A DNA stretch of 64,000 bases, taken from positions 3,472,001-3,536,000 of the forward strand of contig CP085834.1 of assembly GCA_020809705.1 (NCBI GenBank), given 5' to 3'. Of this stretch, positions 1 through 64,000 are shown piece by piece (the stretch's first letter is position 1; each line of letters opens with the position of its first letter). The notes under the pieces were generated by a model. That model worked only from the letters and a program-made list of their open reading frames with translations. It was not told where the DNA came from and did no database searches. The position numbers and the translations under genes were made by a program. The DNA comes from Calonectria ilicicola (Eukaryota > Ascomycota > Sordariomycetes > Hypocreales > Nectriaceae).

Positions 1-1317
1 CTGCTGTGAGATTTGGAGTTCGGAGTCGTGGGAGAGTTCATTTTTAGTTGTGGTAAAAAATGATGCTCTGGGAGTTCTTGAAAAAAAGCAAAAGTTGCCT
101 AGAAAATGTTACGAAATGGCAGATTCAAAGAAAAATCGCAACCAAGGCATGTTGTAAATGCTGGCACTGCTTGGGACTTCATGAAGTACGTATCAAACCA
201 AGCTAAGGCAAGCGAAAGGACGTATTGGGAATAGTTACATGCAGATATCATAATTATCACGCGCTGTTTCACCACCGCGCCGAATGCGTGGGGGCCTACG
301 CAGGGGTAAGAAGGGGTTAGTTACAGTGATCCAAAATCTTTCGAAAAGTCAGACAGGTTTTACCAGGCCCGACCGTCGGAGAAGTAGTTGATTCGACTAG
401 CAGCAATTTCAATTCCGCCCTACACTATATCATCACCTGGACAGACAAAATAACCATCCACAGAAACGCCAAACATCCTTCTGTTATCTTGTCGATCCAT
501 TATTTCTGAAGAATTTTCTCCTATTTTATGCACGAGGCTACATAATGTCACCCTCGGCGTTGCCGAGCTGCGTTGCCGAGCTGCGTTGCCGAGCTGCGTT
601 GTGGGACAGAGCGTCTGCAATAAGACTCTAGCGCCAACAACCAACAACAGAACGGGTCATGAGACTTTGGGGGCTGGTTGCTAAAAAATGCATTCAGTGA
701 CACAAAACTATTCATCAAAGAAAAATTGCCTGAATTTAAACAACCCAATGACAATCAGTAAATTGTTTGAAAGGACAAGCCAGTTTGTCCGTGTCAACTA
801 TTTTTACTGACAAGATATTTTTCTATTTTGTTGAACGACCTCAAACACAGCACTCAATACATGGTTGCAGCCGTGGCGCTAGATGAGGGGCATAACCTTG
901 GTATAGCCACCCTGTTGGTGGCTGGAACGTCTCAAGTCGGGTACACCATCACGGAGAACTCCTTAGGGATGCATTAGCGCAGTTCCAAACAGGCGACTTG
1001 CAGAGGAGTTATTCAATAGTCAAATCATTCTGCTGCCAGACCCAACGTAATAAGTAGGCAAGACTATCGGACAGCTCCGAAATGTGTTTTACCTTGATCT
1101 TTGTCTGCCAGGCTCATGGCTAAACCAAAAAAGAAAAAGCACGTGTTGACTGACAAGTCCAAATCATCGTCAAAAGGGGACATGTTTAAAACACTATAGT
1201 TTATAATATTCCAATACCCATATTTCATCATATTATGGACACAAATATCTACTTTTATTCTTTTTCTAGTCATTAAATCGTTTGCTGGCGTAGGAAATTG
1301 AGCGCGGCTGTCTGCGC
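1..1317. other. Intergenic stretch at left window edge
   Basis: I see no convincing gene on either strand. The open frames are short and lack recognisable motifs. The stretch includes a small 13-bp tandem repeat, annotated separately, and serves as the 3' flank of the FAD monooxygenase gene. Confidence 0.6.
558..601. repeat. 13-bp tandem repeat, 3.4 copies
   Basis: The unit CGTTGCCGAGCTG occurs three times head to tail (558-570, 571-583, 584-596) and is followed by a partial copy. The copies are identical, which suggests recent slippage expansion. Nothing in the flanks shows a transposon origin. Confidence 0.9.
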
Positions 1318-2703
1318 TTACTTCGTAGATGACTTATTGGCCCATTTTATCTTGCCCTCTTTCAGATTAGGCTCTGGCAAGAAATCAAAAACAACGCCTT
1401 CTTTTATCACAGGACCAACAAGGTACTTTAAGAGAGCCGAATCACCACCGAGACGTGGAGCAATGTATTGGTCGGACACCTTCCAGAACCAGTTGTCCCA
1501 TGCCTCGACGCGGGTTCCAAGCGCTGACAGCTCCACAACTTTCTTCAAGACACCCCGGCGAAGGCGATCGTACTTTTTGAATAACTTCGTAAGATCCTCG
1601 GTATCCGGGTTCGGCTTGTCGGCCAAGAGTTTTCGCAGCAGATTGGTCAGGACCACAATCGATTGCCAGCCGGTATTCATGCCAAACCCCAAATTAGGTG
1701 TCACCTTCATGGTCGAGTCACCGGCAAGAACCACACGGCCCTGATACACTGTGTTGGCAACGCCCTCCTCAAGTGGTGCCACAAAAGACCAATTCGTATT
1801 CTCCCAGACCTGCTTGCACGTTACTCCCGGAGCCATGTGTGTGTCGGCGTGCAGCGCAAACAAGTCTGCGGCCTCCTTCGACTCAAGCCGCAATCTTTCG
1901 TTGGTCGTATTGGGCAGCTTCTTGAACACGGAATACATGAACTTTTCGGGAGACACGGCGAAGAGTTGAGTGCAGAAGCCTTCAGTGTGTGTTTCATAAA
2001 CAACCTTTTGCTCCAATGTTGAGGACAGGGAGTCGCCACAACCGAATACACCATAGTACGTCGTTTTGAAGGTCCCCTTCTCGTAAATTTCCTTGTCGCT
2101 GTCCTTGTTCTTAACTTTTGCAGTACTGGTGCGGGCCCCATCTATGAAGGCACGAGCTTGGCTGTAGATGCCATCAGCGCCTATTACGATTGATCCGCTG
2201 TATGAGGTGCCATCGGCGCAAGTGACCTCGACTGAGTCGGGTCCTGATTCAATTGATGTGACGTGTTTTTCCAGGAGTAGGTTCTTCTCCGGGTCGGAAA
2301 CATGATTCCTGAGAACGTCCATCAGTCTTCCTCGCTGAAAGAGCATCCAATCGTAGCCATGGCTAAGTTTTGGTCAGCTCCCAATAATATTATTCTCTTC
2401 AATTGTAACCTACAACTCCTTGACCTCCTCGGGCAGCCCACTCCAAGAAAAGACGGAGCCATCGCCCCTCAGATTACACTTCTTCTTCATGGGCAGGTAC
2501 ACGGCCTCGGCCTCCTTTAATAAACCCAATTGGTCCAGGAGACGCACTCCATGAGGCCAGACGCAGACGGACGCTCCCCAGTTCAAGTCGGCTGCCTCTC
2601 GCTTCTCAAGGATGGTAAAGTCTATGCCCGCTTGCTGCAATGCCAGTGCAGCCATCAATCCGCTAGGGCCTGCGCCAATGATGAGAGCTTTGAATTGGGC
2701 CAT
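1318..2703 (-). CDS. FAD-dependent monooxygenase (PHBH-like, group A)
   Basis: This is a two-exon gene, complement of 2414-2703 and 1318-2362, encoding 444 aa. The 51-nt intron (2363-2413) starts GTAGGT and ends TTAG. Splicing restores the family block HGYDWMLFQRGRLMD at residues 98-112. The protein shows the N-terminal FAD/NAD fold GAGPSG (residues 10-15), the DG motif (ADGIYSQAR, around D160) and the second FAD motif (AGDS with PNLGFGMN, around D312). These define class A flavoprotein hydroxylases, which use NAD(P)H and O2 to hydroxylate or epoxidise small molecules. The nearest fungal relatives are the paxM-like enzymes of secondary metabolism. No prenyltransferase, cyclase or synthase gene lies nearby, so the substrate and pathway cannot be read from context. 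The length is normal for the family, so the gene is probably intact. Confidence 0.88.
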
Positions 2704-3767
2704 TTCCCCAATTTACTTGGTAGCAAAAGAGAAAAAGGAATATTCGACTTTGATAATCTGGTCTTCTTCTTCTTTATTGTATTGTGGAGTGGCGTCGAGA
2801 GGCGCACTGCTGTCGCTTGTCATTGGCCGGGTCTCTTGGAAACGCACCGATAGGCCAAGTCTGCAAAAAATTGGCCGGAGGCGTCTCAGGAACCCGGGGG
2901 CTTTTCAACTAAGAGATGGCAAGGGACTAAAAATCATAAATCATGTGATGGGTCCATCACAAGCGTTGACCAAGTCGTATCGTATCCACCCTAGCGTCTT
3001 CCATCACTAGGTCCGATAGGGGTGCGCGGCCTGAGCACAAGACAAAGAGGGATGGCGTGAAATAGGATCGTTATGCAGCGGACACTTCCTCATCTAGAGA
3101 TTCTAGCTCAACCATTTGCTCTACTTTTCAGTCATGGCAGGGCATCAGCAAGCGAAAGGCCCTTATGCTAGTGAGCACTAATCTATAAACTAGTCTAGAT
3201 CAGGGGGGATTTACGGGTCCTAGCGGCGTAGTGTTAGGAACCCACTGATAGACACGACTCAATTCGGAATTTAAACGATCACGAAGCATTCCGATGCTTC
3301 TGGCGACTAAGCTCATTTTACGCACCTATGAAGTCATTTTTCAATCTAATTTTTAGAGTCTTCAATAGAGTCGAAAATCGGACCATATTTTCCTAAATGA
3401 AAAGTGTGTATTTCGTGATATTCTCAGTGGGAAGGAGGTGAGGTTTTGGATTGTTACTCAACACATTTTCTGTGCTGCCCCTTTTTTTTTCTCTCGCTTT
3501 TGATCAATCACCTTTAGTAAGAAAAAAAAGAATCAAATGAAATCTCCTAATAAATAAAATGATTGATAGGCGTACCGATTGAATTCAACAAAAAGTCTTT
3601 TTGGTTCAAAATCTTGGTCAAGTAATGATGATGTCTTGAACCTTAGGGTAGGCGAATAAGGAGAAAGACCCGCATCTCAGACAAAACGTCTCAAAGTGGA
3701 TCCGAGTTGTCATTTTTTTTCCGTCGCCCCATGCAAGATGGAAATTGATAAAAAGTACAAAAAGAAG
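2704..3767. other. Intergenic region between monooxygenase and tRNA-Pro
   Basis: I find no supported gene. The open frames here are antisense shadows of the monooxygenase 5' end or have no protein-like character. Both the monooxygenase promoter and the tRNA 3' flank lie inside. Poly-T and poly-A tracts occur around 3480-3530. Confidence 0.55.
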
Positions 3768-3857
3768 GGTCTGGCCGGGGATTGAACCCGGGACCTCTCG
3801 CAAGCTATGCTGTAGGGTTTTCCCTAAGCGAGAATCATACCACTAGACCACCAGACC
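3768..3857 (-). tRNA. tRNA-Pro(AGG) with a 19-nt intron
   Basis: On the minus strand a full cloverleaf can be folded. The acceptor stem GGTCTGG pairs perfectly with CCAGACC, the anticodon stem CTCGC pairs with GCGAG, and the T-arm reads CCGGG-TTCAATC-CCCGG. The anticodon loop carries AGG. A 19-nt intron (AAAACCCTACAGCATAGCT) sits one base 3' of the anticodon, the standard eukaryotic position, leaving a 71-nt mature body. Internal A-box (TGGTCTAGTGG) and B-box (GGTTCAATCC) promoter elements are present. A T5 run follows immediately as a Pol III terminator. CCA is not encoded, as expected in a nuclear gene. Confidence 0.95.
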
Positions 3858-4720
3858 GAGTGAGTGAATATGGTCAAGAGGCGTGACGTTGGCGGTGGAA
3901 AAACGGTCGGTGCGTGGGATTGCAGGCAGGGTAGATGACTAAGCATTATTGGTTTCATTGAAGCCACTCCACTCACAATCACGGGTGTCAACTGGCTAGA
4001 AGACGAAGGCTTGCAGGCCAAGACCATTGACCAAGACAAGACGGAAAGAAAGCCATGTTGGTGGTCAGGGGTTTTCCATCTCATTATGGGAATCTAAGAC
4101 TTTGTACAGCCACTTTCGGGGTCCACTGTCGAAATGCCAGCTGATGCACGCTCTCATGCCTGATAGGCTGTTCGTGGCGTAGAGAAGCGAGTGTGGCTGC
4201 GGTCTCGACTCAGCCAATCCGCGCTATTGCTTCAGCCCTCATTTGGTCTGTGCTGGGTTGAAGTATGAAGGGAAGAAAGAAGAAAAAGAACGAGGGAGGC
4301 AAAAAAATACAATGCAATTGTTTCAATGGACTTGGAATTTCTTCTTGTTGTTTAATAAAGAAGGGCCTACTCGCGGGTTTCAACCGCATGCGCATCCGGC
4401 TGTTGAGGCATCTTTCTTGGGCAGCCCTGTTCCCTGTTTAAGGTTGCATGGTAGGGCTGAGCACAACACCATCTCCATGGCCAGTTAGGTCCGAGAAGCG
4501 ACACCAGGTGTCAAGAGTGGCGTACCTGAATAAAATGTGGCTTCAGACGGCCCGGCGACCACTCCGGAGCTATTCAGATTGGGTTAATAGGGGAATTTCG
4601 TGGAGCAGTTTGCAGCAACGTGCTTCAGTACCTTAAAAGGCACCCAGTGTCTCCAAAAAAAACTTGTCTCTCAGTTGCCCATCTCTGGTGTTAATTTCGA
4701 CTCTCACCTCGCTCGCTATC
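3858..4720. other. Intergenic region upstream of the Thr-rich secreted protein gene
   Basis: No gene is supported. Short frames exist on both strands but none has a signal peptide or a recognisable domain. The right part is presumably the promoter of the gene starting at 4721. The in-frame upstream codon at 4664 is TTG, not ATG, so the coding start stays at 4721. Confidence 0.55.
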
Positions 4721-5913
4721 ATGGTGTCGTTGAAGGGACTCACCCTCCTCTCCTTGGGAGCAGGCGTGTTCGGCCAAAGTTCAATTTCCTGCTACACAAA
4801 GATGGGAACGACGTCTGTCTCGCGTGTTAGCACAAAAACTTCCACGTCAACCGTGACAATTACACAGACGACCAAGAAAAACATTGGCAAGACGACAAAA
4901 GTTACACCCAAGCCCACCACAGTGACAGTCACCACCACCAAGACTGCGACCACAACCAAGACAGCAGATCCGAAAGTGGACACTGCTACCATTACTAACA
5001 CAGGTAATATTCTGTTCTCATGTGAAAGCGTATGAACCACCCCACTGACATTTATTCACAGCCACAATTACTGCTAGCACCACTGTTACAAAGGCTGAGA
5101 CGACGACCGATGTGTCCACCTCGTACTCTACGACTACCATCACTAGCACGGTCCCGGCTCCTCCAAACTTTACTGGCATTTCTCAAGAACCCATCTATGA
5201 TTCGAACGCCAAGCGAGAACTCAAGGCCCGCTCACCGAAGAGCGGCAAGCAGTACCCTCAACAGGTGGACTGTGTCCGCACCGCCACCAAAACCGCCACC
5301 AAGACTGTCACGACCAGCAAGGACGTCACAACAACCCTTGGCCGCCAGACTTCCACGGCCACATCTACAGTTACCAAGACTTCTACATCTACTAAATACC
5401 CTCCCAATGTCACAACAACAGTGACAAAGGCCACCGACACAACCATCACCAACACTGCGACAGTTACTTCCACATCAACAGTCTCTTCTACCAGTAAGTA
5501 TTGCCTGCCATGGCATTTTCTTCTTCTCCCAGCCAATTAAACTAACACGCCACTTAGCGACTGTGCAAATTACTTTCCCAACACCATACTATGCCGCCTG
5601 TGCCCCATACAACGTCTGGGCAGGAGCAGACGGCTATGCGCTCTTTGGGCCCACCACCACTTCACGCGAGTCCGTCACCGTCATTGATACAAACTACCCA
5701 TACGATTGCTGCGCTGCCTGCCATGGCGCGCATGCCGCGAACTGTGCGGGCTCGTACTGGATCCAGGGACATTGCGGTCTGATGCTCACCGTCGACGTTT
5801 GTGATGCATCGCATTATGCATCTAGCTTTTTTACTTATGGGGCCCTTCCCAGTGGGAAAGGACAGACTGGAAGCAATGGGCCTTGTGCAAAGATTCCCTT
5901 GTTCCGAGCGTAA
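4721..5913 (+). CDS. Secreted Thr-rich protein with Cys-rich C-terminal domain
   Basis: This is a three-exon gene (4721-5003, 5062-5493, 5558-5913) encoding 356 aa. The 58- and 64-nt introns have GTAATA and GTAAGT donors. The N-terminus MVSLKGLTLLSLGAGVFGQ is a signal peptide with likely cleavage near residue 18. It is followed by about 220 residues dominated by TTT/TVT/TKT runs, a heavily O-glycosylated stalk typical of fungal wall or extracellular proteins. A KRELKAR segment in the middle could be a Kex2-type processing site. The last 115 residues form a compact domain with eight Cys, including DCCAACHG and CGLM, resembling fungal apple/PAN-like cysteine modules. The role is unknown; a cell-surface or matrix protein is the reasonable inference. 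No catalytic motif is visible. Confidence 0.8.
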
Positions 5914-6504
5914 GCTTTGAGGGGTGTCATGATGCAAAGCGGTCACAGCACACGGCACAGCTGTCTAATTCTAATTCAGTTTCATTTAGAGGAGAAAAAA
6001 AGCTGCTTATGGAGTAATGAATGAGTTAATTGGATAAAGTATTTCTCTCTCTCCCGCTTTTATGCTTCCCGTTTCCATTTCGCATTCGATTTTCACTATC
6101 TTATGGATACATCACGTGACTTACAGTTGTTGTTTTGACGGCCTCAATTTAGGCTCAGTTGGTTGGTTGGTTGATTGTTGGTCAGCACCGAGCAGCATGG
6201 GCTCAGCCGCAGTCAGTCCCATCTCAGGAATCTCGGTTCTTGTCCTTTGCGTGCTAGCGCCAACACTTGCCCAGTGAAACGCTTCACGTCCCATTCCACA
6301 TCACAGAGAGAAGAGGACTGTTGCCTAAAGTAGGAGGTTGGGCCTAAATTTAGCCTGCTTTTTTTTGTCGCCGAGAGTCGCCCTAACGTTGTTTATTTAA
6401 CCATTGTCCTTCCCACGCCTCCCACGCCTGCCACGGGCCCCATTTCAACTGCTGAACTGAACTGCACTATCCGCCTCAGCTCAGCGCAGCACGCTACGCT
6501 AGTC
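5914..6504. other. Intergenic region between two plus-strand genes
   Basis: No gene is supported. The region holds the 3' end of the Thr-rich gene and the promoter of the gene at 6505. The latter part has CT-rich stretches and repeated CCCACGCCT/GCCACGCC-like words shortly before the ATG. Confidence 0.55.
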
Positions 6505-7861
6505 ATGGGCCGCCCTCGTTCCCCTGTCCGCGACGATCCGGATGACGTGTCCCTGCACACGACCATGGGAGACACCTACAGAGACGCCTACACCGACGAC
6601 GTCAATGAGGATGTTCCCGCTCTTGATGGCGACGACGCTGCCCCTCCATCATATACCGAGCTAGAGGACGAGCAGGAGGCCAGTCGCCCGCCTGAGCCAC
6701 GCCAGGACGTAGACCAGTTCCTCAATGGCGTCTCCCCGCCCGAGACGCACATCGAAACCACCTCGTATCGCATTGGTGCCGGGCGTGCTAGCATCTGCAA
6801 CGAGGTGATTTCGCTGCAGGAAAAGCGCTCCGACGCCGATCCCGACTATCTCGAGTCCTGGATTAAATTTATGGCCTCGCTCCCGCCGTCGCCCTACATC
6901 CACATCACTGGCACCCACAAGGAGACGAGGCGCGACAGGGATGGGAAGTCCAAGCGCGAGGATGTGACTGATTTCCGCCTCTTGATCAGCTTGCAAAATT
7001 ATCTGTGGCCCAACTTTCAGCAGTATGGCCCCAGCGAAATGAAGCTCATCACTGCGGAGGGCGGCGAGAAGACGTATCGAGGCACCGTCCTTAAGGATCG
7101 CGCACCTGGTGCCAAGGGAGATTTCGAGGTTGGCCACGATAAGCCTAGTTTGAAGGAGTGGTGCCATCGCTATTGTGCCAAGGCACATGGAACTAAAGTG
7201 TAAGCGCATCCCATACAGCCACCTATGCATATTGTTGTGTCTAATTTGTCTCTGTAGATTCCGTCTAAGTCGTACTGTGACTGGATTGGACGAGGAACTG
7301 CTTCGTGCTCGTCTCGAGGGATTGATCAGGGGCACCAACTACAAAGGCAGACTCACCATTGAATTCCCCGTGGCTGACCGCGCAGTCGACATCTATTCCT
7401 CCAGCCGACTCAACAATTGGCGCCTGGTGACTTGGATTCGCTGGTTCTTTTACCTCACCTTTCTATGGATCTTCGCGTGGCCTGTACTATTCTTCACCAC
7501 CAAGCGCTATTACGTCGTCCGCGCCGAGTGGCCCTTTTCTAAGACCGATGCACAGGGTCAGAAGAGGTACACCACAGTTAGTGAAGAGCAGTGGATCAAC
7601 AGATATGCACCTGCAGTTAGACAATTGTGTCTGGATAGGTACTATGGGATGGCAGGCGACACCCTTTTGAACCAGGTGTTGGAGAGGGGAGAGGGGCAGC
7701 AGACTGACGCTCAGATTGATGGTCGGGCCGCTTTGAATGTTGCCGCAGCCGCAGCATCTGCCTTCCAGGGCGGCCGTTTCAATGCTGTCAACACTGCGAG
7801 CAATCTGATGCGGTTCATGGGCGGATCGGGCGACCAGATCGGATGGGGATTCGACACGTAA
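6505..7861 (+). CDS. Conserved fungal membrane-anchored protein, function unknown
   Basis: This is a two-exon gene (6505-7199, 7258-7861) encoding 432 aa. The 58-nt intron runs GTAAGC to TGTAG. The first 90 residues are acidic and disordered and include a PPSY motif, a possible WW-domain ligand. A soluble region follows with the conserved-looking blocks YLESWIKFMASLPPSPYIHI and LLISLQNYLWPNF. One strong hydrophobic segment lies around residues 288-311, next to Trp/Arg-rich and Tyr-rich flanks. The C-terminal part is Ala-rich and ends GWGFDT. The composition and intron make it a solid gene, and I recognise the general pattern of a conserved ascomycete protein. I know no assigned function and see no catalytic motif. 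It is likely an endomembrane or plasma-membrane protein. Confidence 0.8.
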
Positions 7862-8049
7862 ATTCCATGTCAACAGATTCTGTATTTCGCCAACTCGGTG
7901 ATAGATTGCGCCAGCGTGGCTCGCGAACTGTTCCCTGATACGATATTTTCTTGGGTTGCACGCAGTTATCCTTAATGTACGATATGAAGCATCCGTTAAT
8001 ACATTTTTTAAAAGCTGAAACTCCAATTTTATGGCTATTATTTCATCGC

Positions 8050-8908
8050 TCATCTTCCACCAATGAATTGATAACGAAGACATCCGACATCAACATATCC
8101 TCCGACACCTCCGTTGTTACCTGTCATAGCGTTAGTCAACATGTCTGCAAACTTTGCAAGTTTATTGTGAGAAATACTTACAACCGGCGTGGGCGCTAGC
8201 AAGGATAGCAGTGCAAGTGAATCCACCCGCTTGCTTGGGGGTATAGGCATCAGGGGGGCTTGGTGTTGTGCAGCCCTTGATCCAGGAAATGGAATAATTA
8301 TAAGTAATACCATGCTCGTCCTTTGATATTTCTTGAATGGGTTCATCATCGGGCTTGAGCTTTCTATGATCTGAATTCTGGACAAAGTTCGTGTAGAATT
8401 CTCCGGCCTTGTTGAACTGGGTGAAGGTGTTGATGTCGCCATGGCCACGGAAATTTCCCTCGTCCTCGCAAACAACAGGCTTGGTCCCTAATGTGGGAGA
8501 AGAGGACACTGTAGAGGAGGATAGAGTACTGGAAGTGCCCTGGGCAGCAGGTGTAGCGGTCAGTGTATGGTGTAAGGAAACAAGTCGGGACTCCACATGA
8601 TCCGCAGCTACCTGGTTTTCGCTGCCCGAGTCTTGCGTGGCTGGCCATTTCTCAAATCGTATCACTGGAGTAAGGGTGTCAGGAGGCCTTGAAGTAGCAC
8701 TTGTGATAGTGGCGCTTCGAGTCGCATCTGAAGCACCACACCCATAAACTGTTCTGCAGCTGGATGTAGTATCAGTCTTGGTAGTAGAAGCGTTTTGGTG
8801 TCCGCGAAGACAAGACCCTACGTAACACTCATTGCTGTAGCTAGGCCTTCCTATTTCTGCGAACGATGTGGCAAGTAACATTAATGAGCCGACTGTGAAA
8901 GCACGCAT
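8050..8908 (-). CDS. Small secreted Cys-containing protein
   Basis: This is a two-exon gene, complement of 8182-8908 and 8050-8120, encoding 265 aa. The 61-nt intron (8121-8181) has a perfect GTAAGT donor, a GACTAAC branch site and a GACAG acceptor. Without splicing the frame would end 18 bases into the intron. The N-terminus MRAFTVGSLMLLATSFAE is a signal peptide. A Ser/Thr-rich linker occupies roughly residues 40-140. It is followed by a domain of about 120 residues with paired cysteines and the block ITYNYSISWIKGC. The protein ends in a Gly-rich tail containing CNNGGVGGYVDVGC. No enzyme motif is visible. It is presumably extracellular, of unknown role. The preceding gene ends convergently within 190 bp. 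Confidence 0.75.
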
Positions 8909-9889
8909 GTTGAATGTTTCGGTTGACTATTGACTGAGGAAGTTATAAGAGATGATGTAATGAGAGATGTCAAATACAGTGAAGGCTTAGCTCGGATGTT
9001 ATCAAGCAAGTCGTAATAAAAAACAAAACCTGCAATGATATAGAGGGAGAAGATGAGATGCTAAAATACTGTTATGTATTATTTGGGACACACCATACCA
9101 ACCTGAGGAAACCAATTCCGCAAGGAGACCAATGTGAAACTCCCCCGAAGGTCCTACAGGAAATGAATCTCACAGACCTAGCATTGGTCTCTAACAACCA
9201 GTACATGGCTCTGAAATTAGGAATGCCAGCATACAGCACACTTCAGCCACCAACAGCGGCCGAAACGCGTAGGGAATCTTGCGACCCATTCCACAATAGG
9301 CCGTAGATGTTGGATGCCAGTAGCCAACATCGTTTTACAGTATTGTCGACCCGACAGCTAATCTGTATTGAAGCTATACTTCACATCGGCATCATTAATA
9401 TTTTGGAGTGTGTTGTTAGTAGAAATTTATCTCTAGTGGAATATGGCTGCGTGCATCAATTCGGCCCGTGTTGGTCTGCAGTTTCACAAGGACTAACTCG
9501 CAGAAATATGAGATTCTGACGCACGACATTTGTGCACGTTAGTTGACCAAATCTCTTGGCAGATCCTTGATGGATTTCCTCCTCTGGCGCGTATTTTGTT
9601 GGTCCTGCAGAATTCAACCACTAAGCTTCTTTTCCTGTGTGGTCGGACTTGCTGGAGAACTGCAAGTTGGCTGTTAGTGAAACGGCTTTTGTGTCATATT
9701 TTCTATCGGTACCTGACCTCCAACAATGCATGTAGTAATTATGGGCTGTGGTCACGAGCTGACCCAGTCAGCGGTCTCTAGCATTCACTTTTGCTCTTGC
9801 GGGACCAGATAAAAGAAATGGGGAGATGTTCCATTAATAATCTTATAGAAGCGCAATTGATCTTAGAAACTACGGTGAAGTCTCTTAAT
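8909..9889. other. Intergenic region with uninformative open frames
   Basis: Three consecutive plus-strand open frames of 70-83 codons (9058-9306, 9307-9519, 9530-9781) sit here. They show no signal peptide, domain or shared splicing pattern. I treat them as chance frames. The left part is the promoter of the secreted-protein gene ending at 8908. Confidence 0.5.
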
Positions 9890-10628
9890 CTATATAATTA
9901 TTTCCCCACATATTGAGACAGATCCATCAATGAATGGATAAGTGCTTGGCACATGTTTAAACGTTACATGATATGAATGGCATCCCACACACCCGAGAGA
10001 TTTGAGATCCTCAAGAAAGGTCGGATACACCAGTGGCCCGCCGTAGCTGAACATGTCGTCGCGCTCATAGAGCTTGAACCTGGCCCCGTTCTCCCTGTCC
10101 TTCCAGTAGTGACACCAAACACAGACTGAAAAGTTCTCGCCATTTAGAGTCTCGTTACCTTGCACCCATCCCCATCGAGGCGGCCGTATATAGGTCAGGG
10201 CTTTGATCAGAGATTTCGTAAAAGAAATGATTCGATTCATAAGAGGCTTTATATTGCTGACGGCTTGTTTGTTACCCTCGGAAATATCGGGCGGAGAGTA
10301 AGTTTTCATGACCTCGAAATGTTCCCCAAAGTTGTGATAGTAGTTGTATGGGCCAAGATCAATAATTTGCGTTGTAGGAATCGAGTTTAAGGAAAGGTTT
10401 GCCATGAGATTCTGGTATTGTGTCGATCTTTTGAATGCATCGTACTTATCCAGAGCTTTCCAGACAATAAGAAGCACCCATTCCCCTGGAGACTCATGTA
10501 TTGGACCGTACTGGGCGGAGGCGAATATTGCTGGGCCTTCTCTGAGGGGGCTTAAATATATCTGTGTCGAGCGGGCCTGGAGGCAGAATTTTGAACTTGG
10601 TCCATGTTGAAATCACAGAATCGAGCAT
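9890..10628 (-). CDS. Probable dimeric alpha-beta barrel (ABM/Dabb-like) protein
   Basis: The proposed model has a 12-nt first exon (10617-10628), a 55-nt intron (10562-10616, GTGATT to CACAG) and a main exon 9890-10561, giving 227 aa. The main exon contains two modules resembling ferredoxin-like ABM/Dabb domains. The first has LLIVWKALDKYDAFKRSTQY, the usual W-x-D-x-A-F pattern. The second has CVWCHYWKDRENGARF and ends with a LEDLKSLG helix and a TFKHVP strand. Such folds dimerise and occur in small-molecule monooxygenases, cyclases and stress proteins. The frame upstream of 10561 continues open only to a TGA, so a splice or another start is needed. The tiny first exon is the simplest solution but is not certain. 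The donor GTGATT is weak. An alternative is a longer gene with another upstream exon. Confidence 0.5.
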
Positions 10629-11131
10629 TTTGATCTGTAGAGAAGGGAGAATAGAAAAAAAAGATTGCGGACAAATGTTGCTGAGGGCAAGCGCTCGCCC
10701 GTATTTATCCCTTGTTGCGAGCGGGGCAGTTGAGAAGAGGCAGAGCCAACAAGCCAATGAAGGCAGACTCTTTATGAGCACCAACAAACGAATTATTTGC
10801 ACCGCCACATAAGTCTTGAAATTGTTGCACCATCCTGATGCATTTCTTCTTGCTAAAATAGGACTCGTTTGTATGATGAGCACCGAGCATGTGTGCGATA
10901 GACAAGCCCTAAAGGTCTCTTGCAGCCCCGAATTCATTATCATTATCTTTTAATTAATTTATTCTATGTATGGTACCATGTTATAGGCTGATGTGGCTTG
11001 GAATATGCCGGCGTGAATAGTTGCCCAGTGCATATCCACGTGATGCCTGAATTTCTAAGCATGCATGAAAGCCCTGACACTGATGATGTTCTGTCATCAG
11101 AAGACACCAAATCCTCAATCAATCGTTTGCA
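10629..11131. other. Intergenic region
   Basis: A minus-strand open frame of 149 codons (10494-10943) crosses this region. It overlaps the first exon of the neighbouring gene out of frame, ends without a domain, and I do not accept it as coding. Nothing else is supported. Confidence 0.5.
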
Positions 11132-11551
11132 TTAGTAGCAACTTGCTAATGCATCCTGCTTTGTGACACCCTTTTTATATGCTATTGCGCGACCCGACGA
11201 GCAAGCCCCTTGGAAGGTCCAGAAGTCCGCATCCAAAACGGCGCATATGACGATTGTTTTGCTACAACTTTGAGCCGCCATAGCCTTGCAAGCGGCAGCA
11301 GTTTGAGTATTGCCATCAGGCTTGCTGCTTGTGCATGCCACTGCGGAATAGGTTGGGTTGATCAATCCAATCGAGCATCCGAATTGAGGTGGTCCATATT
11401 GAGGAAGAGCGTTCAAGTATCCGGTCATTGGCTGCACGATAGTGTACCGTCCGCTTATGCATTTGGCTGCGCAATCACTATTGTCACCGCAGGGCTCTCC
11501 TTTTCCGAAAGCGCCAGTGGCTAGTATTGCGAGAATGGTGAAGAACTTCAT
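11132..11551 (-). CDS. Small secreted cysteine-rich protein (139 aa)
   Basis: This is a single coding exon starting at the ATG at 11551; the upstream in-frame codon is TTG. The first 19-21 residues (MKFFTILAILATGAFGKG) form a classical signal peptide. The mature part of about 118 residues has eight or more cysteines, starting PCGDNSDCAAKC, and ends SCY. Short length, secretion and even cysteine number are typical of fungal effector-like or antimicrobial small secreted proteins, but no named family is recognised. A likely 61-nt intron in the 5' leader ends five bases before the ATG. A TATAAA box lies at 11730-11735 on the same strand. The gene is isolated, with almost 1.9 kb of non-coding DNA upstream. 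Confidence 0.75.
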   Translation of the reverse strand: MKFFTILAILATGAFGKGEPCGDNSDCAAKCISGRYTIVQPMTGYLNALPQYGPPQFGCSIGLINPTYSAVACTSSKPDGNTQTAAACKAMAAQSCSKTIVICAVLDADFWTFQGACSSGRAIAYKKGVTKQDALASCY

Positions 11552-11556
11552 AATGG

Positions 11557-11617
11557 CTATCGCCAATTGTTAGACCTGATGTCGAAGAGCACTATTATGA
11601 AAGACTAATTGACTCAC
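11557..11617 (-). other. Probable 5'-UTR intron of the small secreted protein gene
   Basis: On the minus strand a GTGAGT donor (11617 downward), a TCTAACA branch site and a GATAG acceptor (11557) define a 61-nt intron just upstream of the start codon. Its length and signals match the other introns in the window. Confidence 0.55.
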
Positions 11618-13441
11618 CTATTAAGATAACTCGAGATATTTCTTTGCGTAGAATGAAACAAATATCCGAGAGTTTGTATTGTATTAGTTTTGGAACAAAG
11701 AGGCGATAGTTCGTGAAAGACACTGGGGCTTTATAGTCGATTCAAGGGCGTCACATGGCAACGCTAGTCGCTCCCCATCAGCCGCAATGGTCGAGAATGT
11801 CTTATGCTTCATTTTGGCGTAGTTATATGCGTAGCCTAAAAATTTAGCACAACACTGCTGGGCTGAGAGCCTTTTGCGAAAACATCACCAAGACAGTGTT
11901 TCGTTTCATGGGCATGCGCGACCGGCTTATTTTTTCATACTAAAGTTTTACTCACCTTCCAGAGCATCAAGCAATTTAATGAACCCGAGAATTGCGGCGC
12001 ATTGATGAAGACAGTGAAATTTGGAAAATTTCTTTGTAGCTCGGCGCATCAGCTGGGAGTCTTAGCTTGGCGGTTAATGCTAATGGAATGAGTCCAGAGT
12101 CAGCCTTGGTGGTCTAGGCTCAGCCACAAAACCGCCAAACCCGAGACATTGGAAAGAAAACTCCGACTAAAATCCAGACCTTGGATCTGGATTGAATTTA
12201 ATGCCGATCTACATATTAATTGCTTGGATTTGTTGAATTTAGACAGAATTGAGTTCATAAAATTTGATATGATATTTTCACTCGGTTTTGGTGGAAGTCA
12301 TCGAATCTAGCATTTCAAATAAGAGCAGGCTGATCAATTGGGTGCTATATAATGTGGGCACGTTCTTGGATGTACTGATTGAGGAAATCATCTTTGACAC
12401 CATACTTTTCAATAATTATGTTGTATGTAAGGAGCTGGGCCAATGGCCCAGCCTTATAGGGTAGGGAGAGGCTAGGAAATTAAGCGAGATGAGAAGAAGT
12501 AGGTTAAAATGGGAAAGGAAGAAGGAAGAGGATCTTAGTCCCTCAGTATACAAATAATTATCATTGACCCCTAACTGCAGTCGTCATTTGGCCAGTGCAT
12601 TACATAAATCTGGTATGTTAGCATCCGAGTGTTGATGTTAGCCCCACGCTAATTGGAAGTTACCGAAGCTCCATTAGGAGAGGACCTTGGACAGATATTC
12701 GGTTAATAATGATGTGAAAAGCTATTTCCTCAATGGATGCTCCACGAGGACTTGACAAAACGGTACACATACTCCCGCATCTCCACAAAAACAATGCCTG
12801 TGGTTGGGACAAGTAACTCATCGCATTATTGAAGAAAAAAAAGCAAAACCTGGGGCGCTAGAGTCCCGATTTGTTGAGTACGGATGGCTGAGAAATAATA
12901 CCTTAGATTTCTCAGTATGGGCTTTCTGGGCAGGAGAAAGATGTGATTAATACGATGCAATTTATTTTATCTGAACTGAAAATTTCTTGCAACATAGGCG
13001 AAATGAAGCTCAAACGATGAGACGTCGAATTAGGATACCCCAAATCGCTATCCTCTTGGGTCACATCGGCACAAAATACTCCTGTCAATCACGAGACCTC
13101 ATTAGCGTCGCTTTGGCCTACCTCATGTTTTCTTACCCCACCCAGATCGGAAGTTTCTTTCCTCAATTGGAACGGGGATACCTTCCCCAAATAAAAATGA
13201 GGCTAGTCTTATCTAACGCGGGGATGAACGACACTAGCGGTGACGCGAACCGATGGAACCGATCTTTATATGAGATTCCCGCGAAATCTGCTTCGCGTTG
13301 GACCTTGGATCTCATCATCTTTTTTTTTCTTCATCTCATTTTGTGCCACTTTCTTTGAGCAGGAGAAATCCCACACTCACCTTCAATTCGAGTCTTTTCT
13401 TTAATTAACAGCCCCCCACCTTTTCACTCATAAGTGCAAAT
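11618..13441. other. Long intergenic region, partly AT-rich
   Basis: About 1.8 kb lie between divergent genes. The part from roughly 12180 to 12470 is clearly AT-rich and looks like decayed sequence. No repeat ends or coding remnants are recognisable. An open frame at 12987-13358 is probably chance. The right end is the D-amino-acid oxidase promoter. Confidence 0.5.
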
Positions 13442-14508
13442 ATGACGGATACAAAAAGCGATCAGGTCGTCGTGGTCGGATCTGGAATCATCGGCCTCGC
13501 ATCAGCGCTCCTGCTTGCGCAAGATGGCTGGAAGGTAGTTGTTGTTGCTAGGGACCTGCCTGGTGACGGAGGCCTTGATTGGGCAAGCCCTTATGCTGGA
13601 GCAAACATTATTCCTCCTCATGAGATGGGCAACAAGGAAATGTTTAGAGATTCATTTGCCTGGTATCAGAGATTTGCAGTTGCCAATCCTGCCAGTAGCG
13701 TCCAGGTATGCTTATCTTGCCAAGGGGAATTCCAATATTTGGGGCAATAGACTAACAAGGTTTTTAGAAAGTCAAAGCTACAGAATACTTTACTGACAAG
13801 GTCAACGATGACTTTGTATGGTACAAAGACATTCTCCCAGAATACAAGCTCCTCCCAGCATCTGAGTTGCCGTCAAACTGCGGCCTTGGCTTTTCCTTCC
13901 AGACCCTCATCCTGAACCCAGAAGTGTTCCTCCCCTGGCTTAAGAAGAGGCTGGAAGGCCTCGACACAAAATTCATCCGCGCGCAAGTGAAGAGTCTCTC
14001 CGAGGCTGCGCGTCTTGCCGGAGGTGCTGCCGTGGTCGTCAACGCCAGCGGACTGGGCGCCAAGGAATTAGCGGGGGACAATGCTGTCCAGGGATACCGT
14101 GGCCAGACTATGCTTATCAAGAGTGATTACGACCAAGTACACATGATCCAAGGATCCGAATACACATACGTAATCCCACGCCCTCTCTCTGGGGGTGTCA
14201 TCATCGGAGGTGTGAGCCAAGAAGGCCAAATGTCCGGTGCGATCGACAAGTCCCTGCGCGAAGACATTCTGCGACGAGTCAACTTAATGACAAACAACAA
14301 GTTTGCTCACATTGATCTTGACCGCGACGTCAAGAGAGACGTGGTGGGTATCCGACCCGGCCGAACAAATGGCATCAGAGTGGAGCGCGAGGGCAATGTG
14401 GTGCATGCCTACGGGTTTAGGGGCGCTGGCTACATTTACTCGTTTGGCGCTGCCACTAAAGTTCGAAAGCTGGTTTCTGACATTCTGATGCCAGAGTCGA
14501 AGCTGTAA
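13442..14508 (+). CDS. Peroxisomal D-amino-acid oxidase
   Basis: This is a two-exon gene (13442-13705, 13768-14508) encoding 334 aa. The 62-nt intron has a GACTAAC branch site and a TTTTTAG acceptor. The enzyme oxidatively deaminates D-amino acids to keto acids, ammonia and H2O2 using FAD. The FAD-binding N-terminus is [19 protein letters not shown]. The family signature [19 protein letters not shown] lies near the C-terminus, preceded by the usual [13 protein letters not shown] stretch. The protein ends in SKL, a textbook PTS1 peroxisomal import signal, which places the peroxide-producing reaction where catalase is. At 334 aa it is slightly short for fungal enzymes (around 350-370), but all key blocks are present. 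Regulation by D-amino acids is known for the family; no specific operator is visible here. Confidence 0.93.
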
Positions 14509-15236
14509 CAAGACTTGTACAATCTTATATCAATACTTTTCAGATGGGGATTTGGCTGTACATTTTTAGATTTAGTTGGGTAATTAGAATGAAATATACC
14601 AGATGGTGCGTGTAGTACTTTTTTGTTTTGCTGCTGTCTTCAACAGTGAAACGCCTAAGATCATCTCCAGTCAAAAACTCGATTTCCCCTCCGCTACTGG
14701 CAATGGTGACGTGGTAACCATTTGAAAGACAAGTCCTAAATCGGAGACCAATTTTGTGGAAAAAAAAAAAGATTTGTCACATGTAGAACCTGGCTTATCT
14801 ATGTGGGTGGAATGCTATTGGAGGAGAGTTTGCGCCGAAATTTTGGGGATTTCCACGGATGTGTAAATTTACGAAAAGCGGATGACGCACTAAGAAGGAT
14901 GGATGCATCAAATTCGTTGGAGAAGATCGGTGGCACGAGCGTCAGTTGCCATCCATGCTCATGCTCATGCTCGCCACAGATGTGGAGGGCCTAGTGATTA
15001 TTAGCCCCTGTGTGGAGCGGCAATTTCTCCACATTTGCGTGGGTGATGTCAACGTATTTGTCTACGCATTTGTGGAAGATTGTACTCATCACGACTTGAA
15101 GAAAAGATATATATATATATGATAAGTGTGTATTTGAGATGATACTCGCGCGCTTCTATTCATTATATAAATCCAACCAAATCTGAACCAGTCTCTCATC
15201 TTGCACCATTTATTCTTGTTCTGAAATAACTTCAAG
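14509..15236. other. Intergenic region, promoter of zinc-finger gene A
   Basis: No gene is seen. An (AT)n microsatellite lies around 15105-15120. A TATA box and a CT-rich leader precede the ATG at 15237. Confidence 0.6.
15164..15171 (+). promoter_or_regulatory. TATA box of zinc-finger gene A
   Basis: TATATAAA lies 66-73 nt before the ATG at 15237 and is followed by a pyrimidine-rich tract, the usual arrangement in filamentous fungi. Confidence 0.45.
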
Positions 15237-16694
15237 ATGCAATCTGCTCTCATTTCCACCAGCATTGACACCTCGCAGTCGCCATTCTGTTATGCCAGCG
15301 ACTCTCAACAGCACATACAGAGAGACCGTCCCATGGGGGTGGGCGGTATGGCTCAAAAAACCAGTGCATCATCCCCGCGCACTTCCCAGTGGCAATTCCG
15401 TGCCCCTGCGGGTGTTCCGACTTGGGGAGCATTAGAGGAGTCTCTTGAATACAAGGGCACCTGTTGGCCCCAAAGCATAATCGACCCTGGAGTAAATGTG
15501 CAACCAAATAACATAAAAAGCTCCGCGAGCGCACTTATAAAATGGCATAATACGGATTTAGCTTTAACATCGAGGCTATTGCAACCTAGCAAGGGCGAAA
15601 CAGGGCAATGGGCTATTACAAGTCCAACACCGACGGTGTTGCCCGGCACCTCCTGCCATGAATTCCTCAAGGCGTCTTCATATCGAAGAAAACGAATGAG
15701 ATACCGGAGTTGTCCAAGCGACAGCGATACGGAGGATGAATATAGAAGCGAAAGCGAAAGCGGAGACGATAGCGACACCAGCAACGACAGCGATAGCAGT
15801 ATCTCCGACTTTGACAGCGATGACGAATCACTTGATGAACATAACGTCGCAATGCAGTTCAACCTGGACTCTAATCACGCGTTGCAAAAGTCACGCGGGG
15901 AACTGCTGCATTTTGTCCATGAAAAAGCACGAAATACAATGGCTGCTGTGCACTACTCGGCTCCGCCAAACGATAATCTGCTCCCTCGAATCAGTGCAAA
16001 GAAGCGCCTTCGGTCATCAAATCGGCAGGGGGACGAAAGTGACAGCACTGAGATTATTCCTGTTGGCCGCCCCAATAGGTATTTCCACTTAGCTTGCCCG
16101 TACTATGCACGCGACCCTCTGAAATATGAGGACTGCTTATGGCAATGTAATCTTCAATCTATTGAGGCCATCATCGTCCACTTTCGGCGCCAGCACAAAC
16201 CGCGCCCTTACTGCCCAATTTGCAAGCAAATATTTGAGTCAGCTGAGCTTCGCGACACTCATACCCGTCAGAAAAAATGCAAGTCCCAACCTGACCTAGA
16301 AGTTGATGCTGGCCTTGGCGAGAGGCAAATAATAAAGTTGAGCAAGCGAGACAAGTATTGGCACGGCGAAAAAAGGCGGTGGGAAAAGATTTGGAAGGCT
16401 ATATTCCCCAAGGACCAGGTTCCGAGTTCACCTTACCTTGACCAAGGTGATGGATTAAGGATATCCATGATCCGAGATTTTTGGGCCGCTAGTGGTAGGC
16501 AACTGATGGTAGAATTCTTAGCGGCCCGTCGTCTTATTTACCCGTTTGCGAAGATTGACCAGAAATACCTTGAATTTTTTGGCAAATTGATATTACGCGA
16601 TTTACTATCTAGGGTTGTGAAAGAGGGCAGCGGGGTAGCATGCGGCGAAGGGAGGTCACAACAGGAAAGCCCGAGAATATTGGAATGTTCATAA
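15237..16694 (+). CDS. Fungal zinc-finger protein, paralog A
   Basis: This is a single-exon gene of 485 aa. The first 150 residues are low in motif content. Residues 160-200 are an acidic Ser/Asp/Glu tract. The zinc-binding block spans about residues 287-348 with the spacing C-x12-C, H-x4-H, C-x2-C, H-x5-C. It belongs to the fungal family whose members read CPF/Y-x-R-x-P in the first knuckle and HLYRRH-PxYCPxC in typical relatives. A C-terminal region of about 130 residues (RDKYWHGEKRRWEKIWKAIF onward) is shared with the paralog at 59756-61111. The role is unknown; nucleic-acid or protein binding is inferred from the finger. It is convergent with the second paralog B, with 315 bp between stop codons. 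Confidence 0.78.
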   Translation: MQSALISTSIDTSQSPFCYASDSQQHIQRDRPMGVGGMAQKTSASSPRTSQWQFRAPAGVPTWGALEESLEYKGTCWPQSIIDPGVNVQPNNIKSSASALIKWHNTDLALTSRLLQPSKGETGQWAITSPTPTVLPGTSCHEFLKASSYRRKRMRYRSCPSDSDTEDEYRSESESGDDSDTSNDSDSSISDFDSDDESLDEHNVAMQFNLDSNHALQKSRGELLHFVHEKARNTMAAVHYSAPPNDNLLPRISAKKRLRSSNRQGDESDSTEIIPVGRPNRYFHLACPYYARDPLKYEDCLWQCNLQSIEAIIVHFRRQHKPRPYCPICKQIFESAELRDTHTRQKKCKSQPDLEVDAGLGERQIIKLSKRDKYWHGEKRRWEKIWKAIFPKDQVPSSPYLDQGDGLRISMIRDFWAASGRQLMVEFLAARRLIYPFAKIDQKYLEFFGKLILRDLLSRVVKEGSGVACGEGRSQQESPRILECS

Positions 16695-17009
16695 AATGTA
16701 GTGTAGATGACCAAGTAATTTGATTGGCATTTTTCTATTGCTAGCAGTGTGCCAATATGAACTAAACTAGAAAACCAAACAGTAGAAAAAAAAAACGAAC
16801 TTGTAGTGTATAGCATGTAGGTAGCATGTACCACGTGAAAAAAGCAGAGACGAAAGAAAGGAAGAGAACGAAGAAAAAAGGATCGAATTTGTTCCCTAAG
16901 AATATCGCTTGTGTGCCCTCATGAAATACCTCCTCCCATCCGTTATGGTAAAACGTTGGATGGTGAGATATTCTTATAATCCTTGTCCAAGATTGAAACT
17001 CCAATATTG
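16695..17009. other. Short spacer between convergent zinc-finger genes A and B
   Basis: Shared 3' flanks of the two convergent genes. I see no further gene, only A-rich tracts suitable for 3'-end formation. Confidence 0.6.
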
Positions 17010-18524
17010 CTAATACCAATGAATCCATTCATAGTTGTCTGGGGTGTGTGGTTGGGGACTCCCAGGGAGCTGAGATGACAGCGACCAATCCTGTGCTTGG
17101 GTGGAACTGAGCCCAGCATATCCTGAGAACGAGCTGGTATACATGCAAACGTTTTCGGGAGCAGAACCACAGCAAACCGCTGTTGACGGGAAACCATTGA
17201 TGATGCTTGGGCGAAAACCGGTATCCGAGGGGGTATTGCTGGTGTCGAGCTGCTGATAACCGATATTCCGGATAGACACATCACCGCACCAACCTGCTCC
17301 AGTAGGGGTACCAGGATTCGCAAAGGGCGCATCCGTTTTCGCTATTCCAATTCGAGGAGAAATATCAAGGATCGGTTCTATAGTTTCACCAGCCGTGTCA
17401 TTGCAGGCATAGAAATAGTTCCTGCGGGGGTACCAGCGAGGTCGGGCTACACGGGTGGAGTGGTAGGCAGCATTTTGAATCTCCTCCAAACCAGAATCTC
17501 TAGCTGCAATCACAGCTTGTAGCCTTTGCTGGTTGGTCCGGCAAAGGTGTCGAGCGGCCTCGTCAATCAGATTGCCGAGATAGGGCGACACATGCTCAAA
17601 ACTGAAATGCATGTTCCAGACTAGGTACCATTTGAGTTCGCTGAGATTCGTGGTGTCCGGGGCAGGGCCTTCAAACCGGTCTCTAACCTCGCTTATAGTT
17701 CCGATCAAGGCCCTCTTAATCCCTTTGATGTCGTTGTCGGAGAAGAATTCATTGGGTCTGGTGGTTGTGCAGTGGCAAGAGTGGCCGTCTCGCAGAGCTT
17801 CCGTCCTAAAGGCGGTAAAGCAACTGGGACAGTACGGGGTCCTGGGTAGCTTATGGAAACGATACAAGTGCTGAACAACGTCTGGAATCCTTGTCAGTAT
17901 TTTTCCTCCACAGCGGCCGTAGTCGTAGGGGTCTAAACGAAAGAACGGGCATGCATAGGGTAGGGCGGCCCCATTAGATGGCTCAGATCCATCTGTTTCA
18001 TCTGGATCATCATCCGGGTATTTGTCGTTGCCAACAGTGCTGTTTCTTTTGTAATTGGTATCTGGGCTTTGAGACTTTTTGTGTCGCTTTGCAGCTTTTG
18101 TATGTTCTATATCCCGTGGACTTCGTCTTTTCTCGACCGGTCCAGAATTGGCTCTAGGTCGGCGCTCTCTCCCGCGATTGGCATCTTTAACGTCACCAAA
18201 GTCGCGTGTGGAGCTATAGAGGCCAGTGGACAGACTTTTTGTAGATGCTATAATACCAAATGAAATATTTAGCCTGGATTCAAACAAGAGAGTTGCGGGT
18301 GGCACAAACAAGAGCGAGTTGGGCGAGGACCACCTTCGGTGGGAGCTGTAGTAGCGTCGTATTGCATTTGTGGATTTGAATAAGTTGCAGAAAATGAGTG
18401 GCCAGCAACTGTGACGAAAGCATGACCAAGAAATCACAATCTGAGTGTTTCCTTTGGACATGAAATGAATAAAGAAGCCAATGCTGGGGAGAGCGACACG
18501 AATTGAACTTTTGGACAATTTCAT
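17010..18524 (-). CDS. Fungal zinc-finger protein, paralog B
   Basis: This is an open single exon of 504 codons. Residues 120-180 are basic then acidic and disordered. The zinc block begins at residue 192 (CPFFRLDPYDYGRC) and has C-x12-C (192, 205), H-x4-H (219, 224), C-x2-C (232, 235) and a terminal H-x3-C. A helical region and a Pro/Ser/Thr-rich tail follow, ending NYEWIHWY. The first 105 residues are hydrophobic and unlike the rest. The true start may be at a later position or behind an unseen intron, so the 5' end is uncertain. Its finger is most like that of the gene at 57955-59278 (both end H-x3-C). The function is unknown; DNA or protein binding is inferred. Confidence 0.7.
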   Translation of the reverse strand: MKLSKSSIRVALPSIGFFIHFMSKGNTQIVISWSCFRHSCWPLIFCNLFKSTNAIRRYYSSHRRWSSPNSLLFVPPATLLFESRLNISFGIIASTKSLSTGLYSSTRDFGDVKDANRGRERRPRANSGPVEKRRSPRDIEHTKAAKRHKKSQSPDTNYKRNSTVGNDKYPDDDPDETDGSEPSNGAALPYACPFFRLDPYDYGRCGGKILTRIPDVVQHLYRFHKLPRTPYCPSCFTAFRTEALRDGHSCHCTTTRPNEFFSDNDIKGIKRALIGTISEVRDRFEGPAPDTTNLSELKWYLVWNMHFSFEHVSPYLGNLIDEAARHLCRTNQQRLQAVIAARDSGLEEIQNAAYHSTRVARPRWYPRRNYFYACNDTAGETIEPILDISPRIGIAKTDAPFANPGTPTGAGWCGDVSIRNIGYQQLDTSNTPSDTGFRPSIINGFPSTAVCCGSAPENVCMYTSSFSGYAGLSSTQAQDWSLSSQLPGSPQPHTPDNYEWIHWY

Positions 18525-21500
18525 GGCATATCTATAGTGTCATAATATGGTCTACTCCATGTATCGAGTTCACCGCACGAAGGTGTAAGTCAATCCTGTC
18601 TGTCTTGTTTGGGGCAGTTCTCCGTTGCGCACACCCTTAATTGCTCCTTGAACATTGATTTGTTGGCGCTAGTGAGCTTAGCCTGGTTCTGATGGATGGA
18701 TGTATAAGTACATGTCATCATTGACCAGGTCCCCAATGGATTATCGCTACCAACACAAACTCGCTTCGCAGGCTTGGCGAAGTATCTTATGCGGTAGTTC
18801 TACTTTTGGCGACTCTGCCTCCACTCACACGCGCCGCACACCAACATATCCATCCCATTGGCTGAAATGATATTCGCGCAGCTGTGAAAATCCACCATTC
18901 GGAATAGAGCGAAGTGGAAAGTCCGATGGCTTGCATGATCTTTTGTTCGGGGGTCGACCCTCGGTCAAAAACATCATCTGCAGGCATAAAAAATGTGACA
19001 TATCGCGTTGTGCAGAGGGATGAGGCTCTGCTGAGTGGCAAAATGGTCACTAGGAGCAAATCTGAAACATCGTATCGAGGTTAGAGGAACCCAAGGTTCT
19101 GGTTCTGCGTGAGCTCGGGCGTTGACACCGGGTTTAATGGCATTGACTCCTGGTGTCTCTTTATTTGGATATTGCACAGCCTGCAGTGAACAAAAGATAG
19201 AGATGGATCCAAGTCTATGGCATGGTGAGAAAGCAGCCCGTTTCTTCTATTAATTGATCTGTTTGCTGCAATCCATCAGTTGGTTTTCTTAATTTCGGTC
19301 TAAAAGATGACAGCTAAGATATCTGCCGAGGCTTGCAAATGTCTCAGTTTAATTCAAGCGGTGGTTATTTCTTTATCAGCGGTTAGATCCGTGTCTCGCA
19401 TTCTACCTCCCCCTAATACTTGGGTCTGCCCACTGCCTCAATTACTTCTTTTTAGGCTTCTACTTTTTCGTGCCGCGTGCCGACAAGGGTCGTAGCCATG
19501 GTGTCGGGTCAGAGTGTGTGGTCATTGAAAGTGGAGATGACGGGCACAAGTCCTGCATAGGATGCTACCTACTTCAAACAGGCAGGTCAGTTCAACCACA
19601 GGATGAGATGTGTGCGGGGTCGAATTACAATTTCCTCATTCTTCATTTAGGATTCTATAGGTTCTGCCTCGATACTGCACCTCTCGCGTCATTTGGCGCA
19701 CTGCATCTCGGCAGTTATGCAGCAGACGCTTGATCGTATTCTTTGTTCTGTTTTCTTATTGGGATGATATTTTAGTGTGGCAATCTATTCTTGGCGTCAT
19801 AAGGCTGAAGATATGGATGGATATTAACTCATTTTTCCTCCTGGGACCTCCAAATCCAAGCCTAATCAAACGGGTACTAGCTCATTAGAGTCTGAGCATC
19901 GTGGGTACACACAAGACCTTCCCTGTTTAATGATTTCTCTGAAAACAATGGCGAACCAACAGAGCACACTGTGGTATGAGCGTCGATCAAACATAATAGC
20001 GCAAATTAAGGTTCAAGGCTCTCGGCCGAGTTGCGGCAGTTGATAGGGCTTGATTCTCTTGGTTCAATGGGAAAATGTTTTTAGTGTCTTCGGGGCTTGA
20101 CAACACGAACCATCGGTTTCTTGGGCATGTGAGCTCATGCTACGTTGTATTTGGAGGGATGCAATTGATGCAACGCAATACGTTATCAATTGGTCAAGCT
20201 ACGGCCGAATGCGTGTGAGCCGTTGGGAATGCGACCCATGCGAATCATCTCGTTGAGCGTCACGTGTGTAGATACTAGGCGAGGTTATCAGAACCCCACT
20301 CGCTCTATGCAACCGTAAGCGTTCTGTTTTGCCTAACGACCGAGTTGCACACCGAGACTGCTTTGACCGACTATTATAGGACGCAGAGGGAAGGTACTTG
20401 GTCTAAGTTTGGCAGCTGGAATAGCACATTGCCAGGAAATGTACAAGCTATGCTGTGATGAAACGCCCGGTTTATGTGGTGGTCCTGATATTACACTCAT
20501 GTGAAATGCAGTCCTTTAAAGCTATGGCCATGGGAGAACGTCTGGTGAGTGTGGCAAATTCTTGAGCGTTGCAAAGAGGTTAAGCCTCCTGTACCGCCAA
20601 GCAGGCAGCTCTTTTCACCATGTGGAAAGGGAAGGTGATGGGCATGGGGGTGATGAAGTGGGGTCCATCGCAGTTCAAACAAGTACCTGTACATTTCATG
20701 GTGCCTTAAGAAGCGACCGGGAGGTTGCCGGATTCATTGTGCCGGTAATAAAGACCAGTTGCAACACCAGGATGAACAAGCTTTCTGACATAGATAATAA
20801 ATAGAAACACTTCTGAATATGCCTTGCACGGTGTGTGAGGCAGTGTCGCCCTGGTGAACAGAGTGAATGCATCAGCGGCTTTTTCATTATGAAAATGATT
20901 CATCAATCAATCAAGACTGTAGCCAATTAGCTGGTCAACAGAAATCAATCAAGCCCGGGATAGTTGGTTTCCCCATCCACAAAAACTGTCATTTCAGGCT
21001 TCCATTTAAATCTGCGGGGAGAAAACGTAGTGGTTGCTACCCAACAGGCTGGAACACCACCGGGTTCCTGGGTCAAATCCCCGTTGCCACGGATCGTGGC
21101 ATTTCCGACCCTTTGGCTTGGAGCTCACGTCACCCCTGTAAACACGTCCAGGGACGCTAGATTGATGTCATCATCACATGGGAAAGTATTGGACAGGGTA
21201 CCGGGGTGAGACTTTGATGGAAAATAGCCTCTGTGCAGACCCACTCAGTCAAAAGTTGCTGAAGCGAGAAAGACTGCAGAATGAGGCAAGTCTTCGTCAA
21301 TTGCCCCACCCATATCGTCCCTTTTACTACTTGGCTCAGGTGCCTTTTTTTTAATTGAAACCTGATGCTTTTCTGGTGGTCTACATGTCTTGTTTGCCTG
21401 TCAGAGGTTGAGTCGGTTGAGTTCGCGTAGCGCAAGGGAGGACTGACCCTTACTTGTACATCGCACGATCTTATATGAAGCAATCGGTTAATGATTCTGA

Positions 21501-22143
21501 TCGCAAAGTACTATTGGCTTTGTACAATATTCGGGACCTGTTCGAAGAAGACGTGTAGTAATGCAATATGTTTTTGGTGATCCTTCAGGTTAAAGATCTT
21601 ATTATTGCTTGCCTTTTATCACTAATTTGTTCTAGGATGGGAAGGGGCAGCGACTTGACCTGTCGTGGCGAAACGGCCGACCATTCCGCCGGAGAGTTCC
21701 ACGAATGGGCAGGGCATAAATGAGACGGTTAGTCTATTAGATAGGGGATACTATTCTATGAGCGGTTTAATTTACCCACTCTAAGCCTCACTATTCGTCC
21801 CTCATCCTCAACTCCCTAAGCTACCCGTACGACTCCTCAGTTGAGTGACCATGCTGTGTGGTATATCCTCAAAATAATATCTCCCCCAACCCATTCAATC
21901 TTGGGGCAGACACAACTGACTACATTGGGATCCCTCCTCCAGAGGCAATCGGTGTTGATAACTCATGAACTAGACTTCATATTCCGTTGTTCCATGTACT
22001 CCTCTCAAACACAGTCCACCCTTTCAAACTTAGTAATGCTACTATGAAACACAAATATGTGCATTCCAACGAATGTATTGTGTCTCACAATATTACATGA
22101 GGTGATCGAAAAAAAGCTGTCACCTTGAGGCCAGGCTTGTTTG
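18525..22143. other. Gene-poor stretch of 3.6 kb
   Basis: All open frames are short (60-108 codons), overlap on opposite strands and show no domain, signal peptide or credible splice partners. I see no transposon ends, no long repeats and no tRNA. It may contain a non-coding RNA or decayed sequence, but nothing supports a specific call. Confidence 0.5.
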
Positions 22144-23251
22144 CTACCTTTGGCCTGATTGATGAGCGGCTTGGATGCTGCATATATCTAATGTGTGACA
22201 TGCTGTGAAAGCCTCCATGAGACCATACGTGTGTACATACATGGCGCACAGGATTGAAAGATGAAAAATCTGGTGTGAGCTGCCCCAGATATCGAACTTT
22301 CCTGGAGCAAAGCGCTCTGGAATCCGGAACTGAAATGACAGTCAGATGACTCTTCTTCAGGGTCCAAGGAATAATGGTCTTTCAGAAGGCAAACCTACCG
22401 CGTAGAGACTGACCCCGCCACCGTATAAAATAAGTTCTAGCAGATACCATTTCATCCCTGAGTACTGAAGCATGTACTCGAGCCCGTACAGCTGAACCCC
22501 ATGCAGTAGAGGTACGAATGCTGACGCGCCAAGCGCAACGTATGCACTCACTCTCACCTTTCTCCAGCGCAGCGTTCTGAAGGTTGGTATACAAATAAGA
22601 GCAGCAGTAACGGAACCTGAAGCTACAACCTAGAATTCATGTCAGTAAATGACGGGACCCGGATCCAGCCGCCAAGAAGAGGAGCGGCTGCTCAGAATGA
22701 CTGACAATAGCCCAGTGCAACTTCTGCAAGGACGATTTGCAGAAAAAGATATAGTAGATGCCTGGGATAAATGTGCCCACAGTTACGATAACAATGCCTA
22801 GCAGATCCATTCGATGCCAAAATTGTTCAACTTCATGCGAGTGGGGTCCCACTAAGTGGTAAGTAGCGCTAAAAATTAAACAACACTCGGCACAGAAAAG
22901 AAAGATTCCGAACATGACATAGTCGGTTTCAGAGACGTTGAGGAATTGGTGCTCGGAGAGGACCCGCATCAGGGGGATCGCGATGAGTGGCAGGAGAACA
23001 GCCCCAACCAAGTGTGTATAGACATTACAAGTTTCGTTGTGCAAAAAGGTCAGGCTGGTAAAGATCTCCACATAATCTGCTTTTTCTGGGCGGTAGCCGG
23101 TGATGATATATTTATTGTCCCGCCGCCATTCTGGCATCTCATGCCAAGTCACGGTTCGGGCTTCAGCGGAGCGGGTCGTGGGCGGCTCCATGGTGCTTGT
23201 ATTGACGCTCTGGCTCTGCACGTGCCGTTTCTTAATTTCTGAACTGGACAT
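22144..23251 (-). CDS. PAQR / hemolysin-III family membrane protein
   Basis: This is a three-exon gene, complement of 22706-23251, 22399-22629 and 22144-22329, encoding 320 aa. Its two phase-0 introns of 76 and 69 nt have GTCAGT and GTAGGT donors. The family has seven transmembrane helices. The N-terminal domain WRRDNKYIITGYRP and the block LHNETCNVYTHLVGA are the standard entry to helix 1. The zinc-site residues are visible in SATYHLVGPHSHEVEQFWHRMD and in the C-terminal SSHQIFHLS (H-x3-H). Fungal members (Izh type) act in zinc, lipid or ceramide-related signalling and are relatives of adiponectin receptors. The length and all key residues are normal. It is transcribed divergently from the DUF7580-subtilisin gene with only 328 bp between the start codons. 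Confidence 0.93.
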
Positions 23252-23579
23252 TATCTCTCTCTCTACCTAGTTTCCCAGGTACCTCAGGTGCGCCGACTGC
23301 GAAGCCTAGGGTTGGCGGTGGATGGAGAGGAGGAGAAGGACGTTCGGAGGCCTTGTTTGTTTGCAGGAAAAGAGTGGAGGAGAGGACAAAGTGTTGCAGA
23401 AAAGATGTGATTCTACCGGCGGCTACACATCCTAGTTGCCTGGTGGCCTTGGGGGCCAGCTGTGCCGCTGTGGATCCAAAACCCCGCCTGGACTGGTTGA
23501 ATGATAAGACCAACGCGTCTCAGCCTCGTGCAACTGAAACTCTGCAATCCCATCAATCTGCCAATTCCGATGCGCGGCC
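23252..23579. promoter_or_regulatory. Divergent promoter between PAQR and DUF7580-subtilisin genes
   Basis: The 328 bp between two head-to-head start codons must hold both promoters. Open frames here are chance extensions. No specific operator is recognisable. Confidence 0.5.
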
Positions 23580-26500
23580 ATGGATCACGATGACTCTCGG
23601 GGCTTGCTGAAGGGTATTCTTGGGTTTTTTGCTCGAAAACCACCAGAAAAGCCCACTTCGTTGGCGTCACAGAGGCGCGACGCTTGGGTACGGGCGGATG
23701 CATATTTGCAGCATGGAACCCTTGACTTTGACGAAATCGACCCTGAGCAGGTAGCAAGAACATTGAGAACGTTCGAAAATCTTGTCCAATATGACTCTGA
23801 TCGGGAATCAGACTCTGTCAGTAGCTTTATTTCATCGCATATTTCATTCACTCTTCCAACCTGCCACTTCCCACTAACACAAGACCGTGGCAGAGCCTAC
23901 ACCACGCCACCGCACCATACCCGAAGCTTCGGGCGGTTCGTAGCATGATCCAGCGTCCGAATCACGATGTGTACCCCGACCCACGCCCGACCATTCGCGT
24001 CAGCAAGCGCAAGCAAGAGAATGACGCAGCCATCGAAGAACTTTCACGCTTGGAAACAGAGGCAAAGAAGCGTCGGGTTCTACCTCGTGAGGAGTCAAAC
24101 GTGGACGATGACGTGGAAGAGCCCGAAGCAGACTTTGCGATTGCAATGAGAAAACACTCAGTATCGCTGCATCGGGGATTACGGGCACATTGGACCTGCG
24201 TGTGTCAGGGATGCTCTGGTTTGAGCGTGAGACTCTCACTGCCTCAACGGAAGAAAATGTCTCGGATGCAGACGTCCTTCGAAGTCTTTTTTGGCGTGCA
24301 ATCTCTACTTGCAATCACATTGCAGGAAGCTAAGATCACTGTCAAGTGAGCCTTCGAGGCTAGATTATAATGTACTTTTACTAACACGTTTGGTGTCAGA
24401 GATATACAGAATGAAAAGCCCATGAGCACGTCTGAACTTGCGCCCAATGTCTTGCCAGAGTTCGCTCACATCTGCAAGTGTATCACGGAGTCACTAGATC
24501 AACAAAATTGCTTGCATCTTCTCTTTGAAGACGGTTTGTTTAAGAGGCTCCGTCCGCAACCGAAAACATTTGGCGATTCGCAAATGCCCAGAACAGTGTC
24601 TTTGTCGGCTCTTTTCAAGCGCCAACAAGAATTACGTGGTGGGTTATCTGTTCTACCACTTAAAGGGAAACGAATTTTAGCAGTCGTGCTTGCCACGGCA
24701 TTGCTTCCGTTCTTAGAGACGCCTTGGGTGCAACCTTCGTTTAATCACTCAAATATTCGATTCTTCCAGCCACTACAGGATGGAGAGCTACCAGACATCA
24801 CAAAGCCTTTCCTGGACATGGAGCAAGTTCCGCTCATTTCTCCTAACAGGATGGCCACTGGGGACGGCCAAGCCGAAGCGGCCAGCTCCAAGCACATGGT
24901 ACATCCCAATGCCAGTGTATTGGCGCTAGGTATTCTCCTGTGTGAGCTTCATTACTGTACGCCAGTGGAATCATGGCAAAGCGACACAGAGACGACCAGA
25001 AATGTCAACACTGGCTATTATACCAGTCTTGATATTCTTAAAAATTTAGAAGTTGATGCTGGTGTGGATTATTACCTCGCTACTAAAGCATGCCTGCAGT
25101 GGGAATATTTTCCTGCTGGAGAGCTCACTAGTTTTGAATCCGCAAGCGTCCAAAGGCTCTTTTATCAGAATGTAATCAAAAGACTTGAATCTGAGATTTT
25201 CAAGTCGTGGCGCCTTCGATTAGAAGATTTGGATTCTCTCGGCTCTCGAGAGAATGCGCTCTGCTGGGGACTAACCGGCCGAGAAGTCGTCCGCCGACAA
25301 ACAAGCACGCCCGAGGCCTCTGCTAGAAGCAACGAGGAATTGGCAGTCGCTTTGCCTGCAGCCCCAAGTATGAAACCCTTGAACTATACCTCGCACAACC
25401 CGTCCATGCTTATGCAAATGCCCACCCGAACAATACGAGGTTTCCAAAACCATACACACCTGGTGGAATCTTCTACTAAAAGCCTGCACTTTTTTGATGC
25501 AAGCCATCAAATAGGCTCTACAAAAGAGTAAGATATTATTGGTATCGTGCAAGAAGCCTTTTTGCTAAAAATATCCCCTAGTACGGCACTGTCGGAAAGA
25601 TGGATGAACAATCTTTTGTCCTCTATTTATCACCACATTGACTCGTATGATAGTGTTATACAACCATATACAGGTCCCATCGAAAGTGGGACCAGGAAAA
25701 TCCAGCCTGTACGAATAGCAATTTTAGATTCGGGATTTGATCCTAAAAACTCTTTAATTAATGACGATGGGGGACTCGATCCACGCATCAAAAAAGCACA
25801 GAACTTTGTACACGAGACAGAGCCCTGTGACCTTCAAGATGAGATAGGGCATGGCACTCATGCTCTTGGTCTCCTCCTCAAAGTTGCCACATGTGCAGAG
25901 ATTTATATTGCCAGAGTTGCAAATAAAGAGACTCTTGGTCGAGACAGCTACGATGCGATAGCAAAGGCAAGGCGGGCACCACATCGAACCAAACTTTATA
26001 TACGTGCTAATAGCTCGGACAGGCGATCAATCATGCAGTCACTGAATGGAATGTAGATATTATATCTATGTCATTTGGCATCCGCGAATACCATGAGCCG
26101 ATGAAAACAGCGATATCGAATGCACTGCACAATCAAACACTGATGTTCGCTGCAGCATCTAACGATGGAGCAAATCTTGGCCGAGCCTTTCCAGCTAAAT
26201 ATCCTAGCGTCTTTTGTATACACTCGACTGATGGAAATGGAAACCCATCGGCATTCAATCCTTCAGCGGACGAAAAAGATGTCAACTTCAGTCTGCTTGG
26301 AGAGCATGTCACTTCTCATTGGCCAGCAGGGAAGAAAGGTCACAATGATATTGTCAACATCATGTCAGGAACTTCAGTAGCAACGCCAATTGCCGCTGGG
26401 CTTGCCGCTTCAGTTCTATCATTTGTTCGGCAGCAAGAGCGGGGCTTGCCAAAGGGGAGTGACTTGCTCGGGCCGTGGTTGAAGGATGTTCATTCAATGG

Positions 26501-26643
26501 ATGCGGTTCTGAAGAGTATGGTCAGACAGAGGAGAGGCGCAGGCTACGATTATATCACGCCTCACGTACTACTTGACACGGATTCATCAAGAGAGCATGT
26601 TTATAACAAAATCAAAGATATCAAAAAGCACATGTATGATTAG
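23580..26643 (+). CDS. DUF7580 - subtilisin-like serine protease (S8)
   Basis: This is a five-exon gene (23580-23816, 23894-24345, 24400-25527, 25582-25966, 26023-26643) encoding 940 aa. The N-terminal 600 residues match the fungal DUF7580 pattern: helical start, HWTCVCQGC, then a kinase-like block with LLPFLETPWVQPSF and the NASVLALGILLCELHY helix. The C-terminal 330 residues are a peptidase S8 domain with Asp655 (IAILDSG), His696 (GHGTHALG), Asn in AAASNDGAN and Ser852 (SGTSVATPIAAG), so the triad is intact. No signal peptide exists, so it is an intracellular protease, unlike secreted subtilisins. In fungi such proteins act in self/non-self recognition; HET-Q2 cleaves the gasdermin HET-Q1. 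The convergent gene 86 bp away is a gasdermin-size candidate. The fourth intron is GC-AG (25967-26022). The third is 54 nt with a GTAAGA donor. Confidence 0.88.
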
Positions 26644-26729
26644 AAGTAGATTTAAATTAGTTCAGTCAGTTTGTGACTTGGCACATTTGTTTGATACCTA
26701 TACATGATTTGGAAGATGAAGTACCTCAG

Positions 26730-27566
26730 TTAAGCAGGAATACAATACACATTACCGTTTTCGGTCACATCGGGAACAAATATGGCGTTTTTGAAGTCGG
26801 AGCTATCCACATCATCGACCAAAACACAGTCTGTTTCGTTGTCGTTTTCGTCGTTTCCAATAGCCAAGAACGCCCCCTTATTGTACTCTTCGGTCTTCAG
26901 TTTTCGGCCAAATCTAAGCCTCTTGACACGAAATGCAAACACGAATTCAGAACTCCGGTTAAACTCAGTCTCGGCATCTTCAATGCTGGTCCAACTGCCC
27001 TTTGGACCAAAGTTCATGCCTAGGGAGTCTACCTTGACGCCAATGTTTCCTGTGACTGTAATAGTTCCTGAAGTCGAATACTTGATTTTCGCGCCATTGA
27101 CCAGCTTCATCCCTGTCACGAGGAAGAGCGAGACGACAGGCGCGAACCGCTGCTTGGGTTCGCTTAAGTAGGCCTGCACAGCGGATGCTTTCACGGCTTC
27201 CTCAATATACTCCAGTGTCGGCTCAAATGACACTGTCGTTAACGCGTCGAAGGCGAATGTACTGGATGTTCGGCTGGAATGTCCAATATGGACTCCGGCA
27301 CTTGGGCCAAGCCTTCCAGTGGCCAGCTGCAGAAATTGGGCGTAAACACCGAATCCTACTCCTGTCTCAGCCGAAATTGTCTTCTTCCAATCGGTCTCCA
27401 CCATGGGAGGGCTTGCGTTGAGCACGGGAACAGTATTGGGGCCATTGAGGGGGAATTGTGGTGTTGATGTCGAGCGAATTATCGAGCCGAGACGCAACGG
27501 ACCTGTTGGAGGTGGATGGATGCAGTCGGATGTCGGGCAGAGAAAATATGTCTTGGTGAACGACAT
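26730..27566 (-). CDS. Gasdermin-like candidate (HET-Q1/RCD-1 type), 278 aa
   Basis: This is a single exon starting at the ATG at 27566; an in-frame TTG lies nine bases upstream. The protein begins with YFLCP and an IIRSTST strand-like segment preceded by PLRLGSI. It is rich in alternating beta-strand pattern (SLFLVTGMKLVNGAKIKYS, TITVTGNIGVKV) and has one amphipathic helix at residues 119-133. The last 45-60 residues are acidic (DENDNETD, DDVDSSD) after a basic KRLRFGRKLK hinge. I recognise a common fungal family of this layout. Its assignment to the gasdermins rests on length, strand pattern, the separable acidic tail and the convergent intracellular subtilisin 86 bp away. Known fungal gasdermins permeabilise membranes after a short C-terminal piece is removed by a neighbouring protease. 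No sequence search was possible, so the alternative is an unrelated beta-rich fungal protein. Confidence 0.55.
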   Translation of the reverse strand: MSFTKTYFLCPTSDCIHPPPTGPLRLGSIIRSTSTPQFPLNGPNTVPVLNASPPMVETDWKKTISAETGVGFGVYAQFLQLATGRLGPSAGVHIGHSSRTSSTFAFDALTTVSFEPTLEYIEEAVKASAVQAYLSEPKQRFAPVVSLFLVTGMKLVNGAKIKYSTSGTITVTGNIGVKVDSLGMNFGPKGSWTSIEDAETEFNRSSEFVFAFRVKRLRFGRKLKTEEYNKGAFLAIGNDENDNETDCVLVDDVDSSDFKNAIFVPDVTENGNVYCIPA

Positions 27567-28235
27567 AGCTTTCAAGGTTCGGGATCAGCCTCAAAGTTCA
27601 GGTTAGGCTGTGAGGATCAGTTGCGAACCCGTACTCGCAATTATACGAGGCTCCTACACTGAGCACACCCCACTCTAAGGGCGGGACAGCCTAACTCGTG
27701 AGGGGGGTTGTTAAGTTAGCGCGCGGGAGCGCGGGAACGCGGAAGGGAACACGGGAACGCGGAAGGGAACACGGGAACACGGAACGCTTGGACGCGATGG
27801 AGATCGCTAACTCAAATTAATCTGCACTAAGTAACAATAGCATCACGTCTGCACGTCTGCGAATAATAGTGATAGAGCACACTGTGCTATCAAAAACTCG
27901 TGAACCAAATATCACACTTTGTTTCTGTTGGATCTACAGCATATCTTACAAGATTTGCGAGATATTAAGGGGGCGAATTCAAAGGTGGGGTGAGGGGGCT
28001 CAGTTACGTGGCAAATGTGCCTACAGGGTAAGACTGAGCCTGAATCGGCCTAACCGAACCTCGGCAAGTGCAAGATGACATAATTCGTGCGCTTTATCGC
28101 CACTTCCACGTGCCCAACAGAAAATGCTAGCCACGCTGCGCTGTGATAAAGGAGTAATCCACCTAGCTACAAAGCCCAGGGTCGTGCATCTTCGGCGCAG
28201 GTTTAAGCTGTCGCCTATGGCATGGTCTTGTCGTG
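27567..28235. promoter_or_regulatory. Divergent intergenic region with GC-rich tandem repeat
   Basis: It holds the promoters of the gasdermin-like gene (leftward) and the zinc-finger/ankyrin gene (rightward). It contains a GC-rich 20-bp tandem repeat and no supported gene. Confidence 0.5.
27722..27790. repeat. GC-rich 20-bp tandem repeat
   Basis: The unit (g/a)CGGGAACGCGGAAGGGAAC occurs at 27731-27750 and 27751-27770. A third, partial copy follows, and a related GCGCGGGAGC start precedes them. The purine-rich bias differs sharply from the AT-rich flanks. Confidence 0.85.
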
Positions 28236-31200
28236 ATGGCACTTCCGCCTCGTATGGAGCTGGAGTCCATGGACGACGTCTTTCTCCAAGATCATCTCGG
28301 CCCGACTCTCGCTGAACACGCCTCGCAGTGCAGTCATCTCTTCAAGAAGTGTATGACGGTGCCGCGGATTGCGCCGGATCCGACTTTGATTGACGATCAG
28401 CTGGCACGCTTTACACTATGGGCATCGAACATCGATGTCTTTGGGCCACTCAATGTCTCGTTAGATTACAGATTGAGGTTCAGCCCAACAGTTGTCGAGA
28501 TCATCCATCAGCTTTTGGAAGTCATCTGTAACTCTCTTGCATCTCGTAAGTGCAGTCTCTAAAATAATACTCTGCCGTTTAGAAGGGCACTGGTCTAATG
28601 TGATTTTGGCGACAGTCAAGCCAATCGACGACCCAACAAAGAGTTCGAGCAGGAAGAAGCGACGCCTATCAGAATCAGGCCATGCGGAGGTAACTCGAAG
28701 AGTCGACGACGATTCCAGCGATACGGACAGTGATGAAGATCAAACACACAAAAATGTTTCAATCATCACTTATACTATTGGGGGGACAGTAACGCGGCTC
28801 TTTCGATTGTCTAATGCTATTCGGAAATCCGCCAAGGCTTCGAGAACATATAAAATAGCAGAATACAAAGATGACGAAGAAGCAAATAATGCAATCACCG
28901 AATTACGTCTTTACACAGAATGCTACATTCGCTTCCGATTTCCTCAGGCACCAGAGGCTCTTCGATCAGCATTGGTCGAGGCCAATGCTCTGCGCCTTCG
29001 ACGGTTGTATTATCAAAGATCACACCGTAGGCGCATTGCCTTGAGCGTCCAGCGCCCGCAGACAGATTTAAAAAATATTCAGCTACCCAAGATACCAGAA
29101 AGCGCCCCGGCCGTCCGTTTCGCCCCAAGCATGCCACCGAAACCAAAGGCCGTTGACGTAGGGTCGAAACCAACTGGCGCCCCGTCAGTGCCGATAACAT
29201 ATGCAACGACTGCTCGACAAACAGCTGTTGGAGCTCTGTACGCCGACTCGAAGGTGGAGGTCCCTCGAGCTAAGTCCATTCTTGTAAATAATAAATTATC
29301 CTTCCCTCCAATGCCAATCACAAGCGAGTGCCCATATTGCGGGGTCATTGTTGAATTTCAAGGTCCCACAAAGACTATCATGTGGAAGTAAGTATATTAT
29401 CCCTGTACCGTCTTGTGAGTATAAAAGGTCTGACTGGCCACAGCAATCATGTCATTAGAGATCTGGAGCCGTTTGTCTGTATTTTCCCCCACTGTTCAGA
29501 CTCAAGTAAACAAGAGCCTGGTTCATTGACATTCGAAACATCGAAAGCTTGGATAAGTCACATGCAGAACGCTCATGGGTATGCATGGGAATGCAGAGCC
29601 CCTTCTCATGACCCAATCATCTTTCAACAAGAGGTTGAATTCCAGGAGCACTCTCGTCACGAACATGGCGTCCCTGAAGCTTACGTGGGGACGTTGAGCG
29701 GTGCAGCTCGGAGACCAGTTCTCGACCAAATTTTGGAGTGTCCCTTTGGTGACGATTTTTCAGCACCAGAAAAGTCCGAATCGAATCCTGTTTTCGCGAG
29801 TGAGGCTCTTCATCTCCACGTCGCCACCCATATGAAAGAAATTGCATTGTTAGCATTGCAGAAACTACTCAGTGGAGATGATGAAAAGTCTGAGGACGTG
29901 GATAGCGACCTAGCACTGGAAGATGATGGGTTTGCAAAGTTGCGAGGATCGATGTACAGTGTATTGGATGATGAAGCTTTGGACTTCCAGGATGAAGCTG
30001 AAAACATCGTTTCGAATCCTCTCGAAGAGGGAATCAGTTCCGACGTAAACAGACTCGATTTAGAGGACAAGGACGCGGATGGAATGACAAAGCTTCACCG
30101 GGCGGTACGGGATGATGATTTATCCTTAGCTCAAGCCCTTATAGAGCAAGGTGCAAATTTACGCAGCAAGGCGAATGACGGAAAGACAGCATTACATTAC
30201 GCTTCTATATATGAAGGCATGGATATGATGGAACTCCTGCTGAACTCTGGAGCCAGAGACATTGCGAATTTGAAAGACGACAATGGTCAAACGCCCTTGC
30301 ATTATGCTGCACAGAAAGACTTCATGGACGGGATAAAACTACTATTGGCTGATAATACTGTCTTCATAGACATTCCTGACAATTATGGGTTATCTCCATA
30401 TCTCTGGGCCGTCATTGCTGGGCAAAAGCGTGCAACTGACCTATTGCTGGACCTCGGCGTTGATATCAACTCCACAAGTGCGGATGGAAAGTCTGCATTG
30501 GGTTGGGCAGCTAGTCTGAGCAACTTATTAATGACCCAGTTACTCTCGCAGCGGGGAGCACACACCATGCCCCACAACATGAAACCGGGGCCATTAGAGC
30601 AGGCGGCAGCATGTGGTGACGTGCCAATAGTAAAAATTCTGCTTGGTCACGGCGCCGATCCAAATTATCGCGACCGCGAGGGATGGTCCGCTATACACTG
30701 GGCGGCTGAGGAGGGCCATTGGAGCATTGTCCATCTGTTATTGGAGAGCGGAGCCAATGTCAATGCAGTCAGTTCGTATGGCACTTCACCATTGCATTGT
30801 GCTGCAAACGGGGGAAATATAAGAATTGTTAAGGAGCTTCTTAAACAAGGAGCCGACCCTCTGAAGTCAACATGCCACGGTTGGACTCCACTGCACCATG
30901 CCGCCTTCATGGGACATTCTGATATCGTAGGGTTCCTTTTACTTGATGAAACTATAGCATCTGGCTCCCCTCAGGATAATCATGGTTGGTCAGCAGTTCA
31001 TTTGGCAGTTCATGGGAGACACCTAGACACTGTCAAAGCTTTACTCAGTAACTCTATGATGGCAGAGTCTCGTCTCCAGTGCGATGAGAGTGGTCTTACT
31101 GCGGAAGAGTGGCTCAATTTTGAACCCGATAGCCATTCGTATAAAACCACTAGTAACCTAGCTTTCGGAAAGTCACGTTGTTGTAGACCGGTCACAAAAC

Positions 31201-31676
31201 TACGACAGGCTGTTTACAACAACAACACTACTCTGACCAAATTCCTTTTAGAAAAAGGAAACTCTGTCAATGATACAGATTCTGGAAGAAGGACTGCACT
31301 GTACTACGCTGCGAGAAAGGGGCACATTTCGATACTCAACCAGCTTCTACAGCAGGGTGCGGATCCCAATATCCTTCCAGTAGGACGCAATACCTGGGAA
31401 GAGTTCATTTCTGATGACGCAGTACTACGGCGGCTTCGAAAAAGTGGCTACACAAAACCAATACCTAATTCAAAATTAGACGACGAGATAAAACAGATCC
31501 TAAGAGGGCGAGGCGAGAGCAGTGTTTTAGGCGGAAGACCAGAGCCTTCTACACCGTTAGTGGATGGGCAAATGGAGTCCTTACGGTCCGCACGGCTCAA
31601 ACGCTATGAGCCGGCGCGCAAGGAAGAGGAGCCACGTTCCCGTGTAGCTAAACTTTGGAAGCGTTTGAGACGATGA
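28236..31676 (+). CDS. Zinc-finger / ankyrin-repeat protein (fungal recognition type)
   Basis: This is a three-exon gene (28236-28545, 28616-29387, 29444-31676) encoding 1104 aa. The introns are 70 and 56 nt, both with GTAAGT donors. The N-terminal domain has the pattern LARFTLWASNIDVFGPLNVSLDYRLR, known from many fungal C2H2/ankyrin and NLR-associated proteins. Degenerate zinc knuckles follow (CPYCG, FVCIFPHC, ISHMQNAH, CRAPSHD, EHSRHEHG, CPFGDDF). From about residue 570 to 1005 there are roughly 12 ankyrin repeats (for example DGKTALHYAS, NGQTPLHYAA, EGWSAIHWAAEEGHWSIVHLLLESGANVNA). The tail is basic (KLWKRLRR). Ankyrins suggest protein-protein recognition. Its place between a protease/gasdermin-like pair and an NLR supports a sensor or scaffold role, which is inference. 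The second codon-pair ATG at 28236 follows an in-frame GTG. Confidence 0.85.
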
Positions 31677-32379
31677 AATAATAGTAACGTGTAATTTAAA
31701 AGTAGACCTGTCGCTACAGGTTACATCTTTCGTCACGATTCTACGCCGACCTCCTAAAACACGCGGCCGTATAAAGATATGCCTGTTTGAGTGCAAGGTC
31801 CAAGTGGCGCTGAAAAAAACTGCTGCTATTTTTGAACTTGGCGTAACGCCTGCCATGAAATTAACAACTGAATGGTAGTGGATAGCTGAACGGATAAAAA
31901 GCTGAGTATGGATTAATGGGTGTTTAATGTACGCTTCTACTTGAATGGGGATTCCATGTCGTGAAAGAAAGGGTCGGTCTTCGTAAAGTCTTGAATGTGA
32001 TGCATATATCGAAGATTACTTTTGCCTAATATTTAAGAATAATTAACCTAAATAGCCTGTTGAATTTGTTGATTGTTTAAACGACAAGGCTATGCCGTTT
32101 GATACCTATTACTTGAACAATGTCAAAATACATTGCAAAATGAAAAAAAGAAAATGAGCAATGAAATCCAGGCTCGTGAAACTCAAGCCCAGCTAGCACC
32201 TTGCTATCCTTGATTCAAAAATAAAAATCTAAATTGACCACAATGACAAAAAGAAAAAGTCTTCCTTCTTTGTGAGCAGTTGAATCATTAAACTCAACTA
32301 AATAAAGCCTGCCATATATAAACTTCCCGGCCAAAAGAATGTCGAATGAATCTGCCACTAGAGCATGCCTCGGGTAAAA
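31677..32379. other. Spacer between convergent ankyrin protein and NLR genes
   Basis: About 700 bp of AT-rich 3' flank with no supported gene. Poly-A and TAATT tracts around 32030-32350 are consistent with polyadenylation regions for both genes. Confidence 0.55.
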
Positions 32380-35300
32380 TCATTGGCTGAGAATTTGATC
32401 CAGCATTCCGTCAACCCCATCGATAGGTTCAAGATGCTGTTTCACAGTTTCCCGCAGCGTCATGGGCAGTGATAAACCATATTGCTTTCCGATAATCAAG
32501 CACTCCACAAGAGCTTTATAGGCTCGCTTTTGAACAGGCCCTGGCTGTTGTTGGGATATCAAGGAGCTCATCGTTTTTGGGATTGCCTCGGCAATCAGCC
32601 ATCTGTGGTCGGTGGGTTTTTTTTGGCAGAGAATTAGACATGAGGCAGGGGGCATGTTAAGGAACCGGTCCTGTCCTTTTTCCCTCGAGCGCTGAGCGAA
32701 TTGGAGGATAGCAGTGAGGAAAAGAAGCAATCTGGCGGGATCCTGGTTCTCACTGATGGCAACAAGTTCATCAGCGCATGCTTGGGTCGCATCACTGAAC
32801 AAGTGTTCCTCATAACTACCACCAATGAATCCCTCATAATACTCTGCAATGACAGTTGAGAAGTATTCAATTGGTCGTGGATCCTCAGTCTCAAGAATAG
32901 CGAAGTGTGTGCTGAAGAGGACGACTGTGCGAGCCGCGTTCTCTTTCCTTCTGCCATCTCGAATGCAGCCATCGAAATCGACCAAGAATTCGCGAACCCC
33001 GTAGTGTAGTGACTCTCCCGCATCTCGGTGGTAGGCGAGGGAGGCAAACTGTGCGAACGTCCGAGCTGAGATATCGACTCCTTCTCTCCACTCGTGTAGA
33101 GCCCCTGCGAGAATGACGCTTGAACCCACAAGGACCCCAATAACTAACAGGGCCTCCAGATCTGCAGTAGAGACCACGCGAAATATCTGAACTGAGAGTC
33201 CAGTCATGACTGCCAGGTTTTTGGCATTCCTAGCCTCAATCAACCCGGTGCCAAACTCAATATATGCCTGGGCCCATTTTCGCAGTCGGGCCGTTTTGTT
33301 ATTCTTCACGAGATCTTGCAACACATGCATCACCTCCCAACGGCCAATGGACGAGTACTTTAGGTAAAGTGTGACCATTTGAAGAAGAAACGGAAAATGA
33401 AATGAAAAGGTTAGCGTCCTAATGGTGAGACCAACCAATCTAGATGAATCTTCGTATCGTGCAACAAAAAGCTGTTCTTGAAGCCCTAAGAGCTGTTTAA
33501 CCCGCTCCTCCACAGGATCTGTGGGCCCTTTTAGGGGAGGAGCTCCTGGGGGAGCGGGAAGCTCATCCACTCGTGCTCCATGTTCAAGAAGCAACTTGAT
33601 CACCTCCTTAGAATTCGCCTGAATGGCTCGAATTAAGGGCGTATCACCGTAGTTACCTTTACTTTCGATCCTAGCGGACCGATCTAGAAGCAGAGACACA
33701 ACATCCTGGTGCTCTCCAGTGACCGCAATGTGGAGGGCAGTCAATTTGCTGCGATCTTTCGAATTGACCTGGGCACCATGATCGAGCAGCAGCTTCACCA
33801 TATCTTTGTGGCCCCGGGTGGCGGCCCAGAAAAGCGGTGTTCGACCATAGTTGTCCTTTCGTGAGGCTAGACGGCGGAAGAAAATGTGATCGGCGGCATC
33901 CTGAGTTAGTAACATCTCGGCCCAAGCTAGATTGCCAAAGTATGCGGCCAAGTGCAAGAGTGTGAATGAGGGCGGAGCTCCTCCGTACTTCTCCTGATCC
34001 CAATAGAATCTCCACCAGTCTTCCCGGACTGGAGACTCGGCTCGGAAGAACTGACGTGAAAACTCGGACGTGTCGTCGATTAGATTAAATGCGTGCCGGA
34101 AATGCTCTGGCCAGTATAAACTAGCATAACCCAAGAGGGTATTTTGAAACGGCAAATCGCTGATACTTCCGGGAGACTTGTAACTCGCTTCGATGAGTGC
34201 TAAGCAGGCCCTCATAAGGGTGCGGTGGGTAGTGTGGTTCATATAAAACATGCTGATCCCTTCAATATTGACTTGGTCGCTCTGAAAGAATTCCTTTGCT
34301 GATTCATGGACAAGGTTCACTACATCTCCATCGATTTTAACCAATAGCCCGCAGGATGCAAGCCGGTCTCTCATCACTTCGGTTGGCATCAAGTCATCAG
34401 AGGCCGTGACCCCCGCTGCCACTGTTAGTTCTTCCACTGTCAAGGGTCGGGCTGCTAGAACAATCCATTGAAGGATGGGGACCAGCCTTTCTTTATCTTC
34501 GACTTGCTGGAGGAGGCGTTGATAGATTCCACCTAGGCCTTTGGGAACTCGATGAAGAATATCCTGAATTTTGCTCCAGCTCCTACCCCTAAGCTCATTC
34601 GCGACAAATCCAACCCATAAAAAGGTTCCTTCAGCACCGGCCATTAAGGCTTGCCGAACCTGCAGGAGCATCTCTTCTGAAAGAGTTTGCTCGGATGCCA
34701 GCTCGTCGACTTTGGCGAAGATATATCGCTCGACATCCTTTTCTATTTCTTTATCCGAGTCATCAAGTTTGATCCGACGGTATGGGCCAAGTTTGCCCTC
34801 TAAAATTGCCGGTTGGGGGCGGGAGAGAAGGATGAGTTTTAAGTTTGGTCTTTGTACCTCCTCATACTTCAAGAAATAGTCCCCGAGGGCGTCGAGCAAT
34901 TGCTTCAGAGATTCCTTTTCGCACTCATCTAGGCCATCCAGCACACACACTACTTGACACGAGGTACTTTGACGGAGCAAGATCATGAAAAGCCTCCACA
35001 AGGACACAAAGCTGGAAATGGTATATTTTGTGGTCTCGGACCCTTCAAAATAGTTCTTAATGTGCTGCGCTAGGTGGGGGTGGAAGTTGAGCCATTGGTG
35101 TATGATACCTCTCATGATAGTCACTGCCGTGTTTCGGTTTTTGTCGCGGTTACTGCAGAAGTAGTAAAGGAGGACGCCCTGGGCGGAATCGACCACCGGC
35201 TGCAACACCTCGGTAATATAGATAGCCAGCATGGTTTTCCCTTTTCCAGGGCCGCCCGAGACCCACAGGAGTGGTGGATCGGCGCCTCCGAGCCAGTCTT

Positions 35301-36396
35301 GATAGCTGGGGTGTCGTACGAGCCATTCGCATGTACCGTCAGCCCTCCGGCCTTTCAATGCGATGAGAGAACTTCGGTCAACTTCGGGTCTGGTTAATAG
35401 CAAAGCATCCATAACTGTGGCAGCTAACGCATATGTGTCCGCTGCCAGAGCTACTGGCTTTGGGGCTGTGGGGATCAATGACAGGATTTCTTTAGCATAT
35501 GCCGCTGCTGCCGCCGCGGCATAGCCTTGCCAGAGCTTGGTTTTGTGTGAATCCGCATAGTCACAGATTCCCCGGATAATCAAGCATTGTGAAATGTCTG
35601 TCAAATCGGCTGCCTCCGTCTCGAAACAGAGGATTTCATGCTGACGCGCCAACTTGTCTCTGGTCACACCATGACACATCAAACGGTTACTGGATGCAAC
35701 TAAACCATAATGGACTCTCGGGTTTAGTGTCTCGCGCGGTACCCTCGAGAGGATTCTATCCGGGTTGCAATGATCGCAACCGTCCTTTGCAGGCTCGGTT
35801 GTGGCGTGGCCATAGTCCGAGTCGAAGACGATGTCCTGCTCCCTGCCAGGGTGGGTAAAGGTGGTAGGGTCCGTTTTTACAATGGCGGAGATGTACTTGG
35901 GTAGCTGACTTTCACCGAGGATATTATTTGTTTCAGCCTTGCCCGCGGCTGTGAGGAGTAGATTTGATGGCTTATTCAAAGCCCCAGTGCTGGTGAACTG
36001 ATCTTCCGAGCACTCCCTCCCACAGCTGTACTGGATGAGGCCTGACCGAACAGCCGTCGGTTTACTCACCACAATATCGCCAAGACGAATATCCTCTCTC
36101 GCACTTGGCACTCCCCCCCCAATGCCGACCATCAGGCTGAACCGAATAGACTTGAAGCTAGTGCGCATCTGCGTAGCGATAGTCGCGGCAGAGGTGGATC
36201 CGTATTCGCCGAGAGGCGGGTAAGCGACCACAACGTTATGACCGTTGAGGGTTCCTAAAACAAATTTGAAACTGTCGTTCACACTCAACTCTTCAGGTAG
36301 GTCGGCGTGAATATGGTCGAGCATTGCCTTGGCCGCTGCCACCTCCAAGGGCAGAGCGCAAACCCACCCGACCGTGTAGTCATCTTGGGAGGTCAT
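32380..36396 (-). CDS. NLR: PNP_UDP - NACHT - ankyrin receptor
   Basis: This is a single exon of 1338 aa. Residues 1-310 are a nucleoside-phosphorylase-like (PNP_UDP) domain, starting YTVGWVCALPLEVAAAKAML, with VGIGGGVP (90-96), DIRLGDIVVS and the purine-site FETEAADL (258-265). Residues 376-690 form a NACHT NTPase with Walker A GGPGKGKT (381-388), Walker B VCVLDGLDEC (about 483-492) and a winged-helix-like HESAKEFF end. Four ankyrin repeats span about 810-945. The last 390 residues are unusual: a helical, partly hydrophobic region instead of more repeats. Fungal NLRs of this type sense non-self through the repeat domain, and PNP_UDP is a recognised N-terminal effector annotation. It faces the zinc-finger/ankyrin gene convergently. 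Upstream there is 1.9 kb without genes. The gene appears intact. Confidence 0.93.
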   Translation of the reverse strand: MTSQDDYTVGWVCALPLEVAAAKAMLDHIHADLPEELSVNDSFKFVLGTLNGHNVVVAYPPLGEYGSTSAATIATQMRTSFKSIRFSLMVGIGGGVPSAREDIRLGDIVVSKPTAVRSGLIQYSCGRECSEDQFTSTGALNKPSNLLLTAAGKAETNNILGESQLPKYISAIVKTDPTTFTHPGREQDIVFDSDYGHATTEPAKDGCDHCNPDRILSRVPRETLNPRVHYGLVASSNRLMCHGVTRDKLARQHEILCFETEAADLTDISQCLIIRGICDYADSHKTKLWQGYAAAAAAAYAKEILSLIPTAPKPVALAADTYALAATVMDALLLTRPEVDRSSLIALKGRRADGTCEWLVRHPSYQDWLGGADPPLLWVSGGPGKGKTMLAIYITEVLQPVVDSAQGVLLYYFCSNRDKNRNTAVTIMRGIIHQWLNFHPHLAQHIKNYFEGSETTKYTISSFVSLWRLFMILLRQSTSCQVVCVLDGLDECEKESLKQLLDALGDYFLKYEEVQRPNLKLILLSRPQPAILEGKLGPYRRIKLDDSDKEIEKDVERYIFAKVDELASEQTLSEEMLLQVRQALMAGAEGTFLWVGFVANELRGRSWSKIQDILHRVPKGLGGIYQRLLQQVEDKERLVPILQWIVLAARPLTVEELTVAAGVTASDDLMPTEVMRDRLASCGLLVKIDGDVVNLVHESAKEFFQSDQVNIEGISMFYMNHTTHRTLMRACLALIEASYKSPGSISDLPFQNTLLGYASLYWPEHFRHAFNLIDDTSEFSRQFFRAESPVREDWWRFYWDQEKYGGAPPSFTLLHLAAYFGNLAWAEMLLTQDAADHIFFRRLASRKDNYGRTPLFWAATRGHKDMVKLLLDHGAQVNSKDRSKLTALHIAVTGEHQDVVSLLLDRSARIESKGNYGDTPLIRAIQANSKEVIKLLLEHGARVDELPAPPGAPPLKGPTDPVEERVKQLLGLQEQLFVARYEDSSRLVGLTIRTLTFSFHFPFLLQMVTLYLKYSSIGRWEVMHVLQDLVKNNKTARLRKWAQAYIEFGTGLIEARNAKNLAVMTGLSVQIFRVVSTADLEALLVIGVLVGSSVILAGALHEWREGVDISARTFAQFASLAYHRDAGESLHYGVREFLVDFDGCIRDGRRKENAARTVVLFSTHFAILETEDPRPIEYFSTVIAEYYEGFIGGSYEEHLFSDATQACADELVAISENQDPARLLLFLTAILQFAQRSREKGQDRFLNMPPASCLILCQKKPTDHRWLIAEAIPKTMSSLISQQQPGPVQKRAYKALVECLIIGKQYGLSLPMTLRETVKQHLEPIDGVDGMLDQILSQ

Positions 36397-38266
36397 TTCT
36401 TAACAATGCACATATCCACGGCGCGATATCGATGGCGAAATTCCTCTTAGGCGAGGCCAGGGAAATAAGGAGCAAAGAGGGGCAGATGCCAGCCTCGCGC
36501 GGTCTACATTAAACAGGAAATCGCCCCCAACAACAACACGTGACATATTTGTTGGGCGCTTAACCGGCTATTCTTACTCGTCTGTCCGAAAATCCCGCCC
36601 TGCAACTTGAGGATACTCTTTATCTATTATCTCAAGGTTGAAAGAATGTCCTCCGAGCATATACATACACGAGGAGGTAGGCTGGTTTTCATCGCTCTGC
36701 TAGTGCACATCAACCAATAGGTGCTCTAATTTGTATTGGTGGATCTCCTTAGCAAATTTACTAAGACCCGAACAAAATCGCTATAACTACCCGTAGCTCT
36801 GCACAAGAATTTAAATTGAAATACGATGTTATGGATCTAAATTTGTTTCTATAAAAAAAATAAATATGATAAAGATGCATAATTAACCCTCTTGATAATC
36901 CGGTGCCTAGGTTTTTCGTGTTTTTTTTTTTCGAGCGAGGTTGACGGGCCGCTGGAGTTCCAGACTCATTTTCATTCAGCCCCCCGGTCAGCTCATCATC
37001 ACTAGTTTTCATTCGCAACTCGAGATATAAGTGGATGAAATTTGTCGTATAACTCGGTCTCTTTCGTCCTACGATGCATTTTTCGGACGTGAGTAAGGCG
37101 CTGATATTGGGATAACACAATATGCAAAAAGAAATGAGAGATTTAGGAGCTTTCTTTGTGTGATCAGATGATAGATGCATTGTAAATCTCATATTACTAT
37201 CGAATATCCAAATCAAAAAACCATGCACATTCCGATTAAACTTAATTTTCCAGATGAGGATTCAGAGGGGCAAGTCCTATTATGTGTAAAGCTTCCGAGG
37301 CCTGAAACCCATGACACAATGACCTCCATATCCAATATTCTGGTAAAGATGCTAGGTTAGATCAATAAAAAGTGTCAAAACATATGCAGGAACATCAGGA
37401 CGGGCGCACAAGTGAGTAGCTGCGCCCCTGAGCTAATTCCCAGCTGGTCCTTCAAATCCCGGGAACTAGCCTCTCATGGGCCTAGTCCATAACCTAACCT
37501 CTAGTGCACACCTTAGCATCATGGATCACCGTGCTATGAGGCAACATAATTCCCATCAACGAGTCAAGGACGTTCAGAGGAGTCCATCTTTCTCGTGCCG
37601 ACTTCCGCTAACTAATGTGCCGTCATCCGTTTGATGACGCAATTGCCGATCTTACCGAATGCCACATCAAGCCCTATCGTCCCAAACTTCGAACTGGTTT
37701 GCGCCACAGCCCCTTAGTTTAACCATTTCCAGAAGGTTACATCAAGACGTTAAGATTACTACTATTTGGTGCAGGTACCAGTTGAACAGAGTTTTAATCC
37801 AGTGTTTGTCTTGATGGAGGCAGCACTAAAGCAATGTAAGGTGTATACACATGAGGCAACATCTGACATTTGATGCGATATGGGATGAGACATGGAATCG
37901 GTATTCAAGCATCTGAATTCATGGCCATCTTTGGATATCAGCTTTTATATTAATATATTGTGAAATATACCCCATGATATATATAGTGGAGAAGACGGCA
38001 TCGGGTAGAGCAATGCCTAAGTGTGTTAGTGGCTTGCCCGACTCAATCCTCCCACACCAATCGTATTAACGGCGTCCAAGGTCGGAAAAATCGGGATCTC
38101 TCTTGATTTAATTAGCCTTAGCTCTCCAGGTCAAATTCTTATAAGCAGTAACGTTTCACAAACATTTCATTGCAATAGAATAAGCAATACAGAGTCTTGA
38201 CTAGACTCGTTAGGTGGCATCGTTGACATTTCGGCTGTCTCCCTAATTAGTAAATCTTGGATCACC
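36397..38266. other. Intergenic region of 1.9 kb, AT-rich in parts
   Basis: No gene is supported. A 61-codon ATG frame at 37175-37360 reads protein-like (INxxIPIKLNFPDEDSEGQ-type composition) but has no domain and no splice partner; it may be a remnant. A minus-strand frame at 36761-37228 is AT-rich chance sequence. The left end holds the NLR promoter. Confidence 0.5.
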
Positions 38267-39475
38267 ATGCGGGCAAGAAGCTTTCTTCTCCTGTCGGGCG
38301 CAAGCCTCCTCATGGCGAAGGTAAGTGAAAAACTAAACTTGCTTAATCTTGACTGATCATAAAATTAGACCTGTGTGCCGCGGCGCTCATCCAGCCTTTT
38401 GATTTCCCAATCGTCGACAACAATGGGTTCTACGACTACAGAACCTACTATAACCATTGATTCCACAACAACCACCAACTCGGTGACTACTACTGATGCA
38501 ACCACAATGGACTCTACGACCACGGACGCGAACACTAGTACAGATTTAACGATCACAGGTTCCACGACGGCCACAGATTCGACAACAACCCCAGGCTCTA
38601 CTACCGACTCCACGACAGCAACCACAGACTCAACTACAACTATAGATTCCACACCTACTATATATTCTACACCTACTACGGATTCTACAACTACCACGGA
38701 TTCTACACCTACTACAGGTACCACATCTATGACGGATACTACATCTACGACCACAGAATCCGTCACCACTACAGACTCCACAACGTCATCCGAGTCAACA
38801 ACTGAGGCCCAAACCACAACCACAACCTCATCAGTTGCGGCAACTACACAAACTGTATCAGTGGCAACTAATGGCGACTTTGAAGACGGCACCGAAAGTC
38901 CATGGGCCTCCACCCAAATTGGAACTATAAGCGGAACAGTCACCAACAATGGAGTCCAGGAATCAGCTCTCCGTCTCAGCTCACACAGCGGCAACTATTT
39001 CTAGTATGATTCTCCCACCTCTCCCTAATATCATTCTTTTTGAAAATTAACCTTTACATTTAGTTACTTTGCAGCCCACAGTGGTTTCAATGGCAACTCC
39101 GCTCTCCCTGCTGCTGGTTTGACCGTCTCTACGTGTCAGCCCGTCACTTATTACGCCGGAGCTCAATACGTTTTCTCGTCTTGGGTGGCGGCGAGCTGCA
39201 GTATTTGGAGCGATGAAGGCGGATGTGATGCATCTGCTGTCACGATCAGCTACTCAATCGGCGATGTGTCCAGCTCAGCACAGGACGTCGCGACCTCTGC
39301 TTATAACAATGGTTACAATGAGTATTCCGTCACTGTGGGTAATCCTAGCCCGCCTAACTCAGGTTCTACCGTGGAGGCTTGCGTCATACTTGCTGTACCT
39401 GCGGACGACAACATCTATAGCTACGGTCTTCAATTGGATGATGTTAGCGTCAATGCTCTGGTAGTTGGACAGTAA
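38267..39475 (+). CDS. Secreted Thr-rich protein with CBM-like C-terminal domain
   Basis: This is a three-exon gene (38267-38320, 38369-39003, 39064-39475) encoding 366 aa. The first exon holds only the signal peptide MRARSFLLLSGASLLMAK. The second codes for about 150 residues of degenerate TTTDST/TDSTPT repeats, an O-glycosylated stalk. The C-terminal 190 residues start NGDFEDGTESPW, the opening typical of carbohydrate-binding jelly-roll (CBM4/9-like) domains. They include GQxYVFSSWVAAS and end with the LDDVSV strand usual for that fold. Introns are 48 and 60 nt, the second with a GTATGA donor. An extracellular or wall-binding role is inferred; no catalytic site is seen. The stalk also produces a long antisense open frame, which is only a mirror of Thr codons. 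Confidence 0.8.
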
Positions 39476-40446
39476 AGGAACGAGAAGTGTACGTACATGG
39501 GAGCTTAGATCCATAGTGTACCAGGTTCCAGAAAGCACAATTCCCTTGACCATAATACCTTAACAGCAAATATTCCTATGTAATTAATTCAACTTTCTTC
39601 TCTTGGTCATTATTCTATCAGTGAAATGTAGCATTTTTCTCAGGCTGCGATTACTTTAAGTAAAAATTCCCCTCTCGCAGACTGGTTAGGAGTATCCCGT
39701 GAGTGTAGGGTAGTGGCTTTGTGCCAGATTACATCGGCACATCAGTCCTTCAGTAGACAGAGTCAGCGCCACAAGATAAACAGTTGGGCCGATTTTAATT
39801 TTCTTGGGCTGTCACACTACAGGAATGCTCACTGAATGACATGGTGGGTGGAATAATGTTTATCACAGGGGCGCCCGCATAAGATGGTGGTAGGGGTGGA
39901 AGGATTGGAGAGGCGCCAGAGTAAAGACGTTTATGACTTTCAAAGGTTGGATGAATGTTAGATCAATGGAAAGGACCTTTCACTCGTTACTTCCGGGGCC
40001 AGGTTTATTGAGAGGGGTCGAGCAAGTAGTAACTGGGGTTTTAAACCTGGGAGTGGAGATTGCGGCCTAGAGAATGAGCAGCTAAGCGGCTTGCTAACGT
40101 TAGCACTAAAGCCATGCAACGTCTTTTTTTCTAATACATGCTTCTAGAACCGTTGTTATGCTTTGTCATGGAAAAGTTAGTGACTTGCAAATGTTTGACG
40201 GGAAAAATTTGACCAGAGAGGCCCTCGCTTTGTACAACATTGGTACCACCAAGTCGCATAGCGATGACGAATTGAACCGGGCACTTCTGGAGTTGGGGAA
40301 CCTTGGCTCTATTTATTGACATGATTCAAATAGCAAGAACTATTTCATTTAATGGGTGAAGATATGTGCTTTTAGAGGATAATAGAACAGAGCAAATGCA
40401 GCCACGGCACCAGGCCAAAGTACATGATGCGCTATACATATGCTCA
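39476..40446. other. Intergenic region, 0.97 kb
   Basis: Convergent 3' flanks of the secreted protein and the Zn2Cys6 regulator. I see no supported gene, repeat or RNA. Confidence 0.55.
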
Positions 40447-42260
40447 CTATACACAGTCGAATCGAAATTTCTCTGCTCGACCCAAGAGCGTTTGACTTTC
40501 CGTCAAACGTACAAAATCCGCTCGTGATTCACCATGTTCGCCAATCAGCCGCAACTGCGTACGTAGCCATTCACGTAGAGCTTCTGGCACCGAAGGGGAG
40601 CTGCACGCAACGTATAGAGGCCAAATCAGAGAAAACCTTCCATCATTAAGCCTTTCATACTCATGATTATCCTGAATCCATTGACATTTTGGAGTAGGGG
40701 CTTTCATTCTTGAGAGGTCATGTCCTAAAAGAAATGGTACGCTTGCGCAGACATCGTGGACTAATTTGAGACTGGTGGCTTCAAACTTGCTGGTACCAAC
40801 ATTTTGTGGGAGTCTTTCTGGATGGGTTTGAAGCCAATGGGAAGTCGTGCGGAGCAGAAGAGATTGAACAATGAGACGAGATACGCGATAAAAGTTCCAC
40901 ACGCGAGCGGTGTAGAAATCCAGGTATTTATGAACCTCCTGTAACTGGAAACCTGGACCTGAAGGAGCATTGACGTTTGTGGCGGTCGAATATGGCCATG
41001 TAACCGCCGTTTTACCTGCCCAGTCTGATAATTCACAGTCCAATAGCATCGCCTGAGATATAAATTTCCCAAGATCACTCTTGCTAGCGGGTTTGGAGTC
41101 AGAAAGTAGTGTAATACCCCAGTGTTGAAGTTTAGGTATTTGAGCCGAGTGTGACATGAGTTGGTCCTCTGGGTTCTCATGCGGAAACGACGCCTCATTA
41201 GGCTCAGTGAAGACTTCGTCGACTGGAAGGGCTTGCTGCATATGGCTTAAAACCTATTGGGGCCATTATCAATGCTGTAACATATAATATATAGAGCAGA
41301 TGGAAACGGTAGCCTTACAACGCTTTTCCTGATGAAGGAGAAAAAGCTGGGTGACACTGGTCTGTGTAATATATTTTCGCGGCGCAATTTCACAACAGCT
41401 ACAGCTCCATCGATGTGGGTTCCCCACTTTGGTGCTTCATTCGAACCCCATACCATGGTCTACAGGATTACCTGGTTAGTGAATGGAAATAAACCTCGAA
41501 TAGGTTTGACTGGGGGGACCGACCTCGTAGCCGCACAATAGGAGAATTGCATACAAGGTCTCGTCGCTGCCCACTTCTATTGGATCCTGAATGGCTTTGT
41601 TGATTTTTTTGATAGCTTGTACATATCTCGTTCTAGCTAGCTGCGTTGCTTCCGGTACCAGCTTGGAGGAGGCGATGTAGGCAACTGCCTCTGTCGCCAT
41701 GCGCAAAGCAGAACCAGTGTGGCTATTTAAATATAGCGTTGGGAGTAATGTCTGCAGATGGCGTACGGGATCTGCATGAGATAGATTATCCATTGACGTA
41801 TGATAAAAGTGATAGATGGCGAAGTCTTCCAATGACGGGGACATTGAGAAGATTGAATCCTGAGATATTGCGTGCACCAACGGAAATTCTGTCGTTGACA
41901 TTAAAGATGATGAATTATGGGCTAAAATGTCAAGTTTGATGTCTTTTCTGGCCATGTGCTGTTGTCGAAGCTTTTGCTGCGTCTTGAAAGTTTCATCATG
42001 GAACAGCAGATCTGTTTGGTCTCTATATCCAGGGCATGGCTTCCTCATCTTTAAGCAGCGTGAACATTCTGGCCGCCTCTCGTCGCACTGCTAATGCCTT
42101 AATATGAATTTTTAATGGGGCTTTGGGGAGATTTCACATACTTTCTTATGTACTTTTCTGGATAACCAGAATATTAACCACTACTCACTGAATTTGGTTC
42201 CATCAACGGTACGTACCTACACCTTTCGCACCCCCGACTAGGCTTTCCGCGATACACCAT
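40447..42260 (-). CDS. Zn(II)2Cys6 transcription factor
   Basis: This is a five-exon gene, complement of 42217-42260, 42142-42157, 41524-42087, 41319-41459 and 40447-41253, encoding 523 aa. Exon 2 is a 16-nt microexon. Only with it does the DNA-binding cluster become canonical: C11-x2-C14-x6-C21-x6-C28-x2-C31-x6-C38, starting MVYRGKPSRGCERC. The rest matches the fungal-specific regulators with acidic/aromatic body (DFAIYHFYH, YAILLLCGYE, WGTHIDGAVAVVK, FIRKSVVLSHMQ). The introns are 59, 54, 64 and 65 nt with GTACGT, GTATGT, GTCGGT and GTAAGG donors. It is divergent from the acyltransferase gene (589 bp between starts), an arrangement common for a local pathway regulator. A CGG-N5-CCG site lies 36 bp upstream of its ATG, so autoregulation is possible. 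Confidence 0.85.
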
Positions 42261-42849
42261 AATCAATGCTGTGTGGCTTCTTGTCCGGCTATTCCGAGGA
42301 CCCGATACCCGATCTCGGAACGAATTAACGAGGGGGAGGGACGGCAAATGAAATGATACGCGTCGACAAATGAGACGATATCTCTGCGGGACGACGTGTC
42401 AGAGATCAGTGCTACTACCGCCACTCTAGCCGGCGGCAAGCTTTCTGGGACTGGTTTCTGCTGAGCTTAGAACATGTTACCGAAGCTGGGAAAGTCATTC
42501 TGGCAACAATTGTGTGGGAACACGTTTGCTGATCGTCATGTTGACCAGCCTGAGGCGGCATCCAGGGGCTAAGGCGCTAGACTCGATAGGGCATGCATCG
42601 AGCCAGCCAGTCAACTCTCACAAAACCTATGGGGCATCATTAGGCGGCTGGCGCTAGTGTAGCTTGGCGCGAGCCGCAGCCCGAATTGTAGTGACAGGGT
42701 CCAGAAACAGGTACTCACCTTACGAGTAATCTGAAGACCATGTTTCAATTGCTTAACTATTTAAACAGTCCTGATCCCATGTGTTTTTGTTATCACTTCT
42801 CACTTCCATTGTATTCCATCATCATTTTCAATCGCACTCTTTACCAACC
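42261..42849. promoter_or_regulatory. Divergent promoter of Zn2Cys6 regulator and acyltransferase
   Basis: The 589 bp between two head-to-head genes contains no gene. TATTTAAA at 42758-42765 is a plausible TATA element for the acyltransferase (85 nt before its ATG). GC-rich palindromic words such as CCGGCGG occur around 42430. Confidence 0.5.
42296..42306. promoter_or_regulatory. CGG-N5-CCG candidate zinc-cluster binding site
   Basis: CGG CTATT CCG is an inverted pair of the CGG half-sites bound by Zn2Cys6 dimers. It lies 36 bp upstream of the regulator's start codon. A single 6-base match is expected by chance fairly often, so the location is the main argument. Confidence 0.35.
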
Positions 42850-44480
42850 ATGTCTATTTGCGAGACTACAACAAGCCCAGCTGGGTTGAAATTGCAGCAC
42901 AGCAACAATCACGTCACACCAGAGATGTACGGTTTGCAAAAGGTTTCATCCGCTTTATCGCTGACGCCTTTGGATATGAATATGCCAAGGCTTTATGGAG
43001 CGCGATGGATCCTGTGCTTCAAGTTACAGCCTGGGACCAACATAACTCAAGTGTATGAGAGCCCCCTTCTTGTAACGGAGGGCTACCATGTAATAATTCG
43101 CTAATAAATTCTACAGGTATGAGAATTTAAAGCTCGGATTGGCACACACAATCAAATCCATTCCGTGGATCGCTGGAACTATTGTCAGTATAACCTCTGA
43201 TTCGACTCTAGGTTGTTATGAGTCCTCAGCCGCTGACGGAGTCACAATCGTGCAGGGACCAGAGGAGGGCAAAGATCCAAATCACAACAGAATCCAAGTT
43301 ATGGATTCATCTAACGGTGTCAAGTTCCCGCAAGTACCCCGTGGCCTCGCACCGCCGAATTCCACTGACACATTCCTCTTGCAGATTTAATGATCTCACG
43401 GGGCTTCTTCCATCGTACGACGAATTGAAGAAGGAACATTTCCCTCTGTCCAAACTTTCGACTGCTCAGCTCGGGCCAATTGGTGTTTTTGCAGAGGCAC
43501 CGCAGCCGGTCCTAGCAGCACAAGCAAACTTCATTGAAAATGGGCTTCTGCTTGCCATCGGCGTCCACCACTCAGCTTGTGATGCTTCAGGGCTAGACAC
43601 GATTGCAGATACCTGGGCCATGAATACCGCAGCGACTACTGGATCCAATCCCTTCACCACCTATGACACCCAATCTAACGATCGCGCACCCTTAATGAAA
43701 GGGACTCCAGGAGCTGGCGTGGCTGACTTTGTCGAGTATATCCTTGCACCCAGTGCCAATTCGCCCTCGCCTCCAATAGCCCCGACTTTTCAAATGCCAT
43801 CACTTGCAACGCGCATCTTTCGCTTTTCACCTGAATCGCTCGCGAATCTCAAAGTGACCGCCGTGGCTTTTTCCACACACGATGCTTTATGTGCATTTGT
43901 TTGGCGACACATGACGTTGGCGAGAAATGGCCGCAGCTCTACTCCCATGAATAGTGACAACTATAGCAACCAAACCTCTGCATTCGCCTTTGCAGTAAAC
44001 GTTCGCGGCCGCACTAGTCCACCACTTTCGCCGACATATCTTGGCAATGCCTCGATGGTTTCGATGACAGACCGGCTTGCGAGATCGACTCTTCTGGCAG
44101 ACACCAGTTATTCTCGTGCAGCAGCCGCTATCCGGAAATCGCTGAATGCCTTTAAGAGTCCCAGTCGCGTTCCGCTAATCATCGGGCTTTTTGATTCGCG
44201 TCCAGATGCTACAGACTTCAAGTTAGCATACAACGCCTTCTTGGGTCCCGACATTGTTCAATCATCCTGGGCTGATATTGGCATCTATCAAAGCGACTGG
44301 GGCATTTTGGGAAAAGTTGACGCATTTCGGACTCCTGGAGAAGGAGCAGATGGAGTCGTCCTTGTTTACCCCAGACTTCCGGATGGTGGATTGGAGGTTG
44401 CTGTATCATTAGAACTTGAGGCGATGGAGAGGCTGCTCACGGATGATCAATTTAACAAAGTAGCTCAGCTTTGGGGTTAG
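42850..44480 (+). CDS. BAHD-type O-acyltransferase (trichothecene acetyltransferase-like)
   Basis: This is a three-exon gene (42850-43052, 43117-43323, 43385-44480) encoding 501 aa. Family enzymes transfer an acyl group from acyl-CoA to a hydroxyl of a small molecule. The N-terminal LTPLDMNMPRLYGARWILCF matches the usual LSPLDQ-x-PR-x-Y start. The catalytic HHxxxD is H198-H199-SAC-D203, preceded by NFIENGLLLAIGV. The structural motif near the C-terminus is SDWGILGKVDAF, in place of DFGWG. The ending is an ordinary DDQFNKVAQLWG helix. The second intron must use a weak GTTCCC donor to keep frame; the GTACCC site nearby gives a stop. It is divergent from a Zn2Cys6 regulator, suggesting a small metabolite-modifying unit. 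The substrate is unknown. Confidence 0.82.
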
Positions 44481-45260
44481 ACTATTATAAATGGTCATGA
44501 CCACGAAGAAACTACTAGTAATTGATAGATGGCTATGAATCAACAGAAAATCTAAGATGGAGAGCACATGTATGACTTCAAGGGAATGCAGGACAGCATC
44601 GTAGACATTTCCCTAAGTTTCTCTGAATTGATGTAGCAAGTGGTAATGGTAGAGAGAGATCGCAAGAACACCATTCAGGCAGCGAATGCCTTTTAATATT
44701 GGGCTCTAATAGAGTTTTCTATCAGGGTGTTGGAAAAACACATTTCTAGGTTATCACAATATCTGGTAACTTTCTTATTTTAGCTTTGCATTTGCAAGCT
44801 TAACTTGACATATTAACTTGACCTTGCTGGATAGCTAGACTTTTATATAGGTAAAGAGAAAAAAAAAAAGAACACCATTCGATTTGATGGGGAGGAAGAA
44901 AATTTTAGAACAGGCGTTGACATGTCCGAAATAAACACCCTAGTAGTTGATAAATTACAGTAAACCAATCCCAACAACACCCATTTCCCCAACTAACTAG
45001 CGTACGTGAAAGACAAACCCAGTTTGTTCATTGGGAAAGGACTCCCGAGGCAAGCGAACTTCGATTATCATATCTGAAATTCCACTACCTTACGCACACC
45101 AGTTTGGCCACTAATTCGAGCCCTACGGAAAATCAGGGAACAAAACAAGTGCAGGTAAATTCAGTTCACGCTCGGTCCATTTGATGGCATATTGCAATGT
45201 AAATTAACCAACGTATTATCTAAATTAAATATCTCAAGAGTAACGGGGGGAATCTTAGCG
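44481..45260. other. Intergenic region, 0.78 kb
   Basis: Convergent 3' flanks; AT-rich with a poly-A run at about 44864. No gene, RNA or repeat is supported. Confidence 0.55.
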
Positions 45261-46516
45261 TCAGTGAGAATATCGCGGCCTAGTATCACCGAATCTATAC
45301 ACTTTCAAAGCTGCAAATAAGGAATCAAGGTGATCATCATCCCAGAACGGCCACATGTCACGATGAATGGCCTCTTCTTCTAGCCGTGCGCGTTCACGCC
45401 ATGTTGCCAACATCGGTAGCCAATGTGGTCGCCTAAAAAGGCAATTATGAGACGTGGTGTAGTAAAATCTTGGGTCAACCTCAATTCTAACATCCGGTCG
45501 TCGCGGAACCCATAGGAAATGAACGATTGTAAAATCGTGCTGACGCTCAAAGCTCAGGCGCTTTAGGTATTGCAATAATGGAAGACCCTGAGAGCAAAGA
45601 TATCTAGTATATTTCTCCTCATCCATTAGATGTCTCCTGTAAATATTCCAAAGAAATAGTTGGCGACTGGTTAAAATCTGATCGAAATCAGGCTGTTGTG
45701 AGATTCCGTTCATGATGTGGCGCATTGAAAAAGATAGACTTTTGGTCACACTTTTGAAGATCTTTAGGTGCTCGTCGTAAATGTAATGCATGATTGAATA
45801 AAAGTTGATGAGCTCTTGAAGACTCTCTGTATCCTCGACCTCTAAAAAGCCGTCGTGGAAGAGGGGCTTTGAGTCGCATTGATACTGAATAGCTTCATTG
45901 TCTCCCCGGAAAAAGCACAAGAGTAGCTTTCGAATTGGAATATCGATTTATAGATCCGGCATCTTTCTTCTCTCGACAACAGTAGTGGAAGAGAAATCTC
46001 CTTCAACAAATGTCGGGACATTGGAGTTTGAGATCTCCGCGTAGTGTTTTCGTGTTGATTGGCCCACGCTCTGGGAATGTAATCAACCATTATCGCGTCT
46101 GCATCGGAAATGAGATCAAACATGGCAGAAAGAAATCCCAAGGAGTTGGGCCATTGGTCAGATTTGCTTTCTCTTTCCTCTAGATCCAGTATCAACTGGA
46201 CTTGATGTCTATACTCGGCAACGCTGTAGCGACTGGAGGCTTGACGCAGACAACGAAGCCTGGCAGTAGATCGCGAGATAGATCTCAGACTTGGATCTAG
46301 CTGGGCTGCAAGCCTTTGTTTCCAATCTGCCAAGATGCGAGAGCGGTAGGCCAAATAATGGGACAAGGCAACTGGGTCCGCTGCTATGAGGGATTCGATT
46401 TGCCGTGGAGATTCGCATTGTTCTAGAACAAGCGGATACAACTCGGCAGGAAGTCCCCGGAGAGATTTGGGTGACTTGGCCGAAAGTTTGTCAAGATTTT
46501 CCGTGTTAGAAGTCAT
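45261..46516 (-). pseudogene. Frameshifted fungal gene with F-box-like start
   Basis: Two overlapping minus-strand frames make up one gene. The upstream frame (46516 down to about 45928) begins MTSNTENLDKL and has an F-box-like start LRGLPAELYPLVLEQCESPRQIESLI. It then has a helical body and the conserved-looking REERCRIYKSIFQFESY. The downstream frame (about 45926 to 45261) continues LLCFFRGDNEAIQ and ends RFGDTRPRYSH. The junction at 45921-45927 needs a one-base shift; there is no GT-AG intron that keeps the conserved block. The two halves add up to about 415 residues, a typical size for this fungal F-box-related type. Either a recent single-base loss disabled the gene or the assembly has an error. 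Codon use on both sides looks coding, so the event is recent. Confidence 0.55.
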
Positions 46517-47470
46517 GGTGAATTAATAGAGTAGACACGTAGAGTGAAAAGTCTCGGAATGGTTGCACCAAGGCCAGGTGAGAAGAAAATCGCGGGAATT
46601 AAACCTTCACTTTATAGCAACAACAGTCATGTTTCGGAAATTGAGGGCCATTCTTTAGCCAACACGGTAATGGGTCTACTCTGAAACCACCCTGTTGAAA
46701 AAGTATACTCAGCAGCGGTTTATTCTTAATACTAAGGAACCGTGAAGTATAATTATATCATTATTGTGTTACTGTTTAAAAGCTAAAAAGTACCGGTTTG
46801 AGCCTGATGGTCTTCACAGAATCCTGACCACATGACCTTTGGTTACAACCTGGCTACGACAAGGTACGATTCTAAGAGGTGAGAAATGGAAACTTTGAGT
46901 TTTGTTTCCCTTCCTTTTGTTGTGGGGGGCATAGTGGTTAAGCATTTCAGGATGCATCGTCAAATGCTAGGAAGGGAAATGAGGCTAAGGTTTGCAGACC
47001 ATTCGCCACTAAGAATACATTTGAGGATTCTGATTAGAAACGAATCCAGCGATGTTGATGGCTTTCAGCATGCTGCGATTTGGTTCAAGTTTGTGTGATG
47101 CGTATATATATATGTACATGATCTCAACGCATACCTCATTGTCGTTCGCATAGAGTAGCTTTGATGGTCATACGACGACGGACCACTTTTAATATGTACA
47201 ACCATAAATTAAGTTTGCTTTTATCTGACATATGTATGACTCAAGTTCGCGAACCCCTATCGGTCCAGAGGCAGTTCATTGAGGTTCATTGAGAAACTCA
47301 AACACAGCTTTTAGCCACTCGGCCCTGTTACCCGACTAGATAGCCACCGCTTGTGGAAAGTGAAAAAGGTCACTGGGCCTATAAAGCACCGAGGATCCCT
47401 CCAAATCCTTTAATCTTTTCATAATCTTTCATATCTCAGTAGTCTGGCACCTCCACTCAACACAAGAAAT
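46517..47470. other. Intergenic region, 0.95 kb
   Basis: No gene is supported. A (TA)n run lies at about 47103-47112. A TATAAA at 47380-47385 is well placed for the gene starting at 47471. Confidence 0.55.
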
Positions 47471-48244
47471 ATGGCATCCCACACCTCGTCTCCAACCCTC
47501 TCTTGGGAATCCCAACTCGACAGACGATTTGAATTTGCGAAATTTTGCTGGTCTACAAAGAACTCACCACTTCTCAATGACACCATCGCGAATGAGATTG
47601 CCGATCAAACAGATCATGTGGCAGCTATTCGTGTGCACTGTTGCCATAGAACTGATCAAACCAAGGCGTTGACATTTCAAATTGAGATGATCCACATTAA
47701 CTCTAGATTTGTTAATACGGTCAAGAAACAGTTGGAGTGTTTGCTAGAAAAATGCGAGACACTGGCGCTTGATTGGAGATGGGCAAGGGATCATTACAAC
47801 TTTGACGATTTGATCAGTGCCGTAACCGGAGTGGGCTACTGTGCACTCGAAAAAGCAAAGCAGGATTCCAAAGCCGCTATCGACAAGTTGCCGTGGGGCG
47901 CTCGCCCTCATGCGTCGCAGTTATCAGCCAAGCTCATTTCAGTCGGCGCATCGTATTACCTTGAGATGCATCACTTGATGGATGACATCCGTGATATTCT
48001 GGACAAAAAGGACAACGGCTCATGCCCTGACGGGCTCAAAGCTGCGGTTCGGAAAGCACTGACTACCAACAAGACCGGGGCGAAATCGACCATGTCATTG
48101 ATGGAGAGTTGGGTGGCGAGTAAAGGGCATGATGATGAGACTATTGCCATGGGGAATATTAGAGAGGAAAGTATGGAAAATTTGGCCCATTCTTTCTGCA
48201 ATAGAAATGAGGATGATTGGGAAATTTGTGGTACTGGTCAGTGA
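47471..48244 (+). CDS. Hypothetical protein, 257 aa, single exon
   Basis: A continuous ATG frame with coding-like composition and a TATAAA 86 bp upstream. It has no signal peptide or membrane segment. It is predicted mostly helical, with blocks such as VKKQLECLLEKCETLALDWRW and an Ala/Lys-rich middle. The C-terminus is acidic. I do not recognise a family. It is flanked by the frameshifted F-box-like gene and a GPI-anchored protein gene, neither of which suggests a role. It is likely a lineage-specific cytosolic protein. Confidence 0.65.
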   Translation: MASHTSSPTLSWESQLDRRFEFAKFCWSTKNSPLLNDTIANEIADQTDHVAAIRVHCCHRTDQTKALTFQIEMIHINSRFVNTVKKQLECLLEKCETLALDWRWARDHYNFDDLISAVTGVGYCALEKAKQDSKAAIDKLPWGARPHASQLSAKLISVGASYYLEMHHLMDDIRDILDKKDNGSCPDGLKAAVRKALTTNKTGAKSTMSLMESWVASKGHDDETIAMGNIREESMENLAHSFCNRNEDDWEICGTGQ

Positions 48245-48516
48245 TGGGCAGGCCTTTTTTTTTTAACAAAGAGAGGAAGAAAAAGCTCAGATGAAGCGGT
48301 TGACCGAGACCGAGATTTTATGTTGATGCTTGCATCAGTGGGGAGTGGGCTAATTCAGTCGCAAAACCAGTATGTTGGTGGTAACTACCCTCGTCCGAGT
48401 CAACATTCTGAACAGAACCACCATCTTAGGCCTCTAGATAATATATGCGGGCTATTTTGCTCGATGAATGATAGTTATTACGTTACGATATTAATTCGCC
48501 AAAACTTGTATTACTC

Positions 48517-49248
48517 TTAATTTGCTTGAATAAGCGCAAAGACAAAGCTGATGGCTACAACCGCGGTGGTGCTGATAGCAATCGTGGAACCTTTGCTGTC
48601 GGTCGAGGTGCTATTTCCTGATCCACTACCCCCAGAGGATGAAGATGATTTCCCACTACCCGACGAAGAGCTGGAGCTGTCATCAGAGGACTCATCGTCT
48701 CCCGAGTCACTGCTTGAAGAGCCGCTACCAGATCCGTTGCCAGTTGTATCATCGCAAGTGCTCGACGAGAGACACTCCATGCCGTTTAGACAATAGTCGC
48801 CCGTTATGCTGCTGCAGCAATTGTTGCTGCTCGAGATACAACCTGGGAGATGTCGGAGTTAGTTCTGTATCGGTAAAGAAAAAGAAAAGGACAGATTCAT
48901 GTCCCAATATCACTCACCACCGCCGCAAATCTTCTGGTCGTCATCACACGAGAGTGTAGATCCACTGCTGCCGCTGCTTGATCCTTCATCGATGCAAGTG
49001 TCTGTTGTTGTGCAGGTTTGTCCGGCTTCGCAGTAGATTCCTACCGTGACATCGCAGCACATAGCATCGGAGGGGATGCAGACGTCCGCGCAAATCTGGC
49101 CATCGCAATCCTGGCGCGAAAAAATCTTGGAGCCATATAACGGGTTGAACTCGGTGAGGGATTGGACTCCGATCGCCGCCGGGCGCTCAAACTGGAGCGA
49201 CCGGCCAGCGTTCAAGAGCAGTAAGAGGGATGTGGTGAGAAGCTGCAT
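48517..49248 (-). CDS. GPI-anchored protein with two 8-Cys modules
   Basis: This is a two-exon gene, complement of 48918-49248 and 48517-48842, encoding 218 aa. The 75-nt intron uses a GTGAGT donor. The order is: signal peptide (MQLLTTSLLLLLNAGRS), first Cys module, Ser/Gly linker, second Cys module, long Ser/Gly/Asp tract, and a C-terminal hydrophobic tail (STTAVVAISFVFALIQAN) that fits a GPI attachment signal. Both modules have exactly the same spacing, C-x3-C-x6-CC-x7-C-x5-C-x5-C, so they arose by internal duplication; the intron lies at the start of the second. Such proteins are displayed on the cell wall or plasma membrane. The ligand is unknown. It is not a CFEM domain, whose spacing differs. 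Confidence 0.82.
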
Positions 49249-50024
49249 GGTGGCGGTTGGAGGCTGAATCTAAGCAACACCAAGACTGCAGAAGAGACGC
49301 CAAGCTCGATCAAAGACCCAAAAATTGATCGATCATCAGGACGGGTTGCCCGCCATCAATATAGGAAGCAGATACCGTCGGCATGACTGGCTAAAAGTGG
49401 ATATGGTGGCAAGATTCAGAAGATTGGAAAACGCCTCGTTGCACACTATTTGCGAGCTAATCAGCTAGACCGAGTCTGTTTCAGCAGCAAAGGAGCCCAG
49501 CGATACGAGTTAAAAGTATGGTTATCTCTAGTGGTGGGGACCAAGACACTCTAGCGCCTAGTTGCCCACTCTTTTTTTCAATAGCGGCTCACATGGACAT
49601 CCTAGTTTGGGCGATCATGGGGGGCACTTGTCATGAAAGACCCATTTTTGGTCCACAAAGGGTGATTCTTGAGTCTGGACTGTCCTAGTCCGGAGATCGA
49701 CGGCTGGACGGCTCGTGGGGCTATCGACGGGCGTTACGGTTGTGTTAACCACGATTGAGTGAAGGTGTTCAGGCAAGGCCGATTAACCACCAACGGAGAG
49801 ACGGAAGCAGGCCCCAGTAGCTTAACCATAATTCTTTTTCTAATGATGATGCCTGTTTGGATAAATTTCCTACGTCATTCTACGATGGCCTTCACAGGCG
49901 GTACTGGGCACCACATAATCCTGTCACTTCGTGTTGAATATCGAACGAGCCTAAATAAAATCATACAAAGAAGCGATATTCTACAAATCCACAACTAAAT
50001 TCGAGGATTATTGTCACACGTGCT
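49249..50024. other. Intergenic region, 0.78 kb
   Basis: Promoter of the GPI-anchored protein gene and 3' flank of the H3-tail-like gene. A plus-strand frame at 49759-49998 has no protein features and is rejected. Confidence 0.55.
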
Positions 50025-51089
50025 TCAAGATCCCTCCGACCTGGCCGCTATCCTCTTGCTTCGGTGCCTGTATTCTCTTGCCCGACGACAGGCAATACAT
50101 TGTGCATCATCATCAAAGCAATGTTCGTTCAGCTCCCTTTCGCATTTAGAATGCGGCACGTCATTATCACAATTATAACAGGTCTCGGAATGATAAGTGC
50201 AAGACCACAAGATCTCGGTGATGCGCCACCACCATTCGCTGTCTAATCGTTCTTTGGTACCAGGCGTCTGCCAAGAAAAACGACCGGTTTTGGTATCATA
50301 GTAGTCCCTCTCGTCGTTGTACCGGCATGGGAGCTCTCGTACGCAGAGACGGGTGGACTTCACAGGTTCAGCATTTTTCAGATAATTCCATCTCACCCAA
50401 ACCCACCCATCCTCCTCACCGTCCAGGCACGAATCATCATCATCATATTCGTCGTCATCATCAATCTCTATACCTGGAATGACGTCAAGATCGAATTGAA
50501 CATATGATATGCCTTTCTCTTTAACATCTTCCCACGAGTGACAATCTTCTGAAATGACGAGTATCCAACTCCGATAGCGATTAGAGGTCCTCCACCGCTG
50601 GAACTTGTCGGATTCGCACCAGGTCGGTACAATGTGTGGGGGTGGTTCTTTGCCGCGGACTTCATTTAGAAGTTTTTCAAGAGCTTCTTCCTCCGAGAGC
50701 CCCTCGACAGCGGCTTGCCTCATTTCTTGCGCAGCCTTTTTCCGAAAGGCTTTCTCACGGCGATGGTGCTCGATGCATTCGTCGTTGTTGGCGAAGCCCG
50801 TGTACACATCTGCACGGGGTTGATAATGGGAGTTGTCGAATGCGCTGGACCACAAACGCTTTTCGCCAACTTCTCCTGGCGGGACGGTGAGGCTTCCCAA
50901 ACAATAAAGCTGGATGCCGAGTTTTTCAGTGACTGGAGTGGCTTTCCAACCATCGCAAACAACGGTGTAAGTACTACCCGCATGATCCTGGAAATTGCAT
51001 TGAGAAGTCCTCGCAAATCTGGAAACAAGTGGCCTTCTGGGTGCTTTGCCCCCAGTACGAGAGCGCGCTCTTGTCTTGGTTCGTACCAT
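50025..51089 (-). CDS. Histone H3-tail mimic fused to WW-like and Cys-rich regions
   Basis: A single exon of 354 aa from the ATG at 51089. Residues 2-19 read VRTKTRARSRTGGKAPRR, against histone H3 1-18 ARTKQTARKSTGGKAPRK. The similarity continues to about residue 29 (L-x-S near H3 20-22, AR-x-S near 25-28). The counterparts of R2, T3, K4, R8, K14 and R17 are kept. K9, K18, K23 and K27 are replaced by S, R, R and T. No histone fold follows. Instead there is a domain with CDGWKATPV, a coiled basic helix, an acidic run (DDDDEYDDDD) and a WW-like YYDTKTGRFSWQTP segment. A Cys/His cluster (CYNCDNDVPHSKC to CIACRRA) and a basic end complete it. A chromatin-reader-binding or modification-mimicking role is plausible. 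Chance resemblance over 28 residues is unlikely. Confidence 0.75.
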   Translation of the reverse strand: MVRTKTRARSRTGGKAPRRPLVSRFARTSQCNFQDHAGSTYTVVCDGWKATPVTEKLGIQLYCLGSLTVPPGEVGEKRLWSSAFDNSHYQPRADVYTGFANNDECIEHHRREKAFRKKAAQEMRQAAVEGLSEEEALEKLLNEVRGKEPPPHIVPTWCESDKFQRWRTSNRYRSWILVISEDCHSWEDVKEKGISYVQFDLDVIPGIEIDDDDEYDDDDSCLDGEEDGWVWVRWNYLKNAEPVKSTRLCVRELPCRYNDERDYYDTKTGRFSWQTPGTKERLDSEWWWRITEILWSCTYHSETCYNCDNDVPHSKCERELNEHCFDDDAQCIACRRAREYRHRSKRIAARSEGS

Positions 51090-51320
51090 TTTGTGTACCA
51101 AAAGAACAGGAAAGGAGAATTTGTTTGTTTGGGATTTGTTGGCTGATGTCGGGGTTTTGTTGAAGAGGTGCCAAGAACCAACTCCTTTAGTGTGGGGACG
51201 GTTGCCTAATTAGCCGATTGTCGTCAACCAACACGTTATCCACTACGTGCATGAAGTAAACAGTTATCACCTCTGTGTTCATTGAATGTATAATTCTTGA
51301 ATGAATAAATCTCGTCATAT

Positions 51321-54300
51321 TTAGCAAACAGAAATTTTACCAAATATCTCATGATCCTCCCTAGTCCAAGGCCGATGAGATTTTAGAATCCCTACAGCAA
51401 CAGGATGCCCCTCTTCTGTTGCAAACTTTACCGCTCGCAAATATTGGTATTGTCCATCTCCTTTGGTCTTCACGCCTTTGTAGAGCAAATAATGTATCAT
51501 ATCGATATATCCATGCTCTGCTGCAGCCTCAAGCACTGTTCGTCCATCACGTTCGTCCAAACTCGGCGCATTAATGTCTGCCCCTGCTTCAATTAGAACC
51601 TTGACAGCTCCAATGTAACCATTTGACGCAGCGTGCTGTAACGACGTTGCAAGACCAAGCCCTGCACCTGGTTCGTTCGGATTTACGCCTAGTTTTATTA
51701 GTTTCTTAATTAATGGTATATTGCCTGCTGCCGACGCTGATTGCAACGCCGTCGGATGCGGAGATGATTCTTTTCCTTGCACTTCGTCAGCAATCATGGT
51801 CTGATTGGCGAGAAAAAGTTCGATCATAGATGACAGCCTCCAAGAAATAGCATAAGCGAGGGGCGTCGGTCTATCCTCTAGCCTTTCATAAACATAGCCG
51901 GGAGATTGTAAAATCTTCATAGCCATAATCCCATTACCAACCTCCAACGCGCAATGCAAGGCATCGGAACAGAGTTGGTACCCATGTTCCATAAGCCAAT
52001 CAAAGACTTTCACCTGCATCGGCTGATTGTAATCAGTTATTGTGCGCTTCAGATCCATCGCGCAGGGTTGGTAACCATGCTTCACAAGCTGGTCAAAAAT
52101 ATCACATCGGTTGCGTCGCACCGCAACCATTAACAGGGTATCATAACGTTCCATCATAAGTTTGGCCCTAAGTACACCATCATCATCATCTCCCCAGATA
52201 AAAATGTGCTCGCTGCTTGCAGAAAACTTCCCAACATACTTCCCGTTGTTATTTTGAAATGTTTCGATGGCAGACTGTGAAAATGAAACACCATGGTTTA
52301 TCAGTAGAGATAATACATCTTTATCTCCAAAGTAAACAGATGTAGCCAGGGCTAGGCTTTCTGGAAGACTACACTGCTCAAGAGAAACATCAAAAACTTT
52401 TCTTTGTTCAAGCAATTTCGTGACAAAAGAGATGTCTGCTGTCTTTACAGAAATGTATACCGCTGCTAAAAGTTCTGTAGCATTATAACAGGATAAACTC
52501 ATATTTGCTAGCCAGGATTGTAGGGAAATTCGTTCATATATTATAGCAAATGCAAATAGGCTCTCATTGCGGGCTGTCGACTGATTCAAGTTTACCTGTG
52601 GGTAGCGGAGCAGGCTTTCGAACGTATCATCCCGGGTTTTGATTATACCTATGATACAGCGTATGTCTGGTACAATTCCGTGGTTAAGGATAGATTGGCT
52701 GAGTTCAAAGCTGTTATAAAAGACTGCAAGTCGGAGGCCCTCTGAGCCACAAGCGGCTCCCATATGTAGCAGTAATTCGACGGCTTGCTCCTGCTTCCCC
52801 CTTATTGCCCACGTTAATGGAGTTCCATTATATATCACCAAATGGTCATATCCGGCCTTCAATCTGTTTACAATGAACTTTGGGCCACAAGGTTCGTCCT
52901 CTGACCGCGAGTAGTAATGATCTCGGTTCCAGAAATAGTTGATTGAAGCACCTCGTTCTATCAGCAAACGCATAACCTCGATCTGACCGACATGAGCAGC
53001 GAAATGCAAACCAGAGGGTAACCATTCATCTGGCATTTGGTTTATCCCTACATCTAGGAGTACCTTGCATAAAGCACTATCTCCCAGAATTATTGCTTCA
53101 AACAGGGGTGAACAGAGTGCATTATCGGAGGAAGAGATGTATAGTGAGTTAGAACTGTCGGCTTCTGTCAATAGGGCAATAATGGTGTTTGCCAAATCTC
53201 TCCTGTGATGTCGAATCGCGTATACTAGTGTCCCAATAGGGCACTCAGGTTCGCTTCTTTGTAACAATAGTTCAAGATGATCAAGTAGAAGATTCGCAAT
53301 CTGATTCCTATCCGGAATACCAGTGAGATTGTTGAGGGCCGCAAGGATCTGCAACTCAGTGGCTGGGAATCCAACCTTTTCTGAAGCGAACTTAACTGCT
53401 TCGAATTTTCTTCTATCTTCCCACGGAGCAGTCGCTGCAAGAATCGACGAATATTCGCAACATCCAGATATTGTAACTCTTTTCAAGTCTGCGCCATAGC
53501 TGAAAAGAAACCGAACCATTTCCATATCTGATCGAATTAAGGAGAAGTGGATTGGTAGTATGCTTCGTAAGCTTTTATTAATGCTCCGAAGTTCATTGTT
53601 GGACGGGATCTGTTGATTGATCATAACTCGTATATCAAATCCCACGTCAATTAACGTTTTTAATACATCAGTACGTGATAGGCGAACGGCGGCAGCGAAA
53701 ATCCGAAACGCAAGAGCCTGAGATTTTAGTTGCAGAAATGAAATGCAAGTGTGGAATGCCACTTTCATTTTCAATAGAGTATCAATGCTATCCATGATAG
53801 CTTCGTCCATTTCGTGGAACGAAAGCCCAGCACGGAGATTATCTGAGACAAGATAGAGCAACAATTCCAACATAGAGATGATAGACATAGTGGTCCCAAT
53901 ATGGCCATGGATGCAGTGAGCAAGTAAATAATTGCTGGTTTTGTCGCCCTCTGGCATCAAACTGATCAGCAGCTTGTAAGTGTCTGAATAGTCAAACATA
54001 TCTGCCTTATTTGATCTTCCAGGTAGCGATAAAAGCTGCTCAGGTAGTTTTTGCAGCGCCAATGGGGAATCAGTATCAGAGCACCGATTTATCAGATCAT
54101 GCACTACTTTCAACACTGAGACAGTTATTGCCTGGATTTCGGCTCTCGGTATTACATCCTTGTACTTGCTGGGACGGCAGTGTTGGTTCAGGAATAGTAA
54201 CCAAGGTTGTGAACTGGGCCAAGAAAGTTGCAAATCATCGGATTCCAGAAAGTCAAAGGCAACCGTAGTTTCTGCTGTAGGAGCCAGTGCATGTTCAATG

Positions 54301-54686
54301 TCTAGCACAGGCTCGTTGTCAAATTTGCTAGCCAAGCTATTCCTGACCAATCCCTGATGGGGCTTTTTATTTTTGTCGAATTTCCATTCTCGCAGTTTCT
54401 CGTAGAATTTGCGGCGACTAATTATTGTTAATAATAATGAACAATGAATCAGCGGGCAATTGGGTGCGCAATACCCCGTCTTAAATTTGAATTCCCCGCG
54501 TTGTAAAATTTCTCGAACCTCTGTTTCATTTCTCCTCTCGACAATGTAAAGTCTGTGTATGGTCGGTTTCACAGCCTCCCATTTTGCGTCCTTGTGTCGA
54601 CTACGGCGATGTATCTGAGGGCGGCTGTCAGACTCCACAGACACGTCCGCAGATAGTCCGGAAGTACGAGGTCGTATTGGAAGCAT
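51321..54686 (-). CDS. Clr5-domain ankyrin-repeat protein
   Basis: This is a two-exon gene, complement of 54475-54686 and 51321-54417, encoding 1102 aa. The 57-nt intron (54418-54474, GTATTG to TTAG) is a multiple of three with no stop. Removing it joins EFKFKTG to RRKFYEKLREWKFDKN. That restores the fungal Clr5 domain at residues 34-89: W-x-x-x-K-x-x-I-x-x-LY, then a helix ending EW-x-F-KN. About 900 residues of ankyrin-like repeats follow, divergent in the middle and regular at the C-terminal end (TALQSASAAGNIPLIKKLI, GRTVLEAAAEHGYIDMIHYLL). Clr5-ankyrin proteins are numerous in ascomycetes. Their partners are mostly unknown; a recognition role is inferred from the repeats. Upstream lies a promoter with a 14-bp inverted repeat. 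Confidence 0.88.
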   Translation of the reverse strand: MLPIRPRTSGLSADVSVESDSRPQIHRRSRHKDAKWEAVKPTIHRLYIVERRNETEVREILQRGEFKFKTGYCAPNCPLIHCSLLLTIISRRKFYEKLREWKFDKNKKPHQGLVRNSLASKFDNEPVLDIEHALAPTAETTVAFDFLESDDLQLSWPSSQPWLLFLNQHCRPSKYKDVIPRAEIQAITVSVLKVVHDLINRCSDTDSPLALQKLPEQLLSLPGRSNKADMFDYSDTYKLLISLMPEGDKTSNYLLAHCIHGHIGTTMSIISMLELLLYLVSDNLRAGLSFHEMDEAIMDSIDTLLKMKVAFHTCISFLQLKSQALAFRIFAAAVRLSRTDVLKTLIDVGFDIRVMINQQIPSNNELRSINKSLRSILPIHFSLIRSDMEMVRFLFSYGADLKRVTISGCCEYSSILAATAPWEDRRKFEAVKFASEKVGFPATELQILAALNNLTGIPDRNQIANLLLDHLELLLQRSEPECPIGTLVYAIRHHRRDLANTIIALLTEADSSNSLYISSSDNALCSPLFEAIILGDSALCKVLLDVGINQMPDEWLPSGLHFAAHVGQIEVMRLLIERGASINYFWNRDHYYSRSEDEPCGPKFIVNRLKAGYDHLVIYNGTPLTWAIRGKQEQAVELLLHMGAACGSEGLRLAVFYNSFELSQSILNHGIVPDIRCIIGIIKTRDDTFESLLRYPQVNLNQSTARNESLFAFAIIYERISLQSWLANMSLSCYNATELLAAVYISVKTADISFVTKLLEQRKVFDVSLEQCSLPESLALATSVYFGDKDVLSLLINHGVSFSQSAIETFQNNNGKYVGKFSASSEHIFIWGDDDDGVLRAKLMMERYDTLLMVAVRRNRCDIFDQLVKHGYQPCAMDLKRTITDYNQPMQVKVFDWLMEHGYQLCSDALHCALEVGNGIMAMKILQSPGYVYERLEDRPTPLAYAISWRLSSMIELFLANQTMIADEVQGKESSPHPTALQSASAAGNIPLIKKLIKLGVNPNEPGAGLGLATSLQHAASNGYIGAVKVLIEAGADINAPSLDERDGRTVLEAAAEHGYIDMIHYLLYKGVKTKGDGQYQYLRAVKFATEEGHPVAVGILKSHRPWTREDHEIFGKISVC

Positions 54687-55420
54687 GGTGTTTTGGCTCG
54701 TTGCATGAATGGGGTTGAATGAAAAAGAACATGCTTGTCAGATGAGTTCGAGCAACCATCACAATTAAATATTCAACCCCTCGTTTCAGGTGCGGGCGGT
54801 GGCCAACCACAGGTACGTATCTTTGGTTGCCTCGTCTTTCGTCATGACGCAAGAAAAAAAAGTGCGTTAAAAGCTTTGCACCAATAAAACTAATAATGGC
54901 TGTCAGCCAAGGCGCGTGAGAGTTTTCTCGTGGCGCGAGCTGTCAGTTCAAAAAGTGCGTTATCAGAGATTAGACCTATCGGAACGCTGATTGACATGCA
55001 GGGTCGCATCAGGCTTGCAGGCACAACATGGCGCGGCGATGCACCAAAGCTCCATTCAAGCAACCAATCAAAATGGGCGAAAAAGGTGCGTTAACGTGTT
55101 TCCAACCAATCATTTCCCTAGGAAGAAGTTAACGCACCTTTCGGTACAGACTCCTCCCAAGGCGGTCGAAGACGATTCGGATGTTGGAGCGCCGTGTTAA
55201 CCAGCCAGTGTAATAAGAAAAAAGTCATTCTCTTCAAGGATATTTGAGTTGCTCTCCCTCATTATAAGTAGCAGTCTCTCTCTCGCGTGTGATGGTTTGG
55301 TACTCTACTTGCCCCAGCGCCCAGCACGCAGACTGCGATTCCCCAACACTTGCCATCACCATTTTCTCGAGACACAAGAACTCATTTCATTCATCAGTAT
55401 TGAAGACTTCCAGATATACA
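54687..55420. promoter_or_regulatory. Divergent intergenic region with repeated GTGCGTTA motif
   Basis: The word GTGCGTTA occurs at 54862-54869, 54955-54962 and 55087-55094 on the plus strand and once inverted at 55131-55138, each next to an A- or T-run. The region separates the Clr5-ankyrin gene (leftward) from the small gene at 55421. It has no supported CDS. Confidence 0.6.
55083..55142. repeat. 14-bp perfect inverted repeat
   Basis: AAAGGTGCGTTAAC at 55083-55096 and its exact complement at 55129-55142 are separated by 32 bases. It could be a dimer binding site or a hairpin. The arms contain the GTGCGTTA word found twice more in the same promoter. Confidence 0.8.
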
Positions 55421-55729
55421 ATGGCTTCCATCACACACACTGGTACCAAGACAGATCGGTAAGACACAGCCGTGCTGTGAAAACCATGCAACTGACTAAT
55501 GTTTCTTCGGGATAGCACCTTGGTGGACATCAGTCTTCTTGGTGTTGGAAGTTGGGCCAGTGAAACGAGGCCAAAGGAAACCATAGTCGAGGCGGCTGAC
55601 CAAAAAAAACTGTCGAAGTGTTGTGACAGCACACAGTCATCTCGAAGCAACGTCACTGAGCATGAGAGCATGATGGAGAGATGGTTGGGCGAGCAAAAAG
55701 AGCATGGTCCATGGAACCACCTAAAATAG
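55421..55729 (+). CDS. Small two-exon hypothetical protein, 83 aa
   Basis: Exons 55421-55458 and 55516-55729 join across a 57-nt intron with a GTAAGA donor, a GACTAAT branch-like site and a GATAG acceptor. The frame is consistent (phase 2). The product starts MASITHTGTKTDR, is hydrophilic with a short hydrophobic stretch (LVDISLLGVGSW), and ends GPWNHLK. No family is recognised. The upstream region has a TATAAG and CT-rich leader. The gene model rests on splice signals and start context only; it could be non-coding. Confidence 0.42.
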
Positions 55730-57954
55730 GAGACCGTACCTGTAGTTCATTCTCATTCTATCCTACGTCAATTTAGATATCCCATCAAGCGGGAGCATTG
55801 GACGTTTTCTATAGGACCAAATGCTTATGAATTTAACGATTGTTATAATGCACCCGTTGAAAGATTGTCTCCCAGTGACAGGCAGCTGAAATAAATAAAT
55901 AATGCGAATAAAAATAAATTTATATCTAATTGATTTGCTTATTTATTTATTTATTTCCCGGGCGGCCGGGAAATGGCAAGAAAAAGTAGAGAGGATACAA
56001 TCTTTCAAGGGTTGTATTGTAATTTTTGCAAGGAGTCTGCATCGCCGCAGGTGCCAGCCACTGTGGCTGGAGAGGCGGCGTCTCGTCGCCCAAAAGAAGG
56101 TTATTGTTTTCACCCCAAATTACAATTCCCCAAAGCAGCTGCGCACGGTCCAGCTCACTTACCCGATTTGGATGTAGTGTTGGGGGCCAACACGGGTTCA
56201 TCCGCGGGCATCTTGGAGAGGGTACAACGGTCAGCAAATGGTGCAAAATTACGAGCAATCAAGAGATCACAAAAGCCACAGCACAATTACCATAAGTCGT
56301 TAAGTGTTTTTTCTTTTTTTTTTTTTTTTGAAACCGACGCCAGTGACCTTTGCACTATTTCTAGGCGCCTCGATAGACGCCCTTCAAATACCTCACTCGC
56401 GTCCCTCGCTACCCTAGACAAATATTCCCGCTATGCATTTTTTTTTCACCTCGTGCCGCCGTAATTTGGTGTCAACCCATCATGCTCAGCACTTATACAT
56501 ATGTTATGAGGATTATAGATGCATAATTCCTTGTCCCAGCTATATTTGCAATAGACTTTACTTGGAAGAGCCACCATCTATCCCTGCAACTTGGCCATTC
56601 ACAAACCACGAATTCCCGCTGAGGAGAAATGCCTTTATCTAGGCAACCTCCTCAAGCCGTCTTACTATCGGAATAGGCTGCTTTGACAATTAATGGCTTT
56701 GACACTACCAGTCATCTGTCGCGGGTTGGGGGTAGGTTTTTTTTTCCTACGCCTGCTCTAGCTGTTGTTGGATAAAGTTGAACGGTTCGATTAGAAGTGG
56801 CTGCTGATAACTGTTGCACATGATCTCCGATCTGCATGCTTTTTTGGGCGTGCCAGCGCTTGCGTAATGAACAGGTTGCGCAGACTGTCAGTGGTTGAGG
56901 CGCCGGGTACTAATTAAAAATGTTGCGGTATAATTGGCAACAAAGTGATGGATGGGCATGTCACTTCTCGATGTATCGTCAGTGTGTCAAATAAGAAGTG
57001 ATGCAAATTCGACGCACGGCAAAAAGTGCATTGAGAATGGGCTGGAGCAAAGACTGGCACATTGTGGATTTTTTTTATCTGCATTGAGGCGCAGAAGCAG
57101 GCGCAGCCATTGCAGATGTCCCAGGCCAATTCGACTCCGCCGTCGAGCCTTGTTTTCGATGGCCCAAATCGTCGGGGAAGGCTCTCTCGCCCCCAAGTCT
57201 TTTTAAGGAGACATCCAAGAGGTCACAAGTCTGAGGACCATCTTTGAGCAAACAAGAAATGAATGAATTTGAGCGGGCATGCGAATGTTGCTTCCATCTT
57301 GTCGGTTAAATATCATAATACGGCATGTACCGAGCGGGCATTCCACCTTTTGTCGACGAATTAGGCCAATAAAACAAGGGACCAGGGCTCATCCCCTGCT
57401 AGCATGCTCATATGGTGGATACTACACACACTCGTGGAAGGAATACTTTTGGGCATAGCTTTGCACATGGGCTTAAACATATTGAGAGGGAGTGACACCA
57501 TACTGGTCACGCCTGATCGCGAATGCGGGTGGCCTCCAATGGTCGGACGTGAGTGCGCCCAATATGCTTGACAACGCCAGTCCTTCACTTGCTGCCGAGC
57601 GTTGGGGGCCACCCTCTAAATGCGAGTCAACGAATTTGGAAAGCCGACTGCCACTAACATTACCTGCAGAATCTTCATGAAAAAAACGCCTCGTTCAAAA
57701 GCTTGCGACCATCAATGGTGGCCCGGCCGTCGTCTGAAGCCATCGGTGTCATAGCCACCCTTTGGGGGTGTGGTGTCAACCACTCCCATGCGCCGGTTTT
57801 CTGCCACTACGCACTTACGATTAGGCCGTGGCAGCTTCCAGACAGCTTCTACACAGAAGTGTATCTATTCCACATCTGGGGATAGCGGTGTGAGGCAACA
57901 GTTTGTCTGGACGCCTACATCCAGTAATCCCATACAAAAACGAGGCCCGCCACC
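55730..57954. other. Intergenic region of 2.2 kb
   Basis: Several overlapping open frames on both strands, none over about 163 codons and none with a domain. A long T15-type run occurs near 56316-56331. I accept no gene here. The right end contains the promoter and probable first exon of zinc-finger gene C. Confidence 0.5.
55889..55952. repeat. AAAT/ATTT simple-sequence inverted repeat
   Basis: AAATAAATAAATAA (55889-55902) faces TTATTTATTTATTT (55939-55952), giving a potential AT-rich hairpin of 14 bp with a 36-base loop. Confidence 0.7.
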
Positions 57955-59278
57955 ATGATCCTCCTCTCGCGTTTCGTGCTCCTTGCCCATTCCTTTTCGC
58001 ACATCCCATTCTTTTCAGGGGCCCGTTTTGCTTTCATTCTTTTCGCCCTATCCCGTGGCATTTCATCCCCTCTTTCCCTGCCATCAGCTGTGAGTCAGCA
58101 AAGTTGCGCACGATTTCTCTTGTCACTCCTTTTCAAGAGATCAACGTCATGCCTGACCAACTCACTCTTTTCCCCGAATCCACTCATTCCCCGAATTTGC
58201 CACTTCCTACTTTCAGCCTTTCGTTTATGCCAATCAAGACCATCCCCATTTTACCACCTCGTCTCTCCTTGAACACGAGACAGGTACAGATAGCCTTGTT
58301 TTTGATGCCGCCGACTCCGAGCCTGGTCCCGAAACACAGCAGTTGCCCACCTCATCCACGCCGAAACCGCCCGACAGGAATCGCGTCCAAGAGGGCAGCT
58401 TCCCTCAAATTGGAAACAAACATGGGAGCGACGCCAGCAGGAAACGCAACCGAGACAGCGACGATAATAACAATGATGATGATGATGGTAACAGCCCAGG
58501 TCATGGCCATAGTTCTGGGCCGCCTAGAAAGAAGGCTCGCGGCGGTGGCCTAATTTGTCCTGGCCTAATTTGTCCCTATGCTCGGCAATGTCCAGAAAAA
58601 TATACCAAGTGCCTCAGTTCGATCTACCCCCGTCACAGGTTCAGTGACCTCATGCAACATATCAAGCGAAGCCATATGCTTGAGGAGATGTACTGTCCTT
58701 ACTGCTTTGACAAGTTCAACGCTAAGCAAAAGATGGACGCTCACACCCGCGACTGCGATGCGAAATCGGATCGCCATTCATTCTACGCCTGGGAATTCGA
58801 AAATCTTCGAAACGAAGTCAGCGAGGCGAGTGAGGTTGAAGATAAGTGGAATATCATTCGAAAAAAGATCCCAACTATTGGGTCCACTGGCCCAACGGAG
58901 TCACCCTTCGTGCAAACGCCTTACGACGAGATCCTAAACATCATTCAGCGATGTCAGAATGATCGTCAGCCTGTCGTACCCGTGCCAAATGATGACCCAA
59001 CGGAGTCACCCTTACTGCAAGAGCCTTTTGACGAGATCCGGACCATGGTTCAGCGAGATCAGAATGTTCACCAGTCAGTCGTGCCTGTGTCAAGGGATAT
59101 TCCTTGTCTGCCGCCGCGGCAAATCATCATCGAAGATTACCCGCGGCAGATTTTCCCCAGCGATTCTGACCAGCGCCACCCCGCATATGGCTCCCACGAC
59201 ACCCCGCCTTGGGTCACACTGACCAAGGAAGAACAGTGGGACATATGGACCCAATACATTCTGTCGAAGCTTGTTTAA
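57955..59278 (+). CDS. Fungal zinc-finger protein, paralog C
   Basis: The coding frame 58217-59278 is secure; its 5' end is not. The frame is open back to a TGA at 58154-58156 with no ATG, so an upstream exon is needed. The best fit is exon 1 at 57955-58089 (ATG start, GTGAGT donor) and a TTTCAG acceptor at 58216, both phase 0, giving 398 aa. The main part has a basic/acidic linker (RKRNRDSDDNNNDDDD). It then has the zinc block C-x12-C, HIKRSH (H-x4-H), YCPYC (C-x2-C) and H-x3-C. A 35-residue tandem duplication (TESPF/L-x-Q-x-P-F/Y-DEI) follows, and the end is EEQWDIWTQYILSKLV. The finger is closest to gene B at 17010-18524. It converges on gene D. Its function is presumably nucleic-acid or protein binding. 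Confidence 0.65.
58891..59100 (+). repeat. Tandem duplication of 105 bp inside zinc-finger gene C
   Basis: CCCAACGGAGTCACCCTT begins at 58891 and again at 58996. The two 105-bp units encode similar 35-residue segments (TESP, DEI and VVPV in both). The units have diverged at several codons, so the event is not very recent. Confidence 0.85.
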
Positions 59279-59755
59279 AGATTTCAATCTCGATGAATAC
59301 ATGACTTCTAACGTCTGACGAATGCATGCATTAAAAACGTCTAAGCTGAGCATATTACGATTGTATTTTGATCATGACATACGAATTGCGGCGTCAGAAG
59401 CGAAACGTTCCTACTTTTTGGTTTACATATATTGAACGCCTCCTAGTACTTTTTTTTCTTTTCGTCTGAGAAGTTTTTTTTCAAGTACTTTGTAGGATTT
59501 AGTATATTTTCCTTTGTCTTTGCTTTTTGGTAATAGCTTAAAATAAATATCTCATAGACCTGGTAATCTCAACTTCTTCACCCTTGTTCTGGACTCCAAT
59601 AACACACTGGCACTTTCTGTTATTCTGTAAAGCAACATCCTAGTCATCTAGGTCTCCATCATAACCAGATTCATAATTGTATGAATCATAGCCCTCCACC
59701 TCTTGACACCACCAGTTGCATTTGCCCAAGGCTCTGCGATGCTATCCCCCCAAGC
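59279..59755. other. Spacer between convergent zinc-finger genes C and D
   Basis: About 480 bp of T-rich 3' flank; no gene is seen. Confidence 0.6.
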
Positions 59756-61111
59756 CTAATTGATTATTCTTGTCAGTAAGTCATCCAAGACCAAATCGTA
59801 CAGGGCCTCCCAGTCTCTCTTATCAACCTGCCCCACAGTTTCATTTAATGCATTAAAGTGCAAGAATTGCGATATCAAGTCCACGCCATGCGTCGCCCAC
59901 AAATCTCGTGTTATGGATGCTAGCAGCTCAACGCCACTTTCGAGATAAGGTGAATTTGGGGAATCAACTTCAGGGAAAATGGTTTCCCAAATATTCATCC
60001 ATCGCTGTCTTGTACCAAGATAATATTTGTCCTGTCTTAATAATGTTGTCCGTTGATGCGATGTCAGGCCGCAAACTTCTTCATGTGCGCCATAAACGCA
60101 GGTTCTTTCGCGCGCATGATTATCGCGGTCCATGGCCTGTTTAAAACTTTGACGACAGTTGGGACAATACGGGAGCATTTTGTGAGAACAGCGAACGTGA
60201 CGTATTATATCCTCAATAGACTGAAAACTGTGGCGACGCAAGCAGTCCCGATGCCGGATAGAATCTTTCCTGTAAAAAGGACAGGCTATATGAAGATTCC
60301 CGGTCATATCAGGTACGAGAGGTGTCTCAGGATCGTAATGCTTACTCTCTACAGATGCGAAGCGAAAGCTAGGCTTTCTGACACCTTGGGGTGGTAACAA
60401 TTTATCATCGGGTGGCGCAGTGTAATGCGCACAATTTGACACCAGGATAACTTGCTCTTGCACAAAATCCACTAGCTTTCCCCTCAAATTCTGAAGTATG
60501 TGATCTGGATCTAGAGAATATGTTGATGTGATGTCCCCACACATATTCTCGTCATCACGGTCGAGATCAGAGTCGCAGTCGGAATCGAACTCGGAGTCGC
60601 TGTTGTAGAATGAGACATCATCATCTAAATCGCCTTGGCTTTTGATTACAGATGTGCCGCAATATATGAAGTTCGGTTGCGATCTCTGATCAACGAGCTT
60701 GAAAATAACTGTATCATGCATTAGAAGCATTGTGGCGGTATTCTATAGTACGCTCGTCAGTCGGTTGTTTTGGATAAAACTTTAAGTAAATGGCCGTTGG
60801 GTACTACTCACATTATTCAACTGAGAAAGTCCTAGGGGCACAACGGCCCCGGGAGGAAGTTCGGTGCTGGGGCGCACGCCATCTAGCTCCCGCAAATTAA
60901 GCCCGCTAGGACTACCTTCATATCCTACCGAGCCCACTCGCACCAAACTGCGGAATCCATCGTTGGACTTATATGAGGGGGCCCAGATGTCTTGATTTGA
61001 AAAACGGCGAACGTTAGATGGATTTTGGCACAATTGGTTTTGGGAGAGGTTATCGACCCAAACCCAAATCCGCCTGAATTCCGGTCTTTTTTGGTGTAGT
61101 GGGACTTGCAT
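59756..61111 (-). CDS. Fungal zinc-finger protein, paralog D
   Basis: This is a two-exon gene, complement of 60812-61111 and 59756-60742, encoding 428 aa. The 69-nt intron has a GTGAGT donor and a CTATAG acceptor. The start is the ATG at 61111, after an in-frame TTG. Residues 140-170 are an acidic Ser/Asp tract. The block DPDHILQNLRGKLVDFVQEQ and the HYTAPPDDKLLPP segment match gene A. The zinc-binding part has C254-x12-C267, H282-x4-H287, C293-x2-C296 and H-x5-C. The C-terminus (QDKYYLGTRQRWMNIWETIF and NSPYLESG) is again like gene A. Gene A has no intron in the matching region. Function is unknown; the shared C-terminal 120 residues suggest a second domain common to A and D only. Confidence 0.8.
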
Positions 61112-62488
61112 CTGCAACGAGGGAAACCCAAAAAATGGACAATTAAGAAGCGAGCAACAAAGTATTATATCAAGATGTTTAAGTGTATGCTTTACATTAC
61201 GATCAAGATCGAAATAGCGGTGAGCAGCGCACCAGGCTCTTTTTATGCTGTACCTACAACCGCCTTGTCAGGAAGGACGATTCATGGTCAATATGGAGTG
61301 GAACTCCAAGCGAATTGTCAACACTCAGCCTACTCTGCACGTTGGCGTACTTCAGGGGCGGGTCCGGCCAATCAACCCAGCAAAGAAAATTGGGCCCTCC
61401 ACAAATGTGTTCGAACATCGACCCCTCATCCTTCTTGAATCCTTGCTGCCGCATGCGCGCTAAACACGAGGCTGGTGGCGTTGATGTAGGATGTGCCTGA
61501 GAAAGTATTTGATTTGCAGCACATCTGCACCTGACTCATTCCTCCACGTTTGTGGACGTGTTGTTGCTAACCCTGGCCCTCGCCAATCCCACCACGTGTC
61601 GGTACCCTACTGGCTGCTTTCGCATTCCTAGTTCAATCAATGACTTCCGGTTCCGCGTCTCATCCGCAGATGATAGGAGAGTACGAGTAAAGACAGGAGT
61701 CTCTTGCCACCAACCGTTTTATTATTCAGGAACAGACCCCTGGTCCCCCACAAGGCGGTTGGTGCGTAAGACATGGCCTATTTCTGACACGAGTAAGCAA
61801 GTCCACTTTGGGGGAAGAGACTAAAAATAATCGTGCCACTATATTCCTTTATTTCAATCGTTCGATATTGGACGCAATGTTAAACTAACAAATCGGGGGT
61901 TGTGCATGTGTAACAGCCTTCTTTTTTATAACCGTGTGCAGTGCCTCCACTTTGAAATGCTCTCATGCGCATATGCCCATCATTTTAATACCATTTCCCT
62001 ATAAATAATTTTACGATCTCAGAGATACGAATACTAGAAAAAAAAATGAAAATCTAATCCAGCTGCATACGAATCCCAATAGTATACTCGGCATTAATTG
62101 CTATTCCTTTGCCATGCTCATATCCAAGCAATTATACGATTTAGGGGACAGATGTCAATGCATGAGAGGAACTTCATTCACAAAGTCAAATTCAGGCTTG
62201 CATTCAAAAAAGAAAATACATTAAGATAGATGCAATATATATTTTTTTCTAAAATGAAAGGGCAAGCTCTGATCAGTCATCCAGGGGCATCTTTTTAGAC
62301 CCAGAATTTTATGATTCATGAGACATTAACATTAATAACCGATACCTTTTAATTAACCCTTCATCCAGTCATGTGTGGTACAACCCATGAGATGCTCTTA
62401 TGAAAGTCTCGACAGAAACGTCATCAGCCCTTGCATAGTCATTCTCATTAATGGGAGTAAGAAAAAGATCTTTATCAGTCCAATGCGA
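61112..62488. other. Intergenic region, 1.4 kb
   Basis: Overlapping short frames on both strands (61106-61824), none with domain or signal peptide. I accept no gene. The right half is AT-rich and forms the 3' flank of the permease gene. Confidence 0.5.
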
Positions 62489-64000
62489 TTATCGTCCCAC
62501 AAATTTCATCTCCACGTATCGTAGAGGAACGAAAACCACCATGGCGAACCCACAGCCCAACCACATACCAAGATCTGCCAAGGACGCAGCCTCAGAAACA
62601 GGGCCGACGTACCAGACCTGAGACATGCCAACGATGGCACCAACCCAGCCAATGATGAAACTAGCAAATGCAGCCCATCCTACAGGAAGGTAGGACTTGT
62701 CCTCCCAGGCAGCCCAGTCAAAGCCCTGGCGACCGCGGAAGAATGCATGCTCCATACCAACAATGCAAATCATGAGCATGACCCAGTAGCCCATAAGAGC
62801 GACAAAGTTTTGGAAGATGACGAGCAGATTCTCACGGCCAGCAAGAGCAAGAACCAAAGCAATAACGCTAAGGACACAAGACCAGGCCCAACGAGGGACA
62901 GCCTTTCCATAGCGACCAAGCACCTGGCACCCCAGCGCAGCCGAGTAAATGGATGGCGTACTGTTGGAGATGACACCGAGAGCGATAATCACAGAGCAAA
63001 AGCGGCCGAAGCCCTTGAGAGGTTCAAAGCCAGCAACGATGAGGGCTCCAGTGCTAATATCATTGGCGTCAGACCAGGCCGAATTGTTCACGAGACCTGT
63101 GGCAAGACCAATAGCGATAAGGTAGACGAGAGTGAAAGCACCAGTCAAACCAACGGTAGTCATCATGAAAATCTTGGTGCGCGAGGTCTTTTCAGGATAG
63201 TAGACGTAAAAGTCGGAAGCGGCTGCTGCCCACGAGTTGGGCACGTAGAAGCAGAGCGTGAAGAATGATAGACGGTTTGCAGCCAGTGTGGAGCCAGACA
63301 CGGTGGGCTGAGCGGTAGCATCAAAGTCTGGGCCAGCGACACCGACGAGGATGGCAAGGACAATGACTTGGGGGATCCAGGCGTATCTAGGTAGTTTGTT
63401 AGCATGAATGCATATCGCTAGATAAAGCAAGGGAACGGAATGTACCTTTCATAGTGGTGGAAGATGGCCATTCCAAAAACGGCAATAATCCATGTGACAA
63501 TCGCAACGATAATGACACCGACAAGAATAGTCATGCGACCACCGCTGACAGCAGAGAGAACTTGACCGCCGATGATGCAATCAATTGTAGTGTAACCGAC
63601 CATAAGAACAACATTAAGAAGGGTTGGGAGCTTGGCCGGCCAGTATCCCATAAAGTATCGCAAGACGACCTGCATCACACGCGTCAGCATTGGATGGATG
63701 CATCACTACCCAGTAACATCAACTTACCATTGTTCGGTTTCCACTCTGTGGACCCCAAGTAGCCATGTAGGCTGTCGAGCAAGAACCTAGAATCGTTCCA
63801 AACACGGCCAGGAGCGCGCTGTCAAGGAATCCAAGGCCAAAGACCATGGGCCCAAAGAGACCCGTCGCAAGATTGTTGAGCGACAGGTTGGCACTGAACC
63901 ACAGCACGGCGACCTGGAGATCTGCAGAGTACGAGGGAGGCTGACGCTCATCGGGCGGCACGCGCTCAATGCCTCTTGCCTCGAACCCAGCGAGGCCCTC
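62489..64000 (-). CDS. NCS1 purine-cytosine permease (5' end beyond window)
   Basis: The visible part is three exons, complement of 63728-64000, 63446-63669 and 62489-63386, encoding at least 464 residues. Introns are 58 nt (GTAAGT) and 59 nt (GTACAT), with CTAACAAACTACCTAG at the second acceptor. The frame is already open at base 64000 (EGLAGFEARGIERVPPDER), which is the conserved cytoplasmic start of Fcy2-type carriers. The start codon lies outside the window. Features of the family include NLSLNNLATGLFGP in helix 1, WGPQSGNRTM, NSWAAAASDFYVYYPE and about ten further hydrophobic helices. The protein ends YVEMKFVGR. Such plasma-membrane proton symporters import cytosine, adenine, guanine or related bases. 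The exact substrate cannot be told from this. Confidence 0.93.

Follow-up and report, generated by a model that had tools for sequence, protein, structure and literature searches.

To our knowledge, the histone mimics known so far mostly involve few residues and belong to single animal, viral or yeast proteins. Influenza NS1, a non-histone protein, carries an H3-like stretch that is said to engage chromatin factors, and the same is said of the H3-like stretches of EZHIP and SARS-CoV-2 ORF8; in the case of EZHIP, PRC2 is inhibited via a K27M-like mechanism (PMC6513997). The vertebrate PAF15 (PCLAF) is a non-histone protein with an H3-like extreme N-terminus, which reads VRTK after removal of the methionine; as described in the same source, it acts together with PCNA and is a ubiquitylation target of UHRF1, the PHD finger of which binds 2-VRTK-5 of PAF15 with a Kd of 2.2 uM versus 1.5 uM for H3 (PMC7060239). 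Fission yeast Swi6/HP1 possesses an internal H3 mimic with an auto-inhibitory role (PMC7192584, citing earlier work), and in G9a/GLP an automethylated H3-like motif makes a binding site for HP1 (PMC9768651). Among the histones themselves, an ascomycete H4 variant is the subject of PMC10878826.

Here we examine a protein encoded in a stretch of 64,000 nucleotides (hereafter, the window) of Calonectria ilicicola (assembly GCA_020809705.1, contig CP085834.1, positions 3,472,001 to 3,536,000 of the forward strand). This protein (P0001) resembles PAF15 in being a non-histone with an H3-like extreme N-terminus and belongs to a fungal family the best tails of which are nearer to H3 than that of PAF15 and are attached to a different body. 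The mimic of Swi6/HP1, as described, is internal, whereas the fungal family bears its mimic at the N-terminus, as a tail at least 18 residues long, and no domain is recognised in the body; the motifs reported for G9a/GLP are short and lie inside a methyltransferase, in contrast to the long N-terminal tail of an altogether different protein; and the stretches of EZHIP, ORF8 and NS1, as far as they have been described, are shorter and confined to single animal or viral proteins, whereas the fungal tail is longer and extends across classes. By sequence, an N-terminal H3 tail of this kind fits the class of histone mimics, and the family plausibly is one. Such a family, in which filamentous fungi of three classes have preserved the greater part of the H3 tail at the head of an unrelated body, would naturally compete for the H3-tail machinery or recruit it. 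The initial annotation of this DNA knew of no described fungal protein of this design, and we likewise found no description of such an H3-tailed protein in open-licence PMC papers, although Swi6/HP1 is a published example of a differently designed H3 mimic in a fungus.

Organisation of the window protein

The coding frame and its parts are listed in Table 1. No ATG of the open frame precedes that at 51089, and the only further methionine, residue 123, falls within the conserved body, which makes a start farther downstream implausible; an upstream exon, so far unseen, may exist. The residues that follow the initiator methionine match H3 1-28 at 17 of 28 positions without a gap, whereas 20,000 shuffles averaged 3.0 matches and never exceeded 10, and up to 21 of 24 positions match in relatives, which bears out the initial recognition of a near copy of the H3 tail starting at this ATG. 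For this copy, it was also correct that R2, T3, K4, R8, K14 and R17 are kept and that K9, K18, K23 and K27 are not; K9 is replaced by Ser and S10 by Arg, and the protein begins with M-VRTK, as in the PAF15-type VRTK N-terminus. The top PDB sequence matches of the protein are histone H3 chains over residues 1-30, with an E-value of about 0.01; this weak score of the window copy alone is due to its shortness, and comparison with the relatives makes the resemblance to the H3 sequence certain. The tail and the genome's own H3 share 15 of 25 residues (the methionine included), and only 5 of these 15 are encoded by identical codons, so that the protein sequence has been kept while the DNA drifted.

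Table 1. Coding frame and parts of the H3-tailed protein, in window coordinates
Feature	Position	Strand	Basis or remark
Whole coding frame, protein with H3-like tail (P0001)	50025..51089	-	354 aa and stop; no internal stop on translation
H3-like tail, residues 2-19 (H3 1-18), VRTKTRARSRTGGKAPRR, conserved part	51033..51086	-	slow site rates; low pLDDT
Residues 20-29 (H3 19-28), weaker H3 similarity, mostly fast-evolving linker across the family	51003..51032	-	site rates
Folded alpha/beta domain, residues 27-205, fold not recognised	50475..51011	-	AlphaFold
Acidic run, residues 208-227	50409..50468	-	sequence and alignment
Cys/His cluster, residues 297-334, eight candidate zinc ligands	50088..50201	-	conservation; zinc binding inferred
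C-terminal basic motif RHRSKRIAAR, residues 341-350, candidate nuclear localisation signal	50040..50069	-	pattern

No Pfam family was detected in the protein at E-values up to 10, and hence no known zinc-finger domain was matched, in keeping with the statement that the remainder is not histone; the WW-like segment proposed along with it has no support as a WW domain. Nor is the histone fold (PF00125) one of the six families to which any of 52 members gave a match at E up to 0.1, so that what the family has in common with H3 is tail 1-18, the histone fold being absent from the window protein by Pfam. The Pfam family PF15715 (PAF histone-like) was weakly matched by 5 of the 52 members (best E-value, 0.0076), a label that true H3 also receives, and the window protein has no match to it at E up to 0.1. 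The PIP-box pattern for PCNA, Q..[ILMV]..[FY][FY], was found in none of the 92 sequences of the family, unlike the PCNA-associated PAF15.

The Cys/His cluster noticed initially is real: each of positions 297, 304, 307, 313, 316, 323, 331 and 334 is kept in 45-47 of 52 aligned rows, gaps making up 4-6 of the rows without the residue, and the cluster is, by sequence, a candidate zinc-binding site. The acidic run is stronger in the window copy than in its relatives, half of the alignment rows having been compared. A basic C-terminus was detected by pattern in 47 of the 60 rows in which the C-terminus is readable (of 79), with RRR ends only in P0033 and P0039, and this motif probably has a nuclear role. 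In the AlphaFold2 model, a check suggested with the initial annotation, pLDDT is below 50 at residues 1-15 and 17-21, compatible with a flexible tail that is predicted to be disordered, and the part downstream is folded; the tail is followed by the alpha/beta domain, an acidic loop, the Cys/His cluster and the basic C-terminus.

The family and the history of its tail

The body of the window protein belongs to a family for which a single-sequence search yielded 51 relatives and a profile search, in which the 7,997 candidates with the most words in common were scored, yielded 91 in all. Source labels name the genera Neonectria, Dactylonectria, Ilyonectria, Clonostachys, Fusarium, Mariannaea, Thelonectria, Talaromyces, Paecilomyces, Aspergillus, Aplosporella and Saccharata, and many records are unnamed. 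With the window protein, the set comprises 92 rows, 8 of which have no readable N-terminus, leaving 84 for the tail counts; a predicted upstream extension was removed from P0004 and P0007, and the body start was placed by hand in three rows. Over H3 1-24, the rows have between 3 and 21 identities, with at least 10 in 64 rows, at least 14 in 36 and more than 14 in 28. Because the register of the tails was fixed by aligning them to H3, H3 matches are favoured; shuffled tails aligned in the same way gave a mean of 6.2 of 24 and a maximum of 14 (4,200 shuffles); 48 of the 84 rows, taken alone, are not above the shuffle range, and the low-scoring rows cannot by themselves be called H3-like because shuffles reach 14 of 24. 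The best tail over H3 positions 1-18, that of P0057, has 17 of the 18 residues. A MAFFT alignment of 52 members, in which H3 was not used, has the consensus MxRxKxxxRKSTGGxAPRK, with a nearly invariant R8. Thus, rather than no conservation of the first 30 residues, which was to count against the initial proposal, we found about the first 19 to be conserved across homologues and the next ten not.

The residues kept most often in the 84 rows are P16 (74), R8 (73) and R2 (67), followed by T3 and K4 (55 each), K9 (54), S10 (51), T11 (50) and K18 (40, with Arg in 20 others); K14 is kept in 21 (Arg in 28), K23 in 17 and K27 in 4, and K4 and K9 are kept together in 39. The depiction of a K4/K14-like tail devoid of the silencing lysines therefore applies to one divergent copy only and does not describe a family in which K9 is about as frequent as K4 and much more frequent than K14. 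Different lineages keep different parts: MARTKQ is retained in the tails of A. felis and A. lentulus, and no more than MARTK is left in P0099 and P0102; among Fusarium, the fujikuroi and lateritium groups have RRLSTGG or RRPSTGG, most of the fujikuroi group having RRxSTGG without K4; and P0103 and P0112 have hardly any tail. Because the tail is reduced in several lineages, it is not needed in every one of them, and because the retained half differs by lineage, no single known reader explains the pattern. This lineage-specific retention represents a ready-made mutational series for determining which readers and writers matter.

The same genome contains a second copy of the family (L002 1501-2523), with 49% identity and one in-frame TGA, the tail of which, MLGTKTKARKSLGGRPPKK, keeps K9-S10, whereas the window copy has Ser at position 9. 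Both copies may be drifting, given the long branch and the loss of K9-S10 in the window copy and the in-frame stop in the second one.

A tree of 79 bodies, constructed with the tails excluded and five short rows dropped (a quick tree, drawn by midpoint, with an assumed root), is divided into three main groups: one comprises Saccharata and three unnamed rows, and the other two are made up mostly of Eurotiales and mostly of Hypocreales, respectively. All three include good tails (P0105, with 18 of 24 residues; P0058, with 21; and P0012, with 20). The window protein is found among the Hypocreales rows, on a long branch (0.86) that belongs to none of the starred sets comprising up to half of all rows. 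Aplosporella, nearly tailless, forms a long branch next to the Eurotiales; it belongs to the same order as Saccharata and yet is separated from it, so the body tree is not a clean species tree, and old paralogues, long-branch error or horizontal transfer are all possible. When the root was placed on the Saccharata branch, parsimony reconstructed the H3 residue unambiguously at 16 of the first 18 positions and left positions 4 and 14 undecided, a result that suggests that the H3-like tail was present at the base of the sampled tree.

Site rates, estimated on the body-only tree, have a median of 0.77 at tail positions 2-18, compared with 0.71 at 296 body columns and 2.9 at positions 19-30. The slowest tail positions, R8 and P16, are slower than 82% and 76% of the body columns, respectively, and K14 is the fastest of the first 18; the rates at positions 19 and 20 are above those of 69% of the body columns, and positions 21-29 are mostly about four times faster, with rates above 86-97% of the body columns. 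Between Clonostachys solani (Sordariomycetes) and Talaromyces pinophilus (Eurotiomycetes), 21 of 23 tail residues are identical, compared with 124 of 281 in the body. The slow evolution of positions 2-18, the agreement across classes and the drift of codons relative to the genome's own H3 together indicate, at the level of sequence comparison, that the tail is old and under selection although it is predicted to be disordered.

In the canonical H3 gene of this genome, the first intron lies inside codon 25, so exon 1 encodes H3 1-24. The best family tails match H3 up to residue 24; in the 25 rows with at least 14 matches over the first 18 positions, the similarity to H3 fades past residue 20, and the constraint weakens nearer residue 20 than codon 25. 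Capture of H3 exon 1 by the ancestor of the family is a plausible scenario for the origin of the tail.

Candidate functions of the tail

The interpretation that we favor, as a reasonably probable one, is that the family protein is an H3-tail mimic that docks on readers, writers or erasers of the H3 tail. A fungal ancestor of the family would have gained the H3 N-terminal tail sequence, possibly via the first exon of H3, and its product, with a flexible, H3-like free N-terminus, the Cys/His cluster and the basic C-terminus, would probably be nuclear. Proteins able to recognise H3 tails would find in this N-terminus A/V1-R2-T3-K4 and R8-K9-S10, as well as P16. A flexible end with R2-T3-K4 and R8-K9-S10 could fit into PHD fingers, chromodomains and SET or LSD-type enzymes; candidate partners would include PHD or chromodomain readers, K4/K9 methyltransferases, demethylases and S10 kinases. 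Conceivably, the tail recruits such partners or pulls them off nucleosomes, two modes of action that sequence cannot distinguish; the nuclear location, the binding to H3-tail factors and the recruitment or competition are what we infer from these features. The window copy, in which K9-S10 has become Ser-Arg, would, if still working, act via its VRTK end, as PAF15 does with the PHD finger of UHRF1.

A search of this genome produced 16 PHD matches and 48 chromodomain matches, which indicate simply that candidate readers exist. About two dozen of the chromodomain matches, on many contigs, have the same E-value of 2.0e-9 and recurring frames of 211 and 389 aa, and several are close to contig ends; they are probably copies of one dispersed mobile element. 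A search for the SRA domain (UHRF1) gave no match in the genome, the controls being equally silent.

The tail of yeast H3 is an import signal: Kap123 binds K14 and K23, K14R has a minor effect on import, and H3 residues 12-17 and 21-26 are ordered in the Kap123 structure, as reported in PMC5677370. The tail of the fungal family could be such a nuclear import signal only, its likeness to a chromatin ligand being incidental, an explanation that we regard as unlikely. It would sit well with the minor K14R effect that 28 of 84 members have Arg14, and Saccharata, which is devoid of the C-terminal basic motif, has 18 of 24 tail residues; however, the second Kap123 contact, K23, is kept in only 17 of 84 rows, positions 21-24 are among the fastest, and R2, T3, K4, R8, K9 and S10 are kept though they lie outside the residues ordered with Kap123. 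A basic C-terminus, moreover, is already present in most members with a readable end, and the F. fujikuroi group has lost this motif together with much of the tail. A simple coupling of tail loss with loss of the basic motif is rejected by Saccharata and by A. felis, in which the motif is present and the tail is short.

Alternatively, a captured H3 exon 1 could have supplied a start and a promoter, the tail being a decaying leftover that is functionless now. Similarity that fades from residue 20 to residue 25, close to where H3 exon 1 ends, and tails that are degraded in many lineages are compatible with this scenario. We nevertheless consider it improbable because positions 2-18 are about as slow as the folded body and far slower than the linker next to them, and because tails from different classes are more alike than the bodies attached to them, neither of which would be expected of an unused leftover. 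For the window copy, taken alone, a relic is still conceivable.

Still less probable, in our opinion, is that the protein inhibits an H3 methyltransferase as a pseudosubstrate, in the manner of EZHIP, such that the lineages with Leu or Pro at position 9 block a K9 enzyme, for example, the K9 methyltransferase DIM-5/KMT1. Leu9 and Pro9 are found in 8 and 5 of the 84 rows, respectively, and those from Fusarium keep S10-T11-G12-G13; against this, a methylatable K9 is kept in 54 rows, the window copy has Ser9, and it is hypothetical that Leu or Pro would trap a K9 enzyme. Finally, convergence or chance, that is, a basic, glycine-rich start that merely resembles H3, is already refuted by the family and can be given practically no credence, notwithstanding the modest E-value of the window copy alone and the rows with fewer than about 10 matches that fall inside the shuffle range, given that the score of the window copy far exceeds the maximum among its shuffles and that relatives reach 19-21 of 24.

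H3 tails on unrelated proteins and genes near the locus

A search with residues 1-40 of P0012, which has Arg14, gave 27 scored candidates: 7 family members, 10 histones and 10 other, non-histone proteins from outside the family with near-perfect H3 tails (P0061, P0064, P0065, P0066, P0067, P0068, P0070, P0072, P0073 and P0074). The bodies of these ten include ankyrin repeats (P0064), DUF7025 with an AAA ATPase (P0066) and SH3 (P0073, Pisolithus albus, 18 members), and for seven of them Pfam gave no domain at E up to 0.1. Six of the proteins begin with the tail, whereas in P0061, P0064, P0070 and P0074 it follows 24-111 residues, an internal placement that is perhaps due to gene-model error; the single metagenome records among the ten may be artefacts. 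P0065 and P0067 are 42% identical overall and have 19 of the first 21 residues in common; their SET-like appearance by eye is rejected, having no Pfam support, and the 60 PDB matches listed, out of 141, are H3 or H3-variant chains.

Lys14 is present in none of the ten unrelated tails (8 Arg, 1 Leu and 1 Thr), compared with all ten histone rows, a comparison that is biased by the Arg14 of the query; in one of the histone rows, P0075, the tail is interrupted ahead of Lys14. The absence of Lys14 from unrelated tails may thus be taken as a lead. It is conceivable, if rather doubtful, that the H3 tail is a portable docking tag in fungi and perhaps other eukaryotes, from which K14 was removed so that the tag escapes modification at a lysine that is modified in nucleosomal H3. 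If the other H3-tailed proteins are real, H3-tail marks detected with antibodies or by mass spectrometry may include non-histone proteins in such organisms.

The gene for an ankyrin protein with an N-terminal Clr5 domain (51321-54737, minus strand) ends 231 bases upstream of the start codon of the window protein, on the same strand. Elsewhere in the window, a single frame at 32380-36399 (minus strand) encodes an NLR-like fungal protein that combines a nucleoside phosphorylase, an NACHT/NPHP3-type NTPase and ankyrin repeats; a PF02458 acyltransferase with a trichothecene 3-O-acetyltransferase-like N-terminal domain is encoded at 43212-44480 (plus strand) and a DUF7580 protein at 24371-25531 (plus strand).
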